Shown here: positions 1 through 64,000 of the stretch, in pieces | Layout of the letters: each line of letters begins with the position of its first letter | Position numbering within the stretch: position 1 is the stretch's first letter | DNA from: Collinsella tanakaei | GTDB taxonomy: Bacteria; Actinomycetota; Coriobacteriia; Coriobacteriales; Coriobacteriaceae | Direction: 5' to 3' | NCBI RefSeq assembly: GCF_016900375.1 | Contig: NZ_JACJKB010000007.1 | Location: 62,001-126,000 of the forward strand | DNA: 64,000 bases | Notes under the pieces: model-generated | What the model saw: the letters and a program-made list of their open reading frames with translations, nothing else | The model's database searches: none | Told to the model about the DNA's origin: nothing | Position numbers and translations under genes: made by a program

Positions 1-359
1 GCGCTCATCTCCTGCAGGGCCTCGAGAGCCTCCTCGGACTTCGCCTCCTGGATGACGCCGAGCGCGGAGTTGATGATGACGACCGTCATGATGATGATGA
101 CGTCAGCCCACTCGGACTCGCCCTGGATCATGCCGGTGACGGCGGAGATGACCGCGGCGACGATAAGCATGATGACCATCGGGTCGGCCATCTGCTCGAA
201 GAAGCGGATCCAGAGCGGAGTCTTCTCCTCCTCGTCGAGCTTGTTGGGACCGTACTGCGACAGGCGCTGCTGGGCAGTACTGGCGGTAAGGCCGGTTTCG
301 GCATTCGAGGATTGGTCCTCGAGCACCTCTTCAGCCGAAGCCAAGTATTCCTTCTGCAT
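1..359 (-). CDS. P-type cation-transporting ATPase, N-terminal part (cut by window edge)
   Basis: The first ~119 residues of a gene that runs off the left edge. They match the N-terminal domain of Ca2+-type P-type ATPases: a short helical region containing GLTAST and the family pattern QYGPNKL, followed by LWIRFFEQMADPMVI and the first transmembrane hairpin. Such pumps couple ATP hydrolysis to export of Ca2+ or another cation across the plasma membrane. The start at 359 is preceded on the minus strand by an AGAGGGGG ribosome-binding site. The phosphorylation motif and cation-site helices lie outside the window, so the ion cannot be assigned. The family call is firm, the substrate unknown. Confidence 0.85.
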   Translation of the reverse strand, partial: MQKEYLASAEEVLEDQSSNAETGLTASTAQQRLSQYGPNKLDEEEKTPLWIRFFEQMADPMVIMLIVAAVISAVTGMIQGESEWADVIIIMTVVIINSALGVIQEAKSEEALEALQEMS

Positions 360-846
360 ACTTTGCTTCCCCCTCTTGGGAACAACATGCCGACCAGCAG
401 ATTTTGCCCGATCTTAATTCCCTCGAAGAAGGGCAAGGGCCTCTAGAGGCTGCGTACCGGTCGACGGCTTGCAATGAGCAAAATAATACTCCAAATCCAC
501 ACGCCCACGGGGAGGTGCAGACCAGAGTGGAACCACGTTTCGAAGCGGGGAAACCGTGCATCGAAGCCCGTTTTCCCAGTGCTACGGACTGTGTGCGCCT
601 TGTGTGCGGCGCCGTTCACCCGCAGTCGAGCGGCCTGTATCAATCGGTGAACGGTCAGGTCATGGCATATGACTGAGGGCTGCCGCGCGGCACCGATGGG
701 TTTCGAATCTGATACTCAACGGATTCCATATTCGCAGTGCGCTACAGTTACTGCACCGCGTGCCCTCAGATATACGCGCGCGGGGGCTCGCATATGCCTT
801 GCGAGCCCCCGTGCACACGGAAAAGGGAGAGACAAGTTTTTCCGGC
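360..846. other. Intergenic region without a supported gene
   Basis: No reading frame here shows coding character or a ribosome-binding site. It must hold the promoter of the minus-strand P-type ATPase; TATTAT at 483-488 (minus strand) is a possible -10 box without a good -35. A 10-bp inverted repeat (GGGGGCTCGC / GCGAGCCCCC, 782-810) can form a hairpin downstream of the Nramp-like gene. Confidence 0.4.
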
Positions 847-872
847 GAGGGACCTGCGCCAACAGGTCCCTC
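847..872 (-). terminator. Hairpin terminator of the Nramp-like gene
   Basis: GAGGGACCTG and CAGGTCCCTC form a 10-bp perfect stem with a 6-nt loop, 13 nt beyond the stop codon at 885. No U-run follows, so it is a terminator by position and stem rather than a canonical intrinsic terminator. The second hairpin at 782-810 may back it up. Confidence 0.55.
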
Positions 873-884
873 ACGTGTGGAGCG

Positions 885-2195
885 CTACATAATCGAGCCC
901 AGGAAGTTGGGAACGGCGCGATAGAGCGCGAAGAGCATGAGAGCGGTGTAGAAGATGTAGGACACCGTCATGCAGATCTGCAGGGCACGCGGCTGCTTGA
1001 CACCGCGGTTGACATCCTTGCGCCAGATCATGCGCGTGATGAAGAAGCCGGCGGTCGGCGTGCCGATGGAGGTCAGAACGTTCGAGAAGTAGGTCAGCTG
1101 GATGGGCGAGCTGCCGTAGGCGAACGCGATGGCCGTGGCACCAAGCAAGATGCACGCAGCGGTGATCTTGATGTTCTTGGAGTCGAGGTTGGTCGGGAGG
1201 TTCAGACCGGCGTTCAGGAAGACGGAGCAGCGGCCGGTGTTGCCCATGATGGCGGCGAAGGCCGCAGCCAGGAAGGCGATGCCCATGACGACGTTGGCGA
1301 AGCTGCCGAAGACCGGCTCGATCATGACGGCGAGGTCGCCGATGTTCTTGATGTCCTGGCCGGTGGGGTTCAGCACGATGGCGCCGACGATGATGACCGC
1401 GCCGGAGATGACGACGGTACCGAGAACCTGAGCAAGAGCGTCAGAAACCATAACGCCGTTGAAGAGGTCCTGCTTCTTCCACTCCTTCTCGACGCCCAGG
1501 TAGGTGCCGTACATACCGGCAAGCACGGAGGCGGAGGAGCCGAGGAAGCCGAGAACGGTCACGAGGCTGCCCTCGGGGAACTGCCACTGGGTGAGGCCCG
1601 CGGCGGTGGCGCCCCAGTTGGGGCCGCCCGTCATGACGAGCACGACGATGAAGGCGATCGCCATGACGGCGATGCAGACGGTGACGGCCTTCTCGATCTT
1701 GCCGTACACGCCCTTCATGAAGTAGCACAGGAACACGAAGACCATGACGATGGCCGCGCCTATCTTCCAATCGATGTTGAAGATCAGGCTCATGCCGGCA
1801 CCGATGCCGGCGACGTTGCCCACGTTAAAGCACACGCAGGCGAAGAAGGTAACCAAACCGACGAACGTTGCCGCGGCGTTGCCGTAGTAGTGGCGCACGG
1901 CGTCGATGGTGGGCATGCCGGTTGCCATGCCCAGGCGGTAGGCGACTAAGATGAAGGTCGTGCCCATGAAGATAACGGGCAGAAGGACCCACAGCAGCTG
2001 GTAAGCGTAGTCGCCACCGAGCATCGCGGAGGTGGTCAGAGAACCGGGGCCAAGCTGGATGCCGGCAAGGATGAAGCCGGGTCCCATGCGCTTGAGCAAC
2101 TCGGTAAAGGGCAGGCGCTTAACGCTCGAGGGCTCAAAACCGAAGACGTTATCGGCAGCGACGAGGCCCTCATCGACAGTGGTGGTATCTGCCAT
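885..2195 (-). CDS. Nramp-family (SLC11-like) membrane transporter, divergent metal site
   Basis: A 436-residue polytopic membrane protein of the Nramp fold. Helix 1 reads GPGFILAGIQLGPGSLTT (residues 38-55). Where canonical Nramp proteins have the metal-binding DPGN, this one has GPGS (49-52). The helix-6 MPH motif region is replaced by SVLAGMYG (223-230). The usual Mn2+/Fe2+ ligands are therefore missing, and the substrate is probably not a transition metal. The start at 2195 follows AGAGGAG by 7 nt. It lies downstream of a DapA-family lyase on the same strand (113-nt gap), in an apparent LacI-controlled operon, so it may import the substrate of that lyase. Alternatives are Mg2+ or another cation. 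Family firm; substrate unknown. Confidence 0.8.
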   Translation of the reverse strand: MADTTTVDEGLVAADNVFGFEPSSVKRLPFTELLKRMGPGFILAGIQLGPGSLTTSAMLGGDYAYQLLWVLLPVIFMGTTFILVAYRLGMATGMPTIDAVRHYYGNAAATFVGLVTFFACVCFNVGNVAGIGAGMSLIFNIDWKIGAAIVMVFVFLCYFMKGVYGKIEKAVTVCIAVMAIAFIVVLVMTGGPNWGATAAGLTQWQFPEGSLVTVLGFLGSSASVLAGMYGTYLGVEKEWKKQDLFNGVMVSDALAQVLGTVVISGAVIIVGAIVLNPTGQDIKNIGDLAVMIEPVFGSFANVVMGIAFLAAAFAAIMGNTGRCSVFLNAGLNLPTNLDSKNIKITAACILLGATAIAFAYGSSPIQLTYFSNVLTSIGTPTAGFFITRMIWRKDVNRGVKQPRALQICMTVSYIFYTALMLFALYRAVPNFLGSIM

Positions 2196-2223
2196 TGAGA
2201 TGCTCCTCTCTTTTATAAGAGAG

Positions 2224-2270
2224 GCGGCCACCGCAACCCCGTAGGAGCTCTGAGGGTTCGCGATGGCCGC
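2224..2270 (-). repeat. Intergenic hairpin between lyase and transporter genes
   Basis: GCGGCCA (2224-2230) pairs with TGGCCGC (2264-2270), and an inner CGCAACCC/GGGTTCGCG stem continues with one mismatch. Inside a two-gene transcript this could stabilise the upstream lyase message or attenuate the transporter. It has no U-run. Confidence 0.5.
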
Positions 2271-2308
2271 CCGATTTCACACGCGGGGCGTATGAGGATA
2301 AGTTAGCC

Positions 2309-3280
2309 TTACGCGAACTGGGTCATATCGACCTTGTCGAGGCCAGACTTCTTGATGCCCTCGGCGACCCAGTCCTTCTCCTCCTGGTCGAGCGGGAGAA
2401 CCGGCTTGCGCATAATGGCGTTGGAGAAGATGCCGCGCTGGTACAGCGTCTCCTTGAGGCGAGCGTGGGCCTCACCAGAGGGCTGGCCGCCGCCGTAGAT
2501 GGCCTGGGCGATGTGATAGATACGATCGGACCAGTCCTGGGCCTCCTTGAGGGTGTGCTGCTCGGGGTTCTTGAAGACGTCCCACGCCGGGCAGATGAGC
2601 TCAGGCACGCAGCCAGCGAAGCCGATGAGGGCGCCGTCCATGCCGGTGAACCAAGAGGGGCAGAGGGTCTCGTCGTGGCAGGTGATCAGCGAGATGTCGG
2701 GGCACTCCTCGCGCAGGACGCGGACGTCGTGCTCGTAGATGGAGGTCACGCGGGTGCCCATCTTGATGCACTTGACGTGGTCGATCTCCTTGCACATCTT
2801 GACGAGGGTCTCGACGGGATAGAAGGCCTTGGAGGTCGCGGGATAGAGGTGGATGATGATGTCGATGTCAGCACCCTCGGCGACGTCCTTGACGTACTGG
2901 AACGGAGCGTCGGGGTTCATGCCGAAGCGCAGCCACATGTGAGGCGGCATGAGCAGGATGCCGTCAGCGCCGGCAGCCTTGGCCTCGGCGGCCATCTCGA
3001 TGGCGCCAGCGGTGTGCTCGCAGTTGACACCGGAGATGATGGTCATGCAGTCGCCGCACTCCTCAGCGCAGATCTCGACGACGCGCTTGCGCTCGGCCTG
3101 GGTCAGGCTGGTGATCTCACCGGTGTGGCCGTTGCAGACCAGGCCCTCGATGCCCTTGCCATAGAAGGACTTGATCCAGTGCAGGTAGGTGCGGAACTCG
3201 GGCTCGTTGATGGAGTAATCCTCGTTCAGCGGCACGGAGACGGCCGGGAAGATGGTCTTGAAAGTAACGGTCTTAGCCAT
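2309..3280 (-). CDS. DapA/N-acetylneuraminate lyase-family class I aldolase
   Basis: A 323-residue (beta/alpha)8 class I aldolase or lyase of the dihydrodipicolinate synthase/NAL family. Visible are NGHTGEITSLTQAER (50-64, the substrate carboxylate loop, normally GTTGE), IIHLYPATS with Tyr146, and KCIKMG, where Lys173 sits at the Schiff-base position. GTTGE changed to GHTGE suggests it is not an ordinary DapA. It pairs with a transporter and a divergent LacI regulator, not lysine genes, so it more likely splits or makes a 2-keto acid in a catabolic pathway. The start at 3280 follows AAGGGA; an upstream in-frame extension lacks coding character. The exact substrate is unknown. Confidence 0.85.
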   Translation of the reverse strand: MAKTVTFKTIFPAVSVPLNEDYSINEPEFRTYLHWIKSFYGKGIEGLVCNGHTGEITSLTQAERKRVVEICAEECGDCMTIISGVNCEHTAGAIEMAAEAKAAGADGILLMPPHMWLRFGMNPDAPFQYVKDVAEGADIDIIIHLYPATSKAFYPVETLVKMCKEIDHVKCIKMGTRVTSIYEHDVRVLREECPDISLITCHDETLCPSWFTGMDGALIGFAGCVPELICPAWDVFKNPEQHTLKEAQDWSDRIYHIAQAIYGGGQPSGEAHARLKETLYQRGIFSNAIMRKPVLPLDQEEKDWVAEGIKKSGLDKVDMTQFA

Positions 3281-3344
3281 GGTCGGAAATCCCTTCTCAC
3301 GCTTTGAAACTGTACGGGCTAGCTGGGCCCGCGTAGCAAGTACT

Positions 3345-3399
3345 GCAAACGTTTGCTTTGCTTGACTAGTATTAAAGCCGGAGTGTGGGTCGATTTCAA
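3345..3399 (-). promoter_or_regulatory. Promoter and LacI-type operator of the lyase-transporter operon
   Basis: On the minus strand, TTGAAA (3394-3399) and TTTAAT (3371-3376), 17 nt apart, form a good sigma-70-type promoter. Just downstream is the perfect 12-bp palindrome GCAAACGTTTGC (3345-3356) with the central CG typical of LacI-family operators. It also resembles a catabolite cre site. A second palindrome, TGCAAC-t-GTTGCA, lies upstream at 3407-3419. Binding by the adjacent LacI protein would block initiation. Confidence 0.65.
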
Positions 3400-3541
3400 T
3401 GAATAATGCAACTGTTGCAACAATTTGCATGGGCGATACGCTCAGCCCCTATTTGCTACCGTTCATCCTAAAAACAGCAGGTAATTAGCTGTTTACTTAG
3501 GTTATAGCAGGATGGTTAGGCGGAATGTGTCTCGCAAATGT

Positions 3542-3571
3542 CTTGCATGCAAGTTTGTGCAATCGTTTGTA
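3542..3571. promoter_or_regulatory. Operator-like palindromes upstream of lacI-type gene
   Basis: CTTGCATGCAAG (3542-3553) is a perfect palindrome. TGCAATCGTTTGTA (3558-3571) is a degenerate version of the GCAAACGTTTGC operator. They lie in the divergent control region and fit autoregulation of the LacI regulator. Confidence 0.45.
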
Positions 3572-3713
3572 CTATTCATCTGATTTACCGTGGATTACGT
3601 CCGCCGATACTTGCACAAACCGGCAAGTCAGGGCCATATTAGGTACGAGATTTCGCTTGGGTCGGATGCGGGCTTCGACCACACATATATATAGAGTAGA
3701 CAGGGAGGGTGTC

Positions 3714-4715
3714 ATGCCGACACTGAAAGACGTTGCCCAGCTGGCAAATGTCGACGTGAGCACCGTCTCACGCGCCCTCAACAACACCGCTCACGTGCAT
3801 CCCGCCACGAAGGCACGCATCCTCAAGGCCGCCAAGGAGCTGGGGTACCGCCCCAACCCGATCGCGCAGGGGCTGCGTCGCGGCAGGCAGCACACCATCG
3901 GCATGGTGCTCCCCCGCCTGCAGCTCACCATCTTCGCCGAGATCGCGCAAGGCGTCGAGGAAGAGGCCCAGCGATTAGGTTACTCCATCATCTATGCCAA
4001 CAGCGGCGATGACCCCAAGCGCGAGGCGGAGAGCCTGAATCGCATGCGCAGCGGCTTCGTGGACGCCATCATCATCGCCGGCACGGGCAAGAACGGCCGT
4101 CTGCTGCGCGACATCCAGACGGAGGGCACGCCCGTCGTCCAGGTTGTCCGCATGCAGGAGCAGAGCCTCTCGAGCGTCGTGGCCGACTACTACGCCTGCA
4201 GCTACGAGGCCATCCATTACCTGATGGAGCAGGGCTGCACGAAGATCGGCCTCATCAACAGCCCGCGCTCCATCTCGCCCTACAAGCGCCGCTACGATGG
4301 ATACCGCGACGCCGTGCGCGAGCACGGACTCGAGAGCATCTACGTGACGCCCTCATCCAACATGGAGCCCAACAACTACGAGTACGGCTACCGCTGCGCC
4401 ACGCGCCTGCTCGACGAGCACCCCGACCTCGACGCCATCGCCGCCGCCGTGGACATCCAGGGCCTCGGCGCCCTGCGCGTGCTGCACGAGCGCGGCATCC
4501 GCTGCCCCGACGAGGTCCGCGTGATGAGCCTGACCGGCCACTCGATCGGCCGCATGCTCGAAACCACGATGACCTCCATGGAGGTCCCCGCACTCGAGAT
4601 GGGCCAGAAGGCGGCGCGCATGGCCATCGAGGCCATCGAGACGCCCGAGGGCAACAACGCTGCCCGGCAGCACCTCGTGTTCTCCCCCACCCTCGTGGTG
4701 CGCGACAGCGCGTAA
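3714..4715 (+). CDS. LacI-family transcriptional regulator
   Basis: A 333-residue LacI/GalR repressor. The N-terminal helix-turn-helix reads TLKDVAQLANVDVSTVSRAL, followed by the hinge helix region (to ~60) and a periplasmic-binding-protein-like effector domain (IGMVLP at ~62 to the end). The start at 3714 follows GGGAGGG by 4-5 nt; longer in-frame starts upstream lack a site. It is divergent from the lyase-transporter operon, with a matching operator palindrome between them, and precedes an MFS gene on the opposite strand. It therefore probably controls both transport units in response to the pathway's substrate. The effector cannot be read from sequence. Confidence 0.93.
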   Translation: MPTLKDVAQLANVDVSTVSRALNNTAHVHPATKARILKAAKELGYRPNPIAQGLRRGRQHTIGMVLPRLQLTIFAEIAQGVEEEAQRLGYSIIYANSGDDPKREAESLNRMRSGFVDAIIIAGTGKNGRLLRDIQTEGTPVVQVVRMQEQSLSSVVADYYACSYEAIHYLMEQGCTKIGLINSPRSISPYKRRYDGYRDAVREHGLESIYVTPSSNMEPNNYEYGYRCATRLLDEHPDLDAIAAAVDIQGLGALRVLHERGIRCPDEVRVMSLTGHSIGRMLETTMTSMEVPALEMGQKAARMAIEAIETPEGNNAARQHLVFSPTLVVRDSA

Positions 4716-4755
4716 GGGCTGCGAAAACGCATTCAGAACATGCCGCAAGGCAAAC

Positions 4756-4790
4756 GACCCCGGTTCCGGCCTGCCGCCGGAACCGGGGTC
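4756..4790. terminator. Bidirectional hairpin terminator between convergent genes
   Basis: A 15-bp perfect stem (4756-4770 with 4776-4790) with a 5-nt loop lies between the convergent lacI-type and MFS genes. It can serve both strands. Confidence 0.8.
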
Positions 4791-4812
4791 GCAATCGTTT
4801 CGGATCGGATAG

Positions 4813-6003
4813 TTACATCCTGCGCAGGCCCTTCGAGCACGCGTAGACGGCGAGCGCCAGCGGCACGGTGATGGCGAGCAGCGGATAGAAGAAGTTGAGG
4901 TCGACGGCGCCGAACAGCACGCCCGCGATCATGGGGCCGACCGACATGCCGATGTCGAGGCCCATGTAATAGGTGCTGTTGGCCATGCCCGCGTGCTCGG
5001 GTCCGACCAGGCGCACCGCGGTCGACTGGCACACGGAGCACATGATGCCGTAGCCTCCTGCCATGCAGGCCGCTGCCGCGAACATCGCCACGTTGCCGTG
5101 CATGACGGTGAGCAGGACCATCGAGGCGATCGCCGAGATGGACGAGGCGATAAGGAACGGACCGAACTTCACCGTATCGAACTGGTGCTTGAGCAGATAG
5201 CGCATGGCGAGCAGCACGAGCGCGTAGGCCGGGAAGAACAGGGTGACCGAGACGTCGATGCCGCGCGCGTCGACGAAGCTCTCGATGAAGGACTGGGTTG
5301 CCATATAGGGAATGGTGAAGAGCGCGATGATGAGGCCCGCCGGGACGACGCGCTTGTCGACTAGCGCGAGCTTGCGATGGGCGCGCGGCGCGCCCTGCTG
5401 GTCCTGCTTGACGGCAACGGGCTCGCCGGGGTTGCTCACGAACTGCACGAGAACCATGGTCATGACGGCCATAAGGCCACCGAACACGAGGGCGGGACGA
5501 TAGCCGAACGCATCGCTGATGGCGAGCGCCGCCGCCGGGCCGACCGCCATGCCGAGCGCGTTCATCATGCCGAACATGCCCATGCCCGAACCCACGTGCT
5601 CGGGAGGCAGCAGCGAGGCGAACCAGGTGGACATGCACACCGAGCAGAACGCATAGCCGGCGCCGCTCGTGAGGCGCAGCACGGCGACCTGCAAGGGGTC
5701 GGTCGCAAACGCGTAGAGGATCATCGAGCCACCCAGGACGAGCGAGCCGATGGTCGCGATGCGGCGCTTGCACATGATGTCGGAGAGGTTGCCGGCGATG
5801 GGGCGCATGACGAGCGAGCAGACGTTCATGAGGCCGCCGATGATACCCATGAAGGCCGCGGTCGCGCCGAGCGAGCCCGCGAAACCCGAGATGACCGGGG
5901 TCGAAAGCATGGTACTGCTCAGATAGAAGAAGCTCGCCGCCAGCATGATACGCGCGTCGCGCGAAAGCCCGCGGCGACGTCCAACCGCTTTAGTCTCACC
6001 CAT
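4813..6003 (-). CDS. Major facilitator superfamily transporter
   Basis: A 396-residue MFS carrier with about 12 hydrophobic segments. The motif-A region between helices 2 and 3 reads RPIAGNLSDIMCKRR, close to the G-x-L-S-D-x-x-x-R-R consensus. A cytoplasmic loop (VAVKQDQQGAPRAHRK) divides the two halves. Helices 4-5 (AFCSVCMSTWFASLLPPEHVGSGMG) resemble drug/organic-acid exporters of the YfcJ/AraJ type. The start at 6003 follows AGGTG; the in-frame extension upstream has no coding character. It converges on the LacI regulator, and operator-like palindromes lie upstream, so it may carry substrate or product of that locus. The substrate is unknown. Confidence 0.85.
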   Translation of the reverse strand: MGETKAVGRRRGLSRDARIMLAASFFYLSSTMLSTPVISGFAGSLGATAAFMGIIGGLMNVCSLVMRPIAGNLSDIMCKRRIATIGSLVLGGSMILYAFATDPLQVAVLRLTSGAGYAFCSVCMSTWFASLLPPEHVGSGMGMFGMMNALGMAVGPAAALAISDAFGYRPALVFGGLMAVMTMVLVQFVSNPGEPVAVKQDQQGAPRAHRKLALVDKRVVPAGLIIALFTIPYMATQSFIESFVDARGIDVSVTLFFPAYALVLLAMRYLLKHQFDTVKFGPFLIASSISAIASMVLLTVMHGNVAMFAAAACMAGGYGIMCSVCQSTAVRLVGPEHAGMANSTYYMGLDIGMSVGPMIAGVLFGAVDLNFFYPLLAITVPLALAVYACSKGLRRM

Positions 6004-6122
6004 CTCGATCACCTGCCGCCATCTTTGCCCGGCCGTCCGATGTGCGATGGTCAGGCACCTTAAGGAATGTAGCGCGCCTAGTGTAGCCGCGTCTAACTTT
6101 TGCTTCAACGGCCCACACGTTT

Positions 6123-6145
6123 GAATCGTTTGAGCGAAACGATTC
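6123..6145. promoter_or_regulatory. Inverted repeat in the MFS-pyk divergent region
   Basis: GAATCGTTT and AAACGATTC form a perfect 9-bp inverted repeat with a 5-nt spacer, 120 nt upstream of the MFS start. Nearby are CTGCAG repeats and GCAACGTTTGC (6190-6200), one base short of the 3345 operator. This looks like a dense regulator-binding region. Confidence 0.5.
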
Positions 6146-6243
6146 TGCAGCTTTTTGCAAACTGCAGGTCCAGCCGCCATGCTTTGCAGGCAACGTTTGC
6201 ATGGGCGCTTGGGGATTTGTTTTGGACTCTTCTTGTTGTATCC

Positions 6244-6253
6244 TGTTCGAACA
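6244..6253. promoter_or_regulatory. TGTTCGAACA palindrome upstream of pyk
   Basis: This perfect 10-bp palindrome, followed by AGTTA, closely matches the operator array at 52447-52668 next to the third GntR regulator (TGTTCGAACA also occurs within 52551-52564). It may be a distant site of that regulator or of a related one. Confidence 0.4.
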
Positions 6254-6317
6254 AGTTACATCAGATATCATAAAATCGATTTCGTAGAAGGAATGTGGCA
6301 ACTCTTCGATGACGGAA

Positions 6318-6352
6318 GGTTTGCAAACCCCTGCGAACAAATCGCTTATAAT
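6318..6352 (+). promoter_or_regulatory. Probable pyk promoter with overlapping palindrome
   Basis: A consensus -10 TATAAT lies at 6347-6352. A perfect 12-bp palindrome GGTTTGCAAACC (6318-6329) covers the -35 region; TTGCAA at 6321-6326 is the best -35 but with a long 20-nt spacer. The palindrome shares GCAAAC/GTTTGC half-sites with the LacI operator at 3345. Confidence 0.5.
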
Positions 6353-6407
6353 ATGCCATTGGTAATTCGTTTTATCAGCGCAAAGGCAACGTCAGATGGA
6401 GGTCTGA

Positions 6408-7868
6408 ATGTACAAGCGCACTAAGATCGTCTGCACCATGGGTCCCGCCTGCGACAACGACGATACGCTCCGCGAGATGATCAAGAGCGGCATGAACGTC
6501 GCTCGCTTCAACTTCTCGCATGGCTCCTACGAGGAGCATCACGAGCGCATCGAGCGCGTTCGTCGCGTCTCCCGCGAGCTCGGCATCCCCGTCGGCATCC
6601 TGCTCGACACCAAGGGCCCCGAGGTCCGCACCGGCCTGCTCAAGGATCACGCCAAGATCACCGTCCACGAGGGCGACAAGATCATCGTCACCGCTCAGCC
6701 CACCACCGAGGACTGGCTCGGCGACGAGACCCACATCTCCCTCGACTACTTGAAGCTCCCCTCCGAGGCCGAGGCCGGCTCCCTCATCCTGATCGATGAC
6801 GGCCTGGTTGCCCTCGAGGTCGAGAGCATCGACGGCCAGGACATGCACTGCGTCGTCAAGAACACCGGTGAGATCGGCGAGCGCAAGGGCGTCAACATCC
6901 CCAACGTCGACATCTCCCTGCCCGCCATCACCGACCGCGACCGCGAGGATATCCTGTTCGGCATCAAGGAGAACATCGACTACATCGCTGCCTCCTTCAT
7001 CCGCAACGCCGCCGCCGTCGAGGAGATCCGTCACCTCTGCCGCCTGAACGGTGGCGAGCACGTCACGATCTACCCGAAGATTGAGTGCGCCCTGGGCGTC
7101 CAGAACTTCGACGACATCCTCGAGGTCTCCGACGGCATCATGGTCGCCCGTGGCGACCTGGGCATCGAGATCGCCGCTGAGCTCGTGCCGCACATCCAGA
7201 AGGAGATCATCGCCAAGTGCAACGCGGCCTACAAGCCCGTTATCACCGCTACGCAGATGCTCGACTCCATGCAGCACAACCCGCGCCCGACCCGCGCCGA
7301 GGTTGCCGACGTCGCGAACGCCATCTACGACGGCACCGACGCCGTCATGCTCTCCGGCGAGACCGCTGCCGGCCAGTACCCGGTCGAGGCCGTGAAGATG
7401 CAGGCCCATATCGCACACGAGACCGAGAAGCACCTGCCCGTGCACGCTCCCCTCGTTGCCCCCGAGAACGCTCACGGCACCCGCGTGATCAACAACGTCG
7501 TGGGTATGTCCGCCGTGAACATGGCCACCGTCGTGGGCGCCAAGTGCATCACCACCCCCACCACCACCGGCCGCACCGCGCGCCTGATCTCGCACTTCCG
7601 CCCCAACGTGCCCATCTGCGCGTTCTCCCGCCACGAGTGGGCCGTCCAGCAGATGATCATGTACTGGGGCGTCGAGCCGCACCTGGCCGCCATCACCCAG
7701 GGCACCGTCAACGGTACGATCATCAAGGCCATCGAGACCGCTAAGGAGCTCGGCTACGTCAAGGAGGGCGAGCTGACCGTCGCGACCGCCGGCGATCCGC
7801 GTATGTCCATCCACCTCGACGGCAAGGCGACCTCCACGAACGTGGCTTACGTCGCTCAGGTCCGCTAA
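6408..7868 (+). CDS. pyk: Pyruvate kinase
   Basis: A 486-residue pyruvate kinase (phosphoenolpyruvate + ADP to pyruvate + ATP), the last ATP-yielding step of glycolysis. Hallmarks are RTKIVCTMGPA at the N-terminus, ARFNFSHG, DTKGPEVRT, the active-site block with YPKIECALG (Lys as acid/base) and MVARGDLG, then TATQMLDSM and the C-terminal allosteric domain. GGAGG lies 5 nt before the ATG. It is monocistronic: a long regulatory region lies upstream and an intrinsic terminator downstream. Candidate LacI- and GntR-type sites upstream suggest control by carbon source. Confidence 0.98.
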   Translation: MYKRTKIVCTMGPACDNDDTLREMIKSGMNVARFNFSHGSYEEHHERIERVRRVSRELGIPVGILLDTKGPEVRTGLLKDHAKITVHEGDKIIVTAQPTTEDWLGDETHISLDYLKLPSEAEAGSLILIDDGLVALEVESIDGQDMHCVVKNTGEIGERKGVNIPNVDISLPAITDRDREDILFGIKENIDYIAASFIRNAAAVEEIRHLCRLNGGEHVTIYPKIECALGVQNFDDILEVSDGIMVARGDLGIEIAAELVPHIQKEIIAKCNAAYKPVITATQMLDSMQHNPRPTRAEVADVANAIYDGTDAVMLSGETAAGQYPVEAVKMQAHIAHETEKHLPVHAPLVAPENAHGTRVINNVVGMSAVNMATVVGAKCITTPTTTGRTARLISHFRPNVPICAFSRHEWAVQQMIMYWGVEPHLAAITQGTVNGTIIKAIETAKELGYVKEGELTVATAGDPRMSIHLDGKATSTNVAYVAQVR

Positions 7869-7899
7869 GCGCACATACCGCAGCTCTTGCGACAGCTTG

Positions 7900-7936
7900 C
7901 CCCCGTCCGGTTCGCCGGGCGGGGGTTTTCTTAGTT
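7900..7936 (+). terminator. Intrinsic terminator of pyk
   Basis: CCCCCG-t-CCGG, a TTCG tetraloop, then CCGG-g-CGGGGG, followed by TTTTCTTAGTTTT. A strong hairpin with a T-rich tail 30 nt after the pyk stop. Confidence 0.9.
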
Positions 7937-8031
7937 TTCCACATGCTTTGCTTTGCTAGTTTTGATTTCTGTTTGATACGTTATTTTAATTTCTAATACA
8001 TTCTGTACTTATTTTATGACATACTGTTCGT

Positions 8032-9015
8032 ATGAAGAAATTTTATGCAACAGGAGACTCTGCGTTACAGCTCATTCGTCTGGGCCTCCTTCCACGTGAC
8101 TACGCATCCTACGCGTTTGTCCCGAGCGATATCCTTGATGCCGCAAGTTGCGCCCGCGATATCAAACCGCTCGCCGCTTCCTCAGATGCGATTCGTCGGC
8201 TCAGTACCCCTTACACGGCTCTTGTTCCGGAACATGCACAGCGACGGACCTCGAAGCTCATCACATGCAAATCACTATCTGCAACCATCGAGGAACCCTA
8301 TCTCGTCGGCATCGATGAACACTGTCTTTGCGTCATTCCCGAACTCCTATTCGCGCTGTACTGTCAACAGCACAACATGGCGTCGAGCGTGCAGCTCGGG
8401 CTCGAGCTATGCGGAACCTATACACGCCCTGCCTACTCCAACCGCGAGTGCTTCGCTTCTTACGATCTTGGCAAGCTCACAGATGTGCTCTCTATCCGTG
8501 GATTTCTTTCCCGTAACCCGGGAATCTACGGTATGAAGCGCGCTACACGATTTGCCCGCTACCTACAGGACAAATCCGCTTCGCCTATGGAAACCAATCT
8601 GTTTCTTCTGCTTTGTCTTCCCGTCTCAGAAGGCGGATACGGCCTTCCCCTGCCTGAACTGAATGCCGACCTTCCCATCATCCAATACCTCGGCTCGAAT
8701 CATGAACCGGGGGTTCGCTATGGTGACCTCGTGTTCAAATCGGCTCACGTCGTCTTGGAATATCAGAGCCAGGAGCATCACAGTGAGCCGAACAAGATCG
8801 AAGCCGACGAGGACCGTCGCGATGATATCGAAGCGACCGGCTATACCGTCATGTTCATTACGCCCTTCCGCATCAAGGACTTCGACCGATTCGAGGCCGT
8901 AGCGCAGCGACTTGCCTATTATCTAGGCATCGATTTCTCACGGTGCGAGCCCGGCAGGACCGAAAAGCGCCTCGCCCTTCGGAGGCTTCTACTGCCTGCT
9001 ACATGGAATGTTTAG
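8032..9015 (+). CDS. Uncharacterised protein with C-terminal endonuclease-like domain
   Basis: A 327-residue protein not assigned to a named family. The C-terminal third reads VVLEYQSQEHH, then DEDRRDDIEATGYTVMFIT. That resembles PD-(D/E)XK domains of the DUF559/Vsr-like type, where E/D, H and R residues surround an EYDG..HH pattern. Residues 1-210 contain PYTALVPEHAQRR and cysteine-containing segments (LCVIPELLFALYCQ), reminiscent of AbiEi-like abortive-infection proteins, though this is not proven. The upstream 100 nt is AT-rich and no ribosome-binding site precedes the ATG, so a leaderless message is likely. Weaker codon bias than its neighbours hints at acquisition. Function unknown. Confidence 0.7.
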   Translation: MKKFYATGDSALQLIRLGLLPRDYASYAFVPSDILDAASCARDIKPLAASSDAIRRLSTPYTALVPEHAQRRTSKLITCKSLSATIEEPYLVGIDEHCLCVIPELLFALYCQQHNMASSVQLGLELCGTYTRPAYSNRECFASYDLGKLTDVLSIRGFLSRNPGIYGMKRATRFARYLQDKSASPMETNLFLLLCLPVSEGGYGLPLPELNADLPIIQYLGSNHEPGVRYGDLVFKSAHVVLEYQSQEHHSEPNKIEADEDRRDDIEATGYTVMFITPFRIKDFDRFEAVAQRLAYYLGIDFSRCEPGRTEKRLALRRLLLPATWNV

Positions 9016-9096
9016 AATATTCGTATTTTCCCAGTTGCTTGCCGCGCATATGTATAGGATTCACGGGCTAAAGGGCACGACCGGGCGCGAAAGTGA

Positions 9097-9229
9097 AGTT
9101 GGGTACGATTTTTCGGTGCCCATTCGCCACAGGCGGAACACCTTGTAATAAAACCGCAGGATTCAACTGGGCTTTTGTTAAGGGATACAGCACCTGTGAG
9201 ACTTGGGCACCGAAAAATCGTACCCAACT
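9097..9229. repeat. Small inverted-repeat-bounded element (133 bp)
   Basis: A perfect 26-bp inverted repeat (9097-9122 and 9204-9229) encloses 81 nt that are AT-richer than the surroundings. Each arm carries GTACGATTTTTCGGTGCCC or its complement. It lies between the convergent ends of the nuclease-like and phospholipase-like genes. No open frame or clear target duplication was seen. It could be a MITE-like element, a cruciform or a bidirectional terminator. Confidence 0.75.
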
Positions 9230-9273
9230 CGTATACATAGCCTATTAGAGCTTCGCTTGATGAAGGTTGGTGT

Positions 9274-10095
9274 CTACAAACGCTCCTCAAGCGCCCGATC
9301 GGTGGCATCGAGGACGTCGTTGAAGGTGATCTCGAAGAAGTCCTCGGTGAGGAGCTGGTACGGAACGTGATCGGGTACGCCGTTCGTGCGAACGATCTCG
9401 TGAGTCACCACAATGGCGTCGTGTACGTGAGGAGCGGCAATGGCATATTGGGGAAACGCCGCAGCAGCCTGCAGGAGCTCCGACGTTTCACGCGGAATCG
9501 ACGAGATAGGCAGCATCTTGCCGAACCCATCGAAGTCACCCTGCTTCTTGATGCGGAACTGCTCGGACGGCTTGCCGCCGTGCTCGTCAAGAAATTGGTT
9601 CACGCGCGTGTTCCACAGGTTGTCCGCCAGCAGGTGAGCCCAGGTGCCCAGCAACAGGTCAAACAAGGTGCGAGCAGGGCTCGGCAGGCAGGGCGCCACG
9701 TCGTCGGGCGCGCTCGCGGGCTGCTCTGCCGCCTTCTGTCCCTCGAAGCGCTGGGGAAAATGCACGCGATCGATCGCATTGCGCTCCTGCTCGATCGTCG
9801 TCGGCACGACATGAGCGCACTGCAGGTCGCTCGCGGTCAGCCGGGCATACTGCGGAGCCACATAGGTATCCCAGAACTCGCGTTCGCGCGGCTTGGGGAT
9901 GAACTCCGGCGCCGCAAAATGGGTCTTGCGATACGGGACGGGTTGGTCGATTCCGGGCACCATATAGCCGACCATGATATCCGGCACCAGGTTGCCGAAC
10001 AGAAACGCGTTGGCGTCGCGGACGGCACGCGTGACGGCGCCGCCGCGTTCCAGCAGACGCTCGGTCTGGGCGATATGGATGTTCCAACTCGGCAT
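9274..10095 (-). CDS. Zinc-dependent phospholipase C-like domain protein
   Basis: A 273-residue protein starting MPSWNIHIAQ, with NAFLFGNLVPDI, a following His (KTHF), and LLGTWAHLLADNLWN in the centre. This is the pattern of the all-helical Zn-dependent phospholipase C/S1-P1 nuclease fold (PF00882-like), where an N-terminal Trp/His and internal His/Asp residues bind zinc. There is no signal peptide, unlike secreted clostridial alpha-toxin, so an intracellular or housekeeping hydrolase is more likely. GGGAGAGGG lies ~10 nt before the start. It is downstream of pheT but separated by a strong hairpin. Substrate unknown. Confidence 0.75.
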   Translation of the reverse strand: MPSWNIHIAQTERLLERGGAVTRAVRDANAFLFGNLVPDIMVGYMVPGIDQPVPYRKTHFAAPEFIPKPREREFWDTYVAPQYARLTASDLQCAHVVPTTIEQERNAIDRVHFPQRFEGQKAAEQPASAPDDVAPCLPSPARTLFDLLLGTWAHLLADNLWNTRVNQFLDEHGGKPSEQFRIKKQGDFDGFGKMLPISSIPRETSELLQAAAAFPQYAIAAPHVHDAIVVTHEIVRTNGVPDHVPYQLLTEDFFEITFNDVLDATDRALEERL

Positions 10096-10123
10096 GTTTC
10101 GCAGCCCTCTCCCCCGTGATAGC

Positions 10124-10150
10124 AGGGACCCGCGCCAAGCGCGGGTCCCT
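10124..10150 (-). terminator. Hairpin terminator after pheT
   Basis: AGGGACCCGCGC and its complement form a 12-bp stem with a 3-nt loop, 48 nt beyond the pheT stop and 29 nt before the next minus-strand start. No U-run follows. Confidence 0.7.
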
Positions 10151-10197
10151 CTAGTATACGCCGTTAAACAGGCGGTTATGTAAGCCGTGCGGCAACC

Positions 10198-12654
10198 TTA
10201 GGCGCGCACCTCGCCGCCCGTGGCCTTGCAGACCTTCGTGACCAGCTTGGAGTGGGCCTTCTCGACTTCCTCGGAGGTCAGCGTGTGGTCGTCGGAACGG
10301 TACGTCAGCGCGAACGCCATCGACTTCTTGCCTTCGCCCACGCGAACCGGATCGCGGTAGACGTCGAACAGGCGCACGCCAGCGAGCAGCTTACCGCCCG
10401 CGCTCGTGATACGACGCTCCAGATCCTCGCAGGTCACGCTCTCGTCGACCACGATGGCCAGATCGTGCTCAACGCTCGGGAAGCTCGAGAACTCGTGGTA
10501 GGCCTCCTGGTTGCGCGCACCGGAGAGCAGCGCGTCGAAGTTGAGCTCAAAGGCCACCACGGGCAGATCGATATCCATGGCCTCGCGCGCGTCGGGGTGG
10601 ATCTCGCCGACCCATCCGAGCACCGTGCCGCCCGAGAGAACCTCGGCGCCGCGGCCGGGCTGCAGGAAGGCGTAACCCTCGCCCTCGGCGGGACGGAAGC
10701 GCACCTTCTCGATGCGCAGCTGGGCCAGCAGCTCCTCAACCACGCCCTTGCCGTCGAAGAAGCGCAGCGGACGGTACTTCTGCAGCCAGGTGATGTCGTC
10801 CATGGCGCCAGACAGCACGCCGGCGAGGCTCATACGCTCCTTGGGCTTGCTCGCGTTCTCGCGGCCGTGGAACAGGCGCCCGATCTCGTACAGCTGCACG
10901 TTGGCGGTGCCGTGGGCCTCGTTGTAGGCAACGGAGCGCAGCAGGCCCGGGATGAGCGAGCGGCGCATCTCGGTCTGGTCGGCGATCAGCGGATCCATGA
11001 GGACCACCGGGCATCCGCGACCCTCCTCGGACATGCCGATCTTCTTCAGGTCGTCCGCCGCGGCGAAGCCGAAGGTCGTCGTCTCGTTGAGGCCGCAAGC
11101 ACGAAGGATCTGACCGATCTTGCGGGTGAGATGCTGGTCGCGGGTCAGGCCGCCGATGTGGTTCTTGGCCGCCGGGATGGTCGCCTCGACACGATCCATG
11201 CCCCACAGGCGCAGAATCTCCTCGATGAGGTCGATCTCGCGCGGTAGGTCGGGGCGGAAGCTCGGGGTCACAACGTGGAACGTGTCGTCATCGGCGCGCG
11301 AGACCGTGCAGCCGAGGCGCGTGAGCGCGCGCTCGACGAAGTCGGCCTCGATATCGGCGCCGCAGATGGCGTGCACGCGCGAGAGGCGCAGCGTCAGCTC
11401 GGGCTGCTGCTTCGGCGCAGGATACAGGTCCACGTAGCCGGGTGCGACCTCGCCGCCGGCGAGCTCCTCGATAAGGGCGCAAGTGATGTTGGCGACATCC
11501 ACGCAGCCGGTCTCGTCAACCTGGCGCTCAAAACGGATGGAGGCGTCGGAGATGAGCGACAGGTCGCGGCTCGTGTGCGAGGTGCGGCCGGCGTCGAAGC
11601 AGGCGCTCTCGACCATGACGTCGACGGTGTCGTCCTCGATCTCGGAATCCATGCCGCCCATGACGCCCGCCAGCGCAACAGGGCGCTCGCCGTCGGTGAT
11701 GAGCGTCATGCCCGCGGAGAGCGTGCGCTCGACGCCGTCGAGGGTCGTGAAGGCCTCGCCCTCCTGCGCGGCGCGGACCACGACGGAGCGCTTGCCGTCG
11801 CGGGCGGCGAAGGTGGAGAGGTCGAAGGCGTGCAGCGGCTGGCCGGTAAGCATCATCACGTAGTTGGTGATGTCGACGATGTTGTTGTGCGGACGGATGC
11901 CGAGCGCGGTCAGGCGCTGGACCATCCAGTCGGGGCTCGGGCCGACCTTCACGTTGCGCACGATGCGCGCGACATACCGGTCGCACATGCCCTCGCCGTC
12001 GAAGGTGACCGTGAGCTCATCGGCGGTCGGAGTGCCCTTCTCCTCCTTGATCTGAGGGTAATCCACGTGGTAATCGCGGTCGTAGATGGCTCCGACCTCA
12101 CGGGCGATACCCACCATGGAGAGGCAGTCGGGACGGTTGGGCGTGATCTCGCAGTCGAGCACCGTCTCGGAAGTGCCCTGATACTGCGCGAACGGCACGC
12201 CCACCGGCGCGTCGGGCGGCAGGATCATGATGCCCGAGTGATCGCCGGAGAGCCCCAGCTCGCGCGCGGAGCAGTTCATGCCGCAGGACAGAACGCCGCG
12301 CAACTTGGACTTCTTGATCTTGATGCCGCCGGGCAGCTCGGCGCCGATCATGGCGGTCACGATGTGGTCGCCCTCGTTGAAGTTCTGGGCGCCGCAGACG
12401 ATCTGCAGCGGCTCGGGATTGCCATCCTCGCCCAGATTGAACTGGCCCACATCGACCTTGGTGACCCACATGTGGTCGGAGTCGGGATGGGGCTCCTTGG
12501 ACAGCACCTGAGCGGTGACGACGTGGTCGAACGACTCGCCCACGGTATCGACGGACTCCACCTCGGTGCCCGTGCGGATGAACTCTGCGACCAGCTCTGC
12601 CGGGTCGCTCGGCAGCTCGATCATCTCGCCGAGCCAACTATACGGAACGCGCAT
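10198..12654 (-). CDS. pheT: Phenylalanyl-tRNA synthetase beta subunit
   Basis: An 818-residue beta chain of the (alpha-beta)2 enzyme that charges tRNA-Phe. In order: N-terminal MRVPYSWLGEM, an EMAP-like tRNA-binding domain (~40-150, with GMNCSARELGLSGDHSGIMIL), the B3/B4 editing domain, the B5 domain and the C-terminal ferredoxin-fold anticodon-binding domain (YHEFSSFPSVEHDLAIVVDE to the end). The start at 12654 follows AGGAG; an in-frame extension upstream is rejected. It follows pheS on the same strand after an unusually long 308-nt gap holding two copies of a structured repeat. It is presumably co-expressed from the pheS T-box. Confidence 0.98.
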   Translation of the reverse strand: MRVPYSWLGEMIELPSDPAELVAEFIRTGTEVESVDTVGESFDHVVTAQVLSKEPHPDSDHMWVTKVDVGQFNLGEDGNPEPLQIVCGAQNFNEGDHIVTAMIGAELPGGIKIKKSKLRGVLSCGMNCSARELGLSGDHSGIMILPPDAPVGVPFAQYQGTSETVLDCEITPNRPDCLSMVGIAREVGAIYDRDYHVDYPQIKEEKGTPTADELTVTFDGEGMCDRYVARIVRNVKVGPSPDWMVQRLTALGIRPHNNIVDITNYVMMLTGQPLHAFDLSTFAARDGKRSVVVRAAQEGEAFTTLDGVERTLSAGMTLITDGERPVALAGVMGGMDSEIEDDTVDVMVESACFDAGRTSHTSRDLSLISDASIRFERQVDETGCVDVANITCALIEELAGGEVAPGYVDLYPAPKQQPELTLRLSRVHAICGADIEADFVERALTRLGCTVSRADDDTFHVVTPSFRPDLPREIDLIEEILRLWGMDRVEATIPAAKNHIGGLTRDQHLTRKIGQILRACGLNETTTFGFAAADDLKKIGMSEEGRGCPVVLMDPLIADQTEMRRSLIPGLLRSVAYNEAHGTANVQLYEIGRLFHGRENASKPKERMSLAGVLSGAMDDITWLQKYRPLRFFDGKGVVEELLAQLRIEKVRFRPAEGEGYAFLQPGRGAEVLSGGTVLGWVGEIHPDAREAMDIDLPVVAFELNFDALLSGARNQEAYHEFSSFPSVEHDLAIVVDESVTCEDLERRITSAGGKLLAGVRLFDVYRDPVRVGEGKKSMAFALTYRSDDHTLTSEEVEKAHSKLVTKVCKATGGEVRA

Positions 12655-12708
12655 CGCGTCTTCTCCTCTCGATATGTGAAATAACCCTAGGGGTTTTCTT
12701 ACATCTGA

Positions 12709-12828
12709 CAACGGAGACGGCTTTTCCAGGTGCCCGAGATTGGGGTGAAAGAGGAGGGTGCACGCCTAGCGTGCGGCGCCCAACGATTGAACCCCAAGGT
12801 CGGGTGCCTGGGAAAGCCGCAGGGATCA
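12709..12828 (+). ncRNA. Structured tandem element, copy A (candidate RNA or palindromic repeat)
   Basis: This 120-nt element sits in the pheS-pheT gap. A 20-bp outer stem (12718-12737 with 12800-12819) is continuous on the plus strand if three G.U pairs are allowed; on the minus strand these become A.C mismatches. Inside are a 7-bp stem TTGGGGT/ACCCCAA and a third stem GGGTGC/GCGCCC. It is followed 10 nt later by a second copy with compensatory changes. The element therefore probably acts as RNA from the strand opposite to pheST, or is a mobile palindromic repeat. Its promoter is unknown. Confidence 0.6.
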
Positions 12829-12837
12829 ATGGACCTG

Positions 12838-12956
12838 CAACGGAGACGGGTTTTCCAGGTGCCGCAGATTGCCCTGAAAGAGGAGGGCATAGGCCTTCGC
12901 GCCATGCCCGACGATTGAAGGGCAAGGTGCGGTGCCTGGGAAACCCGCGGGGATCA
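12838..12956 (+). ncRNA. Structured tandem element, copy B (candidate RNA or palindromic repeat)
   Basis: Second copy, 119 nt. It starts with the same CAACGGAGACGG and ends with the same GGGATCA as copy A. The outer stem begins CGGGTTTTCC where A has CGGCTTTTCC, and its partner changes to AAACCCG. The middle stem is TTGCCCT/AGGGCAA instead of TTGGGGT/ACCCCAA, and the inner stem is GGGCAT/ATGCCC. Loops such as GAAAGAGGAGGG and CGATTGA are conserved. Confidence 0.6.
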
Positions 12957-12962
12957 GTCAAC

Positions 12963-14039
12963 CTAGAACTGGTTCAAGAAGCGCATATCACCCGTCATGA
13001 GCGTGCGCAGGTCGGGCAGGTCGTAGCGCAGCGCCGCCACGCGCTCGACGCCGATGCCGAAGGCGAAGCCGCTGTAGCGCTCAGGGTCGATGCCGCAGTT
13101 GACGAGCACGTTGGGGTCGACCATGCCGCAGCCCAGGATCTCGATCCAACCGGAGTGCTTGCAGAAGCTGCAGCCCTCGCCGTGGCACACGCCGCAGCTC
13201 ACGTCGACCTCGCAGGAGGGCTCGGTGAACGGGAAGAAGTGCGGGCGGTAGCGCGTCTTGCGCTCGGAGCCGAACATGCACTTCACGAAGTAATCGAGCG
13301 TGCCCTTGAGGTCGCCGAAGGTGATGCCCTCGTCGACCACGAGGCCCTCGACCTGGTTGAACTGGGGCAGGTGGCAGGCGTCGGGGGTGTCGGGGCGATA
13401 CACCGTGCCCGGCGCGATCATGTAGATGGGCGGCTTCTGGCTCTCCATGATGTGCACCTGCACGCCAGAGGTCTGGGTGCGCAGCAGGACGTCGGACTCG
13501 CCGTGCGCGTGCGCCTCGGAGTGGGCGCAGGTGCCCGGCGCGTTGTCCACGACGTAGAACGTGTCGCGCGCGCTGCGGCTCGGGTGATCCATGGGGGCAT
13601 TCAGCGCGGTGAAGTTGTAGTAGGTCGTCTCCACGTGCGGACCGTCCTCGACCGTGTAGCCGATGCCGCAGAAGACGTCCTCCATCTCCTCGATGATCTG
13701 GTTGATGAGGTGCTGATGGCCGATCTTGGGGCGGGCGCCCGGCAGGGTGACGTCCACAGCCTCGGTGGCCATGAGATCGCGCATGGCGGCGCGCTTGAGA
13801 GCGCCGCCGCGGCTCTCGACGAGGCTCTCGGCAAGACGGCGCAGCTCGTTGGCGCGCTTACCCAGAACGGGGCGCTCCTCGGGGGCGACCTTGCCCATCA
13901 TGTGCATCACCGAGGTGATCTCGCCCTTGCGGCCGAGCAGCGCCACGCGCGCCTGCTCGAGCGCCTCGGGCGTGGCTGCGCCCTCGATCATCTCCTTGGC
14001 CTTGGCTTCAAGCTGGTCAAGGTCTTCGATCAGACTCAT
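12963..14039 (-). CDS. pheS: Phenylalanyl-tRNA synthetase alpha subunit
   Basis: A 358-residue catalytic alpha subunit (class II synthetase). It has an N-terminal coiled coil (residues 1-90), motif 2 around TVYRPDTPDACHLPQFNQVEG, the Phe-pocket region FFPFTEPSCEVDVSC and motif 3 GFAFGIGVERVAALRYDLPDLR near the C-terminus. A Cys-rich insertion (CGVCHGEGCSFCKHSGW) is normal for bacterial PheS. GAAGGGA precedes the ATG. It is transcribed from a T-box leader directly upstream and followed by the structured repeats and pheT. Confidence 0.98.
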   Translation of the reverse strand: MSLIEDLDQLEAKAKEMIEGAATPEALEQARVALLGRKGEITSVMHMMGKVAPEERPVLGKRANELRRLAESLVESRGGALKRAAMRDLMATEAVDVTLPGARPKIGHQHLINQIIEEMEDVFCGIGYTVEDGPHVETTYYNFTALNAPMDHPSRSARDTFYVVDNAPGTCAHSEAHAHGESDVLLRTQTSGVQVHIMESQKPPIYMIAPGTVYRPDTPDACHLPQFNQVEGLVVDEGITFGDLKGTLDYFVKCMFGSERKTRYRPHFFPFTEPSCEVDVSCGVCHGEGCSFCKHSGWIEILGCGMVDPNVLVNCGIDPERYSGFAFGIGVERVAALRYDLPDLRTLMTGDMRFLNQF

Positions 14040-14058
14040 GAATCATCCCTTCTCTAAC

Positions 14059-14345
14059 AAAAAAACCGTCCTTCGCGCTTGGGACTGCCCCCTCGCGCCA
14101 AGGACGGATAAATCCGCGGTACCACCTTGTTTGGCTGCCGGATGTCAGGCCCGACATGCCCTCTTTTGCCCGATCTCGCCCGGGCGGGCGGCTTCCCTAC
14201 TCAGCACACTTGGCGCCGTTCAGGTCGCTGCTCGGGAGTGAACGCTGCGTCCTTGCCCACGCAGGAAGGCTTTCAGCCGGTGACCTTCCCTCTCTTGCCG
14301 GGGCGCGGCGGGCGCAACCCTCTCCGTCATCGCGTTGGGGGCAAG
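14059..14345 (-). promoter_or_regulatory. T-box riboswitch leader of pheST
   Basis: On the minus strand, AAGGTGGTACCGCGG (14115-14129) is the conserved T-box that pairs with uncharged tRNA acceptor ends. The competing terminator is CCGTCCTT ... AAGGACGG followed by seven T (14059-14108). Upstream lie hairpins typical of Stem I and an AGTA-like segment. TTC at 14240-14242, in GCGTTCAC, is a candidate Phe specifier codon. Low charged tRNA-Phe would stabilise the antiterminator and permit pheST transcription. The T-box and terminator are certain; the specifier position is tentative. Confidence 0.93.
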
Positions 14346-14386
14346 GATAACACAAGGATGTGTGCGCTCGGTGCCTCAACGCGCGA

Positions 14387-14555
14387 TGTCCACTTTCAGG
14401 ACGGAGATGTTTTCGGACATCCGGCGCCGCGGGCGGGTTGGCCTCTCTGGGGACGTAGCCGGGAGGTGCCACGCCGGGAGTCCCGGACGGCAGCTTCGTC
14501 GCGGTGGCCGGCGTGGCGCCTCCCGGCTACGTCCCCAGAGAGGCCAACCCGCCCG
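14387..14555 (+). repeat. Long palindromic repeat, family I, copy 1
   Basis: A flank with CCACTTTCAGGACGGAG (14387-14416) is followed by a 48-bp hairpin (14430-14477 with 14508-14555) broken only by one G.T wobble. The core is CTGGGGACGTAGCCGGGAGG and the loop is 30 nt. It lies between the divergent pheST leader and the carboxypeptidase gene, so it is not placed to terminate either. Its right end is 9 nt from a possible -10 (TACACT, 14564-14569). Confidence 0.9.
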
Positions 14556-14603
14556 AAACCGGCTACACTTAGCCCATGAGAAACGCCGAACAAGGGGGTC
14601 GCC

Positions 14604-16133
14604 ATGGGCAACAAGACCAAGCACAGCGCGAAGAAGCTCGAAAAGAAGCTCCGCAAACTCGAGCGCGAGCTGTGGACCTACGAGTACCTGACCAAGATCA
14701 CGCAGTTCGACGGCGCCACGATCGCACCCGAGAACGGCGCCGCAGCGCGCGGCGAGGCGCTGGCAGCCCTGAGCTCTGCACATCACACGCTGCTTACCCG
14801 CGACGCTTCGCGCGAGCTCATCCACGATCTGAAGAAGGCTGCAGCCAAGGGCAGGATCTCCGGTCAGCTGGCCGACGAGGCGCGCGTGCTCGCGCGCGAC
14901 CAGCGCGAGGCCTCTGCCATCCCAACCGCGGAGGAAGAGGCCTGGACGCGCCTGACCTGCGAGGCCGACGCCGTGTGGCACAAGGCCAAGCTCGCAAACG
15001 ACTGGGCGTCGTTTGAGCCCTATGTGGACCGCATCGTGGAGACCCTCAAGCGCCACGCCGGCTATCTCGACAGCAGCAAGGACCCCTACGACGTGCTGCT
15101 TGACCAGTACGAGCGCGGCCTGACCGCCAAGAGCTTCGACGCCTTCTGCGACCAGGTGCGCGAGACGGTCGTGCCCATCGTGCACGCCATCGTCGAGCGC
15201 GGCTACCAGCCGAACACGAGCTTCTTCGACGCGCGTGTTCCTGCCGACCTGCAGAAGAAGATCTCGTTCGACCTCATCGAGCTTATGGGCATCGACCGCG
15301 CCGACACGACGCTCGCCTTCACTGAGCACCCCTTCTCCGAGGGCTTCTCCGCGGGTGATGCGCGCATAGCCACCCATATCTACGAGGACAACCTCATCTC
15401 GAACGTCTACTCCATCATCCACGAGGCGGGGCACGCCGCCTACGAGCTGGGCGTCGACCCCGCCTACAGCTACACCTGCCTGGCCGGCGGCACCTCGATG
15501 GGCATCCACGAGAGCCAGTCGCGTTTCTTCGAGAACATCGTGGGCCGCAGCCGCGCCTTCATGGGCCCGTTGCTCGGCGTGCTGCGCCGCCGCGTTCCGG
15601 CCGTGTTCGGCAGCGTCTCCGAAGACGAGCTCTACCGCGCCGTGAACATCGCGCAGCCCTCGCTCATCCGCACCGAGGCCGACGAGCTCACCTATCCGCT
15701 GCACATCATGATCCGCTACGAGATTGAGCGCCTGCTGTTCTCCGGCGAGGCAACGGCGCGCGACGTCCCCGGGCTGTGGGCCGACCTCACCCGTCGCTAC
15801 CTGGGCATCGAGGTTCCCGACGATACGCATGGCTGCCTGCAGGACACGCATTGGTCTGGCGGCGACTTCGGGTACTTCCCGAGCTACGCGCTGGGCAGCG
15901 CCTACGACGCGCAGTTCCTGATCGCCATGGTCGGCGACGGCATCGACGTGGGAGCCGCCTGCGCCGCGGGCGACCTCGCCCCCATCCGCTCGTGGCTCGA
16001 GCAGAAGATCTGGCGCTGGGGCCGCAGCAAGGACGCCCCCGAGCTCATCGAGCTCGCCTGCGGCCAGCCCTTCGACGCCACGCCGTACTGCGAGTACCTC
16101 GCCAAGAAGTTCGGCGCGCTCTACGCTCTGTAA
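14604..16133 (+). CDS. M32-family zinc carboxypeptidase
   Basis: A 509-residue carboxypeptidase of the Taq/M32 family, which removes C-terminal residues from peptides in the cytoplasm. The zinc motif HEAGH is at 273-277 and the third ligand is Glu303 in GIHESQSRFFEN. Other family blocks are TEHPFSEGFSAGDARIATH, the Tyr/Arg-rich SLIRTEADELTYPLHIMIRYEIE and DTHWSGGDFGYFPSYALG. Length matches the family (~500). AAGGGGG lies 5 nt before the ATG. It is followed by an SPFH gene on the same strand after ~80 nt. It probably takes part in peptide turnover and amino-acid supply. Confidence 0.95.
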   Translation: MGNKTKHSAKKLEKKLRKLERELWTYEYLTKITQFDGATIAPENGAAARGEALAALSSAHHTLLTRDASRELIHDLKKAAAKGRISGQLADEARVLARDQREASAIPTAEEEAWTRLTCEADAVWHKAKLANDWASFEPYVDRIVETLKRHAGYLDSSKDPYDVLLDQYERGLTAKSFDAFCDQVRETVVPIVHAIVERGYQPNTSFFDARVPADLQKKISFDLIELMGIDRADTTLAFTEHPFSEGFSAGDARIATHIYEDNLISNVYSIIHEAGHAAYELGVDPAYSYTCLAGGTSMGIHESQSRFFENIVGRSRAFMGPLLGVLRRRVPAVFGSVSEDELYRAVNIAQPSLIRTEADELTYPLHIMIRYEIERLLFSGEATARDVPGLWADLTRRYLGIEVPDDTHGCLQDTHWSGGDFGYFPSYALGSAYDAQFLIAMVGDGIDVGAACAAGDLAPIRSWLEQKIWRWGRSKDAPELIELACGQPFDATPYCEYLAKKFGALYAL

Positions 16134-16212
16134 CCTCAGGCCTCCGACCGTACGGGCCTGCTAACATGTGGGTACCCTATTCGCAAACGTCCCTTCGTTC
16201 TAAGGAAGCACC

Positions 16213-17163
16213 ATGGCCCTTCTGTTCAGCATCCTCGGGCTTATCGTTATCGTCGCCATCATCGCGACGGTGACCGGCAACCTGTTCTTCGTCGTCAAAC
16301 AGCAGCACGCCGTCATCATCGAGCGCTTGGGCAAGTTCCATCGCATCGTGGGCGCGGGCTTCCACGCCAAGATCCCGTTCATCGACCGCAAGGCCGCCAC
16401 GGTGAGCCTGCGCACGATGAAGAACGGCTTCGACATCGACGTGAAGACCGAGGACAACGTCACCATCGGCCTCGAGGTCTCCGCTCAGTACCACGTGAGC
16501 TACGAGCTCGGCAACACGCCCCAGGAGTCCGGCGTGTACAAGAGCTACTACATGCTCCAGCAGCCTGTGGCGCAGATGCGCGACTTCATCACCGACGCGC
16601 TGCGCAGCTCCATCCCCGTCTACACGCTCGACGAGGTCTTCGCCAAGAAGGACGACATCGCCAAGGACGTCAACGCTACCGTGTCCGAGCAGATGGCCGC
16701 CTACGGCTTCACCCTGGTGTCGACGCTCATCACCAAGATCGCCCTGCCCGCCGAGGTCGAGAACTCCATGAACCAGATCAACGCCGCGCAGCGCACGAAG
16801 GCCGCCGCTCAGGACCTGGCCGAGGCCGACCGCATCCGCCGCGTGACCGAGGCCGTGGCCGAGGCCGAGGCCATGGAGAAGGCCGGCGAGGGCATCGCCA
16901 ACCAGCGCAAGGCCATCGCCGCGGGCATCAAGGACTCGCTGGAGATCATCCAGGAGACCGGCGTGGGCAACGACGAGGCCAACCAGCTGTTCATGTTCAC
17001 GCAGTGGGCCGAGATGATGAACGAGTTCGCCAAGAGCGGCAAGAGCGCCACCGTGGTGCTGCCGAGCGACTTCCGCCAGGCGGCGAGCATGTTCGAGCAG
17101 ATGGTCGTGGCGAGCGACGCCCACGACGCCGGCAACATGCCGCCTGCGACGCCGCAGCAGTAA
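16213..17163 (+). CDS. SPFH/Band 7 (stomatin-like) membrane protein
   Basis: A 316-residue protein with one N-terminal transmembrane helix (residues 3-27) followed by a Band 7/SPFH domain: VVKQQHAVIIERLGKFHRIVGAGFHAKIP, then a DVKTEDNVTIGLEVSAQYHV block. The C-terminal half is an Ala/Glu-rich coiled coil (AAAQDLAEADRIRRVTEAVAEAEAMEKAGEG). Such proteins form membrane-bound oligomeric scaffolds and often modulate membrane proteases; HflC and stomatins are relatives. No NfeD-type partner is adjacent. A strong terminator follows. Family firm, precise role unknown. Confidence 0.92.
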   Translation: MALLFSILGLIVIVAIIATVTGNLFFVVKQQHAVIIERLGKFHRIVGAGFHAKIPFIDRKAATVSLRTMKNGFDIDVKTEDNVTIGLEVSAQYHVSYELGNTPQESGVYKSYYMLQQPVAQMRDFITDALRSSIPVYTLDEVFAKKDDIAKDVNATVSEQMAAYGFTLVSTLITKIALPAEVENSMNQINAAQRTKAAAQDLAEADRIRRVTEAVAEAEAMEKAGEGIANQRKAIAAGIKDSLEIIQETGVGNDEANQLFMFTQWAEMMNEFAKSGKSATVVLPSDFRQAASMFEQMVVASDAHDAGNMPPATPQQ

Positions 17164-17188
17164 ACGGCAGCGGCTACAGCCAACGGTT

Positions 17189-17224
17189 AAAGGGCGGCCG
17201 GGCGCATATGCCCGGCCGCCCTTT
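17189..17224 (+). terminator. Intrinsic terminator after the SPFH gene
   Basis: AAAGGGCGGCCGGGC and its complement form a 15-bp perfect stem with a 6-nt loop, ending in CCCTTTGCT, 25 nt after the stop. Confidence 0.88.
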
Positions 17225-17247
17225 GCTATGCGCAGGGGGAGTTGTAC

Positions 17248-17280
17248 GTGAAAGTTTGGGACCTGTCCCCAAACTTTCAC
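17248..17280. repeat. Hairpin family II, copy 1 (ACCTGTC loop)
   Basis: A 13-bp stem GTGAAAGTTTGGG/CCCAAACTTTCAC with loop ACCTGTC overlaps the glmM stop codon (17277-17279). It lies between convergent genes and probably ends glmM transcription. The loop is shared with copies at 40924, 44616 and 47380, while the stems differ. Confidence 0.8.
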
Positions 17281-18617
17281 TCGGCGCGGAAGGGCTCCAG
17301 CGCCTTGACGACGAAGGCGTTCGCCTCGCGGCACAGCGCGTCGGTCGGCGCCTCGGCGAGCGTGCGGACCAAAGGCTCGGTGCCGCTCGCGCGCACGAGC
17401 ACGCGGCCGCGGTCGCCGAGGAACTCCTCGGCCTCCTTGACCGCCGTTAGGACGGCAGGATCGTTCATCGCGGCGTCCTTGTCGGTCACGCGCACGTTGA
17501 CGAGCTCCTGCGGGTACAACTTCACGGGCGCGCACAGCTGCGAGAGCGTCTCGCGCTCGGCGCGCAGGACCTCCATCACGCGCAGGCTCGTCATGATGCC
17601 ATCGCCTGTGCACTCGATATCACCGAAGATGATGTGGCCGGACTGCTCTCCGCCCAGGCTGTAGCCGTTGGCGCGCATGCAGGCGTACACGTGCTTATCG
17701 CCCACCGCGGTGGTCTCGTAGGTGAGGCTCGCCTCGTCGAACGCCTTGAACAGGCCGTAGTTGCTCATGACGGTGGGCACCACAGTGCCGCCGGTCAGAC
17801 GGCCGTGCTTGTTGAGGTACACGCCGCACACGTACAGGATGAGGTCGCCGTCGACCACGTTGCCGTGCTCGTCCACGGCGATGCAGCGGTCGGCGTCGCC
17901 GTCGTAGGCAAAGCCCACGTCCAGGCCCTGCTCGACCACGTGACGGCGCAGGCGGTCGATGTGGGTGGAGCCGCAGTCGACGTTGATGTTGAAGCCGTCG
18001 GGCGCGTTGTTGATCACGCGCACGTCGGCGCCCAGGGCGTCGAACACGGGCTTGGCGACCGACGAGGCGGAGCCGTTGGCGCAGTCGAGGCCGACCTTCA
18101 CACCCTGCAGCGAGAAGTTGGCGCTCGCGATGAGGTGGGCGATATAGCGGTTACGGCCCTGCATGTAATCGATGGTGGCACCGATATGGTCGCCCGTGGC
18201 CAGCGGAATCTCGCATTCGCCGTCGATGTAGGCCTCGATGAGCTCGAGGACGTCCTCGTCCATCTTGTAACCGTTGCCGTTCACGAGCTTGATGCCGTTA
18301 TCGGTATAGGGGTTGTGTGAGGCGGAGATCATGATGCCGCAGTCGAAGCGGCCGTCGACCGTCTCGTAGGCGACGCCCGGCGTGGGAATGACGTGCAGCA
18401 TGTAGGCGTCGGCACCGGAGGCGACAAGACCCGCGATGAGGGCGGATTCGAACATGTAGCTCGAGCGGCGGGTATCCTTGCCCACCACGACACGCGCCTT
18501 GCGATCCTGGCGAGCACCGTAGTACCAGCCGACATAACGGCCGATCTTGAAGGCGTGGTCGACCGTCAGGCCCTTGTTAGCCTCGCCGCGGAAGCCATCG
18601 GTGCCAAAGTACTTCAT
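17277..18617 (-). CDS. glmM: Phosphoglucosamine mutase
   Basis: A 446-residue alpha-D-phosphohexomutase that converts glucosamine-6-phosphate to glucosamine-1-phosphate for UDP-GlcNAc and cell-wall synthesis. It begins MKYFGTDGFRG. The phosphoserine loop ISASHNPY carries the catalytic Ser100. The Mg2+ loop is DGDADRC, the sugar loop GGEQSGH, and the C-terminal phosphate loop RASGTEPLVR. All four signatures are intact and the length is standard. A promoter is visible upstream (TACAAT and TTGGCG). It converges with the SPFH gene. Confidence 0.97.
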   Translation of the reverse strand: MKYFGTDGFRGEANKGLTVDHAFKIGRYVGWYYGARQDRKARVVVGKDTRRSSYMFESALIAGLVASGADAYMLHVIPTPGVAYETVDGRFDCGIMISASHNPYTDNGIKLVNGNGYKMDEDVLELIEAYIDGECEIPLATGDHIGATIDYMQGRNRYIAHLIASANFSLQGVKVGLDCANGSASSVAKPVFDALGADVRVINNAPDGFNINVDCGSTHIDRLRRHVVEQGLDVGFAYDGDADRCIAVDEHGNVVDGDLILYVCGVYLNKHGRLTGGTVVPTVMSNYGLFKAFDEASLTYETTAVGDKHVYACMRANGYSLGGEQSGHIIFGDIECTGDGIMTSLRVMEVLRAERETLSQLCAPVKLYPQELVNVRVTDKDAAMNDPAVLTAVKEAEEFLGDRGRVLVRASGTEPLVRTLAEAPTDALCREANAFVVKALEPFRAE

Positions 18618-18712
18618 CGTTTCGTTCCCTTCGACTCATCGTCGAGACCGCCGCGGGTTCATGCGGACGCGGCGGCGCGCTGTTCAATCAACTGGCATAC
18701 GCCAGCGCCACC

Positions 18713-18742
18713 ATTGTAGCGATACGCCCCCGCTCGCGCCAA
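18713..18742 (-). promoter_or_regulatory. glmM promoter
   Basis: On the minus strand, TTGGCG (18737-18742) and TACAAT (18713-18718) are 18 nt apart, ~95 nt before the glmM start. The remnant of repeat family I begins directly upstream of the -35 box. Confidence 0.6.
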
Positions 18743-18744
18743 CG

Positions 18745-18798
18745 TGTCCACTTTCAGGACGGAGGAGCTTCCGGGCACCCGGCGGTGCGGGCGGGCTG
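18745..18798 (+). repeat. Repeat family I remnant (flank without palindrome)
   Basis: The flank (TGTCCACTTTCAGGACGGAG, then a GCGGGCGGGCTGG-like end) is present as at 14387. The GGGGACGTAGCC hairpin is missing, and the sequence runs straight into the stop codon of the EamA gene. This is either a decayed copy or a solo flank module. Confidence 0.75.
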
Positions 18799-18799
18799 G

Positions 18800-19783
18800 C
18801 TATACGGTGAGGAACATCATCGCGATGATCAGGATGAAACCGACGATATCCGTGCCGGAAAACGCCGTGCCGAGCATGATGGCGCTCGTCACCGTGGCGG
18901 CAACGGGCTCCGTCGTGCCGATGAGGCCGGCGCGCATGCTGCCGATGTTCTTAACACCCTGCATATAGAGCAGGTAGGCGGCAAACGAACCGATGAGCAC
19001 GAACACGGCGAGCGTCTCGATACCGCCCGCGTCGAGGGCCGGCGCATTGTTCCACGGCTGCACGAAGATGAAGGTCACGATACCCGAGAGGAACATCGCC
19101 GAGCCGGTCACGATCGTGGAGCCGTACACCGGCAGGATCTTGACGGGCAGAATCGTGATGAGGGCGGCGCCCAGCGCAGTCAGAAGACCCATGACAAGGC
19201 CCATCGGCGGAATGGACAGGCGCGTGAGGTCGCCACCCGTGGAGATGAGCACGGTGCCGGCGAAGGCGAGCGTAAGGCCGGCGATCTCGCGCTTGCGCGG
19301 TCGGCGATGGGCGCTCACGCAGGTGTATGCCATGATGAACACGAGCTGCAGGCACTGCAGCACCGTCGCCGTGCCGGCATTGGTGAGGCGCACTGCGTTC
19401 AGGTAGAAGAATTGGTTGGCCAGAAGGCCGAAGAAGGTGAAGATCAGCTGCGTACGCCGATGCGAGGGCGTGGTCCACAGCTGGATGAAGCGCTTGCGGT
19501 CGAACAGCAGGATGATGAGCATGAACAGACCGCCCGCCAGCAGCTGGCGCACGCTCATGAGCCACATGGTGTCCACGTGGTAGACGTCGAACAGGGCGCT
19601 CGCCGCAGTGCCCGAGAAGCCCCAGAACGAGCCGCCGAGCAGAGCGCAGGCGACACCGATGATCATGCGGCGGGAAGCCTCGCCGTTCAGCCTGTCGCGC
19701 CAAGCACGACGCGCCGCGCGCGATGTGGCGTCGACACCTGAAGGTACCGATTCCCGTCCTTCGATCACGCGCTCGTCTGCCAT
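18800..19783 (-). CDS. EamA/DMT-family transporter
   Basis: A 327-residue membrane protein with ~10 transmembrane helices in two EamA repeats (drug/metabolite transporter superfamily). The first repeat begins GVACALLGGSFWGFSGTAASALF, the second GLVMGLLTALGAALITILPV. The N-terminal 40 residues are hydrophilic and Arg-rich. EamA proteins export or import small metabolites, often amino acids or nucleotides. GGAGGGGAGAAC precedes the ATG. A different EamA gene lies at 36441. Substrate unknown. Confidence 0.88.
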   Translation of the reverse strand: MADERVIEGRESVPSGVDATSRAARRAWRDRLNGEASRRMIIGVACALLGGSFWGFSGTAASALFDVYHVDTMWLMSVRQLLAGGLFMLIILLFDRKRFIQLWTTPSHRRTQLIFTFFGLLANQFFYLNAVRLTNAGTATVLQCLQLVFIMAYTCVSAHRRPRKREIAGLTLAFAGTVLISTGGDLTRLSIPPMGLVMGLLTALGAALITILPVKILPVYGSTIVTGSAMFLSGIVTFIFVQPWNNAPALDAGGIETLAVFVLIGSFAAYLLYMQGVKNIGSMRAGLIGTTEPVAATVTSAIMLGTAFSGTDIVGFILIIAMMFLTV

Positions 19784-20133
19784 GTTCTCCCCTCCGTCCG
19801 TCTCTGTGACCCGATGCCGGGCGCACAGCGCTCCGACCCGATTACCTTAACGAACATTTTTGCTGGTTAATAGGCATTTTCAGCATATCGGCAGCGAAAT
19901 ATGCGCCGTACTTCATCAAGCTGAAGCACGCCCTTGGAAAACGCCGGCGGCACGGCCGCTTTGGCACTTTGCCTCGATAAACTCATCACAAGTGGAGCGA
20001 TGACGCGGGAGCGTCGCCGCCTTGGCTCCTCCGCATGCGCATCCCGCGCGCCCGGACGCGACATGCGGGTAAGATAACGGGTATTACCGAAAGCATCAGC
20101 CCCGTATGCGAGCCGAGCGCAAGGAGTCCTCCC
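19784..20133. other. Divergent intergenic region
   Basis: This stretch separates the minus-strand EamA gene from the plus-strand M16 protease. It contains an AT-rich patch at ~19850-19890 suited to promoters, and TAAGAT (~20073) as a possible -10 for the protease. No gene, palindrome or RNA was recognised. Confidence 0.35.
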
Positions 20134-23130
20134 ATGACCGATACCGCCCATCAAGACAACACGCCCGTGCGCGAGCGTGCGCGCGCCATCCTGGATGCGA
20201 GCCCCCACCTGCACGGATTCGACCTCGAGCGCCGCGAGGAGGTGGCCGAGCTCGATGCCGACGCCTACGTGATGCGCCACGCCGCATCGGGCGCACGCCT
20301 GCTCTACCTGGCCTGCGAGGACGAGAACAAGGCCTTCGCCATCGGATTCAAGACGCCGCCCGTCGACGACACGGGCGTGTTCCACATCCTCGAGCACTCG
20401 GTGCTCTGCGGGTCGGCTCGCTTCCCGCTCAAGGAGCCGTTCGTCGACCTCATCAAGAGCTCCATGCAGACGTTCCTGAACGCCATGACCTATCCCGACA
20501 AGACGGTCTACCCCGTGGCCACGACCAACGAGCAGGACCTCCTGAACCTGATGGACGTGTACATGGACGCGGTGCTCAACCCCGCCATCTACAGCAAGAA
20601 GGCCATCTTCGAGCAGGAGGGCTGGCACCTGGAGGTCGATGACGAGACCGACGAGCTGCGCTACAACGGCGTCGTGTTCAACGAGATGAAAGGCGCCCTC
20701 TCCGACCCGAGCGACGTGCTGAACAACGCCGTCATGCGCGCCCTGTTCCCCGACACGGCTTATGCCTTCGAGTCGGGCGGCAACCCGCGCGCCATCCCGA
20801 CGCTCACCTACGAGAACTTCCTCGACACGCACGCGCGCCACTACAGCCTGGCGAACAGCTACATCGTGCTGTACGGCGATCTCGACTGCGACCGTGTGCT
20901 CGGCTTTTTGGACGAGCGCTATCTGTCCGACCGGGCACGCGCGGAGGCCGACGCCGCCAAGCGCGCCGCCGGCACCCTCGTGGAGCATCCGGGCGAGCCG
21001 AACGAGCTTGCCCTGCAGGCGCCTGTAACCTGCGACTACACGAGCGTGACGATGGGCACCACTCCCGAAAACGCGCAGGTCGGCATGGCCTATGTGCTGG
21101 GAGGAGCACTCGACCGCAAGCGCGTGCTCGCGGCGGATGTGCTGTTCGACGCGCTGCTGGGCTCCAACGAGGCGCCGGTCAAGAAGGCGATCCTCGCCGC
21201 CGGTCTCGGCGGCAACGTGCTGAGCTACACCGAGGCCGCTTGCCTGCAGCCCTATGAGCTCATCATCCTGCAGGGCGCCAAACCCGAATCGGCGCGTGCG
21301 CTGCGCCAGGTGATCGAGGACGAATGCCGCCGCCTCGTGGAGGAAGGCATTCCGCGCGATCGACTGGAGGCCGTCATCTCGAGCGAGGAATACGCGCTGC
21401 GCCAGCGCGACTACGGCATCGCTGACGGCGTTGCCATCGCCTGCGACCTGCTGGGCTGCTGGCTGTACGACGACGATGCCGCGACCGCGGCGCTTCAGTA
21501 CGAGCCCGTCTACGCCGAGCTGCGCCGCGAGCTGGACGGCACCTACTACGAGGACCTGCTGCGCGATCTCGTGCTCGAAAGCGACCATAGCGCCCTGGTG
21601 GAGCTCATCCCGGTCGGCGCCGAGGAGGCAGGCGAGGACCCCGAGATCGCCGAGCTCGCTGCGCTGCGCGCGCAGATGTCCGACGCGGACCTTGCCGCCG
21701 TCCGCGCCGAGGTCGATGCCCTGCGTGCAGCGCAGGAGGCCGAGGACTCGCCCGAGGCCAAGGCGACTCTGCCGCGCCTCCACGTATCGGATATCGGCCC
21801 TGCGCGCCCGGAGCCCGCGCTCACGCTCGACACGCGCACGCCGCTGCCCTGCCTCAAACACGACATCCCCACCCATCGCCTCGTCTACCTCATGGCGTAC
21901 TTCGACCTTACGCACGTGAGCTACGCCGAGCTGCCCTACGTGTCCATCCTTGCGCGGCTGATGAAGCAGCTGGGCACCACGGAGCGCAGCGCATCCGAGC
22001 TCGACAGCTATATCGGTTCGAACCTGGGCTTCTTGGCGTTTGCGCCCGAGGTCATGGCGCAGCCGAACTGGAAGCTCGCGCGCCCCGTCCTCACCGTGGC
22101 GGCGGGCGCCCTCTCCGAGAAGCTCGACGCGCTTGCGAGCATCCCGGCGGAGGTCTGGGGCAAAACGGTCTTCAACGACACGGAGCGCATCCGCGACGTG
22201 CTGACGCAGATGCGTATCGGCATGGAGCAGAGCTTCATCACGGCAGGCCATCAGGCCGCCCTGCAGCGCTCGTGGAGCTACGTGTCGCCCGCCGGCATGG
22301 TGTCGGAGAACCTCTCCGGCGTGGACTTCTACCGCTTCCTGCGCACGCTGCTCGACAATTTCGACGAACGCGTCGACGAGCTGGTCGGCAAGCTCACCGA
22401 GCTGCAGGAGCGCATCTTCACCTCGTCGGGCACCGTCATGAGCTTTACCGGCAGCGATGAAGACTACGAGCATTTCTGGCAGATCGCCGGCACGATGGGG
22501 CTCGCCCCGCGCACCGCTCCTGCCAAGGAGCTCTACGTGCCCATGCCCGAGCCCAAGCGCGAGGCGTTTATCATCCCGAGCGACATCTGTTATGTGGCGA
22601 AGTCGGTCGACCCGCGCGCACTCGGCCTTGCCATGGACGGCACGTGGAGCGTTGCCGCGACCGTGCTCTCCTACGACTTCCTGTGGAACGAGATCCGCGT
22701 GAAGGGCGGCGCCTACGGCTGCGGTTTCCGTGCCGTCAACAACCGGCGCCTGAGCTTCTACACCTATCGCGATCCCGCGATCGACCCCTCCATCGAGCGC
22801 ATCGCCGAGGCGGGGGCCTGGCTCGACGGGTTCGATCCCGACCCGCAGTCGTTCGAGGGCTTTATCGTGTCGTGCGTCGCCAGCCACGATGCACCCGTGA
22901 AGCCCTACGCCCTCACGCGCAGGCAGAACGCCGAGTTCTTCTCCAAGCGCCCCGTGCATTGGCGCGAGCAGCTGCGCGCCGAGATGCTTGCCACCACGCC
23001 CGAGAAGCTGCGGTCGCTCGGTGAGGTCATCGGTCGCGTTGCCGAGGAATCGGCACTGTGCGTCTTCGGAGGCCGCGAGGTCATCGAGCGCAGCAATGCG
23101 GGCCTGAACCCAATCGACCTGCTGGCTTAG
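20134..23130 (+). CDS. M16C-family zinc metalloprotease (presequence protease-like)
   Basis: A 998-residue, two-lobed insulinase-type protease. The inverted zinc motif HILEH is at 84-88 (Glu87 catalytic), within FHILEHSVLCGSARFPLKEPF, the typical M16C/PreP/Cym1 signature. Downstream EQEGWHLE and YNGVVFNEMKGALSDP are further family blocks supplying the third zinc ligand. The C-terminal half contains a Gly-rich substrate loop (KGGAYGCGF) and SFYTYRDP. No signal peptide is visible, so it likely degrades peptides in the cytoplasm. AAGGAG precedes the chosen ATG. A glycosylase and folate gene follow in the same direction. Confidence 0.95.
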   Translation: MTDTAHQDNTPVRERARAILDASPHLHGFDLERREEVAELDADAYVMRHAASGARLLYLACEDENKAFAIGFKTPPVDDTGVFHILEHSVLCGSARFPLKEPFVDLIKSSMQTFLNAMTYPDKTVYPVATTNEQDLLNLMDVYMDAVLNPAIYSKKAIFEQEGWHLEVDDETDELRYNGVVFNEMKGALSDPSDVLNNAVMRALFPDTAYAFESGGNPRAIPTLTYENFLDTHARHYSLANSYIVLYGDLDCDRVLGFLDERYLSDRARAEADAAKRAAGTLVEHPGEPNELALQAPVTCDYTSVTMGTTPENAQVGMAYVLGGALDRKRVLAADVLFDALLGSNEAPVKKAILAAGLGGNVLSYTEAACLQPYELIILQGAKPESARALRQVIEDECRRLVEEGIPRDRLEAVISSEEYALRQRDYGIADGVAIACDLLGCWLYDDDAATAALQYEPVYAELRRELDGTYYEDLLRDLVLESDHSALVELIPVGAEEAGEDPEIAELAALRAQMSDADLAAVRAEVDALRAAQEAEDSPEAKATLPRLHVSDIGPARPEPALTLDTRTPLPCLKHDIPTHRLVYLMAYFDLTHVSYAELPYVSILARLMKQLGTTERSASELDSYIGSNLGFLAFAPEVMAQPNWKLARPVLTVAAGALSEKLDALASIPAEVWGKTVFNDTERIRDVLTQMRIGMEQSFITAGHQAALQRSWSYVSPAGMVSENLSGVDFYRFLRTLLDNFDERVDELVGKLTELQERIFTSSGTVMSFTGSDEDYEHFWQIAGTMGLAPRTAPAKELYVPMPEPKREAFIIPSDICYVAKSVDPRALGLAMDGTWSVAATVLSYDFLWNEIRVKGGAYGCGFRAVNNRRLSFYTYRDPAIDPSIERIAEAGAWLDGFDPDPQSFEGFIVSCVASHDAPVKPYALTRRQNAEFFSKRPVHWREQLRAEMLATTPEKLRSLGEVIGRVAEESALCVFGGREVIERSNAGLNPIDLLA

Positions 23131-23135
23131 CAACA

Positions 23136-23166
23136 GGGGCCGGGATTGATCTTGTCGCCCGGCCCC
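23136..23166 (+). terminator. Hairpin after the M16 protease gene
   Basis: GGGGCCGGG and CCCGGCCCC form a 9-bp stem with a 13-nt loop, starting 6 nt after the stop codon. There is no U-run, so it may be a terminator or a processing hairpin before the downstream gene pair. Confidence 0.55.
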
Positions 23167-23193
23167 ATCGGCATCCTGTTCGAAAGGCGCCCC

Positions 23194-23721
23194 ATGAGCG
23201 AGGTTGTCACGCACACCATCGACCCGGTCTTCGACGCGCGGTCGCGCGTGCTCGTGCTGGGCACGATGCCCTCGCCGGCCTCCCGCGAGGTCGGCTTTTT
23301 CTACGGGCATCCGCAGAACCGCTTCTGGCGCGTGATGGAGCGCCTGTTCGGGCTTGCCGACCACGTTTTGGTTGAAAACGAGGCGCGCATCGCGTTCCTG
23401 TTGGAGCACCGCATCGCCCTGTGGGACGTACTGGCGTCCTGCTCCATCGAGGGCGCATCCGACGCGAGCATCGCCGACCCCGTGCCAAACGACCTGACGC
23501 GCATCCTGAATGCCGCGCCCATCGAGCGGGTGTTCACCACGGGCGGCACGGCGGCCAAGCTGTGTCGCCGCTTTGACGGTGCGCTGCTGCGCGAGCGGGG
23601 CATCGAAGCGGTGGCGTTGCCCTCCACGAGCGCAGCCAACGCGCGGATGCGGCTGGACGACCTGGTGGAGGCGTATATCCCACTGCGAGACGCTGTCAAG
23701 GGAGGCGCTCATGGGCGGTAA
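23194..23721 (+). CDS. DNA-deoxyinosine (hypoxanthine-DNA) glycosylase, UDG superfamily
   Basis: A 175-residue uracil-DNA-glycosylase-fold protein. The first motif LGTMPSPASREVGFFYGHPQNRFW matches the GS(F/M)PS..S...GFYYGHPQNRFW signature of family 6 hypoxanthine-DNA glycosylases, followed by LWDVLASC and the C-terminal PSTSAANA block. It would remove deaminated adenine (hypoxanthine) from DNA. The start at 23194 follows AAAGG; a longer in-frame form starting at 23146 is less likely. The stop codon overlaps the next gene by 11 nt, so the two are translationally coupled. Confidence 0.88.
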   Translation: MSEVVTHTIDPVFDARSRVLVLGTMPSPASREVGFFYGHPQNRFWRVMERLFGLADHVLVENEARIAFLLEHRIALWDVLASCSIEGASDASIADPVPNDLTRILNAAPIERVFTTGGTAAKLCRRFDGALLRERGIEAVALPSTSAANARMRLDDLVEAYIPLRDAVKGGAHGR

Positions 23722-24319
23722 CCGCAACAAGACGGCCCTTCGCCGACATGTCCTCCAGACGAGGGATGCCATACCTTGCTGCGAGCGCCGCGAACGCTCG
23801 CAGCGCATCTGCCACGAGCTTATCGCCCTGCTAGACGTTCTCACCGCCAGCCGCGCCGCGACGTCCACCGTTGCCGTGTACGCCGCCATGCGCTCGGAGG
23901 TCGACCTTGATGCCTTCATCCTAGGTGCGTATGAGCGCGGTTGCCGTGTTGCCTTTCCCTGCATGCAAGAGGGGCAAACGCACCAGGTCATGTGCATGCG
24001 CGCAGTGAGCGCCCATGACTATCGCGAGAACACCGCGCCGTTTATTGTTCATCCCGTCGCGTCGTTTGAGCCCGCGTCGGGTGAAGCCGATCGCTTTCCT
24101 CTTGTTCTGCCGAGCGAGATCGACATGGTCACCGTGCCGCTCGTCGCCTTCGACCCACAGCGCAGTCGGCTGGGGTATGGCGGCGGCAACTATGACCGCT
24201 ACCTGCCGGATCTGAGACCAGACTGCCTGGTGGCCGGCGTCGCTTTCGCCGAACAGCAGGTCGAACGGGTTCCCACCGAGCCGCACGACCGTCCGCTACC
24301 ACGCATCATTGCCGGCTGA
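23711..24319 (+). CDS. 5-formyltetrahydrofolate cyclo-ligase family protein
   Basis: A 202-residue enzyme that converts 5-formyl-THF to 5,10-methenyl-THF with ATP, recycling stored folate. It has the N-terminal Lys/Arg-rich NKTALRRHVLQTRDAI, then TSTVAVYAAMRSEVDLDAFI, and the signature LVAFDPQRSRLGYGGGNYDRYL near the C-terminus. The ATG at 23711 is 5 nt after GGAGG and lies within the end of the glycosylase gene. Nucleotide repair and one-carbon recycling are unrelated, so the pairing probably reflects shared expression only. Confidence 0.93.
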   Translation: MGGNRNKTALRRHVLQTRDAIPCCERRERSQRICHELIALLDVLTASRAATSTVAVYAAMRSEVDLDAFILGAYERGCRVAFPCMQEGQTHQVMCMRAVSAHDYRENTAPFIVHPVASFEPASGEADRFPLVLPSEIDMVTVPLVAFDPQRSRLGYGGGNYDRYLPDLRPDCLVAGVAFAEQQVERVPTEPHDRPLPRIIAG

Positions 24320-24363
24320 CGCCGCGCACGCCCCTGTTTGGAGAGCGAAGCAGCCTTTTTCGA

Positions 24364-24563
24364 AAAGTTAGTTCAGATATGCGTAAGCGCACAGAACTAG
24401 TAGGTTGATTTTTCAGGCAAAAAACATGTCCGTATTGGCTGCTTAGCCAACAATCTGCAATTAATAAAACTATAACGATATCTATTTAGTCTCGAGAGCG
24501 CCCGCTAAGAGCAGATTATTCAACCAATCCTTTTACTGGGTAACGCATATCTGAACTAACTTT
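24364..24563. repeat. MITE-like element with 21-bp terminal inverted repeats (200 bp)
   Basis: A perfect 21-bp inverted repeat (24364-24384 and 24543-24563, beginning AAAGTTAGTTCAGATATGCG) encloses 158 nt of markedly AT-rich DNA with an inner palindrome TTGGCT-gctt-AGCCAA. It fills the gap between two convergent genes and has no open frame. The composition is unlike the flanking GC-rich genes, which suggests insertion. Confidence 0.8.
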
Positions 24564-24615
24564 CACCTTGAACTCGATAAGGCACCGAATTCCCGAAGAA
24601 CAGAGCGAAAAATCG

Positions 24616-25542
24616 CTACTGCGCGTCGCCCGCCTGGCGAATGTCGTAGGGCGTCGTCTGGTAGACGTAGTAGTTCAGCCAGTTGGTGTAGAGCAGCTGC
24701 GCCTGGGCGCGCCATGTGTTGAGCGGCTCGCGCGTAGGGTCGTCGTTCGGGAAGTAGTTGACCGGAATCTCGGGATCGATGCCGCGTTTCAGGTCGCGCT
24801 CGTACTCGAGCTTGAGCGTATCGGCATCGTACTCAGGGTGGCCGAACACGAAGAACCGGCGGCTATCAGTCGACTTGACGATATACAGACCCACCTCGTC
24901 CGACACGGCGATGACCTCGAGCTCCGGTACGGCCTCCACGTCCTCGCGCGCGACATCGGTGTTGCGCGAGTGCACGGCAAAGAAGCGGTCGTCCAGTCCG
25001 CGCACGAGCGGACTCGACGGCTTGACGAGCCGGTGCTCGAACACGCCCGATGCCTTGGCGGGCAGGTCGCGCTTGTTGATGCCGTAGTGATAGTACAGGC
25101 CCGCCTGCGCGCCCCAGCAGATATGCAGCGTCGAGTGCACGTGCGTCGTGGACCACTCCATGATGTCGCAGAGCTCGGGCCAGTAGTCAACCTCCTCGAA
25201 GGGCATTTGCTCCACCGGCGCACCGGTGATGATGAGGCCGTCGTAATGGCGCTCGCGCACCTCGTCGAACGTGCGGTAGAAGGTCTCGAGATGGCTTGCC
25301 GCCACATGGGTTGCCTCGTGGCTCTTCGTGCGCATGAGCTCGACCTCGATCTGCAGCGGGGTGTTGGAGAGCTTGCGCATAATCTGCGTCTCGGTGGCGA
25401 TCTTGGTGGGCATGAGGTTCAAGATCAGCACATGCAGCGGACGGATGTCCTGATGAATGGCCCGGTACTCGGTCATCACGAAGATGTTCTCGCCCTCGAG
25501 GGTCTCGGTTGCGGGCAGGGCATCGGGTATGCGGATGGGCAT
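24616..25542 (-). CDS. metA: Homoserine O-acetyltransferase (MetA family, Glu111 type)
   Basis: A 308-residue MetA-family acyltransferase, the first committed step of methionine synthesis. The catalytic Cys142 ([14 protein letters not shown]), His235 and Glu237 (FGHPEYDA) are all at the expected numbers. Residue 111 is Glu ([11 protein letters not shown]), the residue reported to select acetyl-CoA in MetA proteins; succinyl-CoA enzymes have Gly there. The gene is therefore predicted to be an acetyltransferase although often annotated as succinyltransferase. AAGGAG precedes the ATG at 25542. No SAM riboswitch is seen; a TACAAT box (25581-25586) is a possible promoter overlapping the upstream terminator. 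Confidence 0.95.
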
Positions 25543-25587
25543 GGCTGATCGTCTCCTTGCGCTCGAGCAGATGCGCACCCATTGTAC

Positions 25588-25635
25588 CGTGAGCGGCGGC
25601 TGCGTGGCCAAAAGGACATGCAGCCGCCGCTCACG
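25588..25635 (-). terminator. Hairpin terminator between zinc-ribbon gene and metA
   Basis: CGTGAGCGGCGGCTGC (25588-25603) and its complement (25620-25635) form a 16-bp perfect stem, 10 nt after the stop of the zinc-ribbon gene. Confidence 0.8.
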
Positions 25636-25644
25636 CAGTTCTAT

Positions 25645-27183
25645 CTAGTAGATCTCGATCGTGTCGAGCACCTCGGCTATGAGCTCGATCAGGTTATAGG
25701 CGACATTGCCCTGGCCGCGTATGGCGACGACCGCGTCACCGTCGCTGGTCATACCGAGCTTCTCGGTGCCGTTCGCGTCTCTGATGTCGGAGCCCGCCTG
25801 GACATCGCCCCGCTTGACGTCGATGATCAGGATGTCCTCGTTGCTGCTCGAGATGGTGTAGCGATCCTTGATGTCGCCGCCACCCGAGGCAAGGCGGATA
25901 TCCCAAGCGAGCGGCAGTTTGATGCTGAACGATGGACCCTCGTAGACGCGTGCTTCCGTCCCCGACGGAAGCTTCACGTCGGAGGGATCGGGTTCGATCG
26001 CCTTGGGTGAACGCGTGATCGCGCCGCTCGTGGAGGACGAATCGTCATCATCGACGTCGGCATCCTCGTCCTTCTTGTCGTCCTCGGTTTCCAGATACTC
26101 CTCCCGAGCAAGATCGCGCAGCTCGTCCGCATTATCCACATCGGCATCGAGCAGGTACTCATAGGCATCGTCGATATCGGCCTCGGTCACCTCGCCGCGC
26201 CACGCGCGCACAAGCTCGATCGTCACGTCGTCGGTGAGGTCGATGGTCTTATCGGGGCCATCATCCTCATCGATCGAGAAGTCGATGCCATCGTCGTCGT
26301 ATAGATACATCTTGCCGTCGGCGGCGATAGGCGATGCCAGTACCGTCAGCTCGTAGGATCCCGGCAGGATATCGGAAACGATGCAGTCGGGATCGACAAA
26401 CCGCACATAGCGCTCGCTGTCGCCCGATGCCGTCTCGCCCTCGATCTCGACGGGAATCGGGCCCGAGCCGCTCTTATTCCAAAACGTCGCGTCGACATCT
26501 ATCTCGAAGTTTCGCCCCGTTGCGCGCATCCGTTCGGTCTCCTCAGCTTCAGCTTCAGCGCGTTCGCGCTCTCGGGCCTCCTGCGCCTCCGCTGCGGCGC
26601 GTTCCTCCTCAGCGCGGGCCATCTCGGAGCTTGCCCACACGCCTCCGCCCACAACCAGAGCAAGCGCGATGCAGGCGCCGATGATGAGGGGGCGGCGCTT
26701 GCCATCGGGAATCGAGAAACCCGAAAAGCCGCGGGCAGACTCATCCGGCTGATCGCCTCCACCTTTTTCGTATGTGAAGGCATCCGGCGCCTGTGCATCA
26801 GCGTTTTCGCTGGTAGATCCATCTGTAGGTGCCGGGTCTTCAGGTGGAACAGGACCTGCTAAATCGTCGGGCACCGGGATATCCCCCACCTCCTCGCGGG
26901 CACTGTCGGAAAACAGGGAGGAAGGTGCCCCTTCCGCTGCGGCGGCATCCTGCGCGTCGCCCTCGGCGACAGAGGACTCATCCACCTGGACCGCGTCGCC
27001 CGGCTTCTCCGCGTCTGGATCCAGCGATTCCGCCGAGGCATCCCCAGCGGCATCGTCGACGGGTGCCGGCGCCTCTTCGGGTTCATCGCCGAGCGTCTCG
27101 TCCGATACCGCGACCGACTTGCCGCAAAACGTGCAGAAACGCGAATCATCGGGAAGCTTCTTGCCACAGTGCCTGCAGAACAT
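25645..27183 (-). CDS. Zinc-ribbon membrane protein with acidic linker
   Basis: A 512-residue protein. It starts with a zinc ribbon (MFCRHCGKKLPDDSRFCTFCGK: two CxxC pairs), then ~140 residues of Asp/Glu/Pro/Ala-rich linker. A single transmembrane helix (LIIGACIALALVVGGGVWAS, near 190) is followed by a charged coiled coil (EEERAAAEAQEARERERAEAEAEE) and a large extracytoplasmic region with Asp-rich stretches. The topology matches the zinc-ribbon/YvlB-type anchored proteins common in Gram-positive gut bacteria. A possible role is envelope sensing or carriage of an external binding domain, but no function can be assigned. AGGGGG lies 5 nt before the chosen ATG; the in-frame extension upstream is not supported. 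Confidence 0.85.
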   Translation of the reverse strand: MFCRHCGKKLPDDSRFCTFCGKSVAVSDETLGDEPEEAPAPVDDAAGDASAESLDPDAEKPGDAVQVDESSVAEGDAQDAAAAEGAPSSLFSDSAREEVGDIPVPDDLAGPVPPEDPAPTDGSTSENADAQAPDAFTYEKGGGDQPDESARGFSGFSIPDGKRRPLIIGACIALALVVGGGVWASSEMARAEEERAAAEAQEARERERAEAEAEETERMRATGRNFEIDVDATFWNKSGSGPIPVEIEGETASGDSERYVRFVDPDCIVSDILPGSYELTVLASPIAADGKMYLYDDDGIDFSIDEDDGPDKTIDLTDDVTIELVRAWRGEVTEADIDDAYEYLLDADVDNADELRDLAREEYLETEDDKKDEDADVDDDDSSSTSGAITRSPKAIEPDPSDVKLPSGTEARVYEGPSFSIKLPLAWDIRLASGGGDIKDRYTISSSNEDILIIDVKRGDVQAGSDIRDANGTEKLGMTSDGDAVVAIRGQGNVAYNLIELIAEVLDTIEIY

Positions 27184-27234
27184 GGCGACCCCCTGTCGTC
27201 GGAAGAGCGATAGGTGTCCATTATTGCAATCCAG

Positions 27235-27250
27235 ACAGGTATAGACCTGT
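27235..27250 (-). promoter_or_regulatory. Small palindrome upstream of the zinc-ribbon gene
   Basis: ACAGGT-ATAG-ACCTGT is a perfect 6+6 inverted repeat 52 nt before the start of the zinc-ribbon gene. It may be a regulator site; no cognate regulator is evident. Confidence 0.3.
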
Positions 27251-27345
27251 TTTAGCAAGACGATTTTCGGCAAGTGTCGAGCGTTTTCCCGCAAAGGTTA
27301 GGCATCTGGCAACATTTAGCACCCCGTGGGAAAAGCCTGCGGGAC

Positions 27346-29400
27346 CTACGCCTCCGGCGTATCGGGCCCCCCAGCGTGCTCCTCCTCAAAGCGGGCGATC
27401 TCGGCGATGAAGGCCTCGCCGAAGTCGTCGGCCTTCTTCTCGCCGATGCCGGGCACCTCGAGCAGCTCCTCGCGCGATGCGGGGCGCTGGCGGCACATGC
27501 CGCGCAGGGCCTTGTCGGAGCAGATCATATAGGGTGCCCACTGGCGCTCGAGCGCAAAGTCGCGCCGCAGCTCGCGCAGCCGCTCGAACAGATCCGCGTC
27601 GTCACCCACATGCTGCCGTGCCGGTGCCGGTGCGGCCGCCAGATCCGCGGCGACCGCCTGGGGCAGCGGCTGCTCCGCCTCGTCGCGCAGCAGGTCGACC
27701 GCCCGCCTCACCCGAGCGCGGCTCGCCGCCTTCGCCTTTGCCGCCCGCCGCTTCATCGTGAACGAGAACGGGTGCTCGGGGCTGTCGCTCAGCACCTCCG
27801 CCGCATACGGACCCAGACCGATTACCGGATACTGCCCCTGCGACTGCACGAGGTACCCGCGGCCGACAAGCTGGCCGATCACGTCCTTGATGCGCCCGGT
27901 CGGCTCCGCGGCGAGCGACCCGTATCCCGGCGCCTCGTTCAGCCGGTACGACCGGATCCGCTCGTTGTTGGCTCCATGCAGCGCCTCGGCCACAAGCGCC
28001 CGGCCGAAACGGCCGCCGATGTCGCGCACGAACAGCACGGCCTCGCGCGCGATATCCGTCACGTCCTCGGTCTCGTAGGGCGTCGTGCAGTTGGAGCAGT
28101 TGCCGCAACCGGCCTCGTCGTCCCCCGTCGTCGCGTGTTCCACGCCGAGCGCACCCTCGTCGCCGAAGTAGCGCAGGATGTACCCGCGCAGGCAACCGGT
28201 CGTCTGGCAATAACCCTCCATGGCGGAAAGCAGGCGATAGCGGTTCTGCCGCGCAAACTCGGCGGCCTCGGTGCCCGCAGCCTCGCCTTCGTGCTCGCGG
28301 TCGATCAGATAGCGCCGCAGGCGGAAGTCGTTGCCGTTCCACAGCAGATAGCAGCCCGCCGGGTCGCCATCGCGGCCGGCGCGGCCCGCCTCCTGGTAGT
28401 AGGCCTCGATGCTCTCGGGCACGTTGTTGTGGATGACGTAGCGCACGTTCGGCTTGTCGATGCCCATGCCGAAGGCGTTCGTGGCCACGATCACGGGCGC
28501 GGTGTCGTTGATGAAGGCGACCTGGTTCTCGGTACGATCGGGCTGCGACATGCCCGCGTGGTAGCGTGCCACATGGATGCCTACCGGCTCGAGCGCATGC
28601 GCGAGCTTAAGGTACAGCTCGTCGACGGCCTTGCGCGTGGAACAGTACACGATGCCGCTCTCGTCAGCATGGGTCAGGGCGTAATCGCGGATCCAGGCGA
28701 TCTTGGCCTTGTCGCCCATCTCCTCCACGCCGAAGAACAGGTTCGCTCGGTCGAACCCGGTCACAACGGTTTCAGGGCGGCGCAGCCCAAGGATGTTCAC
28801 GATGTCGGTGCGCACGCGCTCGGTCGCCGTGGCGGTGAAGGCGGCAACGACGGGGCGCGTGGGCAGGGCATCGATAAAGGTTGCGATATCCAGGTAGGAC
28901 GGGCGAAAATCCTGACCCCACTGCGAGATGCAGTGCGCCTCGTCGACGGCCACGAGCGGCACGCCGATACCGCCCGGTGCCGCCGCGGCTTGGGCAAACG
29001 CCAGAAAGCGCGGCTCGAGCAGACGCTCGGGCGCCACGTACATGATCTGGTACCAACCCTCGCCGGCACGCTTGAGCACCGTGTTCTGCTGACCGAGTGT
29101 GAGCGACGAGTTGAGATAGCTCGGGCGGGCGCCGACGGCCTTGAGGGCGCGCACCTGATCGCCCATGAGGGAGACGAGCGGGCTCACCACGAAGGTGATG
29201 CCCGGCAGCATGAGAGCGGGCACCTGATAGCAGATGGATTTGCCCGCGCCGGTGGGCATGACGCCGAGCGCATCGCGGCCCTCGAGGATCGCCTGGACCA
29301 GACGGTCCTGACCGGCCCGGAACGACTCGTAGCCAAAGTAGCGCGCAAGCGCCTCGTGCGCGCCGCCCATGGTGCGCTCGAACATCTCCGTGCCCTCCAT
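27346..29400 (-). CDS. recQ: ATP-dependent DNA helicase RecQ
   Basis: A 684-residue superfamily 2 helicase acting 3'-5' in recombination and repair. Motif I is MPTGAGKS, motif II VDEAHCISQWG (DEAH), motif III AFTATAT, and motif VI QEAGRAGRDG. A RecQ zinc-binding domain (CGNCSNC) and winged helix follow. The C-terminus carries an HRDC domain (FERLRELRRDFALERQWAPYMICSDKALRGM). A second in-frame ATG 15 nt inside also has a good GGAGG, so the protein may be five residues shorter. It is divergent from the YitT gene at 29637. Confidence 0.96.
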   Translation of the reverse strand: MEGTEMFERTMGGAHEALARYFGYESFRAGQDRLVQAILEGRDALGVMPTGAGKSICYQVPALMLPGITFVVSPLVSLMGDQVRALKAVGARPSYLNSSLTLGQQNTVLKRAGEGWYQIMYVAPERLLEPRFLAFAQAAAAPGGIGVPLVAVDEAHCISQWGQDFRPSYLDIATFIDALPTRPVVAAFTATATERVRTDIVNILGLRRPETVVTGFDRANLFFGVEEMGDKAKIAWIRDYALTHADESGIVYCSTRKAVDELYLKLAHALEPVGIHVARYHAGMSQPDRTENQVAFINDTAPVIVATNAFGMGIDKPNVRYVIHNNVPESIEAYYQEAGRAGRDGDPAGCYLLWNGNDFRLRRYLIDREHEGEAAGTEAAEFARQNRYRLLSAMEGYCQTTGCLRGYILRYFGDEGALGVEHATTGDDEAGCGNCSNCTTPYETEDVTDIAREAVLFVRDIGGRFGRALVAEALHGANNERIRSYRLNEAPGYGSLAAEPTGRIKDVIGQLVGRGYLVQSQGQYPVIGLGPYAAEVLSDSPEHPFSFTMKRRAAKAKAASRARVRRAVDLLRDEAEQPLPQAVAADLAAAPAPARQHVGDDADLFERLRELRRDFALERQWAPYMICSDKALRGMCRQRPASREELLEVPGIGEKKADDFGEAFIAEIARFEEEHAGGPDTPEA

Positions 29401-29573
29401 CGCTCCCCTGCCTTTCTGCCCGCGTGGCGCATGCCGCTCATGTCGCGAGGATTATACGCCATGGGTCCAACCGAGCCCCAACCGGGCAAGGCCGGTCGGC
29501 GGGCGGCGCCGGCGCGTCGCAAGCGCACGATTCCTGCGCATTCATGGCGGGGTCGTGCAGGCCGCAGCGCTCG

Positions 29574-29601
29574 TTGTACGTCGCGGCGCGCATGCTAGAA
29601 T
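29574..29601 (+). promoter_or_regulatory. Promoter of yitT-like gene 1
   Basis: TTGTAC (29574-29579) and TAGAAT (29596-29601), 16 nt apart, precede the GTG start by ~36 nt. No other good promoter pair is in the divergent gap. Confidence 0.55.
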
Positions 29602-29636
29602 CGGCGCAATATCGCTTGAATTCCGAAGGAGGATCC

Positions 29637-30632
29637 GTGGCAGCTGCCGATACCCTGTCCGACCGCGCACTCGAGCTCGCGCGCCTCACCATCGTGCGCC
29701 GCATCATCACCGCCGTCGCCGTCACGGCCTCGGCACTGCTGCAGGCGTTCGTCATCCAGGCGTTCGTCAACCCTGCCGACCTGCTGCCCAGCGGCTTCAC
29801 CGGCATCGCCGTGCTCGTCGACCGCATCACATCGCTTGCGGGCGTGCGCATCGACACCTCACTCGGCATGCTCGCGCTGAACATCCCCGTGGCGATCCTG
29901 TGCTGGAAGAGCATCAGCCACCGCTTCGTCGTGTTCTCGATGCTGCAGGTCGCGCTGTCGTCGCTGTTCCTGCAGGCCTTTCACTTCGAGCCGCTGCTCG
30001 ACGACAAGATCATGCTGGTGATCTTCGGCGGCATCCTCTCGGGCATCTCCATCGCGCTCGCGCTCAAGGCGGGCGCGTCGACCGGCGGCACCGACTTCAT
30101 CGCGCTGCTCGTGTCCAATCGCACGGGCAAGACCATCTGGGGATTCATCTTCGCGAGCAACTGCGTGGTGCTCGTGATCTTCGGAGCCATGTTCGGCTGG
30201 GACAACGCCGCCTACGCCATCGTCTTCCAGTTCCTGTCGACCAAGGCCATCGACAGCTTCTACCACCGGTACGAACGCGTGACGCTGCAGGTGACGACGC
30301 GCTATGCCGACGAGATCATGACGGCCTATGTGGAGAGCTTCCAGCATGGCATCAGCTGCGCCGAGATCATCGGCGGCTACAGCCGCGAGAAGATGTACCT
30401 GCTGCACGCCGTGGTGTCGACTTACGAGGCCGAGGACGTCATCCGCCTCATGCGCACAATCGACCCCAACGTGGTGGTGAACATCTTCCACACCGACAAC
30501 TTCATCGGCGGCTGGTGGCACGGGCATGTGGACGAGCCGGTGCCGACCGCTGTGCCCGACCCCGACAAGCTGCCGCCGCGCTCATCAGCCACCCGCAAGC
30601 GCGGCGCTCTGCTGCAGGACGACGGCCGCTAG
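29637..30632 (+). CDS. YitT-family membrane protein, paralogue 1
   Basis: A 331-residue protein with a YitT/DUF161 domain of five to six helices (ALLQAFVIQAFVNPADLLPSGFTGIAVLVDRIT, SLGMLALNIPVAILCWK, KAGASTGGTDFIAL) and a C-terminal cytoplasmic DUF2179 domain (YERVTLQVTTRYADEIMTAYV to NIFHTDNFIGGW). The start is GTG, chosen because AAGGAGG lies 6 nt before it and upstream ATGs lack sites. The role of YitT proteins is not settled; transport of a small solute is suspected. A close paralogue is at 39807, and both are followed by long palindromic repeats. Confidence 0.9.
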   Translation: MAAADTLSDRALELARLTIVRRIITAVAVTASALLQAFVIQAFVNPADLLPSGFTGIAVLVDRITSLAGVRIDTSLGMLALNIPVAILCWKSISHRFVVFSMLQVALSSLFLQAFHFEPLLDDKIMLVIFGGILSGISIALALKAGASTGGTDFIALLVSNRTGKTIWGFIFASNCVVLVIFGAMFGWDNAAYAIVFQFLSTKAIDSFYHRYERVTLQVTTRYADEIMTAYVESFQHGISCAEIIGGYSREKMYLLHAVVSTYEAEDVIRLMRTIDPNVVVNIFHTDNFIGGWWHGHVDEPVPTAVPDPDKLPPRSSATRKRGALLQDDGR

Positions 30633-30650
30633 CAATTCCCCGCACCCGCT

Positions 30651-30791
30651 TTCGGGACGGAGACGCCCTGGGGCATCCGCGGCGGCCTGGCCTCTCTGGG
30701 GACGTAGCCGGAAGGCGCCACCGGGGTTAGCAAACCCCGGTGGCGCCTTCCGGCTACGTCCCCAGAGAGGCCAGGCCGCCGCGGATGCCCC
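30651..30791 (+). repeat. Long palindromic repeat, family I, copy 2 (59-bp perfect stem)
   Basis: The flank CTTTCGGGACGGAGACG (30650-30666) is followed by two perfectly complementary 59-nt arms (30670-30728 and 30733-30791) with a 4-nt loop. The arms contain CTCTCTGGGGACGTAGCCGG. It lies between the convergent ends of the YitT and GntR genes, so it can terminate both. Confidence 0.93.
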
Positions 30792-30813
30792 GAAGCGTAG
30801 CGGACGCGGGGCG

Positions 30814-31536
30814 CTAGAGCACGAAACGGTAGCGGCTGCCCACGTAGTACTGGCGGCCGATGCAGACCGGCTCATCGCGCTCATCGGCAAAGCAGACGTT
30901 CAGGAACAGCAGCGGATCGTTGGCCGAAATCGCCAGACGGCTCGCCTGCTCCGATGTCGCGCGAACCGCCTCCACCGTGCGCTGCGGCGTATGCGCAGGA
31001 CGGCGGCCGCCGACCTCGGCGATCGCATCGAACAGCGATGCATCCTCAAGCGAGCGAGTCCTCAGCTCCTGGTAGCCCTCGTAGGGCAAAAACACGTTCT
31101 CCTCGAAAATCGGCTGGCCGTCGGCCGTGCGGATGCGCTGGATATACAGCAGCAGGGCATCCTCATCCAATTGAAGAAACTTCGCCTCGTCGGGCCGCAC
31201 CGGCACGATCTGCCGATCGATCACATGCGCCCCTGCCTCCATGCCGTTATCACGGCACACCTGGGTAAAGCTCTTCGCGACCCCGGTCTGCAGCAGGCGG
31301 CGGTTTATGTGGGGCGTGCTCACGAAGGTACCGCGCCCCTGATGCTTCATCAAGTATCCAGCGGCGCATAGCTCCTCGATAGCGCGGCGTACCGTGATGC
31401 GGCTCACGCCGTACTTCTGCGAGAGCTCCGGCTCCGAGGGAATCTTCTCCTTGGGAGCGTAATCGCCGCGGTCGATCTCGGCTTTGATCTCGCCGAAGAT
31501 CTGCTGGTAAAGAGGGGTCATCCGTTCAGCCATCAT
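30814..31536 (-). CDS. GntR/HutC-family regulator 1
   Basis: A 240-residue regulator. An N-terminal GntR winged helix (LYQQIFGEIKAEIDRGDYAPKEKIPSEPELSQKYGVSRITVRRAIEEL) is joined to a UTRA effector domain (VAKSFTQVCRDNGMEAG to the end, which usually binds phosphosugars). It is the likely regulator of the adjacent sugar-amine locus (deglycase, mannose-type PTS, HAD, EamA). Operator-like motifs occur at its own start, upstream of the PTS operon and upstream of the EamA gene. The ATG at 31536 is chosen over an in-frame TTG; the ribosome-binding site (AGGA) is weak. Confidence 0.93.
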   Translation of the reverse strand: MMAERMTPLYQQIFGEIKAEIDRGDYAPKEKIPSEPELSQKYGVSRITVRRAIEELCAAGYLMKHQGRGTFVSTPHINRRLLQTGVAKSFTQVCRDNGMEAGAHVIDRQIVPVRPDEAKFLQLDEDALLLYIQRIRTADGQPIFEENVFLPYEGYQELRTRSLEDASLFDAIAEVGGRRPAHTPQRTVEAVRATSEQASRLAISANDPLLFLNVCFADERDEPVCIGRQYYVGSRYRFVL

Positions 31537-31558
31537 GAGTCCTATCAAGAACCGCTAA

Positions 31559-31573
31559 TACGTATATGACGTA
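31559..31573. promoter_or_regulatory. Candidate operator of GntR regulator 1 (site A)
   Basis: TACGT-N5-ACGTA lies 23 nt upstream of the regulator start. The minus strand reads TTACGTCATATA, close to TTACGTCTATA upstream of the PTS operon (36224-36234). This fits autoregulation. Confidence 0.4.
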
Positions 31574-31615
31574 ATTAATGATACACGTCTGCGCCAAACA
31601 CACCGCTGCAGATGG

Positions 31616-32242
31616 CTACAGCTCGTCCAGAATATCCGCCAGCGAATCGATTATCCGGTCGGCACCGGATTGGTCGAGCACCACGCCCTCGTGCGGCCGC
31701 AGCGCCAGTACGCGTGCACCCGAGCGCCTACCCGCCTCGATGCCCAGCGGGGAATCCTCGATCACCAGCGCCTCATCGGGGCCCACGCCAAGGGCTCCCA
31801 TCGCACGTTCATAGATCTCCGGATCGGGCTTGAAGGCCGAACACTCGTGTCCACTGATGGTGAAGTCCAGCACGTTCGCGATATCGGCAACCTCCACAAG
31901 CTCGTCGATCAGGTCGCGGTACGACGAGCTCGCGATGGCGCACTTCACGCCACGACGATGCAGCTCGCGCATGACGGGCGCCGCATCGCGGTTGAGCAGC
32001 TCGCCATACGGAACCGGGTGCAACACCTGATAGGCGGCATAGCCCTGCCTCAGCTCCTCGCGCCGCACCTCGTCGTCAGGCACGAAATACTCCCAGATGG
32101 CCTTCTCGTTCGAGCCGGAAAGGTCCGGAATCTCATCGAACGTGAACCCTTTGGTTTCCAGATACGCCACGCGCCGGCGATTGTAGAACCACTCGGTGTC
32201 CACCAGCACGCCGTCCATATCGAACAGAACTGCCTTGATCAT
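31616..32242 (-). CDS. HAD-superfamily phosphatase/phosphoglucomutase-like hydrolase
   Basis: A 208-residue HAD subfamily IA enzyme of the beta-phosphoglucomutase/phosphatase type. Motif I is LFDMDGVLVDTEW (two Asp), motif II IASSSYRD, the Lys motif III KPDPEIYERA, and motif IV VIEDSPLGIEAG. It would hydrolyse or mutate a phosphosugar. It sits between the GntR regulator and the deglycase/PTS operon and is probably part of the same pathway. A start 3 nt upstream is equally possible. The substrate is unknown; a hexose- or hexitol-phosphate is likely. Confidence 0.9.
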   Translation of the reverse strand: MIKAVLFDMDGVLVDTEWFYNRRRVAYLETKGFTFDEIPDLSGSNEKAIWEYFVPDDEVRREELRQGYAAYQVLHPVPYGELLNRDAAPVMRELHRRGVKCAIASSSYRDLIDELVEVADIANVLDFTISGHECSAFKPDPEIYERAMGALGVGPDEALVIEDSPLGIEAGRRSGARVLALRPHEGVVLDQSGADRIIDSLADILDEL

Positions 32243-32264
32243 CATTCCCCCTTGTACTACACGA

Positions 32265-32296
32265 GGAGGGGACGGCCCGACCGAGCCGTCCCCTCC
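32265..32296 (-). terminator. Hairpin terminator after the PTS/deglycase operon
   Basis: GGAGGGGACGGC and GCCGTCCCCTCC form a perfect 12-bp stem with an 8-nt loop between the deglycase stop and the HAD start. It separates the two units or lets limited readthrough reach the HAD gene. Confidence 0.75.
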
Positions 32297-32429
32297 CCTA
32301 TGCACATGCCACAACAGGTTGCAACCGTCGGCATCCCCTGCATGCAAGCTGCCTTTGCGGCGAGCGCGGGCCCGCCATCCGCCCCCTAGAATGGAGCGCG
32401 GCAAGAACCCGCACTCGTCTGCGAGCTGA

Positions 32430-33413
32430 CTAGTAGGTGAGCTTCCACATGTAGCGACGCTTGGTCAGCGGGTGCTGACGCGCGTCGGCCAGGTGCTCGG
32501 CGAACACGCGCATGACCGCGGTGTGCACGATCGGGTTGAAGTAGGTGGCAACGCTCGCGGGCACGCAGCCGGACAGACCGAAGTCCTTGGCGTCGATGAC
32601 CAGATAGCGGGCATCGAAGCGCTGCAGGAAGGTGAGGGCACGGGCATCCATGGCGCGGGTGGCGCCGTCGGCCATGAACAGCACGAAGTTATGCTTGTCG
32701 TCAGTGAGCTCGAACGGGCCGTGGAAGTACTCGCCGGAGTTGAAGTTGCCGGAGTTGATCCACTGCATCTCCATCATGAGGAATAGCGAGGTGGAATAGG
32801 CGACCTTCTCGCTCGCACCAGAGGCCATGAAGTGGATGCACTCGTCGTCCTTGTGCTCCTGCGCCCAGGCCTCGGCGGTCTTGCCCACGGACTGAGCGGC
32901 GCGCTCGGCGCACTCGAAGACGTTGGCGAAACCGGCGAGCATCTCTTCGTAGTGCTCATAGCCCTCAGTCTGCTGCAGGATCTCGAGCGCGACGGCGATG
33001 GCGTAACCCATCTTCTCGGTCTTAGCGGCGTAATTGGCCTCGAAGCCGTGAACGATGACGTGGTCGACGCCCTTGGTAAGCGCGGAACCGGCGGCATGTG
33101 TGATGGCGACCACGGGGGCACCGGCGTTCTTGGCGGTCTTGTTGGCCTCGACGGTCTCGGGGGTGCCACCGCCGAGCGAGCAGGTGATCACGAAGGTGTT
33201 GGGTCCGAGCCACGCCGGGGTGTCGTAGTTGAACTCGTTGGCCGTGAAGATCTGCACGTTAAGCTTGTGGGTGTTGTTGGCCAGGAAGTACTTCGCAGGA
33301 TACAGCTCGGACATGGAGGCACCGCAGCCAACAAAGGCGACGCTGTCGATCTCGTGCTTGGAGAGGACGTCAGCGACGATCTCCTTGGGCAGGTTCATGT
33401 CGATCTCGTACAT
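32430..33413 (-). CDS. FrlB-like SIS-domain phosphosugar-amine deglycase 1
   Basis: A 327-residue protein with two SIS domains (FVGCGASMSELYPAKYF and TCSLGGGTPETVEANKTAK in the first; MASGASEKVAYSTSLF in the second). It resembles fructoselysine-6-phosphate and glucoselysine-6-phosphate deglycases (FrlB, GfrE/GfrF), which split phosphorylated Amadori products into amine and hexose-6-phosphate. It ends RRYMWKLTY; the second SIS protein at 37657 ends RRYMWKVAY. It is the last gene of the mannose-type PTS operon, as in the gfr operons. AAAGGA precedes the ATG at 33413. The substrate class is a good inference; the exact sugar-amine is unknown. Confidence 0.85.
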   Translation of the reverse strand: MYEIDMNLPKEIVADVLSKHEIDSVAFVGCGASMSELYPAKYFLANNTHKLNVQIFTANEFNYDTPAWLGPNTFVITCSLGGGTPETVEANKTAKNAGAPVVAITHAAGSALTKGVDHVIVHGFEANYAAKTEKMGYAIAVALEILQQTEGYEHYEEMLAGFANVFECAERAAQSVGKTAEAWAQEHKDDECIHFMASGASEKVAYSTSLFLMMEMQWINSGNFNSGEYFHGPFELTDDKHNFVLFMADGATRAMDARALTFLQRFDARYLVIDAKDFGLSGCVPASVATYFNPIVHTAVMRVFAEHLADARQHPLTKRRYMWKLTY

Positions 33414-33481
33414 GGAAAAACATTCCTTTCTGTATACGCGCTCGCCACATTGCCGGACGGGCGCATGGATACCGAAGAAGA

Positions 33482-33520
33482 TGCGCGGCGGCGAGGAGGC
33501 ACATCTCGGGCCGCCGCGCA
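33482..33520 (-). repeat. Intergenic hairpin between EIID and deglycase genes
   Basis: TGCGCGGCGGC and GCCGCCGCGCA form an 11-bp stem with a 17-nt loop in the 126-nt gap inside the PTS operon. It may stabilise the upstream mRNA or set relative expression. Confidence 0.5.
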
Positions 33521-33539
33521 CATGGGAAGAGAGCTTCCG

Positions 33540-34370
33540 CTAGGCAAGAACGCCCAGAGCGGAGAGGACGATGCCGCCGACGATGGCGATGACGAGCAGC
33601 CAGCCGGTCTTCACGCCGCGCTTGATGAGCCAGTACATGATGCCGGTGAGCGCCAGCGGGATCATCTGGGGCATGATGGAGTCGAGAATGTCCTGGATAA
33701 CCAAGGTGCCCTCGGAGAACGTCGCAGGCGTGGTGGCACCGATGAGAGTGGCGATCATGCCACCGACCGCCATAAGGCCCACGATGCCGCAGACATACAT
33801 GACCTTGTCCATCATGTTGCCGCTCTGCAGCTTCTGCAGGTACTGGTGGCCACCCTGGTAGCCGAGCTTGGCTGCGAACCAGGTGATGAGCACCGACGGA
33901 ATAATCGAGATCACCATGGCCAGGATGGGGCCGAGAATCGAGCCCTGCTGCGCAAGCTGAACGCCCAGACCAAAGGCGATAACGCGGATCGTACCCTGGA
34001 AGAAGGAGTCGCCGATACCGGAGAGCGGGCCCATGAGGGAGGTCTTGACCGCGTTGATGGAATCGGGATCGAGGCTTGCGGGGTCCTTGGCGTAGCTCTC
34101 CTCCATCGAGGCGGAAAGACCGAGAACGAAGGCGCTCGTCTGCGGGGTGCAGTTGTAGAACGCCATGTGGCGGCGGTAGGCCTCTTTCTTGCGCTCGAGC
34201 TGCTGGGGATCGGACTCATCCGGATAGCAGCGGTCGAGCGTGGGCACCATGCCGTAGAGGAAGCCCATATTCATCTGACGTTCGTAGTTCCAGGAATCCT
34301 GAATGGCCCAGGAACGCCAGAAGAACTGCCAGATCTTTTTGCGAAGCGAAACGTCTTTCGTGGTTGCCAC
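33540..34370 (-). CDS. PTS mannose/fructose/sorbose-family EIID
   Basis: A 276-residue membrane subunit. It begins VATTKDVSLRKKIWQFFWRS and has the EIID signatures QDSWNYERQMNMGFLYGMVP and SLMGPLSGIGDSFFQGTIR, followed by C-terminal helices. With EIIC it forms the sugar channel. The start is GTG with AAGGAGG 8 nt upstream. An alternative ATG at 34391 overlaps the EIIC stop codon, so translation is coupled in either case. Family firm; the sugar is inferred from the deglycase partner. Confidence 0.93.
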   Translation of the reverse strand: MATTKDVSLRKKIWQFFWRSWAIQDSWNYERQMNMGFLYGMVPTLDRCYPDESDPQQLERKKEAYRRHMAFYNCTPQTSAFVLGLSASMEESYAKDPASLDPDSINAVKTSLMGPLSGIGDSFFQGTIRVIAFGLGVQLAQQGSILGPILAMVISIIPSVLITWFAAKLGYQGGHQYLQKLQSGNMMDKVMYVCGIVGLMAVGGMIATLIGATTPATFSEGTLVIQDILDSIMPQMIPLALTGIMYWLIKRGVKTGWLLVIAIVGGIVLSALGVLA

Positions 34371-34383
34371 AGGTATCTCCTCC

Positions 34384-35184
34384 TTACTCATCGTCGTCTT
34401 CGAGCGGATCGTAATCAGGGCCGGCAGCGCCGGCAGTGGCAAGCTGGCCGCCCGCGAACTTGAAGCCCATGAGGATCAGGGCCAGGATGCCGCCGAAGAT
34501 GGACACGGCGATGACGGAGAGACCCAGGTAAGATGCGAGCATAAAGCCGAGGATGAGGAAGACCGTCATGCCCTTGTTGATCATCATGGAGAGCAGCAGG
34601 GCCAAGCCGTAGGCGGTGAGGATCTTGGAGGCGACATTCAGGCCGTTGGTGAGCCAATCGGGAATCATGTTGACCACAGCCTGGACCACGTCGGTGCCCG
34701 CGTAGACGGCGACGAAGATCGGCAGGAAGTACATGAGCGAGTACAGGACGGTGCCCCACACGATGTGCATGCGGTAGGCGCGCTTGAAATGGCCCTCCTC
34801 GATCGCGCCATCGGCGATGTGGCCGAGGAACACGATGATGGAGCGGAAGACGACGCCGAGCAGCTGGCCGAGCACGGCGACCGGGATGGCGATAGTCATG
34901 GCGGTCTCGGCCGAGGCGCCGGTTAAACAGGCGAACGCAGAGGCCACGATGCCGCCCAGCACCATGTCGGGCGGCACGGCGGCGCCGACGCTCACCAGAC
35001 CCATGCTGATGAGCTCGACGGCAGCGCCGACCGCGAGGCCGGTGGGCACATCGCCCAAGACCACACCGACGAGCGTGGCGCCGATCAGCGGCTGCTCGAA
35101 GTTCAAACGACCGAGCAGGCGCGAATCGAGCATGCAGAAGACGCCGACAAGGCCGACGAGGAACGCGCTAACGAGCGTATCCAT
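34384..35184 (-). CDS. PTS mannose/fructose/sorbose-family EIIC
   Basis: A 266-residue integral membrane permease subunit with about seven helices, starting MDTLVSAFLVGLVGVFCMLDSRLLGRLNFEQPL and containing GVVLGDVPTGLAVGAAVELISMGL, the usual EIIC-Man block. It ends with an acidic tail (DYDPLEDDDE). AAAGGAG precedes the ATG. It lies between EIIAB and EIID in the operon and transports the sugar derivative while EIIAB phosphorylates it. Confidence 0.94.
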   Translation of the reverse strand: MDTLVSAFLVGLVGVFCMLDSRLLGRLNFEQPLIGATLVGVVLGDVPTGLAVGAAVELISMGLVSVGAAVPPDMVLGGIVASAFACLTGASAETAMTIAIPVAVLGQLLGVVFRSIIVFLGHIADGAIEEGHFKRAYRMHIVWGTVLYSLMYFLPIFVAVYAGTDVVQAVVNMIPDWLTNGLNVASKILTAYGLALLLSMMINKGMTVFLILGFMLASYLGLSVIAVSIFGGILALILMGFKFAGGQLATAGAAGPDYDPLEDDDE

Positions 35185-35242
35185 ACCCTTCTCCTTTCAA
35201 GTAGTTGTATTGCCGTCCCCTTGGGGGATGAAGCCGAAGGTG

Positions 35243-36178
35243 CTAGAACGAGGTGATGTCCGTACGAGCCTGCGTGGGGGTCTGCTGCTCGTAGATCGTG
35301 ATGCCCATGTCGAGGAGCTTCTGCGCGTCGGCGCACTCGGCGGCATCCAGGAAGACCGAGGAGTCTTTGCCGCCCACGGCGTGCGCCCCGTCATGGTTCG
35401 CGGCGGCGCCGAAGTTGATGGTCGGGAACTTGTAGGACTGGCAGAACTCGAGCATCTCGTGGACGTTGCCGAAGATGAACATGACGTTCTCGCCGAGCGT
35501 GTTGAGCTTGTCCATCTTGGCGAGCGCGCGCTCGACCGTGAACACGTTCAGGCGCACACCGGAGGGCTTTGCGAGCCTGAGGGCGCCCTTCTTGACCTCG
35601 TCGGTGGCAGCGGCGTTATCGACGACGATGATGCGTTGGGCGCCCACGGAGTTCACCCACGAGAACACGACCTGGCCGTGCAGCAGGCGGTAGTCGAGGC
35701 GCACAAGCACGATGTTCGCGGGGCCGGCGCCAGCCGTCGCGGCGGCCTTCTTGCCCTTCTTCGCCGGCGCGGCGAGCGCGCGCTCCTGCTCCTCGGACAA
35801 GGCGCAATTGCGCATACCGGAGCGCGCCTCGGCGATGAGGGACTGAAGCGCGGCGCCCGTGACGGGCTCGGGGCTGATGGCGAGCGAGAGCACGAGCGGC
35901 ATGTTCATACCGCTGATGACGGTGATGCGCCCGTTCTTCTTCATGAGCTCGACCATCGAGTTGTTGACGCTGCTGCCCAGCATGTCGGTGCACACGTACA
36001 CCGCATCGTCGAGCGCGAAGCCGGCGATCAGCTTCTCCACGTCGTTGGTGATGGGCTCCTTGTCGTCGCGGGCCAAGGAAACCACGTGGACGTTGGACAC
36101 GTTGCCGAGAACCATCTCGAGCGTGTCGCGGGCTCCCGCTGCCAGCCCGCCGTGCGATGCCAGAATAATCTGATTCAT
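35243..36178 (-). CDS. PTS mannose-family EIIAB fusion
   Basis: A 311-residue cytoplasmic phosphotransferase with an N-terminal EIIA domain (IILASHGGLAAG, phospho-His10) and a C-terminal EIIB domain (IVLVRLDYRLLHGQVVFSWV, His in LHGQ), joined by an Ala/Lys-rich linker (ALAAPAKKGKKAAATAGAG). It passes phosphate from HPr to the incoming sugar. The EIIB motif reads DYRLLHGQ where most have DDRLIHGQ. The ATG at 36178 follows AAAGGAGG. It is the first gene of the operon, with operator-like repeats just upstream. Confidence 0.94.
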   Translation of the reverse strand: MNQIILASHGGLAAGARDTLEMVLGNVSNVHVVSLARDDKEPITNDVEKLIAGFALDDAVYVCTDMLGSSVNNSMVELMKKNGRITVISGMNMPLVLSLAISPEPVTGAALQSLIAEARSGMRNCALSEEQERALAAPAKKGKKAAATAGAGPANIVLVRLDYRLLHGQVVFSWVNSVGAQRIIVVDNAAATDEVKKGALRLAKPSGVRLNVFTVERALAKMDKLNTLGENVMFIFGNVHEMLEFCQSYKFPTINFGAAANHDGAHAVGGKDSSVFLDAAECADAQKLLDMGITIYEQQTPTQARTDITSF

Positions 36179-36191
36179 CACGCCTCCTTTA

Positions 36192-36234
36192 AGTCGTTAC
36201 GGTCATTATAGACGTCTTAGTCGTTACGTCTATA
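36192..36234. promoter_or_regulatory. Candidate operator of GntR regulator 1 upstream of PTS operon (site B)
   Basis: AGTCGTTAC occurs twice (36192 and 36219), and TATAGACGT-N10-ACGTCTATA (36207-36234) is a perfect 9-bp inverted repeat. The arrangement immediately before the EIIAB gene suits repression by GntR regulator 1. Confidence 0.55.
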
Positions 36235-36440
36235 GTGTGTTAGCCTACCAAAGTGTTTGCTGGCATTTTTCTCCGTTCACGGCTCGTAACCGACCGTTTA
36301 CCGCCGATGAGGGAATATTTCGGACGCATAAAGAGGTCATATCGGACCGGTAACAAACATGCCGAGACGCGTATGCATCCAACGGGATCGGCTAGGCGAG
36401 GGCTCGGATCCGCCACGCTCGGCGTGATGCGCACCGCGGC

Positions 36441-37481
36441 CTAGCGCGGCGCGAGCCACGCCTGCCAATCGGCGTCGTCGAGCAGGCGGCTGTAGGCGCA
36501 GGCCTTCTCGGCTCGCCACGCGCTCGCGTTGAAGCTCATCGCCTCGGACAGACGGCGCACGACTACCGAGGAACGCAGGGCGCGCACATCGACGTTCATG
36601 ACCGCGATCGAGAGCAGCACCAGGCAGATGCCCACCGCCTTGATGGGACCCATGGGCTCCGCGTAGACGCAGATACCGACCAGCACGGTCGCGACGGTCT
36701 CGAACGACGCGACGACCGGCACCTTCGACGCCTCGAGGCCGAGTGCGAGACCGCCCATATACAGGATGTAGGCGAGCGCCGTCGGGATGAGACCGAACCC
36801 CGCGAGCACGAGCAGGGCATGCGGGCTTGCGGATGCAGCGATATCGCCCCAGGGGTACGCAAGGACGCCCATGGCCACCCCACCGAAGATGAAGCCGTAC
36901 AGCGCGACCGCAAGGGAGTCCGCCCGTTCGGTCGCCATCTTGCTGAAGACCGCCAGCAGCGCCCCGAGCAGGCCCGCCACCACGCCGACTGCGATGCCGT
37001 ACGCGTTGAAACCAAGGCGCGACAGGTCTCCCTCCGTGGCCACGAACACGCATCCGGCCACGTTGAACATCACCGCGGCGACCTTGTTCGCCACGATGCG
37101 CTCGCGGTAGAGCACGCGCCCCAGCAGACAGCCGAAGACCGGAGAGGTGTAGAGCAGCACCGACGCCGTGGACATGCCCACGCAGCGCATCGACTCGTAG
37201 TACGCGCAGTTCGCACACGCCAGACCGAAGACACCCACCAGCACACAGCACGCAAGCGACTTCCCATCGATGCGAAAGGCCGCAAGCGGATCGCCCTTGG
37301 GGCCGCGCGCCCCGCGCACAAGCAGCACCGACACCATACACACCGCGCCCGCGAGCAAGCGCAGCGCCGCGATGCTCACCGACGTCATCCCCGCCGCAGA
37401 CAACTCGTTGACGAAGATGCCGATGCAGCCCCACATGAGCGCCGCTGCCAGGACCATGAGGTAACCCTTGTTCGCCCCCAT
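36441..37481 (-). CDS. EamA/DMT-family transporter
   Basis: A 346-residue membrane protein with ten helices in two EamA repeats (YLMVLAAALMWGCIGIFVNELS; GIAVGVVAGLLGALLAVFSKM). A ~55-residue soluble C-terminal tail (MSFNASAWRAEKACAYSRLLDDADW) is unusual for the family. The ATG at 37481 is preferred over an upstream in-frame GTG because AAAGGAGGG is then ~9 nt away. It lies between the two deglycase units with its own operator-like site, so it may export the amine released by the deglycases or import substrate. That is inference. Confidence 0.85.
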   Translation of the reverse strand: MGANKGYLMVLAAALMWGCIGIFVNELSAAGMTSVSIAALRLLAGAVCMVSVLLVRGARGPKGDPLAAFRIDGKSLACCVLVGVFGLACANCAYYESMRCVGMSTASVLLYTSPVFGCLLGRVLYRERIVANKVAAVMFNVAGCVFVATEGDLSRLGFNAYGIAVGVVAGLLGALLAVFSKMATERADSLAVALYGFIFGGVAMGVLAYPWGDIAASASPHALLVLAGFGLIPTALAYILYMGGLALGLEASKVPVVASFETVATVLVGICVYAEPMGPIKAVGICLVLLSIAVMNVDVRALRSSVVVRRLSEAMSFNASAWRAEKACAYSRLLDDADWQAWLAPR

Positions 37482-37506
37482 CTGATTCACCCCTCCTTTA
37501 GGTATG

Positions 37507-37528
37507 TATCGTTATAGTCGTTATATAC
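37507..37528. promoter_or_regulatory. Candidate GntR operator upstream of EamA gene (site C)
   Basis: TATCGTTATAGTCGTTATATACC contains AGTCGTTA (37516-37523), the motif found twice upstream of the PTS operon. It lies ~26 nt upstream of the EamA start. Confidence 0.45.
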
Positions 37529-37656
37529 CTTTTATGCGGCGTGAACAACACCTTCGTGTACGATGCGCACGGCGCGGGGGCTCTGGAGCATGCGGCGCGG
37601 GCACCCCGGCCCGCGCGCACCTGGGACTGAGAGGCCCGTCCTCTCGAAACTCCGCC

Positions 37657-38649
37657 TTAGTAGGCGACCTTCCACATATAGCGGCGGGTCATATAGTCCT
37701 TATGCGTCACCTTGGACAGCGCGCGCATGTACACGTTGTTTAGAATCGGCGAGAAGATCAGGTGGTTGAAGTACTCCGACACCGCATCGGGCATGTCGTT
37801 CAGGCCGAGCTCCTTGCCGTCGAGCACGTACACGCCCTCGCCACCGTACTGGTTGAGGAACGTCAGCGCGCGCTCGTCGGCCGGGCGGCAGCGCCCGACA
37901 CTCATGAGGATGAACACCGACGTGCGCTTGTCGAGCACCTCGAAGGGTCCGTGGAAGAAGTCGCAGCTGTTGGTGGTCACGGCGTCGATCTGGAGCATCT
38001 CCTGGATGTTGCAGATCGAGAACACGTAGGCGGCGCCGAATGCAGGGCCGCTCGCCATGACGTTGACGGTCGGCCGGCCGGCGTTGCGCTCCGCCCAGGC
38101 GGCAGCCAGCGGCTGACAGTAGTCGAAGGCGCGGCGGTAGATGGGATCGACCAAATCGAAGGCCGCCATGGCCTCGTCGTAGTGTTCGTAGCCCTCCACT
38201 TGCTGGACGAGCTCCATGGCGATCATCGTCACCACCGCGGAGTTCGTGCGGCCCATATCGCTCTCGTCGATGGCCAGGCTGTCGTAGCTCACGCGGTAGT
38301 CGCACACCTCGGTGAGATCGGACTCATCCACATAGACCGCGACGGTCACCGCGCCGCGCTCCTTGGCGACGCGCGCCGCCTCGATGGTCTCGGCGGTGCC
38401 GCGCATGGAGACCGCCACGGCAAGCGTGTTGGCGTCCACGTAGGAGGGCGTTGCATAGACGAACTCGTTGCTCGTATAGGCCGCCGATGCGATGGTACGC
38501 GCCTCGTGCTCCATGAAGTACTGGGCGGGGTAGTTACCGCCGTTCGATCCGCCCGCACCGATCCACACGACACGCGTGATGCCACCGATGTCCTTCTTGT
38601 CTGCAAGAATCGTAGTGATGAGTGCGCTAACTTGTTCCTTAGTTGTCAT
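37657..38649 (-). CDS. FrlB-like SIS-domain phosphosugar-amine deglycase 2
   Basis: A 330-residue SIS protein related to the one at 32430. It has the N-terminal WIGAGGSNGGNYPAQYFMEH and AVSMRGTAETIEAARVAKERG (first SIS) and MASGPAFGAAYVFSICNIQEMLQID (second). It ends RRYMWKVAY. Two deglycases beside one mannose-type PTS mirror GfrE/GfrF, where each handles a different glycated amine. It is a separate unit with its own divergent GntR regulator and operator repeats. AAAGGG precedes the ATG. Fructoselysine-6-phosphate is the best-guess substrate. Confidence 0.85.
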   Translation of the reverse strand: MTTKEQVSALITTILADKKDIGGITRVVWIGAGGSNGGNYPAQYFMEHEARTIASAAYTSNEFVYATPSYVDANTLAVAVSMRGTAETIEAARVAKERGAVTVAVYVDESDLTEVCDYRVSYDSLAIDESDMGRTNSAVVTMIAMELVQQVEGYEHYDEAMAAFDLVDPIYRRAFDYCQPLAAAWAERNAGRPTVNVMASGPAFGAAYVFSICNIQEMLQIDAVTTNSCDFFHGPFEVLDKRTSVFILMSVGRCRPADERALTFLNQYGGEGVYVLDGKELGLNDMPDAVSEYFNHLIFSPILNNVYMRALSKVTHKDYMTRRYMWKVAY

Positions 38650-38699
38650 TGTTTAGCCCTTTCTTTTGTGGATTCCGGCGGCATTAGCATACATGTTGA

Positions 38700-38713
38700 A
38701 TACAAGTTAGGCA
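38700..38713 (+). promoter_or_regulatory. GntR regulator 2 operator, site 1
   Basis: ATACAAGTTAGGCA, 51 nt upstream of deglycase 2. It matches the direct repeat at 38838 at 12 of 14 positions. Confidence 0.55.
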
Positions 38714-38837
38714 ATGACCAATTCGTATCCGTTTCAGGCTGGTCACGAGATTCAGCCGTTCTATAACCTTCTTCACCTGTTGTTTGCGTGCTAGACAAGG
38801 TAGACTGTCGATGCGATAATCGTTGTGAACAGGTTTG

Positions 38838-38851
38838 ATATAAGTTAGGTA
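38838..38851 (+). promoter_or_regulatory. GntR regulator 2 operator, site 2
   Basis: ATATAAGTTAGGTA, 10 nt upstream of the GntR regulator 2 start. Together with site 1 it brackets the divergent promoters, so the regulator probably controls itself and deglycase 2. It overlaps a TATAAG -10-like sequence. Confidence 0.55.
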
Positions 38852-38860
38852 CAGCACGCC

Positions 38861-39583
38861 ATGAACGTACGCGAAACCACAGCCAATCCGCTCTACGACG
38901 AGCTCGCTACCACCCTGCGCGAGAACATCCTCACGGGCGTCTATCCCCCTGGATCGAAAATCCCATCGGAATCGGAACTCATGGAAGACACCGGCCTTTC
39001 GCGCAGCACCGTCCGTCGCGCGCTCGAAGTGCTGGTCGAGGAGGGCTTGCTCGCCAAGAAGCGTGGACGGGGAGCCTTCGTGACGGGCGATCCCGTCGTC
39101 GATACCAAGCGCACCGCGTTCACGAGCTTTGCCGCCGAGATGGCCAAGCAGGGCCACGAGGTCGCAACGCGCACGGTCGATGCCGGACTCTCCGCTGCAA
39201 CCGACGGCGTCACCGCGTTCTTTGGGATTCCCGCCGATGAACAGCTCGTCAAAATCATGCGCCTGCGCTATGTCGACGGAGAGCCGTTTTGCCTTGAGAC
39301 CTCGTACTTCGGCACCGATCTTGCCGAGCTTATCGACACCGATCTCACCGGTTCGCTGCACAGGGCGCTCCGTGAGGTCTTCCACCGCGAGCCAGCCCGC
39401 GGCCATAAGACGTTCGAGGTCTGCTTCGCCACGCAGAACGAGGCGTTTCTTCTCGACGTGCCCAAGATGACGCCACTCATGCTCGTCACAGACTACGTCT
39501 GCGGTGCGGATGGTGCCCCGCTGTACGCATCCAAACGCGTCATGCGCACCGACCGCGCGAAGTACCGCGAGCCCATAGGCTGA
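38861..39583 (+). CDS. GntR/HutC-family regulator 2
   Basis: A 240-residue regulator with GntR winged helix (PLYDELATTLRENILTGVYPPGSKIPSESELMEDTGLSRSTVRRALEVL) and UTRA domain (RTAFTSFAAEMAKQGHEV to the C-terminus). It is divergent from deglycase 2, with a direct-repeat operator pair between them, so it probably senses a phosphosugar-amine. No strong ribosome-binding site precedes the ATG. The stop codon is 2 nt before a long palindromic repeat that probably ends transcription. Confidence 0.93.
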   Translation: MNVRETTANPLYDELATTLRENILTGVYPPGSKIPSESELMEDTGLSRSTVRRALEVLVEEGLLAKKRGRGAFVTGDPVVDTKRTAFTSFAAEMAKQGHEVATRTVDAGLSAATDGVTAFFGIPADEQLVKIMRLRYVDGEPFCLETSYFGTDLAELIDTDLTGSLHRALREVFHREPARGHKTFEVCFATQNEAFLLDVPKMTPLMLVTDYVCGADGAPLYASKRVMRTDRAKYREPIG

Positions 39584-39585
39584 CG

Positions 39586-39741
39586 GCTGGCACCTCTGGG
39601 GACGTAGCCGGGAGGCGCCACGCCGGGGATTTCGGATGGCAACTTCGCCGCAATGGCCGGCGTGGCGCCTCCCGGCTACGTCCCCAGAGGTGCCAGCGGG
39701 GCCGGCGGGCCTCCGAAAACATCTCCGTCCTGAAAGTGGAC
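39586..39741 (-). repeat. Long palindromic repeat, family I, copy 3
   Basis: The element is in reverse orientation. A 41-bp perfect hairpin (39586-39626 with 39657-39697, core CTCTGGGGACGTAGCCGGGAG) is followed by the flank complement CTCCGTCCTGAAAGTGGAC (39723-39741). The 30-nt loop resembles that of the 14.4-kb copy. It separates GntR 2 from the second YitT gene; a TATACT box (39763-39768) follows at 22 nt. Confidence 0.92.
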
Positions 39742-39806
39742 GCCCGGCGCCGCGGGCGGGGTTATACTGCACGGTCGGATATCCGCCCAACGGAAGGAAT
39801 CGCCCT

Positions 39807-40922
39807 ATGAGCGCGCCGCTCGAAGAATCTGGATTTGACCAGCTGAAGCGCTTGGGACGCTATGTATTCGTCCGACGGATCGTCACGCTGTGCGCCGTCA
39901 TCATGTCGGCGCTGCTGCAGGCGTTCGTCATCAGGGTCTTCGTCAACCCGGCCAACCTGCTGTCGGGCGGCTTCACCGGTCTGGCCATCCTCATCGACCG
40001 CATCACCCAGCTGTTCGGCGTGAGCTTCTCCACCTCGCTCGGCATGATCGCGCTGAACGTCCCCGTGGCATTGCTCGTGTGGCGCAGCATCAGCAGGCGC
40101 TTCGTCATCTTCTCGATGCTGCAGGTATTTCTTGCCAGTGCCTTCCTGCAGTTCTGCCCCTTCGAGCCGCTGCTCGACAACACCATCCTATGCGTGCTGT
40201 TCGGCGGCGTGCTCAACGGCATCGCCATCTCGCTTGCGCTCAAAAGCGGCGCCTCGACCGCCGGCACCGATTTCATCGCTCTCATGGTGTCCAACAAGAC
40301 GGGGCGCACCATCTGGCAATACGTGTTCGTGGGCAACTGCGTGATCCTGTGCATCTTCGGCGTGATCTTCGGCTGGGAGCACGCCGCCTACTCGATCATC
40401 TTCCAGTTCCTGTCCACCAAGACCATCGACTCGTTCTACCGCCGCTACGAACGCGTGACCCTTCAGATCGTCACCGCGCGCCCGCAGGAGGTGCTCACCG
40501 CGTACAACAGCGAGTTTCATCACGGCTCAACCTGCTTCGAGGCATATGGCGGCTATAGCGGCAAGCCGGTGACCTATATCGTGAGCGTCATCTCGTCCTA
40601 CGAATCGGATGACGTCATCCACCTGATTCGCCGCATCGACCCGCAGGCCGTGATCAACGTCTGCAAGTCGGAGAACTTCGTGGGCAATTTCCACCGTGCA
40701 CCGGCCGACGAACCCCTGCCCGCCGAGGTCGACGGCACGCCAGCGTCTGACCCTTTGCTGGGGCTTGCCGACAACCTGGCCGACGCCATCCGCTCCGGAT
40801 CGGAATACTCCGCCAGCAAGGCCGAGCGCGCCCAGCGCGGCATGCTCGGATCGTCAGATGAGTTCCGCCACGCCGCCGAAACCGCCATCGAGCATCTCGA
40901 TCACCGCGGCACGAAGGAATAA
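39807..40922 (+). CDS. YitT-family membrane protein, paralogue 2
   Basis: A 371-residue protein closely similar to the one at 29637: ALLQAFVIRVFVNPANLLSGGFTGLAILIDRIT, SLGMIALNVPVALLVWRS, KSGASTAGTDFIALMVSNKTG, then a DUF2179 domain (YERVTLQIVTARPQEVLTAY). It carries an extra ~60-residue C-terminal tail rich in Ser, Ala and Glu. GAAGGA precedes the ATG. It is followed at once by a family II hairpin and half of a family I palindrome. Role unknown, possibly solute transport. Confidence 0.9.
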   Translation: MSAPLEESGFDQLKRLGRYVFVRRIVTLCAVIMSALLQAFVIRVFVNPANLLSGGFTGLAILIDRITQLFGVSFSTSLGMIALNVPVALLVWRSISRRFVIFSMLQVFLASAFLQFCPFEPLLDNTILCVLFGGVLNGIAISLALKSGASTAGTDFIALMVSNKTGRTIWQYVFVGNCVILCIFGVIFGWEHAAYSIIFQFLSTKTIDSFYRRYERVTLQIVTARPQEVLTAYNSEFHHGSTCFEAYGGYSGKPVTYIVSVISSYESDDVIHLIRRIDPQAVINVCKSENFVGNFHRAPADEPLPAEVDGTPASDPLLGLADNLADAIRSGSEYSASKAERAQRGMLGSSDEFRHAAETAIEHLDHRGTKE

Positions 40923-40923
40923 C

Positions 40924-40954
40924 CGACAAGTTTGTACCTGGCACCAACTTGTCG
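40924..40954. repeat. Hairpin family II, copy 2
   Basis: CGACAAGTT and AACTTGTCG form a 9-bp stem, then a T.C mismatch, a GT/AC pair and the loop ACCTGGC. It lies 1 nt after the YitT stop codon and probably acts as a terminator. Confidence 0.75.
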
Positions 40955-40960
40955 CCGCTG

Positions 40961-41000
40961 GCGCCTCCCGGCTACGTCCCCAAAGGTGCCAGAGGGGCCG
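40961..41000 (-). repeat. Family I palindrome, half copy
   Basis: Only one arm (GCGCCTCCCGGCTACGTCCCCA and flanks) is present, just before the mfd stop codon. It pairs with no local partner and is probably a decayed copy. Confidence 0.7.
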
Positions 41001-41011
41001 CCTGGGGCGGG

Positions 41012-44000
41012 TTAGAGGTCGTCGTCGCCGGAGGGAGCGAGCTGGATCAGGATCGCGAGCGCCGCGGCGACCACGCCGGAACCGTTCTCGCCGGTATCGA
41101 CGCCGCGGCCCAACCCCGATCCCGCGCCGGCGCCGGCGCGGGCCGGCACCGTGAACTTGCGGCTCTTGGGGTAGTTGATGGCACCCAGCTTGTTCTTGAG
41201 CTCGAAGGCGACGGTCTTCGCCACGTCGATTCCCTGGTACACAAGGCGCCCCTGCGTGAGCGACACGCTCTCGAGACCCAGGCGCTCCGCACGGATGCGG
41301 ATGCGCGCGCGGTCGAACAGGTTTTCCGCCGCCAGCGGAAGCTCGCCACAGCGCTCTTCGGTATCGTGCTGCAGCTCGTCCACCTCGGAAAGTAGCTCGG
41401 CCGCCGCAAGCTTGCGGTAGATGAGCACGCGCTGGTCGACTGCCGGCAGGTACTCCTCGGCCAGGTAGAAGTCGGCCGGCAGGTTGATGGCCACGCCCGC
41501 CTGCTCCAGGTCGGCGCCACCCTCGCCGCGCGCCTCGGCCACGGCCTGCCCCAGCATCTGCGTGAACAGATCGAAGCCCACACTCGACAGGTTGCCGTGC
41601 TGCTCGGCGCCCACAAGCGAGCCTGCACCGCGAATCTCGAGGTCGCGCATGGCGATACGCATACCGCTACCCAGATCCTGGAACTCGGACAGCGCGGTCA
41701 GGCGCTCGGTCGCCTCCTCGGTCAGCGGCATCTCGCCCGGGAACATGAAGTAGGCGTAGGCCTGCGTAGCCGAACGGCCAACGCGACCCTTGAGCTGATA
41801 GAGCTGCGCCAAGCCGAGCCGCTGCGAATCCTCGATGATCAGCGTGTTCGTGCGCGGGTTGTCGATACCGCTCTCGATGATCGTGGTGGCCACGAGCACG
41901 TCGACCTTACCCGTGGCGAACTGCACCATGACGTCCTCCACCTCGCGCGGGCTCATCTTGCCGTGCGCCACGGCCACGCGGGCCTCGGGCACGACCTCGT
42001 GCACGCGGTCCACGGCGTCGTCGATGGTTTTCACGCGGTTGGACACGTAGTACACCTGCCCGCCGCGATCGAGCTCCAGACGGATCGCCGCGCTCACCGT
42101 GTCGGGGTCGTACTCGCCCACGTGCACGATGACGGGACGGCGCCCGGTGGGCGGCGTGGTGATAAGGCTCATATCGCGCACGCCGGAAATCGCCATCTGC
42201 ATGGTGCGCGGGATGGGCGTGGCCGACAGCGTGAGCACGTCGATCTGCTCACGCAGGTTTTTGAGCTGCTCCTTATGCTGCACGCCGAAGCGCTGCTCCT
42301 CGTCGATGATCACGAGGCCCAGGTCGTGCGGGTTGACGTCGGCCGATAGCAGACGATGCGTGCCCACGAGCACGTCGACCTTACCTTCCGCGAACGCGGC
42401 GAGCGCGCGCTTCTGCTGCGCGGGGGTACGGAAGCGCGACAGCACCTCGACCTCCACACCGAAGGGGGCAAAGCGGTCGAAGAACGTCTCGTAATGCTGC
42501 TGCGCCAGAATGGTCGTGGGGCAGAGCACCATCACCTGGCGGCCGCCGTCCACGCACTTGAAGGCCGCGCGCAGGGCGACCTCCGTCTTGCCGAAGCCGA
42601 CGTCGCCGCACAGCAGGCGGTCCATGGGCTTCGCGCTCTCCATGTCGGCCTTGATGTCGGCGATGGCCTCGAGCTGATCGCGCGTCGGCTCGTAGGGGAA
42701 GCTCTCCTCCATCTCGATCTGCTCGGGCGTGTCGGGCCCGAAGGCGAAGCCCGTGATGGAGCTGCGGCGCGTATACAGGTCGACGAGGTCGAACGCGAGC
42801 TTCTTGGCGCTCTTGCGCGCCTTGGTCGTGGCCCGGCTCCAATCCGCCGTGTTGAGGCGCGTGAGCCGCGGGTTATCGCCATCGGGACCCACGTAGCGCG
42901 TGATGCGATCAACCTGCTCAAGCGGCACGTAGAGCTTATCGCCACCTGCGTACTCCAGCAGGAAGTAGTCGCGCTCGCGTCCGGCGACCTCCTGGCGCAC
43001 GATTTCCGAGAACAGGGCGATGCCGTGCGTGGCGTGGACCACGTAGTCGCCCGGCTTGAAGGGGAAGGTCACCTCGGTGATATCCACACGGCGACGCGCC
43101 ACGCGGCCACGGCGCGCGTCCATGCGCGCGTTGAGGTCGGCGAGGCTGAACACGGCGAGGTGCGCCTCGGGCACCACGACGCCGGAGGGGATGGGCGCAT
43201 CCACAAAGGTCACGCGGCCGCGCGTGAGCGTGGGCACGGTGATTGCAGGCGCGCTCTCGAGGTCCGCTGCATTCAGCTTATCCGCATCGCGCTTGAGCAG
43301 CGCCACCTTGACCTGCGTGCCGCCCGCCACGGTACCGGCGTTTTCGGGCGCCGCCTGAAGGGACTCCTCGAAGGGAATGGACTCGTCGGTAAACGAGAGC
43401 TCCATCGAGTCACGGGCACCGCGGTCGGGAATGGCGAAGGCCACGGCGTAATGGTTGTTCACGACCTCCTGGACGCGCGAGATGAAGCGGTTGTCGGAGC
43501 CCGCGAGCGCCGGCTGCTCGATCTTGAGCTCGGCGGTCACGGCACCGCCCGCGCGGATGATGGACACGTACTGCAGGCGCTGCTGGCGGCCGAAATCGAG
43601 CTGCTGCGGGCGCACGTAAAGACCGTCGAGGTGGCTGACCTTGGCCTCGCCGGCGCGGCACTCCAGGTCCTCGTAGGCACGCGTGCAGTCGTCGAAGAGG
43701 CTGCGGGGCTCCGAGAGCACCACAAGGGTGTCGTCGCTCACGTGCGCGAGCGGGCTCACCGTGGACTCGTACATGAGCGGCATGAAGCGGTCGAGCTCGG
43801 GCGTGACGATACGCGCCTTGATCATCTCGAGCATCGCCGCGAGCTCGGTATCGTTTTTGGCCGGCGCGTACAGGGCGGCGGAGATGCGGCGGACGGCGTC
43901 GTCGGTGAGGGCGAGCTCGCGCACGGGGAAGATCTCGACGGCATCCTCGTCGCCGATAGTCTGGCCCGTGGAGCTCACCATGCGGCGGATGCGGTCGATC

Positions 44001-44599
44001 TCATCGCCGAAGAACTCGATGCGCACCGGCGAGGTCGCCTGCGCGGGAAAGATATCCACCGTGTCGCCATGCACGCGGAAGAGGCCCGGCATGTCGGCAG
44101 CATCGGCGCTGGTGTAGCCCATGCCCACCAAACGCTGGGGCACCTCGTCGTAGGGCAGCTCCTCCCCCACCGTGAAGGTGGTCGAGGCCCAATAGCGGCT
44201 CTCACGCGGGGGCACGCAGCGCAAAAGCGCGCGGGCGGAAGCGACCATGACGCAGGGATCGCCCTGGGCGATGCGTCCGAGCGCCGCGCAGCGGCTGGCA
44301 ACCACGGCGTCGTCGGGCTGGGTGGCCTTCCACGGGTAGTCGGTGCGCTCAGGGAAGCGCACCACGTGCTCGAGACCCAGGTAGGCAGCAAGCGAACGGG
44401 CTGCACGGTCGGCCGCATCCTCGCCCGACACGATGTAGACCATGGGTCGCGGGGTACGCGCGAACTGCGCGGCGAGCATGAGGGTGCGGCCGGACTGCGA
44501 CACGGCGAGCGTGGCGTCCTGGCCCTCGTTGAGCGCGGCCTCGATGGTTTGCAGCGCCTCCGCCGTAAAGAGCTGCGCGGCGATTCGATGAATCAGCAT
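41012..44599 (-). CDS. mfd: Transcription-repair coupling factor Mfd
   Basis: A 1195-residue SF2 DNA translocase that removes stalled RNA polymerase and recruits UvrA. In order: UvrB-homology/UvrA-binding module (residues ~1-330), RNA-polymerase-interacting CarD-like domain (KPGDYVVHATHGIALF, ~480-560), translocase lobes with CGDVGFGKTEVALRAAF (Walker A), IIDEEQRFGV (DEEQ) and RGRVGRSATQAYAYF-like motifs, and a C-terminal TRCF domain. The start at 44599 follows GGGGGA. A family II hairpin lies just upstream. Confidence 0.98.
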   Translation of the reverse strand: MLIHRIAAQLFTAEALQTIEAALNEGQDATLAVSQSGRTLMLAAQFARTPRPMVYIVSGEDAADRAARSLAAYLGLEHVVRFPERTDYPWKATQPDDAVVASRCAALGRIAQGDPCVMVASARALLRCVPPRESRYWASTTFTVGEELPYDEVPQRLVGMGYTSADAADMPGLFRVHGDTVDIFPAQATSPVRIEFFGDEIDRIRRMVSSTGQTIGDEDAVEIFPVRELALTDDAVRRISAALYAPAKNDTELAAMLEMIKARIVTPELDRFMPLMYESTVSPLAHVSDDTLVVLSEPRSLFDDCTRAYEDLECRAGEAKVSHLDGLYVRPQQLDFGRQQRLQYVSIIRAGGAVTAELKIEQPALAGSDNRFISRVQEVVNNHYAVAFAIPDRGARDSMELSFTDESIPFEESLQAAPENAGTVAGGTQVKVALLKRDADKLNAADLESAPAITVPTLTRGRVTFVDAPIPSGVVVPEAHLAVFSLADLNARMDARRGRVARRRVDITEVTFPFKPGDYVVHATHGIALFSEIVRQEVAGRERDYFLLEYAGGDKLYVPLEQVDRITRYVGPDGDNPRLTRLNTADWSRATTKARKSAKKLAFDLVDLYTRRSSITGFAFGPDTPEQIEMEESFPYEPTRDQLEAIADIKADMESAKPMDRLLCGDVGFGKTEVALRAAFKCVDGGRQVMVLCPTTILAQQHYETFFDRFAPFGVEVEVLSRFRTPAQQKRALAAFAEGKVDVLVGTHRLLSADVNPHDLGLVIIDEEQRFGVQHKEQLKNLREQIDVLTLSATPIPRTMQMAISGVRDMSLITTPPTGRRPVIVHVGEYDPDTVSAAIRLELDRGGQVYYVSNRVKTIDDAVDRVHEVVPEARVAVAHGKMSPREVEDVMVQFATGKVDVLVATTIIESGIDNPRTNTLIIEDSQRLGLAQLYQLKGRVGRSATQAYAYFMFPGEMPLTEEATERLTALSEFQDLGSGMRIAMRDLEIRGAGSLVGAEQHGNLSSVGFDLFTQMLGQAVAEARGEGGADLEQAGVAINLPADFYLAEEYLPAVDQRVLIYRKLAAAELLSEVDELQHDTEERCGELPLAAENLFDRARIRIRAERLGLESVSLTQGRLVYQGIDVAKTVAFELKNKLGAINYPKSRKFTVPARAGAGAGSGLGRGVDTGENGSGVVAAALAILIQLAPSGDDDL

Positions 44600-44615
44600 G
44601 TGTCTCCCCCGTCCA

Positions 44616-44646
44616 TGCAAGTTTGGGGACAGGTACCAAACTTGCA
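44616..44646. repeat. Hairpin family II, copy 3
   Basis: TGCAAGTTTGG and CCAAACTTGCA form an 11-bp stem with a loop containing GGACAGGTA. Read on the minus strand the loop has TACCTGTCC, like the other copies. It lies in the 5' untranslated region of mfd, 17 nt upstream of the start, and could affect translation. Confidence 0.75.
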
Positions 44647-44843
44647 CGCCGAAAGCCCGCCAGGACGAATCCGGGCGGGCGAGGCAAATCGATATCTACC
44701 GACATGATAGCGGGAAAAGGGCGCAGGCACCTATTCCCCATGAGTGGGAGGGCGCGCAGTGGGGCAGCGACATCGAACATATGTCCGCACGAGGTTGTAG
44801 CATGTCTTCATGGTGAGATCTGCGAAAGAAAGGCAGGTTGGAC

Positions 44844-46019
44844 ATGGCAGCTGGAAAGGACAGCAGACGAGAAGCCCGTATCGGTAGCGGCGCCGACCCC
44901 CAGCTCGAGGGAATCGGCATCGCGTATCATCAGTCGTCGGACATCGTCGCCGACGCACGTACGATCATCGACAGCGCGCAGGCCGCCGCCCGGCGCGCCG
45001 TCAACGTCACGCTGGTGGTGCGCAACTGGCTGTTGGGTCGGCGTATTGCCGAGGAGGAGCTCCAAGGTAAGGGGCGCGCCGACTATGGCAAGCAAATCGT
45101 TGCGATGTTATCGAAAGAGCTTTCAAGTGCATATGGAAAAGGGTTCGGGAAACAGGAACTTTATAAGTACGTCCAGTTCTACAACCTGTTCCCCGAGATT
45201 GTCGACTCAGTGAGTCGACAATCTCGCCTCCTCCTCACATGGACCCATTACCGCGAGCTCCTGCGCGTAACCGAAGCCGATGCGCGCGCCTGGTACGTCC
45301 GCGAGGCCGCTGAGCAGGCTTGGAGCGTCCGCACCCTCAAGCGCAATATCGACACGCAGTACTACCAGCGGCTTCTCCTTTCTGGAGACAAGCCGCCAGT
45401 CGTTGAGGAAATGGAGCGAAACACCGCACCCTACCAAACGCGCGAGTTCAAGCAGGCGGAGTTCATCAAGGATCCCTATATGATTGAGTTCCTTGGCCTG
45501 CCAGAAGATGAGCGCATACGCGAGTCGGCCCTCGAAGCGGCGCTGCTCGCCAACCTCCAATCGTTCCTACTCGAACTCGGCAAGGGCTATGCCTTTATGG
45601 GCCGTCAGTTCCACCTGCGCGGCATAAGCGGAAACTATTACATCGACCTCGTGTTCTACAACGTCATCCTCAAGTGCTATGTGCTCATCGATCTCAAGGT
45701 CGGCAAGGTGACCCATCAGGATGTCGGGCAGATGGACATGTACGTGCGGATGTTCGACGACTTCTACCGCCGGGACGACGACAACCCCACGTTGGGCATC
45801 GTTCTGTGTTCGGATACCGATACCGACATCGCACGATACTCGGTGCTTTCCGGCAGCGAGCAGCTTTTCGCCAGCAGGTACAAGCTCTATCTGCCGACCG
45901 ATGAGGAGCTGCGCGCGGAGATCGAAAACCAGAAGGCACTGTTCGAGCGGCAAGCCGGAGATCGAGATAACGTGTCGGATTTCGGCCAAATGCCCACAGA
46001 ATCCGAACCGTCCACGTAG
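44844..46019 (+). CDS. PDDEXK nuclease of the YhcG/DUF1016 family
   Basis: A 391-residue protein. Residues ~35-150 form the N-terminal DUF1016 helical domain (FGKQELYKYVQFYNLFPEI, LTWTHYRELL). The C-terminal half is a PD-(D/E)XK nuclease-like domain (ISGNYYIDLVFYNVILKCYVLIDLKVGKVTHQDVGQMDMYV; catalytic Asp...Asp-x-Lys). Members are reported near restriction-modification and DNA-repair genes and may process branched DNA, but the function is unproven. Codon use and a perfect 33-nt palindrome inside the gene (45194-45226) set it apart. AAAGG precedes the ATG. Confidence 0.9.
   Translation: MAAGKDSRREARIGSGADPQLEGIGIAYHQSSDIVADARTIIDSAQAAARRAVNVTLVVRNWLLGRRIAEEELQGKGRADYGKQIVAMLSKELSSAYGKGFGKQELYKYVQFYNLFPEIVDSVSRQSRLLLTWTHYRELLRVTEADARAWYVREAAEQAWSVRTLKRNIDTQYYQRLLLSGDKPPVVEEMERNTAPYQTREFKQAEFIKDPYMIEFLGLPEDERIRESALEAALLANLQSFLLELGKGYAFMGRQFHLRGISGNYYIDLVFYNVILKCYVLIDLKVGKVTHQDVGQMDMYVRMFDDFYRRDDDNPTLGIVLCSDTDTDIARYSVLSGSEQLFASRYKLYLPTDEELRAEIENQKALFERQAGDRDNVSDFGQMPTESEPST
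45194..45226. repeat. Perfect 33-nt palindrome within the DUF1016 gene
   Basis: CGAGATTGTCGACTCA and its complement, with a single central G, lie in coding sequence specifying EIVDSVSRQSRL. The reading frame is intact. Confidence 0.85.
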
Positions 46020-46052
46020 GCGAGCGAAATAACCCTCGGGAGTGATTTCGCA

Positions 46053-47228
46053 TCAGGCGCGGCCGGTTGCGCGCAGGTGGTACTCACGCTCGTAGCGCTT
46101 GGCGAAAGCAAGCAGGAGCAGCACGGCCACGATGGAGAACGGCACGCCGGCAAGACCGATCCAGTTGTAGGTCGCCCCGGTGTTCAGCACCATCTGGCCC
46201 ACCTGGGCGCCAATGGCGTTGCCGCCGTTGAAGGCAATCTGCACGCAGGCGCCTCCAAGCAGCTCTCCGCCACCCTGGCCGACCTCGACCATCAGGATCT
46301 GCTGCGGACTCGAAACGAAGAAAAGACCGACCGACACGAGGAACATGAACAGGGCGCACAGCATCTGCCCACGGCCGAACAGGAAGATGAGCACGAGCGC
46401 GATGCCGCCAAGCGTCTGGCCCGCCGCGGCGGCGATGCCCGGGCTCTTGAGGTCCGCCGCACGCCCGCCCAGCGTGGAGCCCACGACCATGCCCGCACCG
46501 GCGAGCACGAGCAGCATCGGCACCACGGCCTCGGCAAAGCCGCCCATGTGCTGCAGCCAGGGCGATACGTAGCTCCACCAGCAGAAGATGCCGGTGTTGC
46601 CCAGCAGCACCGCCGCCAGGATGAGCCAGGGGCCGGGCGCCTTCAGAAAGGCGAACTGACCTGCCAGGCCCGCATCCGGAATGGCATCGAGCGCGGGCAC
46701 GAAGCGGAGGATGAGGATGGCCGCGAGCACCGCCCAGCCCGTGGCGAACACGAACGGCGCATGCCACGAGAACGCACTTGCCATAAGCGTGCCGGCGGGC
46801 ACGCCGATCATGTTGGCCACGGTCTGGCCGAGCACCATCGTGGCGACCGCCTGCCCCTCGCGGCCCGGATCGGCAAGCATCTTCGACGCGAGCGTCGCCG
46901 TGCCGAAGAACGCACCATGCGGCAGACCGGCGATGAAGCGACCAATCAGCAGCATCGTCGGATCGCCCGACAGCGCCGACACCGCGTTGCCCGCAGCGCA
47001 AATCGCCATGAACGCGACGATGAGCGTACGCGGCGGCACGCGGCGCCCCACCACGAGCATGGTCGCGCCCACGCACACGCCGACGGCGTAGGCGGTGATG
47101 AAATTGCCCGCCCAGGCGACGCTCACGTTTACGCCCTCGGCCACAACGGGCAGGATGCCCATCATCACGAACTCGGCGAACCCGAGCACAAACGCGCCCA
47201 TGGCGAGGGCGATAAGGCTCTTCTTCAT
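46053..47228 (-). CDS. MFS transporter, AraJ/drug-efflux type
   Basis: A 391-residue, 12-helix MFS carrier of the AraJ/YdhP type (MKKSLIALAMGAFVLGFAEFVMMGILP; motif A region VVGRRVPPRTLIVAFM; antiporter motif C region MVLGQTVANMIGVPAGTLM). Such proteins export sugars or drugs by proton antiport. It converges with the DUF1016 gene. AAAGGGCTGG precedes the ATG at some distance. Substrate unknown. Confidence 0.9.
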   Translation of the reverse strand: MKKSLIALAMGAFVLGFAEFVMMGILPVVAEGVNVSVAWAGNFITAYAVGVCVGATMLVVGRRVPPRTLIVAFMAICAAGNAVSALSGDPTMLLIGRFIAGLPHGAFFGTATLASKMLADPGREGQAVATMVLGQTVANMIGVPAGTLMASAFSWHAPFVFATGWAVLAAILILRFVPALDAIPDAGLAGQFAFLKAPGPWLILAAVLLGNTGIFCWWSYVSPWLQHMGGFAEAVVPMLLVLAGAGMVVGSTLGGRAADLKSPGIAAAAGQTLGGIALVLIFLFGRGQMLCALFMFLVSVGLFFVSSPQQILMVEVGQGGGELLGGACVQIAFNGGNAIGAQVGQMVLNTGATYNWIGLAGVPFSIVAVLLLLAFAKRYEREYHLRATGRA

Positions 47229-47379
47229 CGTCGGTCCAGCCCTTTCTCATAGCAAGAGCCGGATGCGCGGAGGCAGTCCGGCTCGTTCGATCAATCAGCC
47301 AAGCGGATGGTAGCACCACCCGGGCGACGGGCGGTCAGGATTCGGAAATGTTTACGCGACGAGAAGAACGGGCCCTACC

Positions 47380-47410
47380 CGACAAGATTGGACCTGGCCC
47401 CATCTTGTCG
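47380..47410. repeat. Hairpin family II, copy 4
   Basis: CGACAAGAT and ATCTTGTCG form a 9-bp stem, with the same T.C mismatch as at 40924, a GG/CC pair and the loop ACCTGGC. It abuts the stop codon of the next minus-strand gene (47411-47413). Confidence 0.8.
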
Positions 47411-48052
47411 CTAGCCCGCCATCATGACGCGCCAGGTGGAAAACGCGCAGAGCGCGCCGACGACGATGATCAGCACCGCACCGATGACGTCGAGAAGCAT
47501 GCCTGTCGCCTGGCGCTCCTCCGCCCACTCGGAGAGCTGGCCGTCGAGCTTGCGCCAGACGCGCCACAGCAGAAGGCCGCAGCCGACGATGCCGACCGGA
47601 TTCTGCAGCAGCAGCTCACCGCACACGAAGCCGATGAGGTTCGCCGCCGTGAAGCCACCGTCGCCAGCGCGATAGCGCTTGGCCACGAACCGCAGCTGCC
47701 AGGCCACGACCGGCTGGACGACCGCCGAGATAAACGCGATGGTCACCATCGGATCGCTTTGCAGCGCCGCCTGCAACGTCGAAAGCGAACCGCCGCTCAC
47801 CAGCCATACGTAGGCGATCATGGCGATGGGCACGAGCACGAGCACGACCTCGACGACCGTGAAGATCTGAGCGGTGCGCTGCTCGCAGGCATCGAGTCCT
47901 CGGGCTCGACGAGCGGCCTTGCGGGCGGCCCTCTTCTCGGCCAGCTGGACCTCCTTGCGCGACATGCCCTGCGCCGGCCTGGCCTTGACCTCGCGCTCCG
48001 GATCGAGCTTCGTGCCGCGCGCGGCGGCGTCGCGCCGTTTCGTCTTCGCCAT
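47411..48052 (-). CDS. Uncharacterised membrane protein, tandem paralogue 1
   Basis: A 213-residue protein with a basic N-terminus (MAKTKRRDAAARGTKLD, Arg/Lys-rich to ~60) and about four transmembrane helices. Shared blocks with the next gene are TVVEVVLVLVPIAMIAYVWL, VTIAFISAVVQPVVAW, RAGDGGFTAANLIGFVCGELLLQN and ALCAFSTWR. No known family was recognised. AAGGGAG precedes the ATG. A family II hairpin ends the gene. Confidence 0.75.
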   Translation of the reverse strand: MAKTKRRDAAARGTKLDPEREVKARPAQGMSRKEVQLAEKRAARKAARRARGLDACEQRTAQIFTVVEVVLVLVPIAMIAYVWLVSGGSLSTLQAALQSDPMVTIAFISAVVQPVVAWQLRFVAKRYRAGDGGFTAANLIGFVCGELLLQNPVGIVGCGLLLWRVWRKLDGQLSEWAEERQATGMLLDVIGAVLIIVVGALCAFSTWRVMMAG

Positions 48053-48167
48053 AATCCGCTCCCTTACATGCCCTGGCGGCAGATGGAGTTAGTTCCTATC
48101 AGTCAATGGAACCACATCGGGGCGCAGATGACAATCGTTTGCGCTCCGCCCGTCGGCAACCGAAGCG

Positions 48168-48767
48168 CTACAGCAGACCGATGCGCCAGCTGGCGAAGGC
48201 GCACAGCGCGCCGAGCACGCAGACCACGAGCACGCCGGAAAGATCTGCAAGCATACCGCCCAAACCGCGCTCGCGCTTCCAGCAGGTCAGCTCGCCATCG
48301 ATGCGCTTCCAGATACGCCACAACAGCAGCGCGCAGCCCACGACGCCCATCGCGTTTTGCAGCATGATCTCGCCGCAGATAAGGCCGATGAGGTTCGCCG
48401 CGGCATAGCCTCCGTCGCCCGCCTGATAATGCTCGCGCACGAATTTGAGCAGCCAGGCGATCAGCGGCTGACACATGGCCGAGATGAACGACACCGTGAT
48501 CGCGGGGTTCTCCCGCATGGCGTTCTGGAGCCCATCGATGGTACCGCCGCCCGTCAGCCACACATAGCCCACCATCGCGAGCGGCACCGCGACGAGCACG
48601 ATCTGCACGGCCGTGAAGATCTTCGTGGTCCGCCGCTCATACTTAGACTGAGGACGCGCCTGAACGCGGCGCTGGGGACGCTCGGTCCCCGCAACCGGCG
48701 CGATCGCGCGGTCGACATCCAGCTTCGTCCCGCGTGCGGCGGCTTGAGCGCGACTCGTCTTTGCCAT
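48168..48767 (-). CDS. Uncharacterised membrane protein, tandem paralogue 2
   Basis: A 199-residue paralogue of the preceding gene: MAKTSRAQAAARGTKLDVDR, TAVQIVLVAVPLAMVGYVWL, VSFISAMCQPLIAWLLKFV, QAGDGGYAAANLIGLICGEIMLQN, ALCAFASWRIG. The tandem arrangement indicates a local duplication. AGGAGGGACATC precedes the ATG at 48767; a longer in-frame start is not used. Function unknown. Confidence 0.75.
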   Translation of the reverse strand: MAKTSRAQAAARGTKLDVDRAIAPVAGTERPQRRVQARPQSKYERRTTKIFTAVQIVLVAVPLAMVGYVWLTGGGTIDGLQNAMRENPAITVSFISAMCQPLIAWLLKFVREHYQAGDGGYAAANLIGLICGEIMLQNAMGVVGCALLLWRIWKRIDGELTCWKRERGLGGMLADLSGVLVVCVLGALCAFASWRIGLL

Positions 48768-48853
48768 GATGTCCCTCCTGTGGGCTTGAAACGGGCCTGA
48801 AGCAGGCTTGAAAACGATGCTGGCGAACGACCGATCGCTCGCGATGGACAATC

Positions 48854-49030
48854 TCCCCAGATATGTATCAAATCGCTACCGGCAAACCGGCGATGGGCCC
48901 CTGCCCCCCATCGCTCGAAGCCCGGTTGGACCATGTCGGACCCCAAATCGGCGCCTAAAATGCGCCATCATGCCCTGAAGTCCGCTATTTCCGCACGAAG
49001 AAACGCCTTGCGAAGATACATATCTGGGGA
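48854..49030. repeat. Inverted-repeat element with 16-bp ends (177 bp)
   Basis: TCCCCAGATATGTATC (48854-48869) is repeated inverted as GATACATATCTGGGGA (49015-49030) around 145 nt, between the GH4 gene and the tandem membrane-protein genes. It contains no gene. Similar in design to the 9.1- and 24.4-kb elements, but the sequence differs. Confidence 0.65.
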
Positions 49031-49056
49031 AAATGTCCGGAAATCAATCGGGAGGC

Positions 49057-49084
49057 CCGGCGGCAGGCCGAATCCTGCCGCCGG
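49057..49084 (-). terminator. Hairpin terminator after the GH4 gene
   Basis: CCGGCGGCAGG and CCTGCCGCCGG form an 11-bp perfect stem with a 6-nt loop, ~120 nt after the GH4 stop. The outer GGGAGG/CCCTCC bases can pair too. No clear U-run. Confidence 0.55.
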
Positions 49085-49207
49085 AGCCCTCCAATCGCGC
49101 ACAGCGGGGCGCCACGATCGCGTTGCCGCCTCGCAGCGCCCCACGGGAAGCGGCCATCGGGCCCGCCGCCTCCCGAGAAGGAGCGTAGCTGACGCTTCGA
49201 GCTGCGC

Positions 49208-50557
<1,350 letters not shown>

Positions 50558-50632
50558 TCATCCTTTCCATATTTCGGACGAAGGCTGGATGGATTCGCGC
50601 AGCAACGGTTACGCGGATTCACGGAATGGAAG

Positions 50633-50673
50633 GGGCGGGCGGCGCGAAAGGGAGGGTGGGGCACCGCCCGCCC
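50633..50673 (-). repeat. Intergenic hairpin between EIICB and GH4 genes
   Basis: GGGCGGGCGG and CCGCCCGCCC form a 10-bp stem in the 190-nt gap of the operon. It may adjust the level of the glycosidase relative to the permease. Confidence 0.45.
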
Positions 50674-50741
50674 GGGGCTTTGCGAGCCGGATGGCAGTAA
50701 GACTCGCAAGAGGAGAGGGTGCGTATGGATGAGCGGATGCG

Positions 50742-52331
50742 CTACATCAGCTTCTCGAACTCGTCGCGGACCTTGTGCACCTTAAGGCCGATGATGATCT
50801 GGACGGACTTGCCCTTCTTCATGCAGCCGCTGGTTCCGATGCTCTTGAAGTCGGCGTCCTCGGCCACGAGGGACTCGTCCTTCACGTTCAGGCGCAGGCG
50901 GGTCACGCAGTTGGTCACGTCCACGATGTTCTCGGGGCCGCCCACGAGCTCCATGCAGGCAGCGGCGGTCACAGCATAGGGATTCTCCTCGGCAGCGGCG
51001 GTGCCATCGGGCAGCGTGCCGCCCTGCTTGGCCGCGCGGTACTCGGCCTTGCTGTGGAACTTGACCTCCTCGTCATCGTCCTCGCGACCAGGGGTCTTGA
51101 AGTCGAACTTGAGGATAAGCGTGCGGAAGACGATGAACCAGACGCCGGTGAAGACCAGGCCGACAACGAGGCCGATGAGGTAAGTCATCCAGTGGTTGGC
51201 CCACAGCGGGATGAGGTTCAGCGAGCTGATCTCGATAAGGCCGCCGGCGAAGACGCCCACGACACCCACTGCATTCATGGCCGTGGCGAGGCACGCAGCA
51301 AGCACGCAGTGGACGATGAACAGCGCGGGAGCGATGAACAGGAACGTGAATTCGATAGGCTCGGTAACGCCGCAGAAGATGGCGGTCAGGGTGATCGGGA
51401 TCAAAAGACCCAGCAGCTCCTGGCGCTTCTCGGGCTTGGCGGTGGCGTAGAAGGCCAGCGCGATACCCGGGCAGCCGAACATCTTGGACCAGGTGGAGCA
51501 GGTGAAGGCGGCATAGGGGGCAAGCTCGGTGAGCGGCGCGGAGGACGCGGCGATCTCGGGAAGCTGCTTGGCGAATGCGGCGTAGATGCCGCCGTTCACC
51601 ACGGCGTTGTCATAGTAGAACGGGCTGTACAGCAGATGATGGAGGCCGAAGGGGATGAGCGCGCGCTCGAGGAAGGCGAAGATCCACACTCCCGGCAGGC
51701 CGACTGTCGCCACGAAACCCTGGAAGGCACGGATGCCGTCCTGCACGTGCGGCCACACGAGGCACGCGAGCAGCGCGGTGGGAAGCATCACGAAGAACGC
51801 GACCATGTAGACGAATGTGGAGCCGGCGAAGACACCGAGCCACTCGGGAAGCTCGAAATCGAAGAGCTTGTTGTGCAGCGCGATGACGATACCGGAAATG
51901 GCAAGGGCACCGATCATGCCCATGTCGAGGGTCTTGATGCTCGCAACCATAGCCAGACCGGAAGAGCCACCGGTCTCGGCGCTGAAGTCGACGCCGAACG
52001 TGGGGCCCCACTGGGAGAGCATCGTCGAAACGAAATAGTTGAAGGTGAGGTAGGCAACGAGCACTTCCATGCAGCAGCGTGCATTCTGCTTGTTGGCCAG
52101 ACCGATGGGAAGCGATACCGCGAACAGCAGCGGCAGCTGGTTGAAGACCGTCCAGCCGCCCTGCAGGATGACGTTCCACACGCCATACCACAGCGTATCG
52201 GGAGCTGCCAAGGTGCCGAAGATGACCTCGGTGGTAAACAGCGTACCGAGACCGATGACCACGCCCGCGAATGCAAAGAGAAGCACCGGCGTAAACATGG
52301 CGCCGCCGAACTTCTGGATCTTTTGCATCAT
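50742..52331 (-). CDS. PTS alpha-glucoside EIICB
   Basis: A 529-residue permease of the glucose-superfamily PTS (MalX/GlvC type). The EIIC domain is ~1-420 (FGGAMFTPVLLFAFAGVVIGLGTLF; the glucoside motif GVTEPIEFTFLFIAP). After a charged linker comes the EIIB domain with the phospho-Cys in DVTNCVTRLRL. No EIIA domain is fused, so EIIA must come from elsewhere. AAAGGAGGAGGG precedes the ATG. It is divergent from a GntR regulator, with an operator array between them. Confidence 0.95.
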   Translation of the reverse strand: MMQKIQKFGGAMFTPVLLFAFAGVVIGLGTLFTTEVIFGTLAAPDTLWYGVWNVILQGGWTVFNQLPLLFAVSLPIGLANKQNARCCMEVLVAYLTFNYFVSTMLSQWGPTFGVDFSAETGGSSGLAMVASIKTLDMGMIGALAISGIVIALHNKLFDFELPEWLGVFAGSTFVYMVAFFVMLPTALLACLVWPHVQDGIRAFQGFVATVGLPGVWIFAFLERALIPFGLHHLLYSPFYYDNAVVNGGIYAAFAKQLPEIAASSAPLTELAPYAAFTCSTWSKMFGCPGIALAFYATAKPEKRQELLGLLIPITLTAIFCGVTEPIEFTFLFIAPALFIVHCVLAACLATAMNAVGVVGVFAGGLIEISSLNLIPLWANHWMTYLIGLVVGLVFTGVWFIVFRTLILKFDFKTPGREDDDEEVKFHSKAEYRAAKQGGTLPDGTAAAEENPYAVTAAACMELVGGPENIVDVTNCVTRLRLNVKDESLVAEDADFKSIGTSGCMKKGKSVQIIIGLKVHKVRDEFEKLM

Positions 52332-52446
52332 GGTAGCCCTCCTCCTTTCTTGTTTGCGCAACCGGACAGGCGCATCCGGTTCATGTAACCATGTATAACC
52401 TGCATGTCCCCCTGCTCAGATACGCTGCCGGCGTTGCGACCAAACA

Positions 52447-52668
52447 TGTACGTACAAGTTATGCCATCATAATGCGCTGCTTGTTCGTACAAGTCAACGC
52501 ATTATGCGCAGCCTCCCGCGAACGGTTGGAATCTTCCGGTAAGCGTGATACTTGTTCGAACATGATTGGCATTCGTGCCTGGATGCTATCCGTTCATGTC
52601 CGTAGGTGTTCAGGAAACTTGACTTTAGCTGCCCATTGTTGAACACTTCGGGTAGTTGTTCAAACAAG
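52447..52668. promoter_or_regulatory. Operator array of GntR regulator 3
   Basis: Near-palindromes with consensus CTTGTwCGwACAAG occur at 52447-52456 (TGTACGTACA), 52480-52493 (CTTGTTCGTACAAG), 52551-52564 (CTTGTTCGAACATG) and 52655-52668 (GTTGTTCAAACAAG). A weaker one, TTGTTGAACA, is at 52637. They fill the gap between the EIICB and GntR promoters; the last ends just before the GntR start, as expected for autorepression. The 348-nt gap is otherwise AT-rich and without genes. Confidence 0.75.
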
Positions 52669-52679
52669 ATGGGATCAGT

Positions 52680-53405
52680 ATGCCTAAAGCTGTTTTTCAG
52701 GATATCTACCGCGACCTCAAAGACGAGATCGAGCACGGAACCTATGCGTACCAGTCGTTTTTGCCCTCGGAGGCCGAGCTCACCGCACGTTTTGCATGCT
52801 CGCGCAGCTCTGTGCGCCGTGCGATCCGCCTGCTTGCAGAAAACGGCTACGTGCTCTCGCAGCAGGGAAAGGGCGTGCGCGTCATCCGCGACCCGCACAT
52901 GGAGAAACCCCACGGCTACGACGGTCTCGAGACGTTTCGCGAGATGGCCGAACGCCGCGGATTCAAGCCGCGCACCGAGACGCTTCTGGTCGAGCAGGTT
53001 GTCGCCGACGACGAGATCGCCCAGCTCACCGGCTTTGCCGAGGGCAGCACGCTCACGCACATCATGCGCAAGCGCTATGCCGACGAGCGCGCCGTAGGGA
53101 CCGACGAGAGCTACTACCTGACCGAACGCGTGCCTGAGCTCACCGCCGAGATCGTGGCGAACTCGGTTTATGCGTACCTCGAGCAGGTGCTCGGCATGAA
53201 GATCATCACGAGCAAGCGCCGCATCACGGTGGAGGGTGTCAACGAGTCCGATTGCGAGCAGCTTGACCTCGACGGCTTCAACGCGATAGCGGTCGTGCGC
53301 GGCAACGCCTTCGACGTCGAGGGGATCATGGTCGAGTACACCGAGACCCGCCAGGTCCCCGGCTTCTTCTCGCTGTATGAGACCGCCGTGCGCCCCGCAC
53401 GCTGA
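52680..53405 (+). CDS. GntR/HutC-family regulator 3 (TreR-like)
   Basis: A 241-residue regulator: GntR winged helix (FQDIYRDLKDEIEHGTYAYQSFLPSEAELTARFACSRSSVRRAIRLL) and UTRA domain (ETFREMAERRGFKPRTE to the end), similar to trehalose- and maltose-type regulators. It is divergent from the EIICB/GH4 operon and likely senses an alpha-glucoside 6-phosphate. The ATG at 52680 is chosen because the upstream TTG start falls inside an operator. A strong terminator follows. Confidence 0.93.
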   Translation: MPKAVFQDIYRDLKDEIEHGTYAYQSFLPSEAELTARFACSRSSVRRAIRLLAENGYVLSQQGKGVRVIRDPHMEKPHGYDGLETFREMAERRGFKPRTETLLVEQVVADDEIAQLTGFAEGSTLTHIMRKRYADERAVGTDESYYLTERVPELTAEIVANSVYAYLEQVLGMKIITSKRRITVEGVNESDCEQLDLDGFNAIAVVRGNAFDVEGIMVEYTETRQVPGFFSLYETAVRPAR

Positions 53406-53519
53406 GAGAGCGCGACCAAAACTGCTGCACATCTGCCGAAAGCGCATGTGCTACCCTACGAGGTGGACGGCACCCGCGGCCACGGGTCAGGCCGACTCCG
53501 AAACCTTTATAGGGTGGAG

Positions 53520-53560
53520 AGCGGCCGTTTCCGCTTAGGCGGGAACGGCCGCTTTTCGTT
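53520..53560 (+). terminator. Intrinsic terminator after GntR regulator 3
   Basis: A 15-bp stem beginning AGCGGCCGTT, with one G.T wobble and a 4-nt loop, is followed by TTTCGTTTTT. The symmetrical stem can also serve the convergent nth gene. Confidence 0.93.
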
Positions 53561-53561
53561 T

Positions 53562-54221
53562 TTAGATCTTCGCGCTGGGGCAGATGTCGGCCAGCGGGCA
53601 CTCGCCGCACAGGGGCTTGCGGGCGTCGCAGATCTCGCGCCCCAGCATGATCCACTGGTGGTTGACGTCGTTCCAATACTCGCGCGGCAGGATCTTAAGC
53701 AGGTCCTGCTCGGTTTTGAGCGGCTCTTTGGCGTGCGTCTTGGGCGACAGCATGAGGCGGTGCGCGATGCGGTTCACATGCGTATCGACCGCGATGCCCT
53801 CCACGATGCCGAAGCCGACATTCAGCACGATGTTCGCCGTCTTGCGCCCCACGCCGGGCAGCTTGACGAGCTCCTTCATATCGGCCGGCACCTCGCCGCC
53901 GTAATCGGCCACGATCATCTGCGCGCACTCCACGCAGTGCTTAGCCTTCATCTTGTAGAAGCCGAGCGACTTGATGACCTCGGCGACCTCGGCCGGCGTG
54001 GCGCCCGCCATGGCCTCGGGCGTTGGCCAGCGACGAAAGAGCTCCGGGGTGACCTTGTTCACCTGCGCGTCGGTCGTCTGCGCCGAGAGCAGCACCGATA
54101 TCACGAGCCTGAACGGGTTCGCGTGGTCCAAGAAGCACTCGACCGGACCGTAGCGCTCATTGAGCCTGCGGCACACCTCGATCGCGCGTTCGCGCTTTGC
54201 GGCATTCGTCTCGCGCGGCAT
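53562..54221 (-). CDS. nth: Endonuclease III
   Basis: A 219-residue bifunctional DNA glycosylase/AP lyase for oxidised pyrimidines. The helix-hairpin-helix LPGVGRKTAN carries the catalytic Lys. The catalytic Asp is in AVDTHVNR. The C-terminal [4Fe-4S] ligands are in CDARKPLCGECPLADIC. Length is standard. The ATG overlaps the rmuC stop codon by one base (TAATG), so the two are translationally coupled in a DNA-repair operon. Confidence 0.97.
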   Translation of the reverse strand: MPRETNAAKRERAIEVCRRLNERYGPVECFLDHANPFRLVISVLLSAQTTDAQVNKVTPELFRRWPTPEAMAGATPAEVAEVIKSLGFYKMKAKHCVECAQMIVADYGGEVPADMKELVKLPGVGRKTANIVLNVGFGIVEGIAVDTHVNRIAHRLMLSPKTHAKEPLKTEQDLLKILPREYWNDVNHQWIMLGREICDARKPLCGECPLADICPSAKI

Positions 54222-55576
54222 TACGCATCTTCCCCTTTCGCATCGACTTCAGCGGCATCGTCGAAATCGGACTCGAGCGCGTCGTCATCGCCCGACAACC
54301 CGTCCGCCAGCGCTGCCTCGACGGGCAGGGCATCGACACCCAGCACGAGTGCCGCCTCCTGTTCGTCGTCCATCGCGGTCACGGTGCGCAGCTTGCGCTC
54401 CATGGCCCGCGTGCGCGTGGTCATGAGCGTCTCCACCGTGGAACCCGCGCGGCTGATCTGGTCGTAGGCGCGCTGCAGCGCGGCCTGATAGCGCGGCAGC
54501 TCCGACTTGACCGCCGAGAGCACGCGCTGGATCTCGTCCGCTCGGCGCTGGAAGGCGAAACTCTGGTAGCTCATCTGCAGGCTGTTCAGAATCGCCGCCA
54601 TGGTGGAGGGGCCGGCGACGCTCACCTGGTAGTCGCGCTGCAGCTCCTCGATGAGGCCAGGGATGTCCACGACCTCGGCGTACAGGCCCTCGAACGGTAG
54701 GAACATGATGCCGAAGTTCGTGGTCTCCGGCACATTCAGATACTTCGTGGAGATGTCCTTCGCCTCGAGCCTGATACGCTGCACCAGCTGGCGACGCGCC
54801 AGCAGGATGCCCTCGGTGTCGCCCGCCTCGACCGCATCGCGCAGGTGCTCGTAGGTATCGCCCGGAAACTTGGCGTCGATGGGCAGCAGCACGGGGTCGG
54901 AACCCTCGACGGGGATGCGCACGGCGAACTCCACGCGCTCGGCGCTGCCGGGCTTGGTCACCACGTTCTTGAGGTACTGCTCGGGCGAGAGCACGTCTGC
55001 CAGAATGGCGCCGAGCTGCACCTCACCGAGCATACCGCGCGTCTTGACGTTGCCGAGCACGCGTTTGAGATCTCCGACACCCTGGGCGATACCCTGCATG
55101 TCGCCCAGGCCCTTGTATACGGCTTCGAGCTGGTCGCTCACCTGACGGAACGACCGCGCAAGGCGGCGCTCGAGCGTGGTCTGCAGCTTCTCGTCGACCG
55201 TCTCGCGCATGCGATCGAGCTGCCGCTCGTTGTCGGCGCGAATCTCGGCCAGGCGCGTGTCCACGCTCTCTCGGCTCTGCCGAAGCTGCACGATGGTCTC
55301 GCGGCGCAGGTCGTCCATCTTGGTGTTGACGCGCGCGAACTCGCGCGTCAGGGAGTCGAAGCGCTCCTGCTCGACGGCGGACGTGCCCGCTGCATGCTGC
55401 GAAAGGCCCGCGAGCACGGTATTCGCCTGCGCGAGCGCGACGCTGCAGGCATCGGCTTGAGCCGATGCGCGCTCAGCCGACGCGGCCGATCGGCGCGCCG
55501 CGACAAGCGCCAGGGCGGCGAGCACCGTTGCGGCAACGGCGACGATGAGCACCGCTATCAGAAGAAACGTTTCCAT
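54221..55576 (-). CDS. rmuC: DNA recombination protein RmuC
   Basis: A 451-residue protein. An N-terminal transmembrane helix (LLIAVLIVAVAATVLAALALV) is followed by a long coiled coil (~30-180) and a PD-(D/E)XK-related RmuC core (VKTRGMLGEVQLGAILADVLSPEQYLKNV, VLLPIDAKFPGDTYEHL, FLPFEGLYAEVV, VAGPSTMAAILNSLQM). It is thought to limit inversions and rearrangements. The C-terminus is acidic. The ATG at 55576 begins at the hydrophobic helix; a 5' in-frame extension is unsupported. Confidence 0.95.
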   Translation of the reverse strand: METFLLIAVLIVAVAATVLAALALVAARRSAASAERASAQADACSVALAQANTVLAGLSQHAAGTSAVEQERFDSLTREFARVNTKMDDLRRETIVQLRQSRESVDTRLAEIRADNERQLDRMRETVDEKLQTTLERRLARSFRQVSDQLEAVYKGLGDMQGIAQGVGDLKRVLGNVKTRGMLGEVQLGAILADVLSPEQYLKNVVTKPGSAERVEFAVRIPVEGSDPVLLPIDAKFPGDTYEHLRDAVEAGDTEGILLARRQLVQRIRLEAKDISTKYLNVPETTNFGIMFLPFEGLYAEVVDIPGLIEELQRDYQVSVAGPSTMAAILNSLQMSYQSFAFQRRADEIQRVLSAVKSELPRYQAALQRAYDQISRAGSTVETLMTTRTRAMERKLRTVTAMDDEQEAALVLGVDALPVEAALADGLSGDDDALESDFDDAAEVDAKGEDA

Positions 55577-55684
55577 AATCCGTCCTATCCGCCGCGCATC
55601 ATGGCGGGCGTTGGGTATCCGTGCGCCCATTATATCGGGCGGGCACCCGTTGGGCGGGCAAGCCGCTAGGCGCAGACGGCACCT

Positions 55685-56281
55685 CTATCCGAACGGATGG
55701 AAGTCGGCGATCCAGCTGCCCACGCGGTCGGCGAGGTCGGCGAGCAGCCCCGCGATATCATCAGGCGACGCACCGTTCAGGATGCAGGTGAGCACGTAGG
55801 ACACCACGAACGCCAACACGAGCATCAACGGCACCACCACGATCAACGCGATGACGCGCAGCGCCCCGTTCCGGCGCCGCCGGTTAGCGCGCATGCGGTC
55901 GTACGCGAGCTCGTCGCGGTACATCTCCTGGCCAAGCGAATAGCGCTCCCAATCGGGAACACTGTAGGGGGCACCGTAGGGAGCGCCCCCGCCATGGGGA
56001 TCCACATAGCCGCGACCGCGCGCGGGGGCCTGACGGGCAGCCGCGCTGCCATAAGCCCACTCGTCTGCTGCGGGAGGCGGAGCGGCTTCGGCTCGATACC
56101 TCTCGCCTTCCTGCGCGGCGATCATCCAACGAGGCATGGGGCCGGTCTGCGACGGCGGCAGGCGCGGCGCGGCCGCGGGATAGCCGGCGGTGCCGACAGG
56201 GGGCATCGTCGTGGGGGCGGAGCGTCGCCCGTATGCCATGCGCTCAGCTTCGCGCTGAGGGGTTTCGATAAACAGGTTCAT
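55685..56281 (-). CDS. Uncharacterised single-pass membrane protein
   Basis: A 198-residue protein. The N-terminal ~125 residues are rich in Pro, Ala, Gly and Arg with low complexity (APPPAADEW, ARGRGYVDPHGGGAPYG). A basic segment (RMRANRRRRNGA) is followed by one transmembrane helix (VIALIVVVPLMLVLAFVVSYVL) and a short acidic tail. No family recognised. GGGGAG precedes the chosen ATG. It may be an envelope protein; no functional evidence is visible. Confidence 0.65.
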   Translation of the reverse strand: MNLFIETPQREAERMAYGRRSAPTTMPPVGTAGYPAAAPRLPPSQTGPMPRWMIAAQEGERYRAEAAPPPAADEWAYGSAAARQAPARGRGYVDPHGGGAPYGAPYSVPDWERYSLGQEMYRDELAYDRMRANRRRRNGALRVIALIVVVPLMLVLAFVVSYVLTCILNGASPDDIAGLLADLADRVGSWIADFHPFG

Positions 56282-56415
56282 GTGCAAATCTCCCCTTTGG
56301 GAGCGTGCACGGAAGAGGGTTTGTCTATTGTCGTGCTATCTGACGCATTTCGTCAAGAACTGTTTTCTCTAGGATGTTCTTACAGCGTCTGACATTATTC
56401 TTACCAACAGGGCGC

Positions 56416-56904
56416 TTACACGCGCAAGGCGATGTCGCAGCCGAGCTCATCGCGCAGATACGCGATGACCGCCCGTGCACAGGGTTCTACCGCCGCCGCT
56501 ACCGGCTCGGTCATGCCCTGCCGCATCGTGCCGTCGCCCAGATCGAGCACCTGCACGCCGAAGCACACGGCGCTGTCGCACGTACAGCCCATGAACTGGG
56601 CGTTGTTCCACACGTCAGCAAACCGGACGTCATGCAGCGATGTCATACCGCTCGAGGGCGCCATATCATCGGGGGCGAACCTCACGACCGTGCCCGGTGC
56701 CTCGCCGGTGCCGTCGACGGCATCCACGACGACGACCGCGTCGCAACCCATGAGGTCGCCCACCATGGCATACCCCATCGTCGCCCGATCGAGCACCTCG
56801 ACATCGGCGGGCAGGCTGCAGCGCTCGACCAGCCAGCGGCCGACCGCCGGCCCGACCCCGTCATCGACCTGGTACTCATTGCCCACGCATAGAACCCGAA
56901 TCAT
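56416..56904 (-). CDS. [NiFe]-hydrogenase maturation protease
   Basis: A 162-residue endopeptidase of the HycI/HyaD/HybD family that trims the large-subunit C-terminus after nickel insertion. LCVGNEYQVDDGVGPAV carries the metal-binding acidic residues (HybD has DEG where this has DDG). VVVVDAVDG (Asp) and SLHDV (His) complete the three-ligand nickel site. It is directly downstream of the hydrogenase operon, behind a hairpin, so it probably processes that enzyme. Cys-rich CTCDSAVCFG in the middle is unusual. Confidence 0.9.
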   Translation of the reverse strand: MIRVLCVGNEYQVDDGVGPAVGRWLVERCSLPADVEVLDRATMGYAMVGDLMGCDAVVVVDAVDGTGEAPGTVVRFAPDDMAPSSGMTSLHDVRFADVWNNAQFMGCTCDSAVCFGVQVLDLGDGTMRQGMTEPVAAAVEPCARAVIAYLRDELGCDIALRV

Positions 56905-56989
56905 CGCAACCTCCCTGCCCTACCATAGCAGCCTCAAGCCCTGCCGCAAACCATGCAGCGAAGTGCGACCGCTTCTCAAACGTCCGGGA

Positions 56990-57042
56990 CCCTCCGCTTT
57001 GAAGCCCTCGCACAACGCGCGATCGGCATTCAAAGCGGAGGG
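56990..57042 (-). terminator. Hairpin between hydrogenase operon and protease gene
   Basis: CCCTCCGCTTTGAA and its complement form a 14-bp perfect stem with a 25-nt loop, between the cytochrome-b stop (57081) and the protease start (56904). It is either a terminator or a partial readthrough point. Confidence 0.7.
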
Positions 57043-57080
57043 CCCCGGCATCTCGGGACAACCCGTCTGTATACGAGCTG

Positions 57081-57797
57081 CTACTCCTTAAAGGTCTCGC
57101 CCACGTCCGGCTCCTTGCCCATGCCGTCGAAGCCGACGATGTTCATGGTCTTGGGGTCGTACACCAGGCCGGGTGTCTCCTTCCAGAAGAAGATCAGCGT
57201 GGCCGGGCTCGCGCCCTCGATGAGCGACAGGTACACGTGGATGCACATGAACACGATGAAGGCCCACATGCAGAAGTAGTGGATGATGCGCACCTTCATG
57301 GCGCCGCCCATCACCTCAAGGCCCCAGGCGAACACAGGCCAGCTCGCCGTGGTGCCCCACAGGCAGAAACCGGTGAAGCCGGTGAAGAAGATGAGCAGCG
57401 GGATGAGCAGGTACACGATCTTCTGCGGAACGCCCAGCTTGGCTGCGATCGGGTGGTCGCGGCGCAGGAACAGGTAGTAGCTGATCCACGCCCACAGCTG
57501 ATGGCGGTTATCGCGCTGGGGCAGCCAGGTCCATACATCGCGCACGACCTCGCGTGTGCCGGGCGCGGGAGCCGACTTGACGATGAAGGCGCCGATGATG
57601 CGCACGATGCAGTTGATGATCAGCACGGCGCCGAAGAACACGTGGAACCCGCGGGCGATGCCCATGAACCCGCCGAAGAACGGGAAATGGATATAGATGC
57701 CCGACAGGATCAGGATGATCATCGCGATGAGGTTCACCCAGTGCGTGATCACAAACGGCAGCGGATGCGCCTCGCGGTAATGGGCCATATGTGCCAT
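57081..57797 (-). CDS. [NiFe]-hydrogenase cytochrome b subunit
   Basis: A 238-residue integral membrane protein of the HyaC type with four to five helices. Haem-ligand-like His residues sit in PFVITHWVNLIAMIILILSG, FGGFMGIARGFHVFFGA and VRIIHYFCMWAFIVFMCIHVY. It passes electrons from the small subunit to menaquinone. It starts immediately after the large-subunit stop (TAA ATG), showing translational coupling. Confidence 0.93.
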   Translation of the reverse strand: MAHMAHYREAHPLPFVITHWVNLIAMIILILSGIYIHFPFFGGFMGIARGFHVFFGAVLIINCIVRIIGAFIVKSAPAPGTREVVRDVWTWLPQRDNRHQLWAWISYYLFLRRDHPIAAKLGVPQKIVYLLIPLLIFFTGFTGFCLWGTTASWPVFAWGLEVMGGAMKVRIIHYFCMWAFIVFMCIHVYLSLIEGASPATLIFFWKETPGLVYDPKTMNIVGFDGMGKEPDVGETFKE

Positions 57798-59462
57798 TTA
57801 CCTCACCCCCCAAGGAGACGTGACGGTGCCGAACGTGCGACCCGTCGCCGGCTCGGACACGTGGCATGCGCACGCGGTGCACGGGTCGACGCTGTGCACG
57901 ATGCGCACCGCATCGAGCGGCTTCTCCAGGTCGGTCACGTCGGTGCCCAGCAGCATCTCCTCAAGCGGGCCGGGGTTGCCCTGGCCGTCCGCCGGGGAGA
58001 GGTTCCACGTGGACGGGATGATCTCCTGGTAATGGGAGATGACGTCGCCCTCGACGCGCTCGGTATGCAGCAGCGCGCCGCGCGGTGCCTCCCACAGGCC
58101 CACGCCCTCGCCGGTCGTGTTCGTGGCGGGCGTGTAGTACTCCGCCTCGCCCGCTGCCATAAGGTCCACGAGCTCCTGGGCGTCCTCGGCCATCTTGCCG
58201 GCCACGTAGGAGGCCTCGAGCACGCGCGTGAGCAGACGGCCGGCAACGCCGTCGAGCTGCGCCCACGAGATGCCGGTGCGCGCGAGCGCGCTATCCATGA
58301 GCAGGCCCACGGGCTGCACGCCGCGCTGGTAGGCGGCCACCATGCGCGCGATGCCGCCGGCCTCGTAGGTCTTGCCTTCGTAGCGCGGAGCCTTGCACCA
58401 GCTGTACTTGTTGGCGAAGTTCTTGCCGTCGGCGGGCCACTGCGGGCTCGTCGTACCCTCGAGCGGGTTTTGCGGCAGGCGGTTGGCGTAATAGGCGTGG
58501 GTGACATCCTCGGTGATGCGGCTCACGTCCACGTAATCGATGCCCAGCGAACCGTCCTCGCGCAGCACCGACATGCCGGCGGGCAGGTAGCGGTCGTTGA
58601 GCTCGCGGCTCGCGGCGTCCAGCACGCCGAAGGAGATGAAACGGCCCGGGCCACGGCCCATATCCACCAGGTTGGGATACTTGGCCAGGATCATGTACGC
58701 ATCGGGGATCATCGTCGACTCGATCCACGTCTTGAGCTCGTCGATGCGGTAGATGATCTCGTCAAGCTTCTCAGCCGTGGGCACGAACGAGGTGCCGCCC
58801 GGGATCGACGTCATGATATGCGGCATCTTGCCGCCGATGATCGCGCAGATCTGCGAGGCCACCGCCTGCTTCTCCAGGCCCTCGAAGTAGTGGGCGGTGC
58901 CCACGAGGTCCTCGGCCGGATCGAAGCGGAACGCCGACGAGCCGTCCGGATCCTTGGCGTCGAACCAGTTGCCCGAGAAGATGGACAGCTGGCCGTTGTC
59001 GGCAAAGGCCTGCAGACGCTCGGCAAGCGCGCCGAAATCGGCAGCCGACGTGCCGTACTGGTTGCACACGTCGTAGGCGTCGGCGGGATTGGCGGAAAGC
59101 GCGTTCAGCGGGTTGATGTAGTCGAGCCCCGTGAGGTTGTAGAACCACAGGATCGTGGAGTGCAGGATCTGCGCACCCTCGGCGAGGTTGCGCACCAGGC
59201 GGGCGCCGTCGGGAATCTGGATGCCGTAGGCGTCCTCGGCAGCCAGGCACGAGGCGTGCACATGCGAGACGGGGCACACGCCGCAGATGCGCTGCGAGAT
59301 GAGCGCGGCGTCGTAGGGAGTGCGGCCCTCGAGCGCATGCTCCAAGCCGCGGTACAGGTTGCCCGAGGCCCAGGCTTGGGTGACCTTGCCGTCCTCGACC
59401 TCCATCTCGATGGAGAGGTGACCCTCGATGCGGGTAATGGGGTCAACGGTGGAACGAGCCAT
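57798..59462 (-). CDS. [NiFe]-hydrogenase large subunit, group 1
   Basis: A 554-residue catalytic subunit. The N-terminal Ni-site motif RICGVCP has Cys60 and Cys63; the C-terminal DPCTACACH holds the other two ligands and ends at His534, with a 20-residue tail expected to be removed by a maturation protease. The Coriobacteria-type respiratory group (1i) is suggested by context. The ATG overlaps the stop of the small subunit (TGATG). It oxidises H2, or evolves it, at the membrane. Confidence 0.97.
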   Translation of the reverse strand: MARSTVDPITRIEGHLSIEMEVEDGKVTQAWASGNLYRGLEHALEGRTPYDAALISQRICGVCPVSHVHASCLAAEDAYGIQIPDGARLVRNLAEGAQILHSTILWFYNLTGLDYINPLNALSANPADAYDVCNQYGTSAADFGALAERLQAFADNGQLSIFSGNWFDAKDPDGSSAFRFDPAEDLVGTAHYFEGLEKQAVASQICAIIGGKMPHIMTSIPGGTSFVPTAEKLDEIIYRIDELKTWIESTMIPDAYMILAKYPNLVDMGRGPGRFISFGVLDAASRELNDRYLPAGMSVLREDGSLGIDYVDVSRITEDVTHAYYANRLPQNPLEGTTSPQWPADGKNFANKYSWCKAPRYEGKTYEAGGIARMVAAYQRGVQPVGLLMDSALARTGISWAQLDGVAGRLLTRVLEASYVAGKMAEDAQELVDLMAAGEAEYYTPATNTTGEGVGLWEAPRGALLHTERVEGDVISHYQEIIPSTWNLSPADGQGNPGPLEEMLLGTDVTDLEKPLDAVRIVHSVDPCTACACHVSEPATGRTFGTVTSPWGVR

Positions 59463-60844
59463 CACTCATCGCCTCCCTTCTCAGCGGTATCGGTGGGCGC
59501 GGCGTCTGCAGGGGCATCCGCGGGGTTCGCCGGCGGCTTCTCCTCCCCCTGGGCGCGCCGGGCTTTCTTCGCCGCGCGGATCTTCTTAAAGCGGTCGATG
59601 TTCTTGGGCTCCAGCCCCTTCGCGTCGAGCTCGTCGTAGAGCGCGGCGGCGCGGGCGCCCGCCTTGTGGGCGTCCTCGGTGCCGTGCTTGACGTCCCAAC
59701 GGCGCTCAGGCTCGAAGTCGGCGCCGCCGTCGACACGGCCGGCGACCTTCATGCCGACGCCATGCACCACGAGCGCGGCGACGACCAAGCCGGAAACGGC
59801 AAGGGCGGCGGTGGTGGGCTGGAAGTGGAAACCGAGCAGCGAGAGGTCGCGATGGCGCTTGATGAACGGCGTGTTCTCGTCGACCCAGTTGCGCTGCGGA
59901 TGCATCGGCTCGATGTTGCCGCAGCCGATGCACGGCGCGCCGGACTCCACGCACCACGAGGTGGAGCGGTTCCAGCGCGTGATGGGGCAGGTGGTAAACG
60001 TCTGCGGACCGCGGCAGCCGAGCGGGTACAGGCAATAGCCCTTGGCCTCCTCGGCGCTGCCGAAGCGGTAGACGAACTCGCCGTTCTCGAAGTGACCGCG
60101 ACGCGGGCAGTTGTCGTGCACCGTCTGATTGCCGATGCTCACCGGCACGTTCTTCCCGTTGAGCTCAGGCAGGCGACCCATGAGCGCGTACTCCACGATC
60201 ACCGCGACGAGCCACTCGGGGTTCGCCGGGCAGCACGGGATGTTGACCACCGGCGTGCCGATGCCGCGCTCTTCCAAGAACTTCTGGACACCCATGGCCT
60301 CGGCGTCGTTGGGACGCGCGGCCATCCAGCCGCCGTCGCATGCGCAGGAACCGAGCGCGATCACGGCGTCGGCCTTCTCGGCGGTCTCGGCCAAAGAATC
60401 GGTTCCCTTCTCGCCGCCCACGAGCAGCACGTTGCCGTCGTAGACCGTGGGCACCGCACCCTCGTAAACCAAAATGTAGCCGCCCGCCTCGATGGTGTCC
60501 TTGCGAGCCTGCTCCATGGAATGGCCGGCAGCCGCGGAGAGCGTCTCGCTGTAGTTGAGCGAGATGGTCTCGAGAACAAGCTGCGGGATGTCAGGCGTGT
60601 TGGTCTGCGCCAAAGCCTCGGTACAGCCCGAGCACGAGCCGCCTTCCATCCAGATCACGGGCAGCAGCTTGCCTGACGTCTCGCCGATTTCGATCGCCTC
60701 GGCGACGCGCGGCGCCATGGCCTCGGTAAGCCCGAGCATGACAGCCAGGCTACCGCAGTACTTCAGAAAATCGCGCCGGGTAAAGCCGTTTGCCGTGAGG
60801 CGTTCGGCCAGGGAACCCTGCGCGGTCCTCGTCGTTTCCGCCAT
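59462..60844 (-). CDS. [NiFe]-hydrogenase small subunit with Tat signal
   Basis: A 460-residue iron-sulfur subunit. Residues 22-28 (TRRDFLK) form a twin-arginine signal, so the enzyme is exported to the outer face of the membrane. EGGSCSGCTEA starts the proximal cluster, with further Cys at GSCACDGG, PCCPANPEW, CLYPLGCRGP and CIGCGN. A C-terminal transmembrane helix (LAVSGLVVAALVVHGVG) and a long charged, Ala/Pro-rich tail of ~90 residues follow; the tail is longer than usual. GGGAGG precedes the ATG. Confidence 0.97.
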   Translation of the reverse strand: MAETTRTAQGSLAERLTANGFTRRDFLKYCGSLAVMLGLTEAMAPRVAEAIEIGETSGKLLPVIWMEGGSCSGCTEALAQTNTPDIPQLVLETISLNYSETLSAAAGHSMEQARKDTIEAGGYILVYEGAVPTVYDGNVLLVGGEKGTDSLAETAEKADAVIALGSCACDGGWMAARPNDAEAMGVQKFLEERGIGTPVVNIPCCPANPEWLVAVIVEYALMGRLPELNGKNVPVSIGNQTVHDNCPRRGHFENGEFVYRFGSAEEAKGYCLYPLGCRGPQTFTTCPITRWNRSTSWCVESGAPCIGCGNIEPMHPQRNWVDENTPFIKRHRDLSLLGFHFQPTTAALAVSGLVVAALVVHGVGMKVAGRVDGGADFEPERRWDVKHGTEDAHKAGARAAALYDELDAKGLEPKNIDRFKKIRAAKKARRAQGEEKPPANPADAPADAAPTDTAEKGGDE

Positions 60845-61215
60845 CCGTACACCTCCCTATGCAATTGCGCGCCACGAGACGCGTCTTCCCCTCTTTGCTC
60901 GGCATCCGCCCGCGGCATCGCCACGGCATGGATGCCCGATACCTATCGGCACCGTGCTCATTATTGCCCAAATCCCACCAAGGTGAAAGGGAGTCAGGAT
61001 GCATTTCGCATGCTGTATATATGGCTGGCTTCTTGCCGACGTCCGCCCGTCGGCAGCAAGGCGTCGGAAGGAGCGCGTCCTCGCACAAGACGATATGAGA
61101 AAGCCATTGAGGGGAAGCCTCCCGCGACATGCCGGGTCGCGGGCTGGGCGGGAACAATGGTGTTGTATCGTCACCTGCGGTGCCGCCGTACCGCACGCAT
61201 GGGAGGAGGCTCCCC
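60845..61215. other. Region between hydrogenase operon and IS110 transposase
   Basis: No protein gene is supported. On the minus strand TTCACC-17-ATAATG (near 60963-60991) could be a hydrogenase promoter. An 8-bp hairpin TGCCGACG/CGTCGGCA lies at 61034-61055. The part nearest the transposase may be the left end of the element, where IS110-type elements carry a bridge RNA; its boundary was not found. Confidence 0.35.
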
Positions 61216-62550
61216 ATGACCCATGTTACCTCCATCGGCCTCGACGTACACGCCCGCTCGGTCGCCGCGTGCGCCTTCGACCCGTTCACCGGCGAGGTGG
61301 TGCAGCGGGCCTTCGGCGCGGACGCCGGCGAGATCGCGGCCTGGATCAAGGGGTTCAAGGAGCCCAAGGCCGTCTACGAGAGCGGGCCGACCGGCTTCGC
61401 GCTCTGCCGGGAGCTGCGCGGCCTCGGCGTCGACTGCGTCGTCGGCGCCGTCTCGAGGATGCAGAGGCCCGCGGCGGACAGGCGGCGCAAGAACGACCGC
61501 AACGACGCCGCCTTCCTCGCCAGGCTGCTCGCGACGCGCAACGTCGTCGAGGTGTGGGTCCCGCCCCTCGAGGTCGAGGCCGCCCGCGACCTGTCGCGGG
61601 CGCTCGACGACGCGCGGGACGACCTGCAGCGGGCGCGCCAGCGCCTCTCCAAGTTCCTGCTGAGGCGCGGGCACGCCTTCGACGAGACCGACGCCCTGGG
61701 GCGCAGGAGGGGCGCCTGGACGCGCGCGTTCTGGCGCTGGGCCGAGGGCCTCAGGCCCGCAGAGCCGGCGGCCGCCGCGGCCTTCGACCACTACGTCACC
61801 TGCGTGCGCTGCGCCGAGTCGGACAAGCGGGCGCTGGAGAGGCGGGTCGCCGAGGAGGCCGCGGCCGATCTGTGGCGCCCGCGCATCGAGGCGCTCTCGC
61901 TCATCAAGGGCATCGATGTCGCCACCGCCTTCTGCCTGGCCGCGGAGGCGGGCTGCTTCAGCAGGTTCCCGGCGGCGGGCTCCTACGCGTCGTGGCTCGG
62001 GCTCACCCCCTCGGAGCACTCGAGCGGCGAGAGGGAGGCGACCGGCGGCATCACCAAGACGGGCAACTCCCCCTCCAGGCGCGCGCTCGTCGAGGCCGCG
62101 TGGCACTTCAGGGCCTGCTCGCCGAAGCCGAAGGCGCCGCCGGCGGGGTCGTCGGTGCCGCCCGCGGTGAGGCGCCGCTGCGACGAGGCGACCAGGCGGC
62201 TCGCCGAGCGCCACGGGGCCCTGCGCGCCGCCGGGAAGCGCCCCTGCGTCGCCAACGTCGCGGTGGCGCGCGAGCTCGCCTGCTGGGTCTGGGAGATCGG
62301 CTGCAGGGCGGAGGGCGCGCTCGCGTGACCCTCCCGCGGAAACGCCTTCCCGCCGGGAGGGACCGCGCATCGACGCATCGCCGGGGCCGGCTCACGAGGC
62401 CTTTTATGGGCGGCCCGAGGGCTGCGCCCGGGAAACAAGACTACGGGGATTTCGAACGACGGTCCCGGACGGAGAGTCGAAATGCGGTAGCGCGCGGCGA
62501 CATACCCCCGCACGCCGCGCCACGAGCCCGCGGATATTAGCTTGCCAGGC
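61020..62550 (+). mobile_element. IS110-family insertion sequence, ends approximate
   Basis: The transposase gene and unusually long flanking non-coding sequences (~200 nt each side) suggest a complete IS110-type element. These elements lack terminal inverted repeats, so the ends cannot be read directly. A hairpin CCCTCCCG/CGGGAGGG lies just after the stop (62329-62361). The coordinates given are an estimate only. Confidence 0.4.
61216..62328 (+). CDS. IS110-family transposase (DEDD recombinase)
   Basis: A 370-residue recombinase. The RuvC-like DEDD domain has Asp10 (SIGLDVHARSV), Glu in AVYESGPTGFAL, and Asp/Asp in RKNDRNDAAFLARLL. The C-terminal Tnp domain has LSLIKGIDVATAFCLAAEAG, FPAAGSYASWLGLTPSEHSSGERE (serine nucleophile region) and GGITKTGNSPSRRALVEAAW. 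All catalytic blocks appear intact, so it may be active. GGGAGGAGG precedes the ATG. GC is even higher than its neighbours. It lies upstream of the hydrogenase promoter. Confidence 0.95.
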   Translation: MTHVTSIGLDVHARSVAACAFDPFTGEVVQRAFGADAGEIAAWIKGFKEPKAVYESGPTGFALCRELRGLGVDCVVGAVSRMQRPAADRRRKNDRNDAAFLARLLATRNVVEVWVPPLEVEAARDLSRALDDARDDLQRARQRLSKFLLRRGHAFDETDALGRRRGAWTRAFWRWAEGLRPAEPAAAAAFDHYVTCVRCAESDKRALERRVAEEAAADLWRPRIEALSLIKGIDVATAFCLAAEAGCFSRFPAAGSYASWLGLTPSEHSSGEREATGGITKTGNSPSRRALVEAAWHFRACSPKPKAPPAGSSVPPAVRRRCDEATRRLAERHGALRAAGKRPCVANVAVARELACWVWEIGCRAEGALA

Positions 62551-62598
62551 GAGCGACGACTAACGAGCATCCGCGCGGTCCCGACCGGCTGGAAAGAA
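62329..62598. other. Non-coding stretch after the IS110 transposase
   Basis: No gene. It contains the stop-proximal hairpin CCCTCCCG/CGGGAGGG and an ATTTCGA/TCGAAAT inverted repeat near 62450-62482, possibly the right end of the element. Confidence 0.35.
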
Positions 62599-62630
62599 CG
62601 CGGGTCCCGGATGGAATTCCGGGACCCGCG
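62599..62630. terminator. Hairpin downstream of IS110
   Basis: CGCGGGTCCCGGA and its complement form a 13-bp perfect stem with a 6-nt loop. A probable terminator for transcription leaving the insertion element. Confidence 0.65.
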
Positions 62631-62669
62631 ACGTCATGCCTATTGACAATGGCTTTCTCATATTAAGAA

Positions 62670-62702
62670 GCCCCCGGCGCTGACGGATACAGCGCCGGGG
62701 GC
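62670..62702 (-). terminator. Intrinsic terminator of rubrerythrin gene
   Basis: GCCCCCGGCGCTG and its complement form a 13-bp stem with a 7-nt loop; on the minus strand the stem is followed by TTCTTAATAT. It lies 28 nt after the rubrerythrin stop. Confidence 0.88.
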
Positions 62703-62730
62703 AGAGCGTCATATGCGCAGATACGTGCGA

Positions 62731-63270
62731 CTAGTAGTTGACGACATGCTCCTCGAAGTAGCTCTTCGGGTGAGCGCACACGGGGCAGAGCTCCGGAGCG
62801 GTGGGGCCAACATGCAGGTGACCGCAGTTGCCGCACTTCCACACCTTGACGCCCTCGCGGGTGAAGACCTCGCCCTTCTCGACGCGCTCGGCCAGCTTGA
62901 GGTAGCGCTCCTCGTGGGCCTTCTCGACGGCGCCGACGCCGCGGAACTTGGCGGCGATCTCCTTGAAGCCCTCCTCGTCGGCGGTCTTGGCGAACTCGTC
63001 GTACATGGTAGTCCACTCGTAGTTCTCACCGGCGGCAGCGTCCTTGAGGTTGGTCAGGGTGTCGGGCACAGCGCCGTCATGCAGGTACTTGAACCAGAGC
63101 TTGGCATGCTCGGACTCGTTCAGAGCGGTCTCCATGAAGATGTTGGAGATCTGGACGTATCCGTCCTTCTTGGCCTTGGAGGCGTAGTAACGATACTTGG
63201 TATGGGCCTGGGATTCACCGGCAAACGCGGTCTCGAGGTTCTTCTTGGTCTGGGAGTTTGCGAAGTCCAT
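62731..63270 (-). CDS. rbr: Rubrerythrin
   Basis: A 179-residue peroxide-reducing protein of anaerobes. The N-terminal ferritin-like domain binds a di-iron site ([44 protein letters not shown]). The C-terminal rubredoxin-like domain has CGNCGH and CPVCAH. Length and both metal motifs are complete. GAGGAGG precedes the ATG by 8 nt. It is a single-gene unit and would protect the hydrogenase-bearing anaerobe against H2O2. Confidence 0.98.
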
Positions 63271-63451
63271 TGGTGTTTCCTCCTCTGCATCGTAAGGTTC
63301 CGGATATCAGGCGCGATCCGGTGCCCTTATTGTAAATGATTCCTAATAAGAAATCACCTACGTACACAGTTCCTATACCCAACTTCACGCGGGCTTCACA
63401 CCCATCGACCCCTGCGCTGCCAACGGCCCATAATCGCAGCCCAACGGCACC

Positions 63452-63521
63452 TGGCCTCTTTGGGGACGTAGCCGCCAGGCGCCACATGTGGCGCCTGGCG
63501 GCTACGTCCCCAAAGAGGCCA
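63452..63521. repeat. Long palindromic repeat, family I, copy 4 (70-nt perfect palindrome)
   Basis: A perfect palindrome of 35-nt arms with no loop, centred on CACATGTG and containing CTTTGGGGACGTAGCCGCC. It directly abuts the stop codon of the MutY-like gene (63522-63524), so it likely terminates it. The usual flank is missing. Confidence 0.92.
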
Positions 63522-64000
63522 TCAGGCGATGGTCCAGAGCGGGCCTTCGACGACGGCGAACCCTTCGCGAACGAGGTCGGAGAGAATCGACTCCACCTCG
63601 GCGGAGGGAACGGCATCGCGCCCGGACGCGCGCTCGAGGTCATCGACGCCGCTGCGCACCTGGTCGAGCGTGAGCCCCGCTTCTCCAGCCGCCTGGGCAT
63701 CGAGCAGCATCCGCACGATATGTGCGCGCTTCTGCCGCCGCGAGCCTTCGAAGCGTGACTGGCGCGTGTAGCTTTTGGACCGGCGCGACGGGTTGGGAAT
63801 CGTCTTCTTCAGATAGGCGCCGTAATCGAGCATGGCGTAATACCACGAACGGGGCGTGTCGTCGACGTCCTGCGGCTCGGCATATGGACCCGAGGCGGCA
63901 GCATCGCCCTCGCCCACCCCGCGCGGGCAGGTCGCCTCCACGAGCGGCACAAGTTCGCGATCGGGCACGTCAGGCACGTCGGGAAACAGATGATGCAGCA
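63522..64000 (-). CDS. MutY-like A/G-specific adenine glycosylase, C-terminal part (cut by window edge)
   Basis: The last ~159 residues of a gene that continues beyond the right edge. TPRSWYYAMLDYGAYLKKTIPNPSRRSKSY matches the stretch of MutY-type base-excision glycosylases that normally precedes the iron-sulfur cluster, here without the Cys ligands, followed by TRQSRFEGSRRQKRAHIVRMLL and a winged-helix-like tail. Such Fe-S-less MutY relatives occur in Actinobacteria. The catalytic residues lie outside the window. The family call is probable, not certain. Confidence 0.7.
   Translation of the reverse strand, partial: LHHLFPDVPDVPDRELVPLVEATCPRGVGEGDAAASGPYAEPQDVDDTPRSWYYAMLDYGAYLKKTIPNPSRRSKSYTRQSRFEGSRRQKRAHIVRMLLDAQAAGEAGLTLDQVRSGVDDLERASGRDAVPSAEVESILSDLVREGFAVVEGPLWTIA

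Follow-up and report, generated by a model that had tools for sequence, protein, structure and literature searches.

What are the two structured repeats that occupy the gap between pheS and pheT in Collinsella tanakaei? Both genes lie in the window, that is, the whole stretch of 64,000 nucleotides that was analysed. A preliminary description made from the sequence alone had noticed two tandem structured copies in a pheS-pheT gap of 308 nt. It offered three readings, namely a structured antisense RNA as the main one, a regulator of pheT, and a mobile palindromic repeat. The gap length and the two copies were confirmed. The sequence is as described there, but the scale was underestimated. It is the mobile palindromic repeat that the analysis supports. 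With a probability of about 0.68, the pheST copies belong to a new Coriobacteriales family of mobile palindromic repeats that are small, do not code for protein and are non-autonomous, and whose general kind is that of RPE and ERIC. As far as seen, the family is confined to this order.

How palindromes of the ERIC and RPE types move is an open question (PMC2229807). The present family gives unusually sharp constraints on mobility: one better-folding strand, docking at stop codons, opposition to the replication fork, and more than 20 copies in genomes lacking Y1 genes. Its hosts are common gut bacteria (Collinsella, Enorma, Slackia, and Eggerthellaceae-like genomes). Besides, the element sits inside operons (pheST and rpl genes) and adds peptides to RecQ and KsgA.

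The repeat pair between pheS and pheT

The features of the region are given in Table 1. The two copies form a tandem of a ~129-nt unit, with a spacing of 128-129 nt and an identity of about 80%. The tail of copy 2, GGGATCAGTCAAC, touches the complement of the pheS stop codon (12963-12965). The + strand of each copy folds into one long interrupted hairpin of -73 and -73.6 kcal/mol, respectively (z about -8), and none of 200 shuffles was equally stable. The - strand folds less well, at -56.9 and -60.3 kcal/mol. The palindrome next to copy 1 is of the kind that flanks a RAYT-like gene elsewhere in this genome (C24:87278). An intrinsic terminator was rejected as an explanation of the element, because no terminator with a T-tract was found in the window region and copies sit within operons.

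Table 1. Features of the pheS-pheT region, in window positions.
Feature	Position	Strand	Remarks
pheT	10198..12654	-	Pfam-confirmed; downstream of the copies, transcribed in the pheS direction
REP-type palindrome GTGAAATAACCCTAGGGGTTTTCTTACA	12676..12703		separate from the element; lies between copy 1 and pheT
Copy 1	12709..12837	+	type A apical stem; leader CAACGGAGA 12709-12717, hairpin 12718-12819, tail 12820-12837
Copy 2	12838..12962 (as tandem unit, 12838-12966)	+	type B apical stem; leader 12838-12846, hairpin 12847-12947
pheS	12963..14039	-	Pfam-confirmed; its stop lies directly against the copy 2 tail

Structure, covariation and strand preference

The hairpin is maintained by compensatory change. 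The paired stem changes first seen between the two window copies are real and recur in 32 aligned copies from many genomes. In a structure of 32 pairs, 95.5% of the cells of this alignment are standard pairs, and changes on both sides were found in 24 of the 32 pairs. The covariation score was 0.436, compared with 0.151 in shuffles and at most 0.096 with slid partners; 0 of 500 shuffles were comparable. For the divergent Eggerthellaceae-like copies, the score was 0.633 against 0.208 in shuffles, with an alignment fitted to the model. The segments first taken as unpaired are largely tandem 5'-GA/5'-GA mismatches. Some copies swap one GA/GA for G-C and C-G pairs (GAAAGAGGAG..CGATTGA versus GAAAGCCGAG..GGCTTGA). 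A coding function of the + strand was rejected because the apical-stem length differs between the types, which breaks any frame.

The + strand was more stable in all of the 137 distinct copies (84/84 and 53/53; the seed set, 32/32, overlaps the first group). This comparison is free of any alignment, and RNA and DNA parameters gave the same result. The recurring G.U pairs of the preliminary description also proved real (alignment columns 21-109, 27-103, and 28-102). Outside these three fixed positions, no excess of G.U was present in the unfitted alignment (G.U 10, A.C 14), whereas G.U exceeded A.C in the model-fitted alignments (57 vs 28 and 85 vs 19). The same preference would be seen with a single strand of DNA when folded. 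The folding preference of the + strand is real but does not alone imply RNA.

These results bear directly on an independent structured antisense RNA. The strong covariation, the consistent excess of + strand stability, the G.U pairs and the tandem G.A mismatches all agree with such an RNA, and the strand preference that it had been based on stands. A search restricted to the sigma-70 consensus revealed no promoter-like site in the window region, and upstream of the element no conserved sequence was found beyond the leader of ~9 nt. In addition, the flanking genes usually run the opposite way on both sides, and the lack of a G.U excess in the unfitted alignment also speaks against it. No meaningful match was obtained with the Rfam 15 covariance models at gathering or permissive thresholds, including Collinsella-1 (RF01700), the motif that the preliminary description had suggested checking. 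A known Rfam RNA family was rejected on this absence. Taken together, an independent antisense RNA is considered very improbable. As a side remark, RNA-discovery pipelines could easily mistake the element for a riboregulator. No description of it was found in the open-access literature, and the candidate tables of PMC8040213 may contain it. The element is thus apparently undescribed, as far as open-access literature is concerned.

Copy number and distribution

In its own genome (G000, 2.48 Mb), a DNA search gave 24 matches. The covariance model gave 36 matches, which correspond to about 31 loci after removal of reverse-strand echoes. The DNA search found the element in 41 of the 45 genomes of the genus. 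Covariance-model matches in the Coriobacteriia sample came from 114 of 298 genomes, which belong to 35 of the 125 genera. All of these matches are within Coriobacteriales, except one weak match in G064 (E = 8e-6). No match outside Coriobacteriales appeared in a phylum sample of 246 genomes. An exact scan of 84,980 species with a core pattern, which represents one common sub-type only, returned 45 stretches, all from Coriobacteriales (Collinsella, Enorma, Slackia, and unnamed Coriobacteriaceae). Carriage by phages or plasmids was rejected: the viral contigs and phage records searched gave no match, and the plasmid set gave a single one, a 0.9-Mb Collinsella record.

Tandem arrays alternate the apical types A and B, as in L070, L068, L061, and the window pair. 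The order is A-B in the window pair and in a pair on contig 7, B-A in a pair on contig 18, and B-A-B at contig 55:24594-24917. The members of the window pair are 91% and 97% identical to those of the contig 7 pair, which exceeds the identity within the window pair itself. This likeness would fit a move or a conversion of the dimer as a whole.

Site occupancy and copies inside genes

The presence of the element at a given site varies among relatives. It occupies 22 of 30 pheST gaps, always antisense and adjoining the pheS stop. The eight gaps without it include short ones of 63 nt (three genomes) and 12 nt (one genome). Where Atopobiaceae-like genomes carry just one or two copies, the pheS stop is again one of the sites. 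The copies at pheST fall into more than one clade, which means that the site was filled or converted repeatedly. A regulator specific to pheT was rejected as a general explanation, since the element also follows dozens of unrelated genes, as well as tRNAs and rnpB. A dedicated pheT switch or antisense RNA is unlikely. At pheST the element is most likely a passenger, neutral for the most part, that sits in the 3' region of pheS.

Copies were also found inside genes. In G107, one in-frame copy lies in RecQ between the zinc-binding and RQC domains (L199:802-2847) and another lies within the methylase domain of KsgA (L200:1490-2533). Both enlarge their proteins by about 40-50 residues. Only these two were counted as in-gene copies because they have Pfam support; the long ORFs enclosing copies at L187, L195, and L208 look like spurious antisense frames and were rejected. 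The P12 loop of the RNase P RNA is occupied by the element in G290 (L262); G201, of the same genus, has a short hairpin there. A copy of G002 (L256) begins a few bases after rnpB ends, at a place where an apparent intrinsic terminator is seen in the own genome. Copies adjoin tRNA genes in G283 and G260. No target-site duplication or 5'TA3' ends were seen at the pheST and rnpB sites, whose flanks have diverged, and no fully clean pair of sites before and after insertion was found.

The option of a mobile palindromic repeat fits this picture well. Like repeats of the RPE and ERIC kind, the element falls within a length of about 100-200 bp, is multi-copy, dispersed and non-coding, and it forms a long stable stem-loop. 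It is present in tandem arrays, has occupied and empty sites in relatives, and lies in frame in protein genes and within RNase P RNA.

Docking behind stop codons and orientation

Read in the direction of the mRNA, the element follows stop codons and takes two forms. The Collinsella form has its tail in contact with the stop or a few bases away from it. In the Eggerthellaceae form, which is found in Collinsella too, a second small hairpin comes after the stop, and then CGACGCTGCG, the large hairpin, and CTCGCTGAC. The small hairpin is typically GTTCCG...CGGAAC, and its arms vary between copies yet stay paired. In some copies, the stop codon itself is the loop of the small hairpin. Between co-directional genes, 46 of 48 copies are antisense and 2 are sense. 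When the small hairpin is allowed for, 35 of the 46 antisense copies lie at most 6 nt from the stop, against 3.1 expected with random placement in the gap. At convergent gene pairs, the tail side of the element is near a stop in all 11 cases. The strand that folds better runs opposite to the gene whose stop codon precedes the element. Gene calls outside the window came from a home-made codon-usage caller. A preference for TAG stops was rejected, with 14 of 27 docked stops in Eggerthellaceae-like genomes against 57 of 124 in the background.

The better-folding strand is also opposite to the replication fork, nearly always in Eggerthellaceae-like genomes (69/73) and in 87 of 107 cases in Collinsella genomes. 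Here, dnaA was taken as the origin and the terminus as opposite to it. In the regions sampled, genes are co-oriented with the fork at 71-84% in Eggerthellaceae-like genomes and at 54% in one Collinsella genome, so that neither the gene rule nor the fork rule fully reduces to the other. The fork bias in Eggerthellaceae-like genomes exceeds the prediction from 80% gene co-orientation at p about 0.001, with copies that are not fully independent. The fixed orientation together with the docking at stop codons suggests targeted, strand-specific spreading.

The main rival to a mobile repeat takes its argument from the same positions. As a cis-acting 3'-UTR element, of the sort reported for ERIC in Yersinia, the hairpin on the mRNA strand behind the stop would protect or cut the message or insulate the translation of an operon neighbour. 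Docking a few bases from the stop, an orientation fixed relative to the gene, and the pheST copy found in many genomes of two families agree with such a role. So do the copies between operon genes, for instance rplA/rplK, nan, and suf genes. In another Coriobacteriales family (L268, G213 contig 8), copies are located directly behind putative rplA and rplK of one ribosomal-protein operon. On the other hand, in no copy is the better-folding strand that of the mRNA, the pheST copy is absent from close relatives, and copies also lie in frame in coding genes and inside RNase P RNA. The orientation in Eggerthellaceae-like genomes is also better explained by the fork than by gene co-orientation alone. 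This alternative is judged unlikely.

Search for a mobilising enzyme

If the element is a mobile repeat, a MITE of a Y1 transposase (IS200/IS605 or RAYT), comparable to REPINs, comes to mind. The replication-strand bias and the paired hairpins of the Eggerthellaceae-like copies are consistent with this origin. Moreover, genomes of the class that have the element tend to have Y1 genes as well, with both present in 84 genomes (Fisher p about 1e-12, phylogeny ignored). A REP/RAYT system or an IS200/IS605 MITE is expected to have a cognate Y1 transposase flanked by the element and Y1 genes in copy-rich genomes. The first was not found, and several copy-rich genomes lack the second. Each of the four RAYT-like Y1 genes of the own genome (C24:87278, C7:14094, C1:228348, and C1:180469) is flanked by its own palindrome type and not by the element, and the flanks of 16 Y1 loci contained no copy. 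No Y1_Tnp match was obtained in 18 sampled genomes with at least five copies. Among these, the complete genomes G107, G111, and G163 carry more than 20 copies each. A Y1/RAYT mobiliser is not supported, and a Y1 MITE is regarded as quite improbable. A transposase between closely spaced copies was rejected because the intervening genes are ordinary metabolic or ribosomal ones. No mobilising enzyme was found among the Y1 genes and the genes between close copies.

Other palindromes lie beside copies of the element and elsewhere in the window. A GACAAG...CTTGTC palindrome, the type that flanks the RAYT-like gene at C7:14094, adjoins several other copies of the element, and two palindromes of this type are present in the window at 40925-40953 and 47381-47409. 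A long near-perfect palindrome at window 30680-30790 gave an Rfam MIR7486 match on both strands, which is surely spurious. Within its arms lies the GGGGACGTAGCC repeat, which also occurs next to the RAYT-like gene at C1:180469, and the palindrome is probably a REPIN-like pair.

A possible mode of spreading

For the mobile repeat preferred here, spreading would need the + strand to be exposed as a folded single strand, most likely of DNA. A putative protein would recognise the folded strand and join the element to the 3' ends of genes. Tentatively, we propose that a folded single DNA strand is moved and docked specifically at gene 3' ends against the fork. The machinery would work by recombination or copying and be neither a Y1 transposase nor a known integron, although we hold this specific scheme to be unlikely. 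If it is true, gut Coriobacteriales would have, in effect, dispersed attC-like sites behind their housekeeping genes.

Comparison with known systems

RPEs are imperfect palindromes of about 105-146 bp that are found between genes, as in-frame inserts of conserved protein genes, and within RNase P RNA (PMC2229807). In-frame fusions with protein genes and an insertion in RNase P RNA are common to both families. The likeness is one of description and not of sequence comparison, and RPEs belong to another order and have another sequence. Unlike RPE, the Coriobacteriales element shows strict docking behind stops, one orientation, a replication-strand bias, and strong covariation. ERIC (IRU) of enterobacteria is a dispersed palindrome of about 127 bp, often at gene 3' ends; its transcript is a long hairpin, and its orientation matters for effects on mRNA (PMC2229807, PMC10969869). 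ERIC also has 5'TA3' ends and target duplications (PMC2229807). These were not seen in the Coriobacteriales element, and no sequence relation is apparent; the two are likened by description. YPAL (RU-2) of Yersinia, 168 bp long, has targets that span or adjoin dyad symmetry, with target duplications reported (PMC2229807). Two findings resemble this choice of target, namely the one insertion into the P12 hairpin loop of an RNase P RNA and the stop codons that, in some copies, lie in the loop of the small hairpin. The host, the length, and the target duplications, none of which were seen for the Coriobacteriales element, set YPAL apart.

REPs are 20-40 bp long (PMC3733652). REPs and REPINs with their RAYT (Y1) genes share with the element the nature of extragenic palindromes, and REP-type repeats lie right beside several of its copies. 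However, the element is ~130-165 nt long, is not located beside RAYT genes, and persists without Y1 genes. A further likeness is found in the attC sites of integrons. They are imperfect palindromes right behind a stop codon, their structure is kept more than their sequence, and recombination uses their folded strand, the one complementary to the gene. By analogy alone, the Coriobacteriales element resembles them as a stop-adjacent imperfect palindrome with the folded strand opposite to the gene and with structure kept above sequence. It differs from attC in that its conserved letters are internal and its copies are scattered behind housekeeping genes rather than lined up in cassette arrays.
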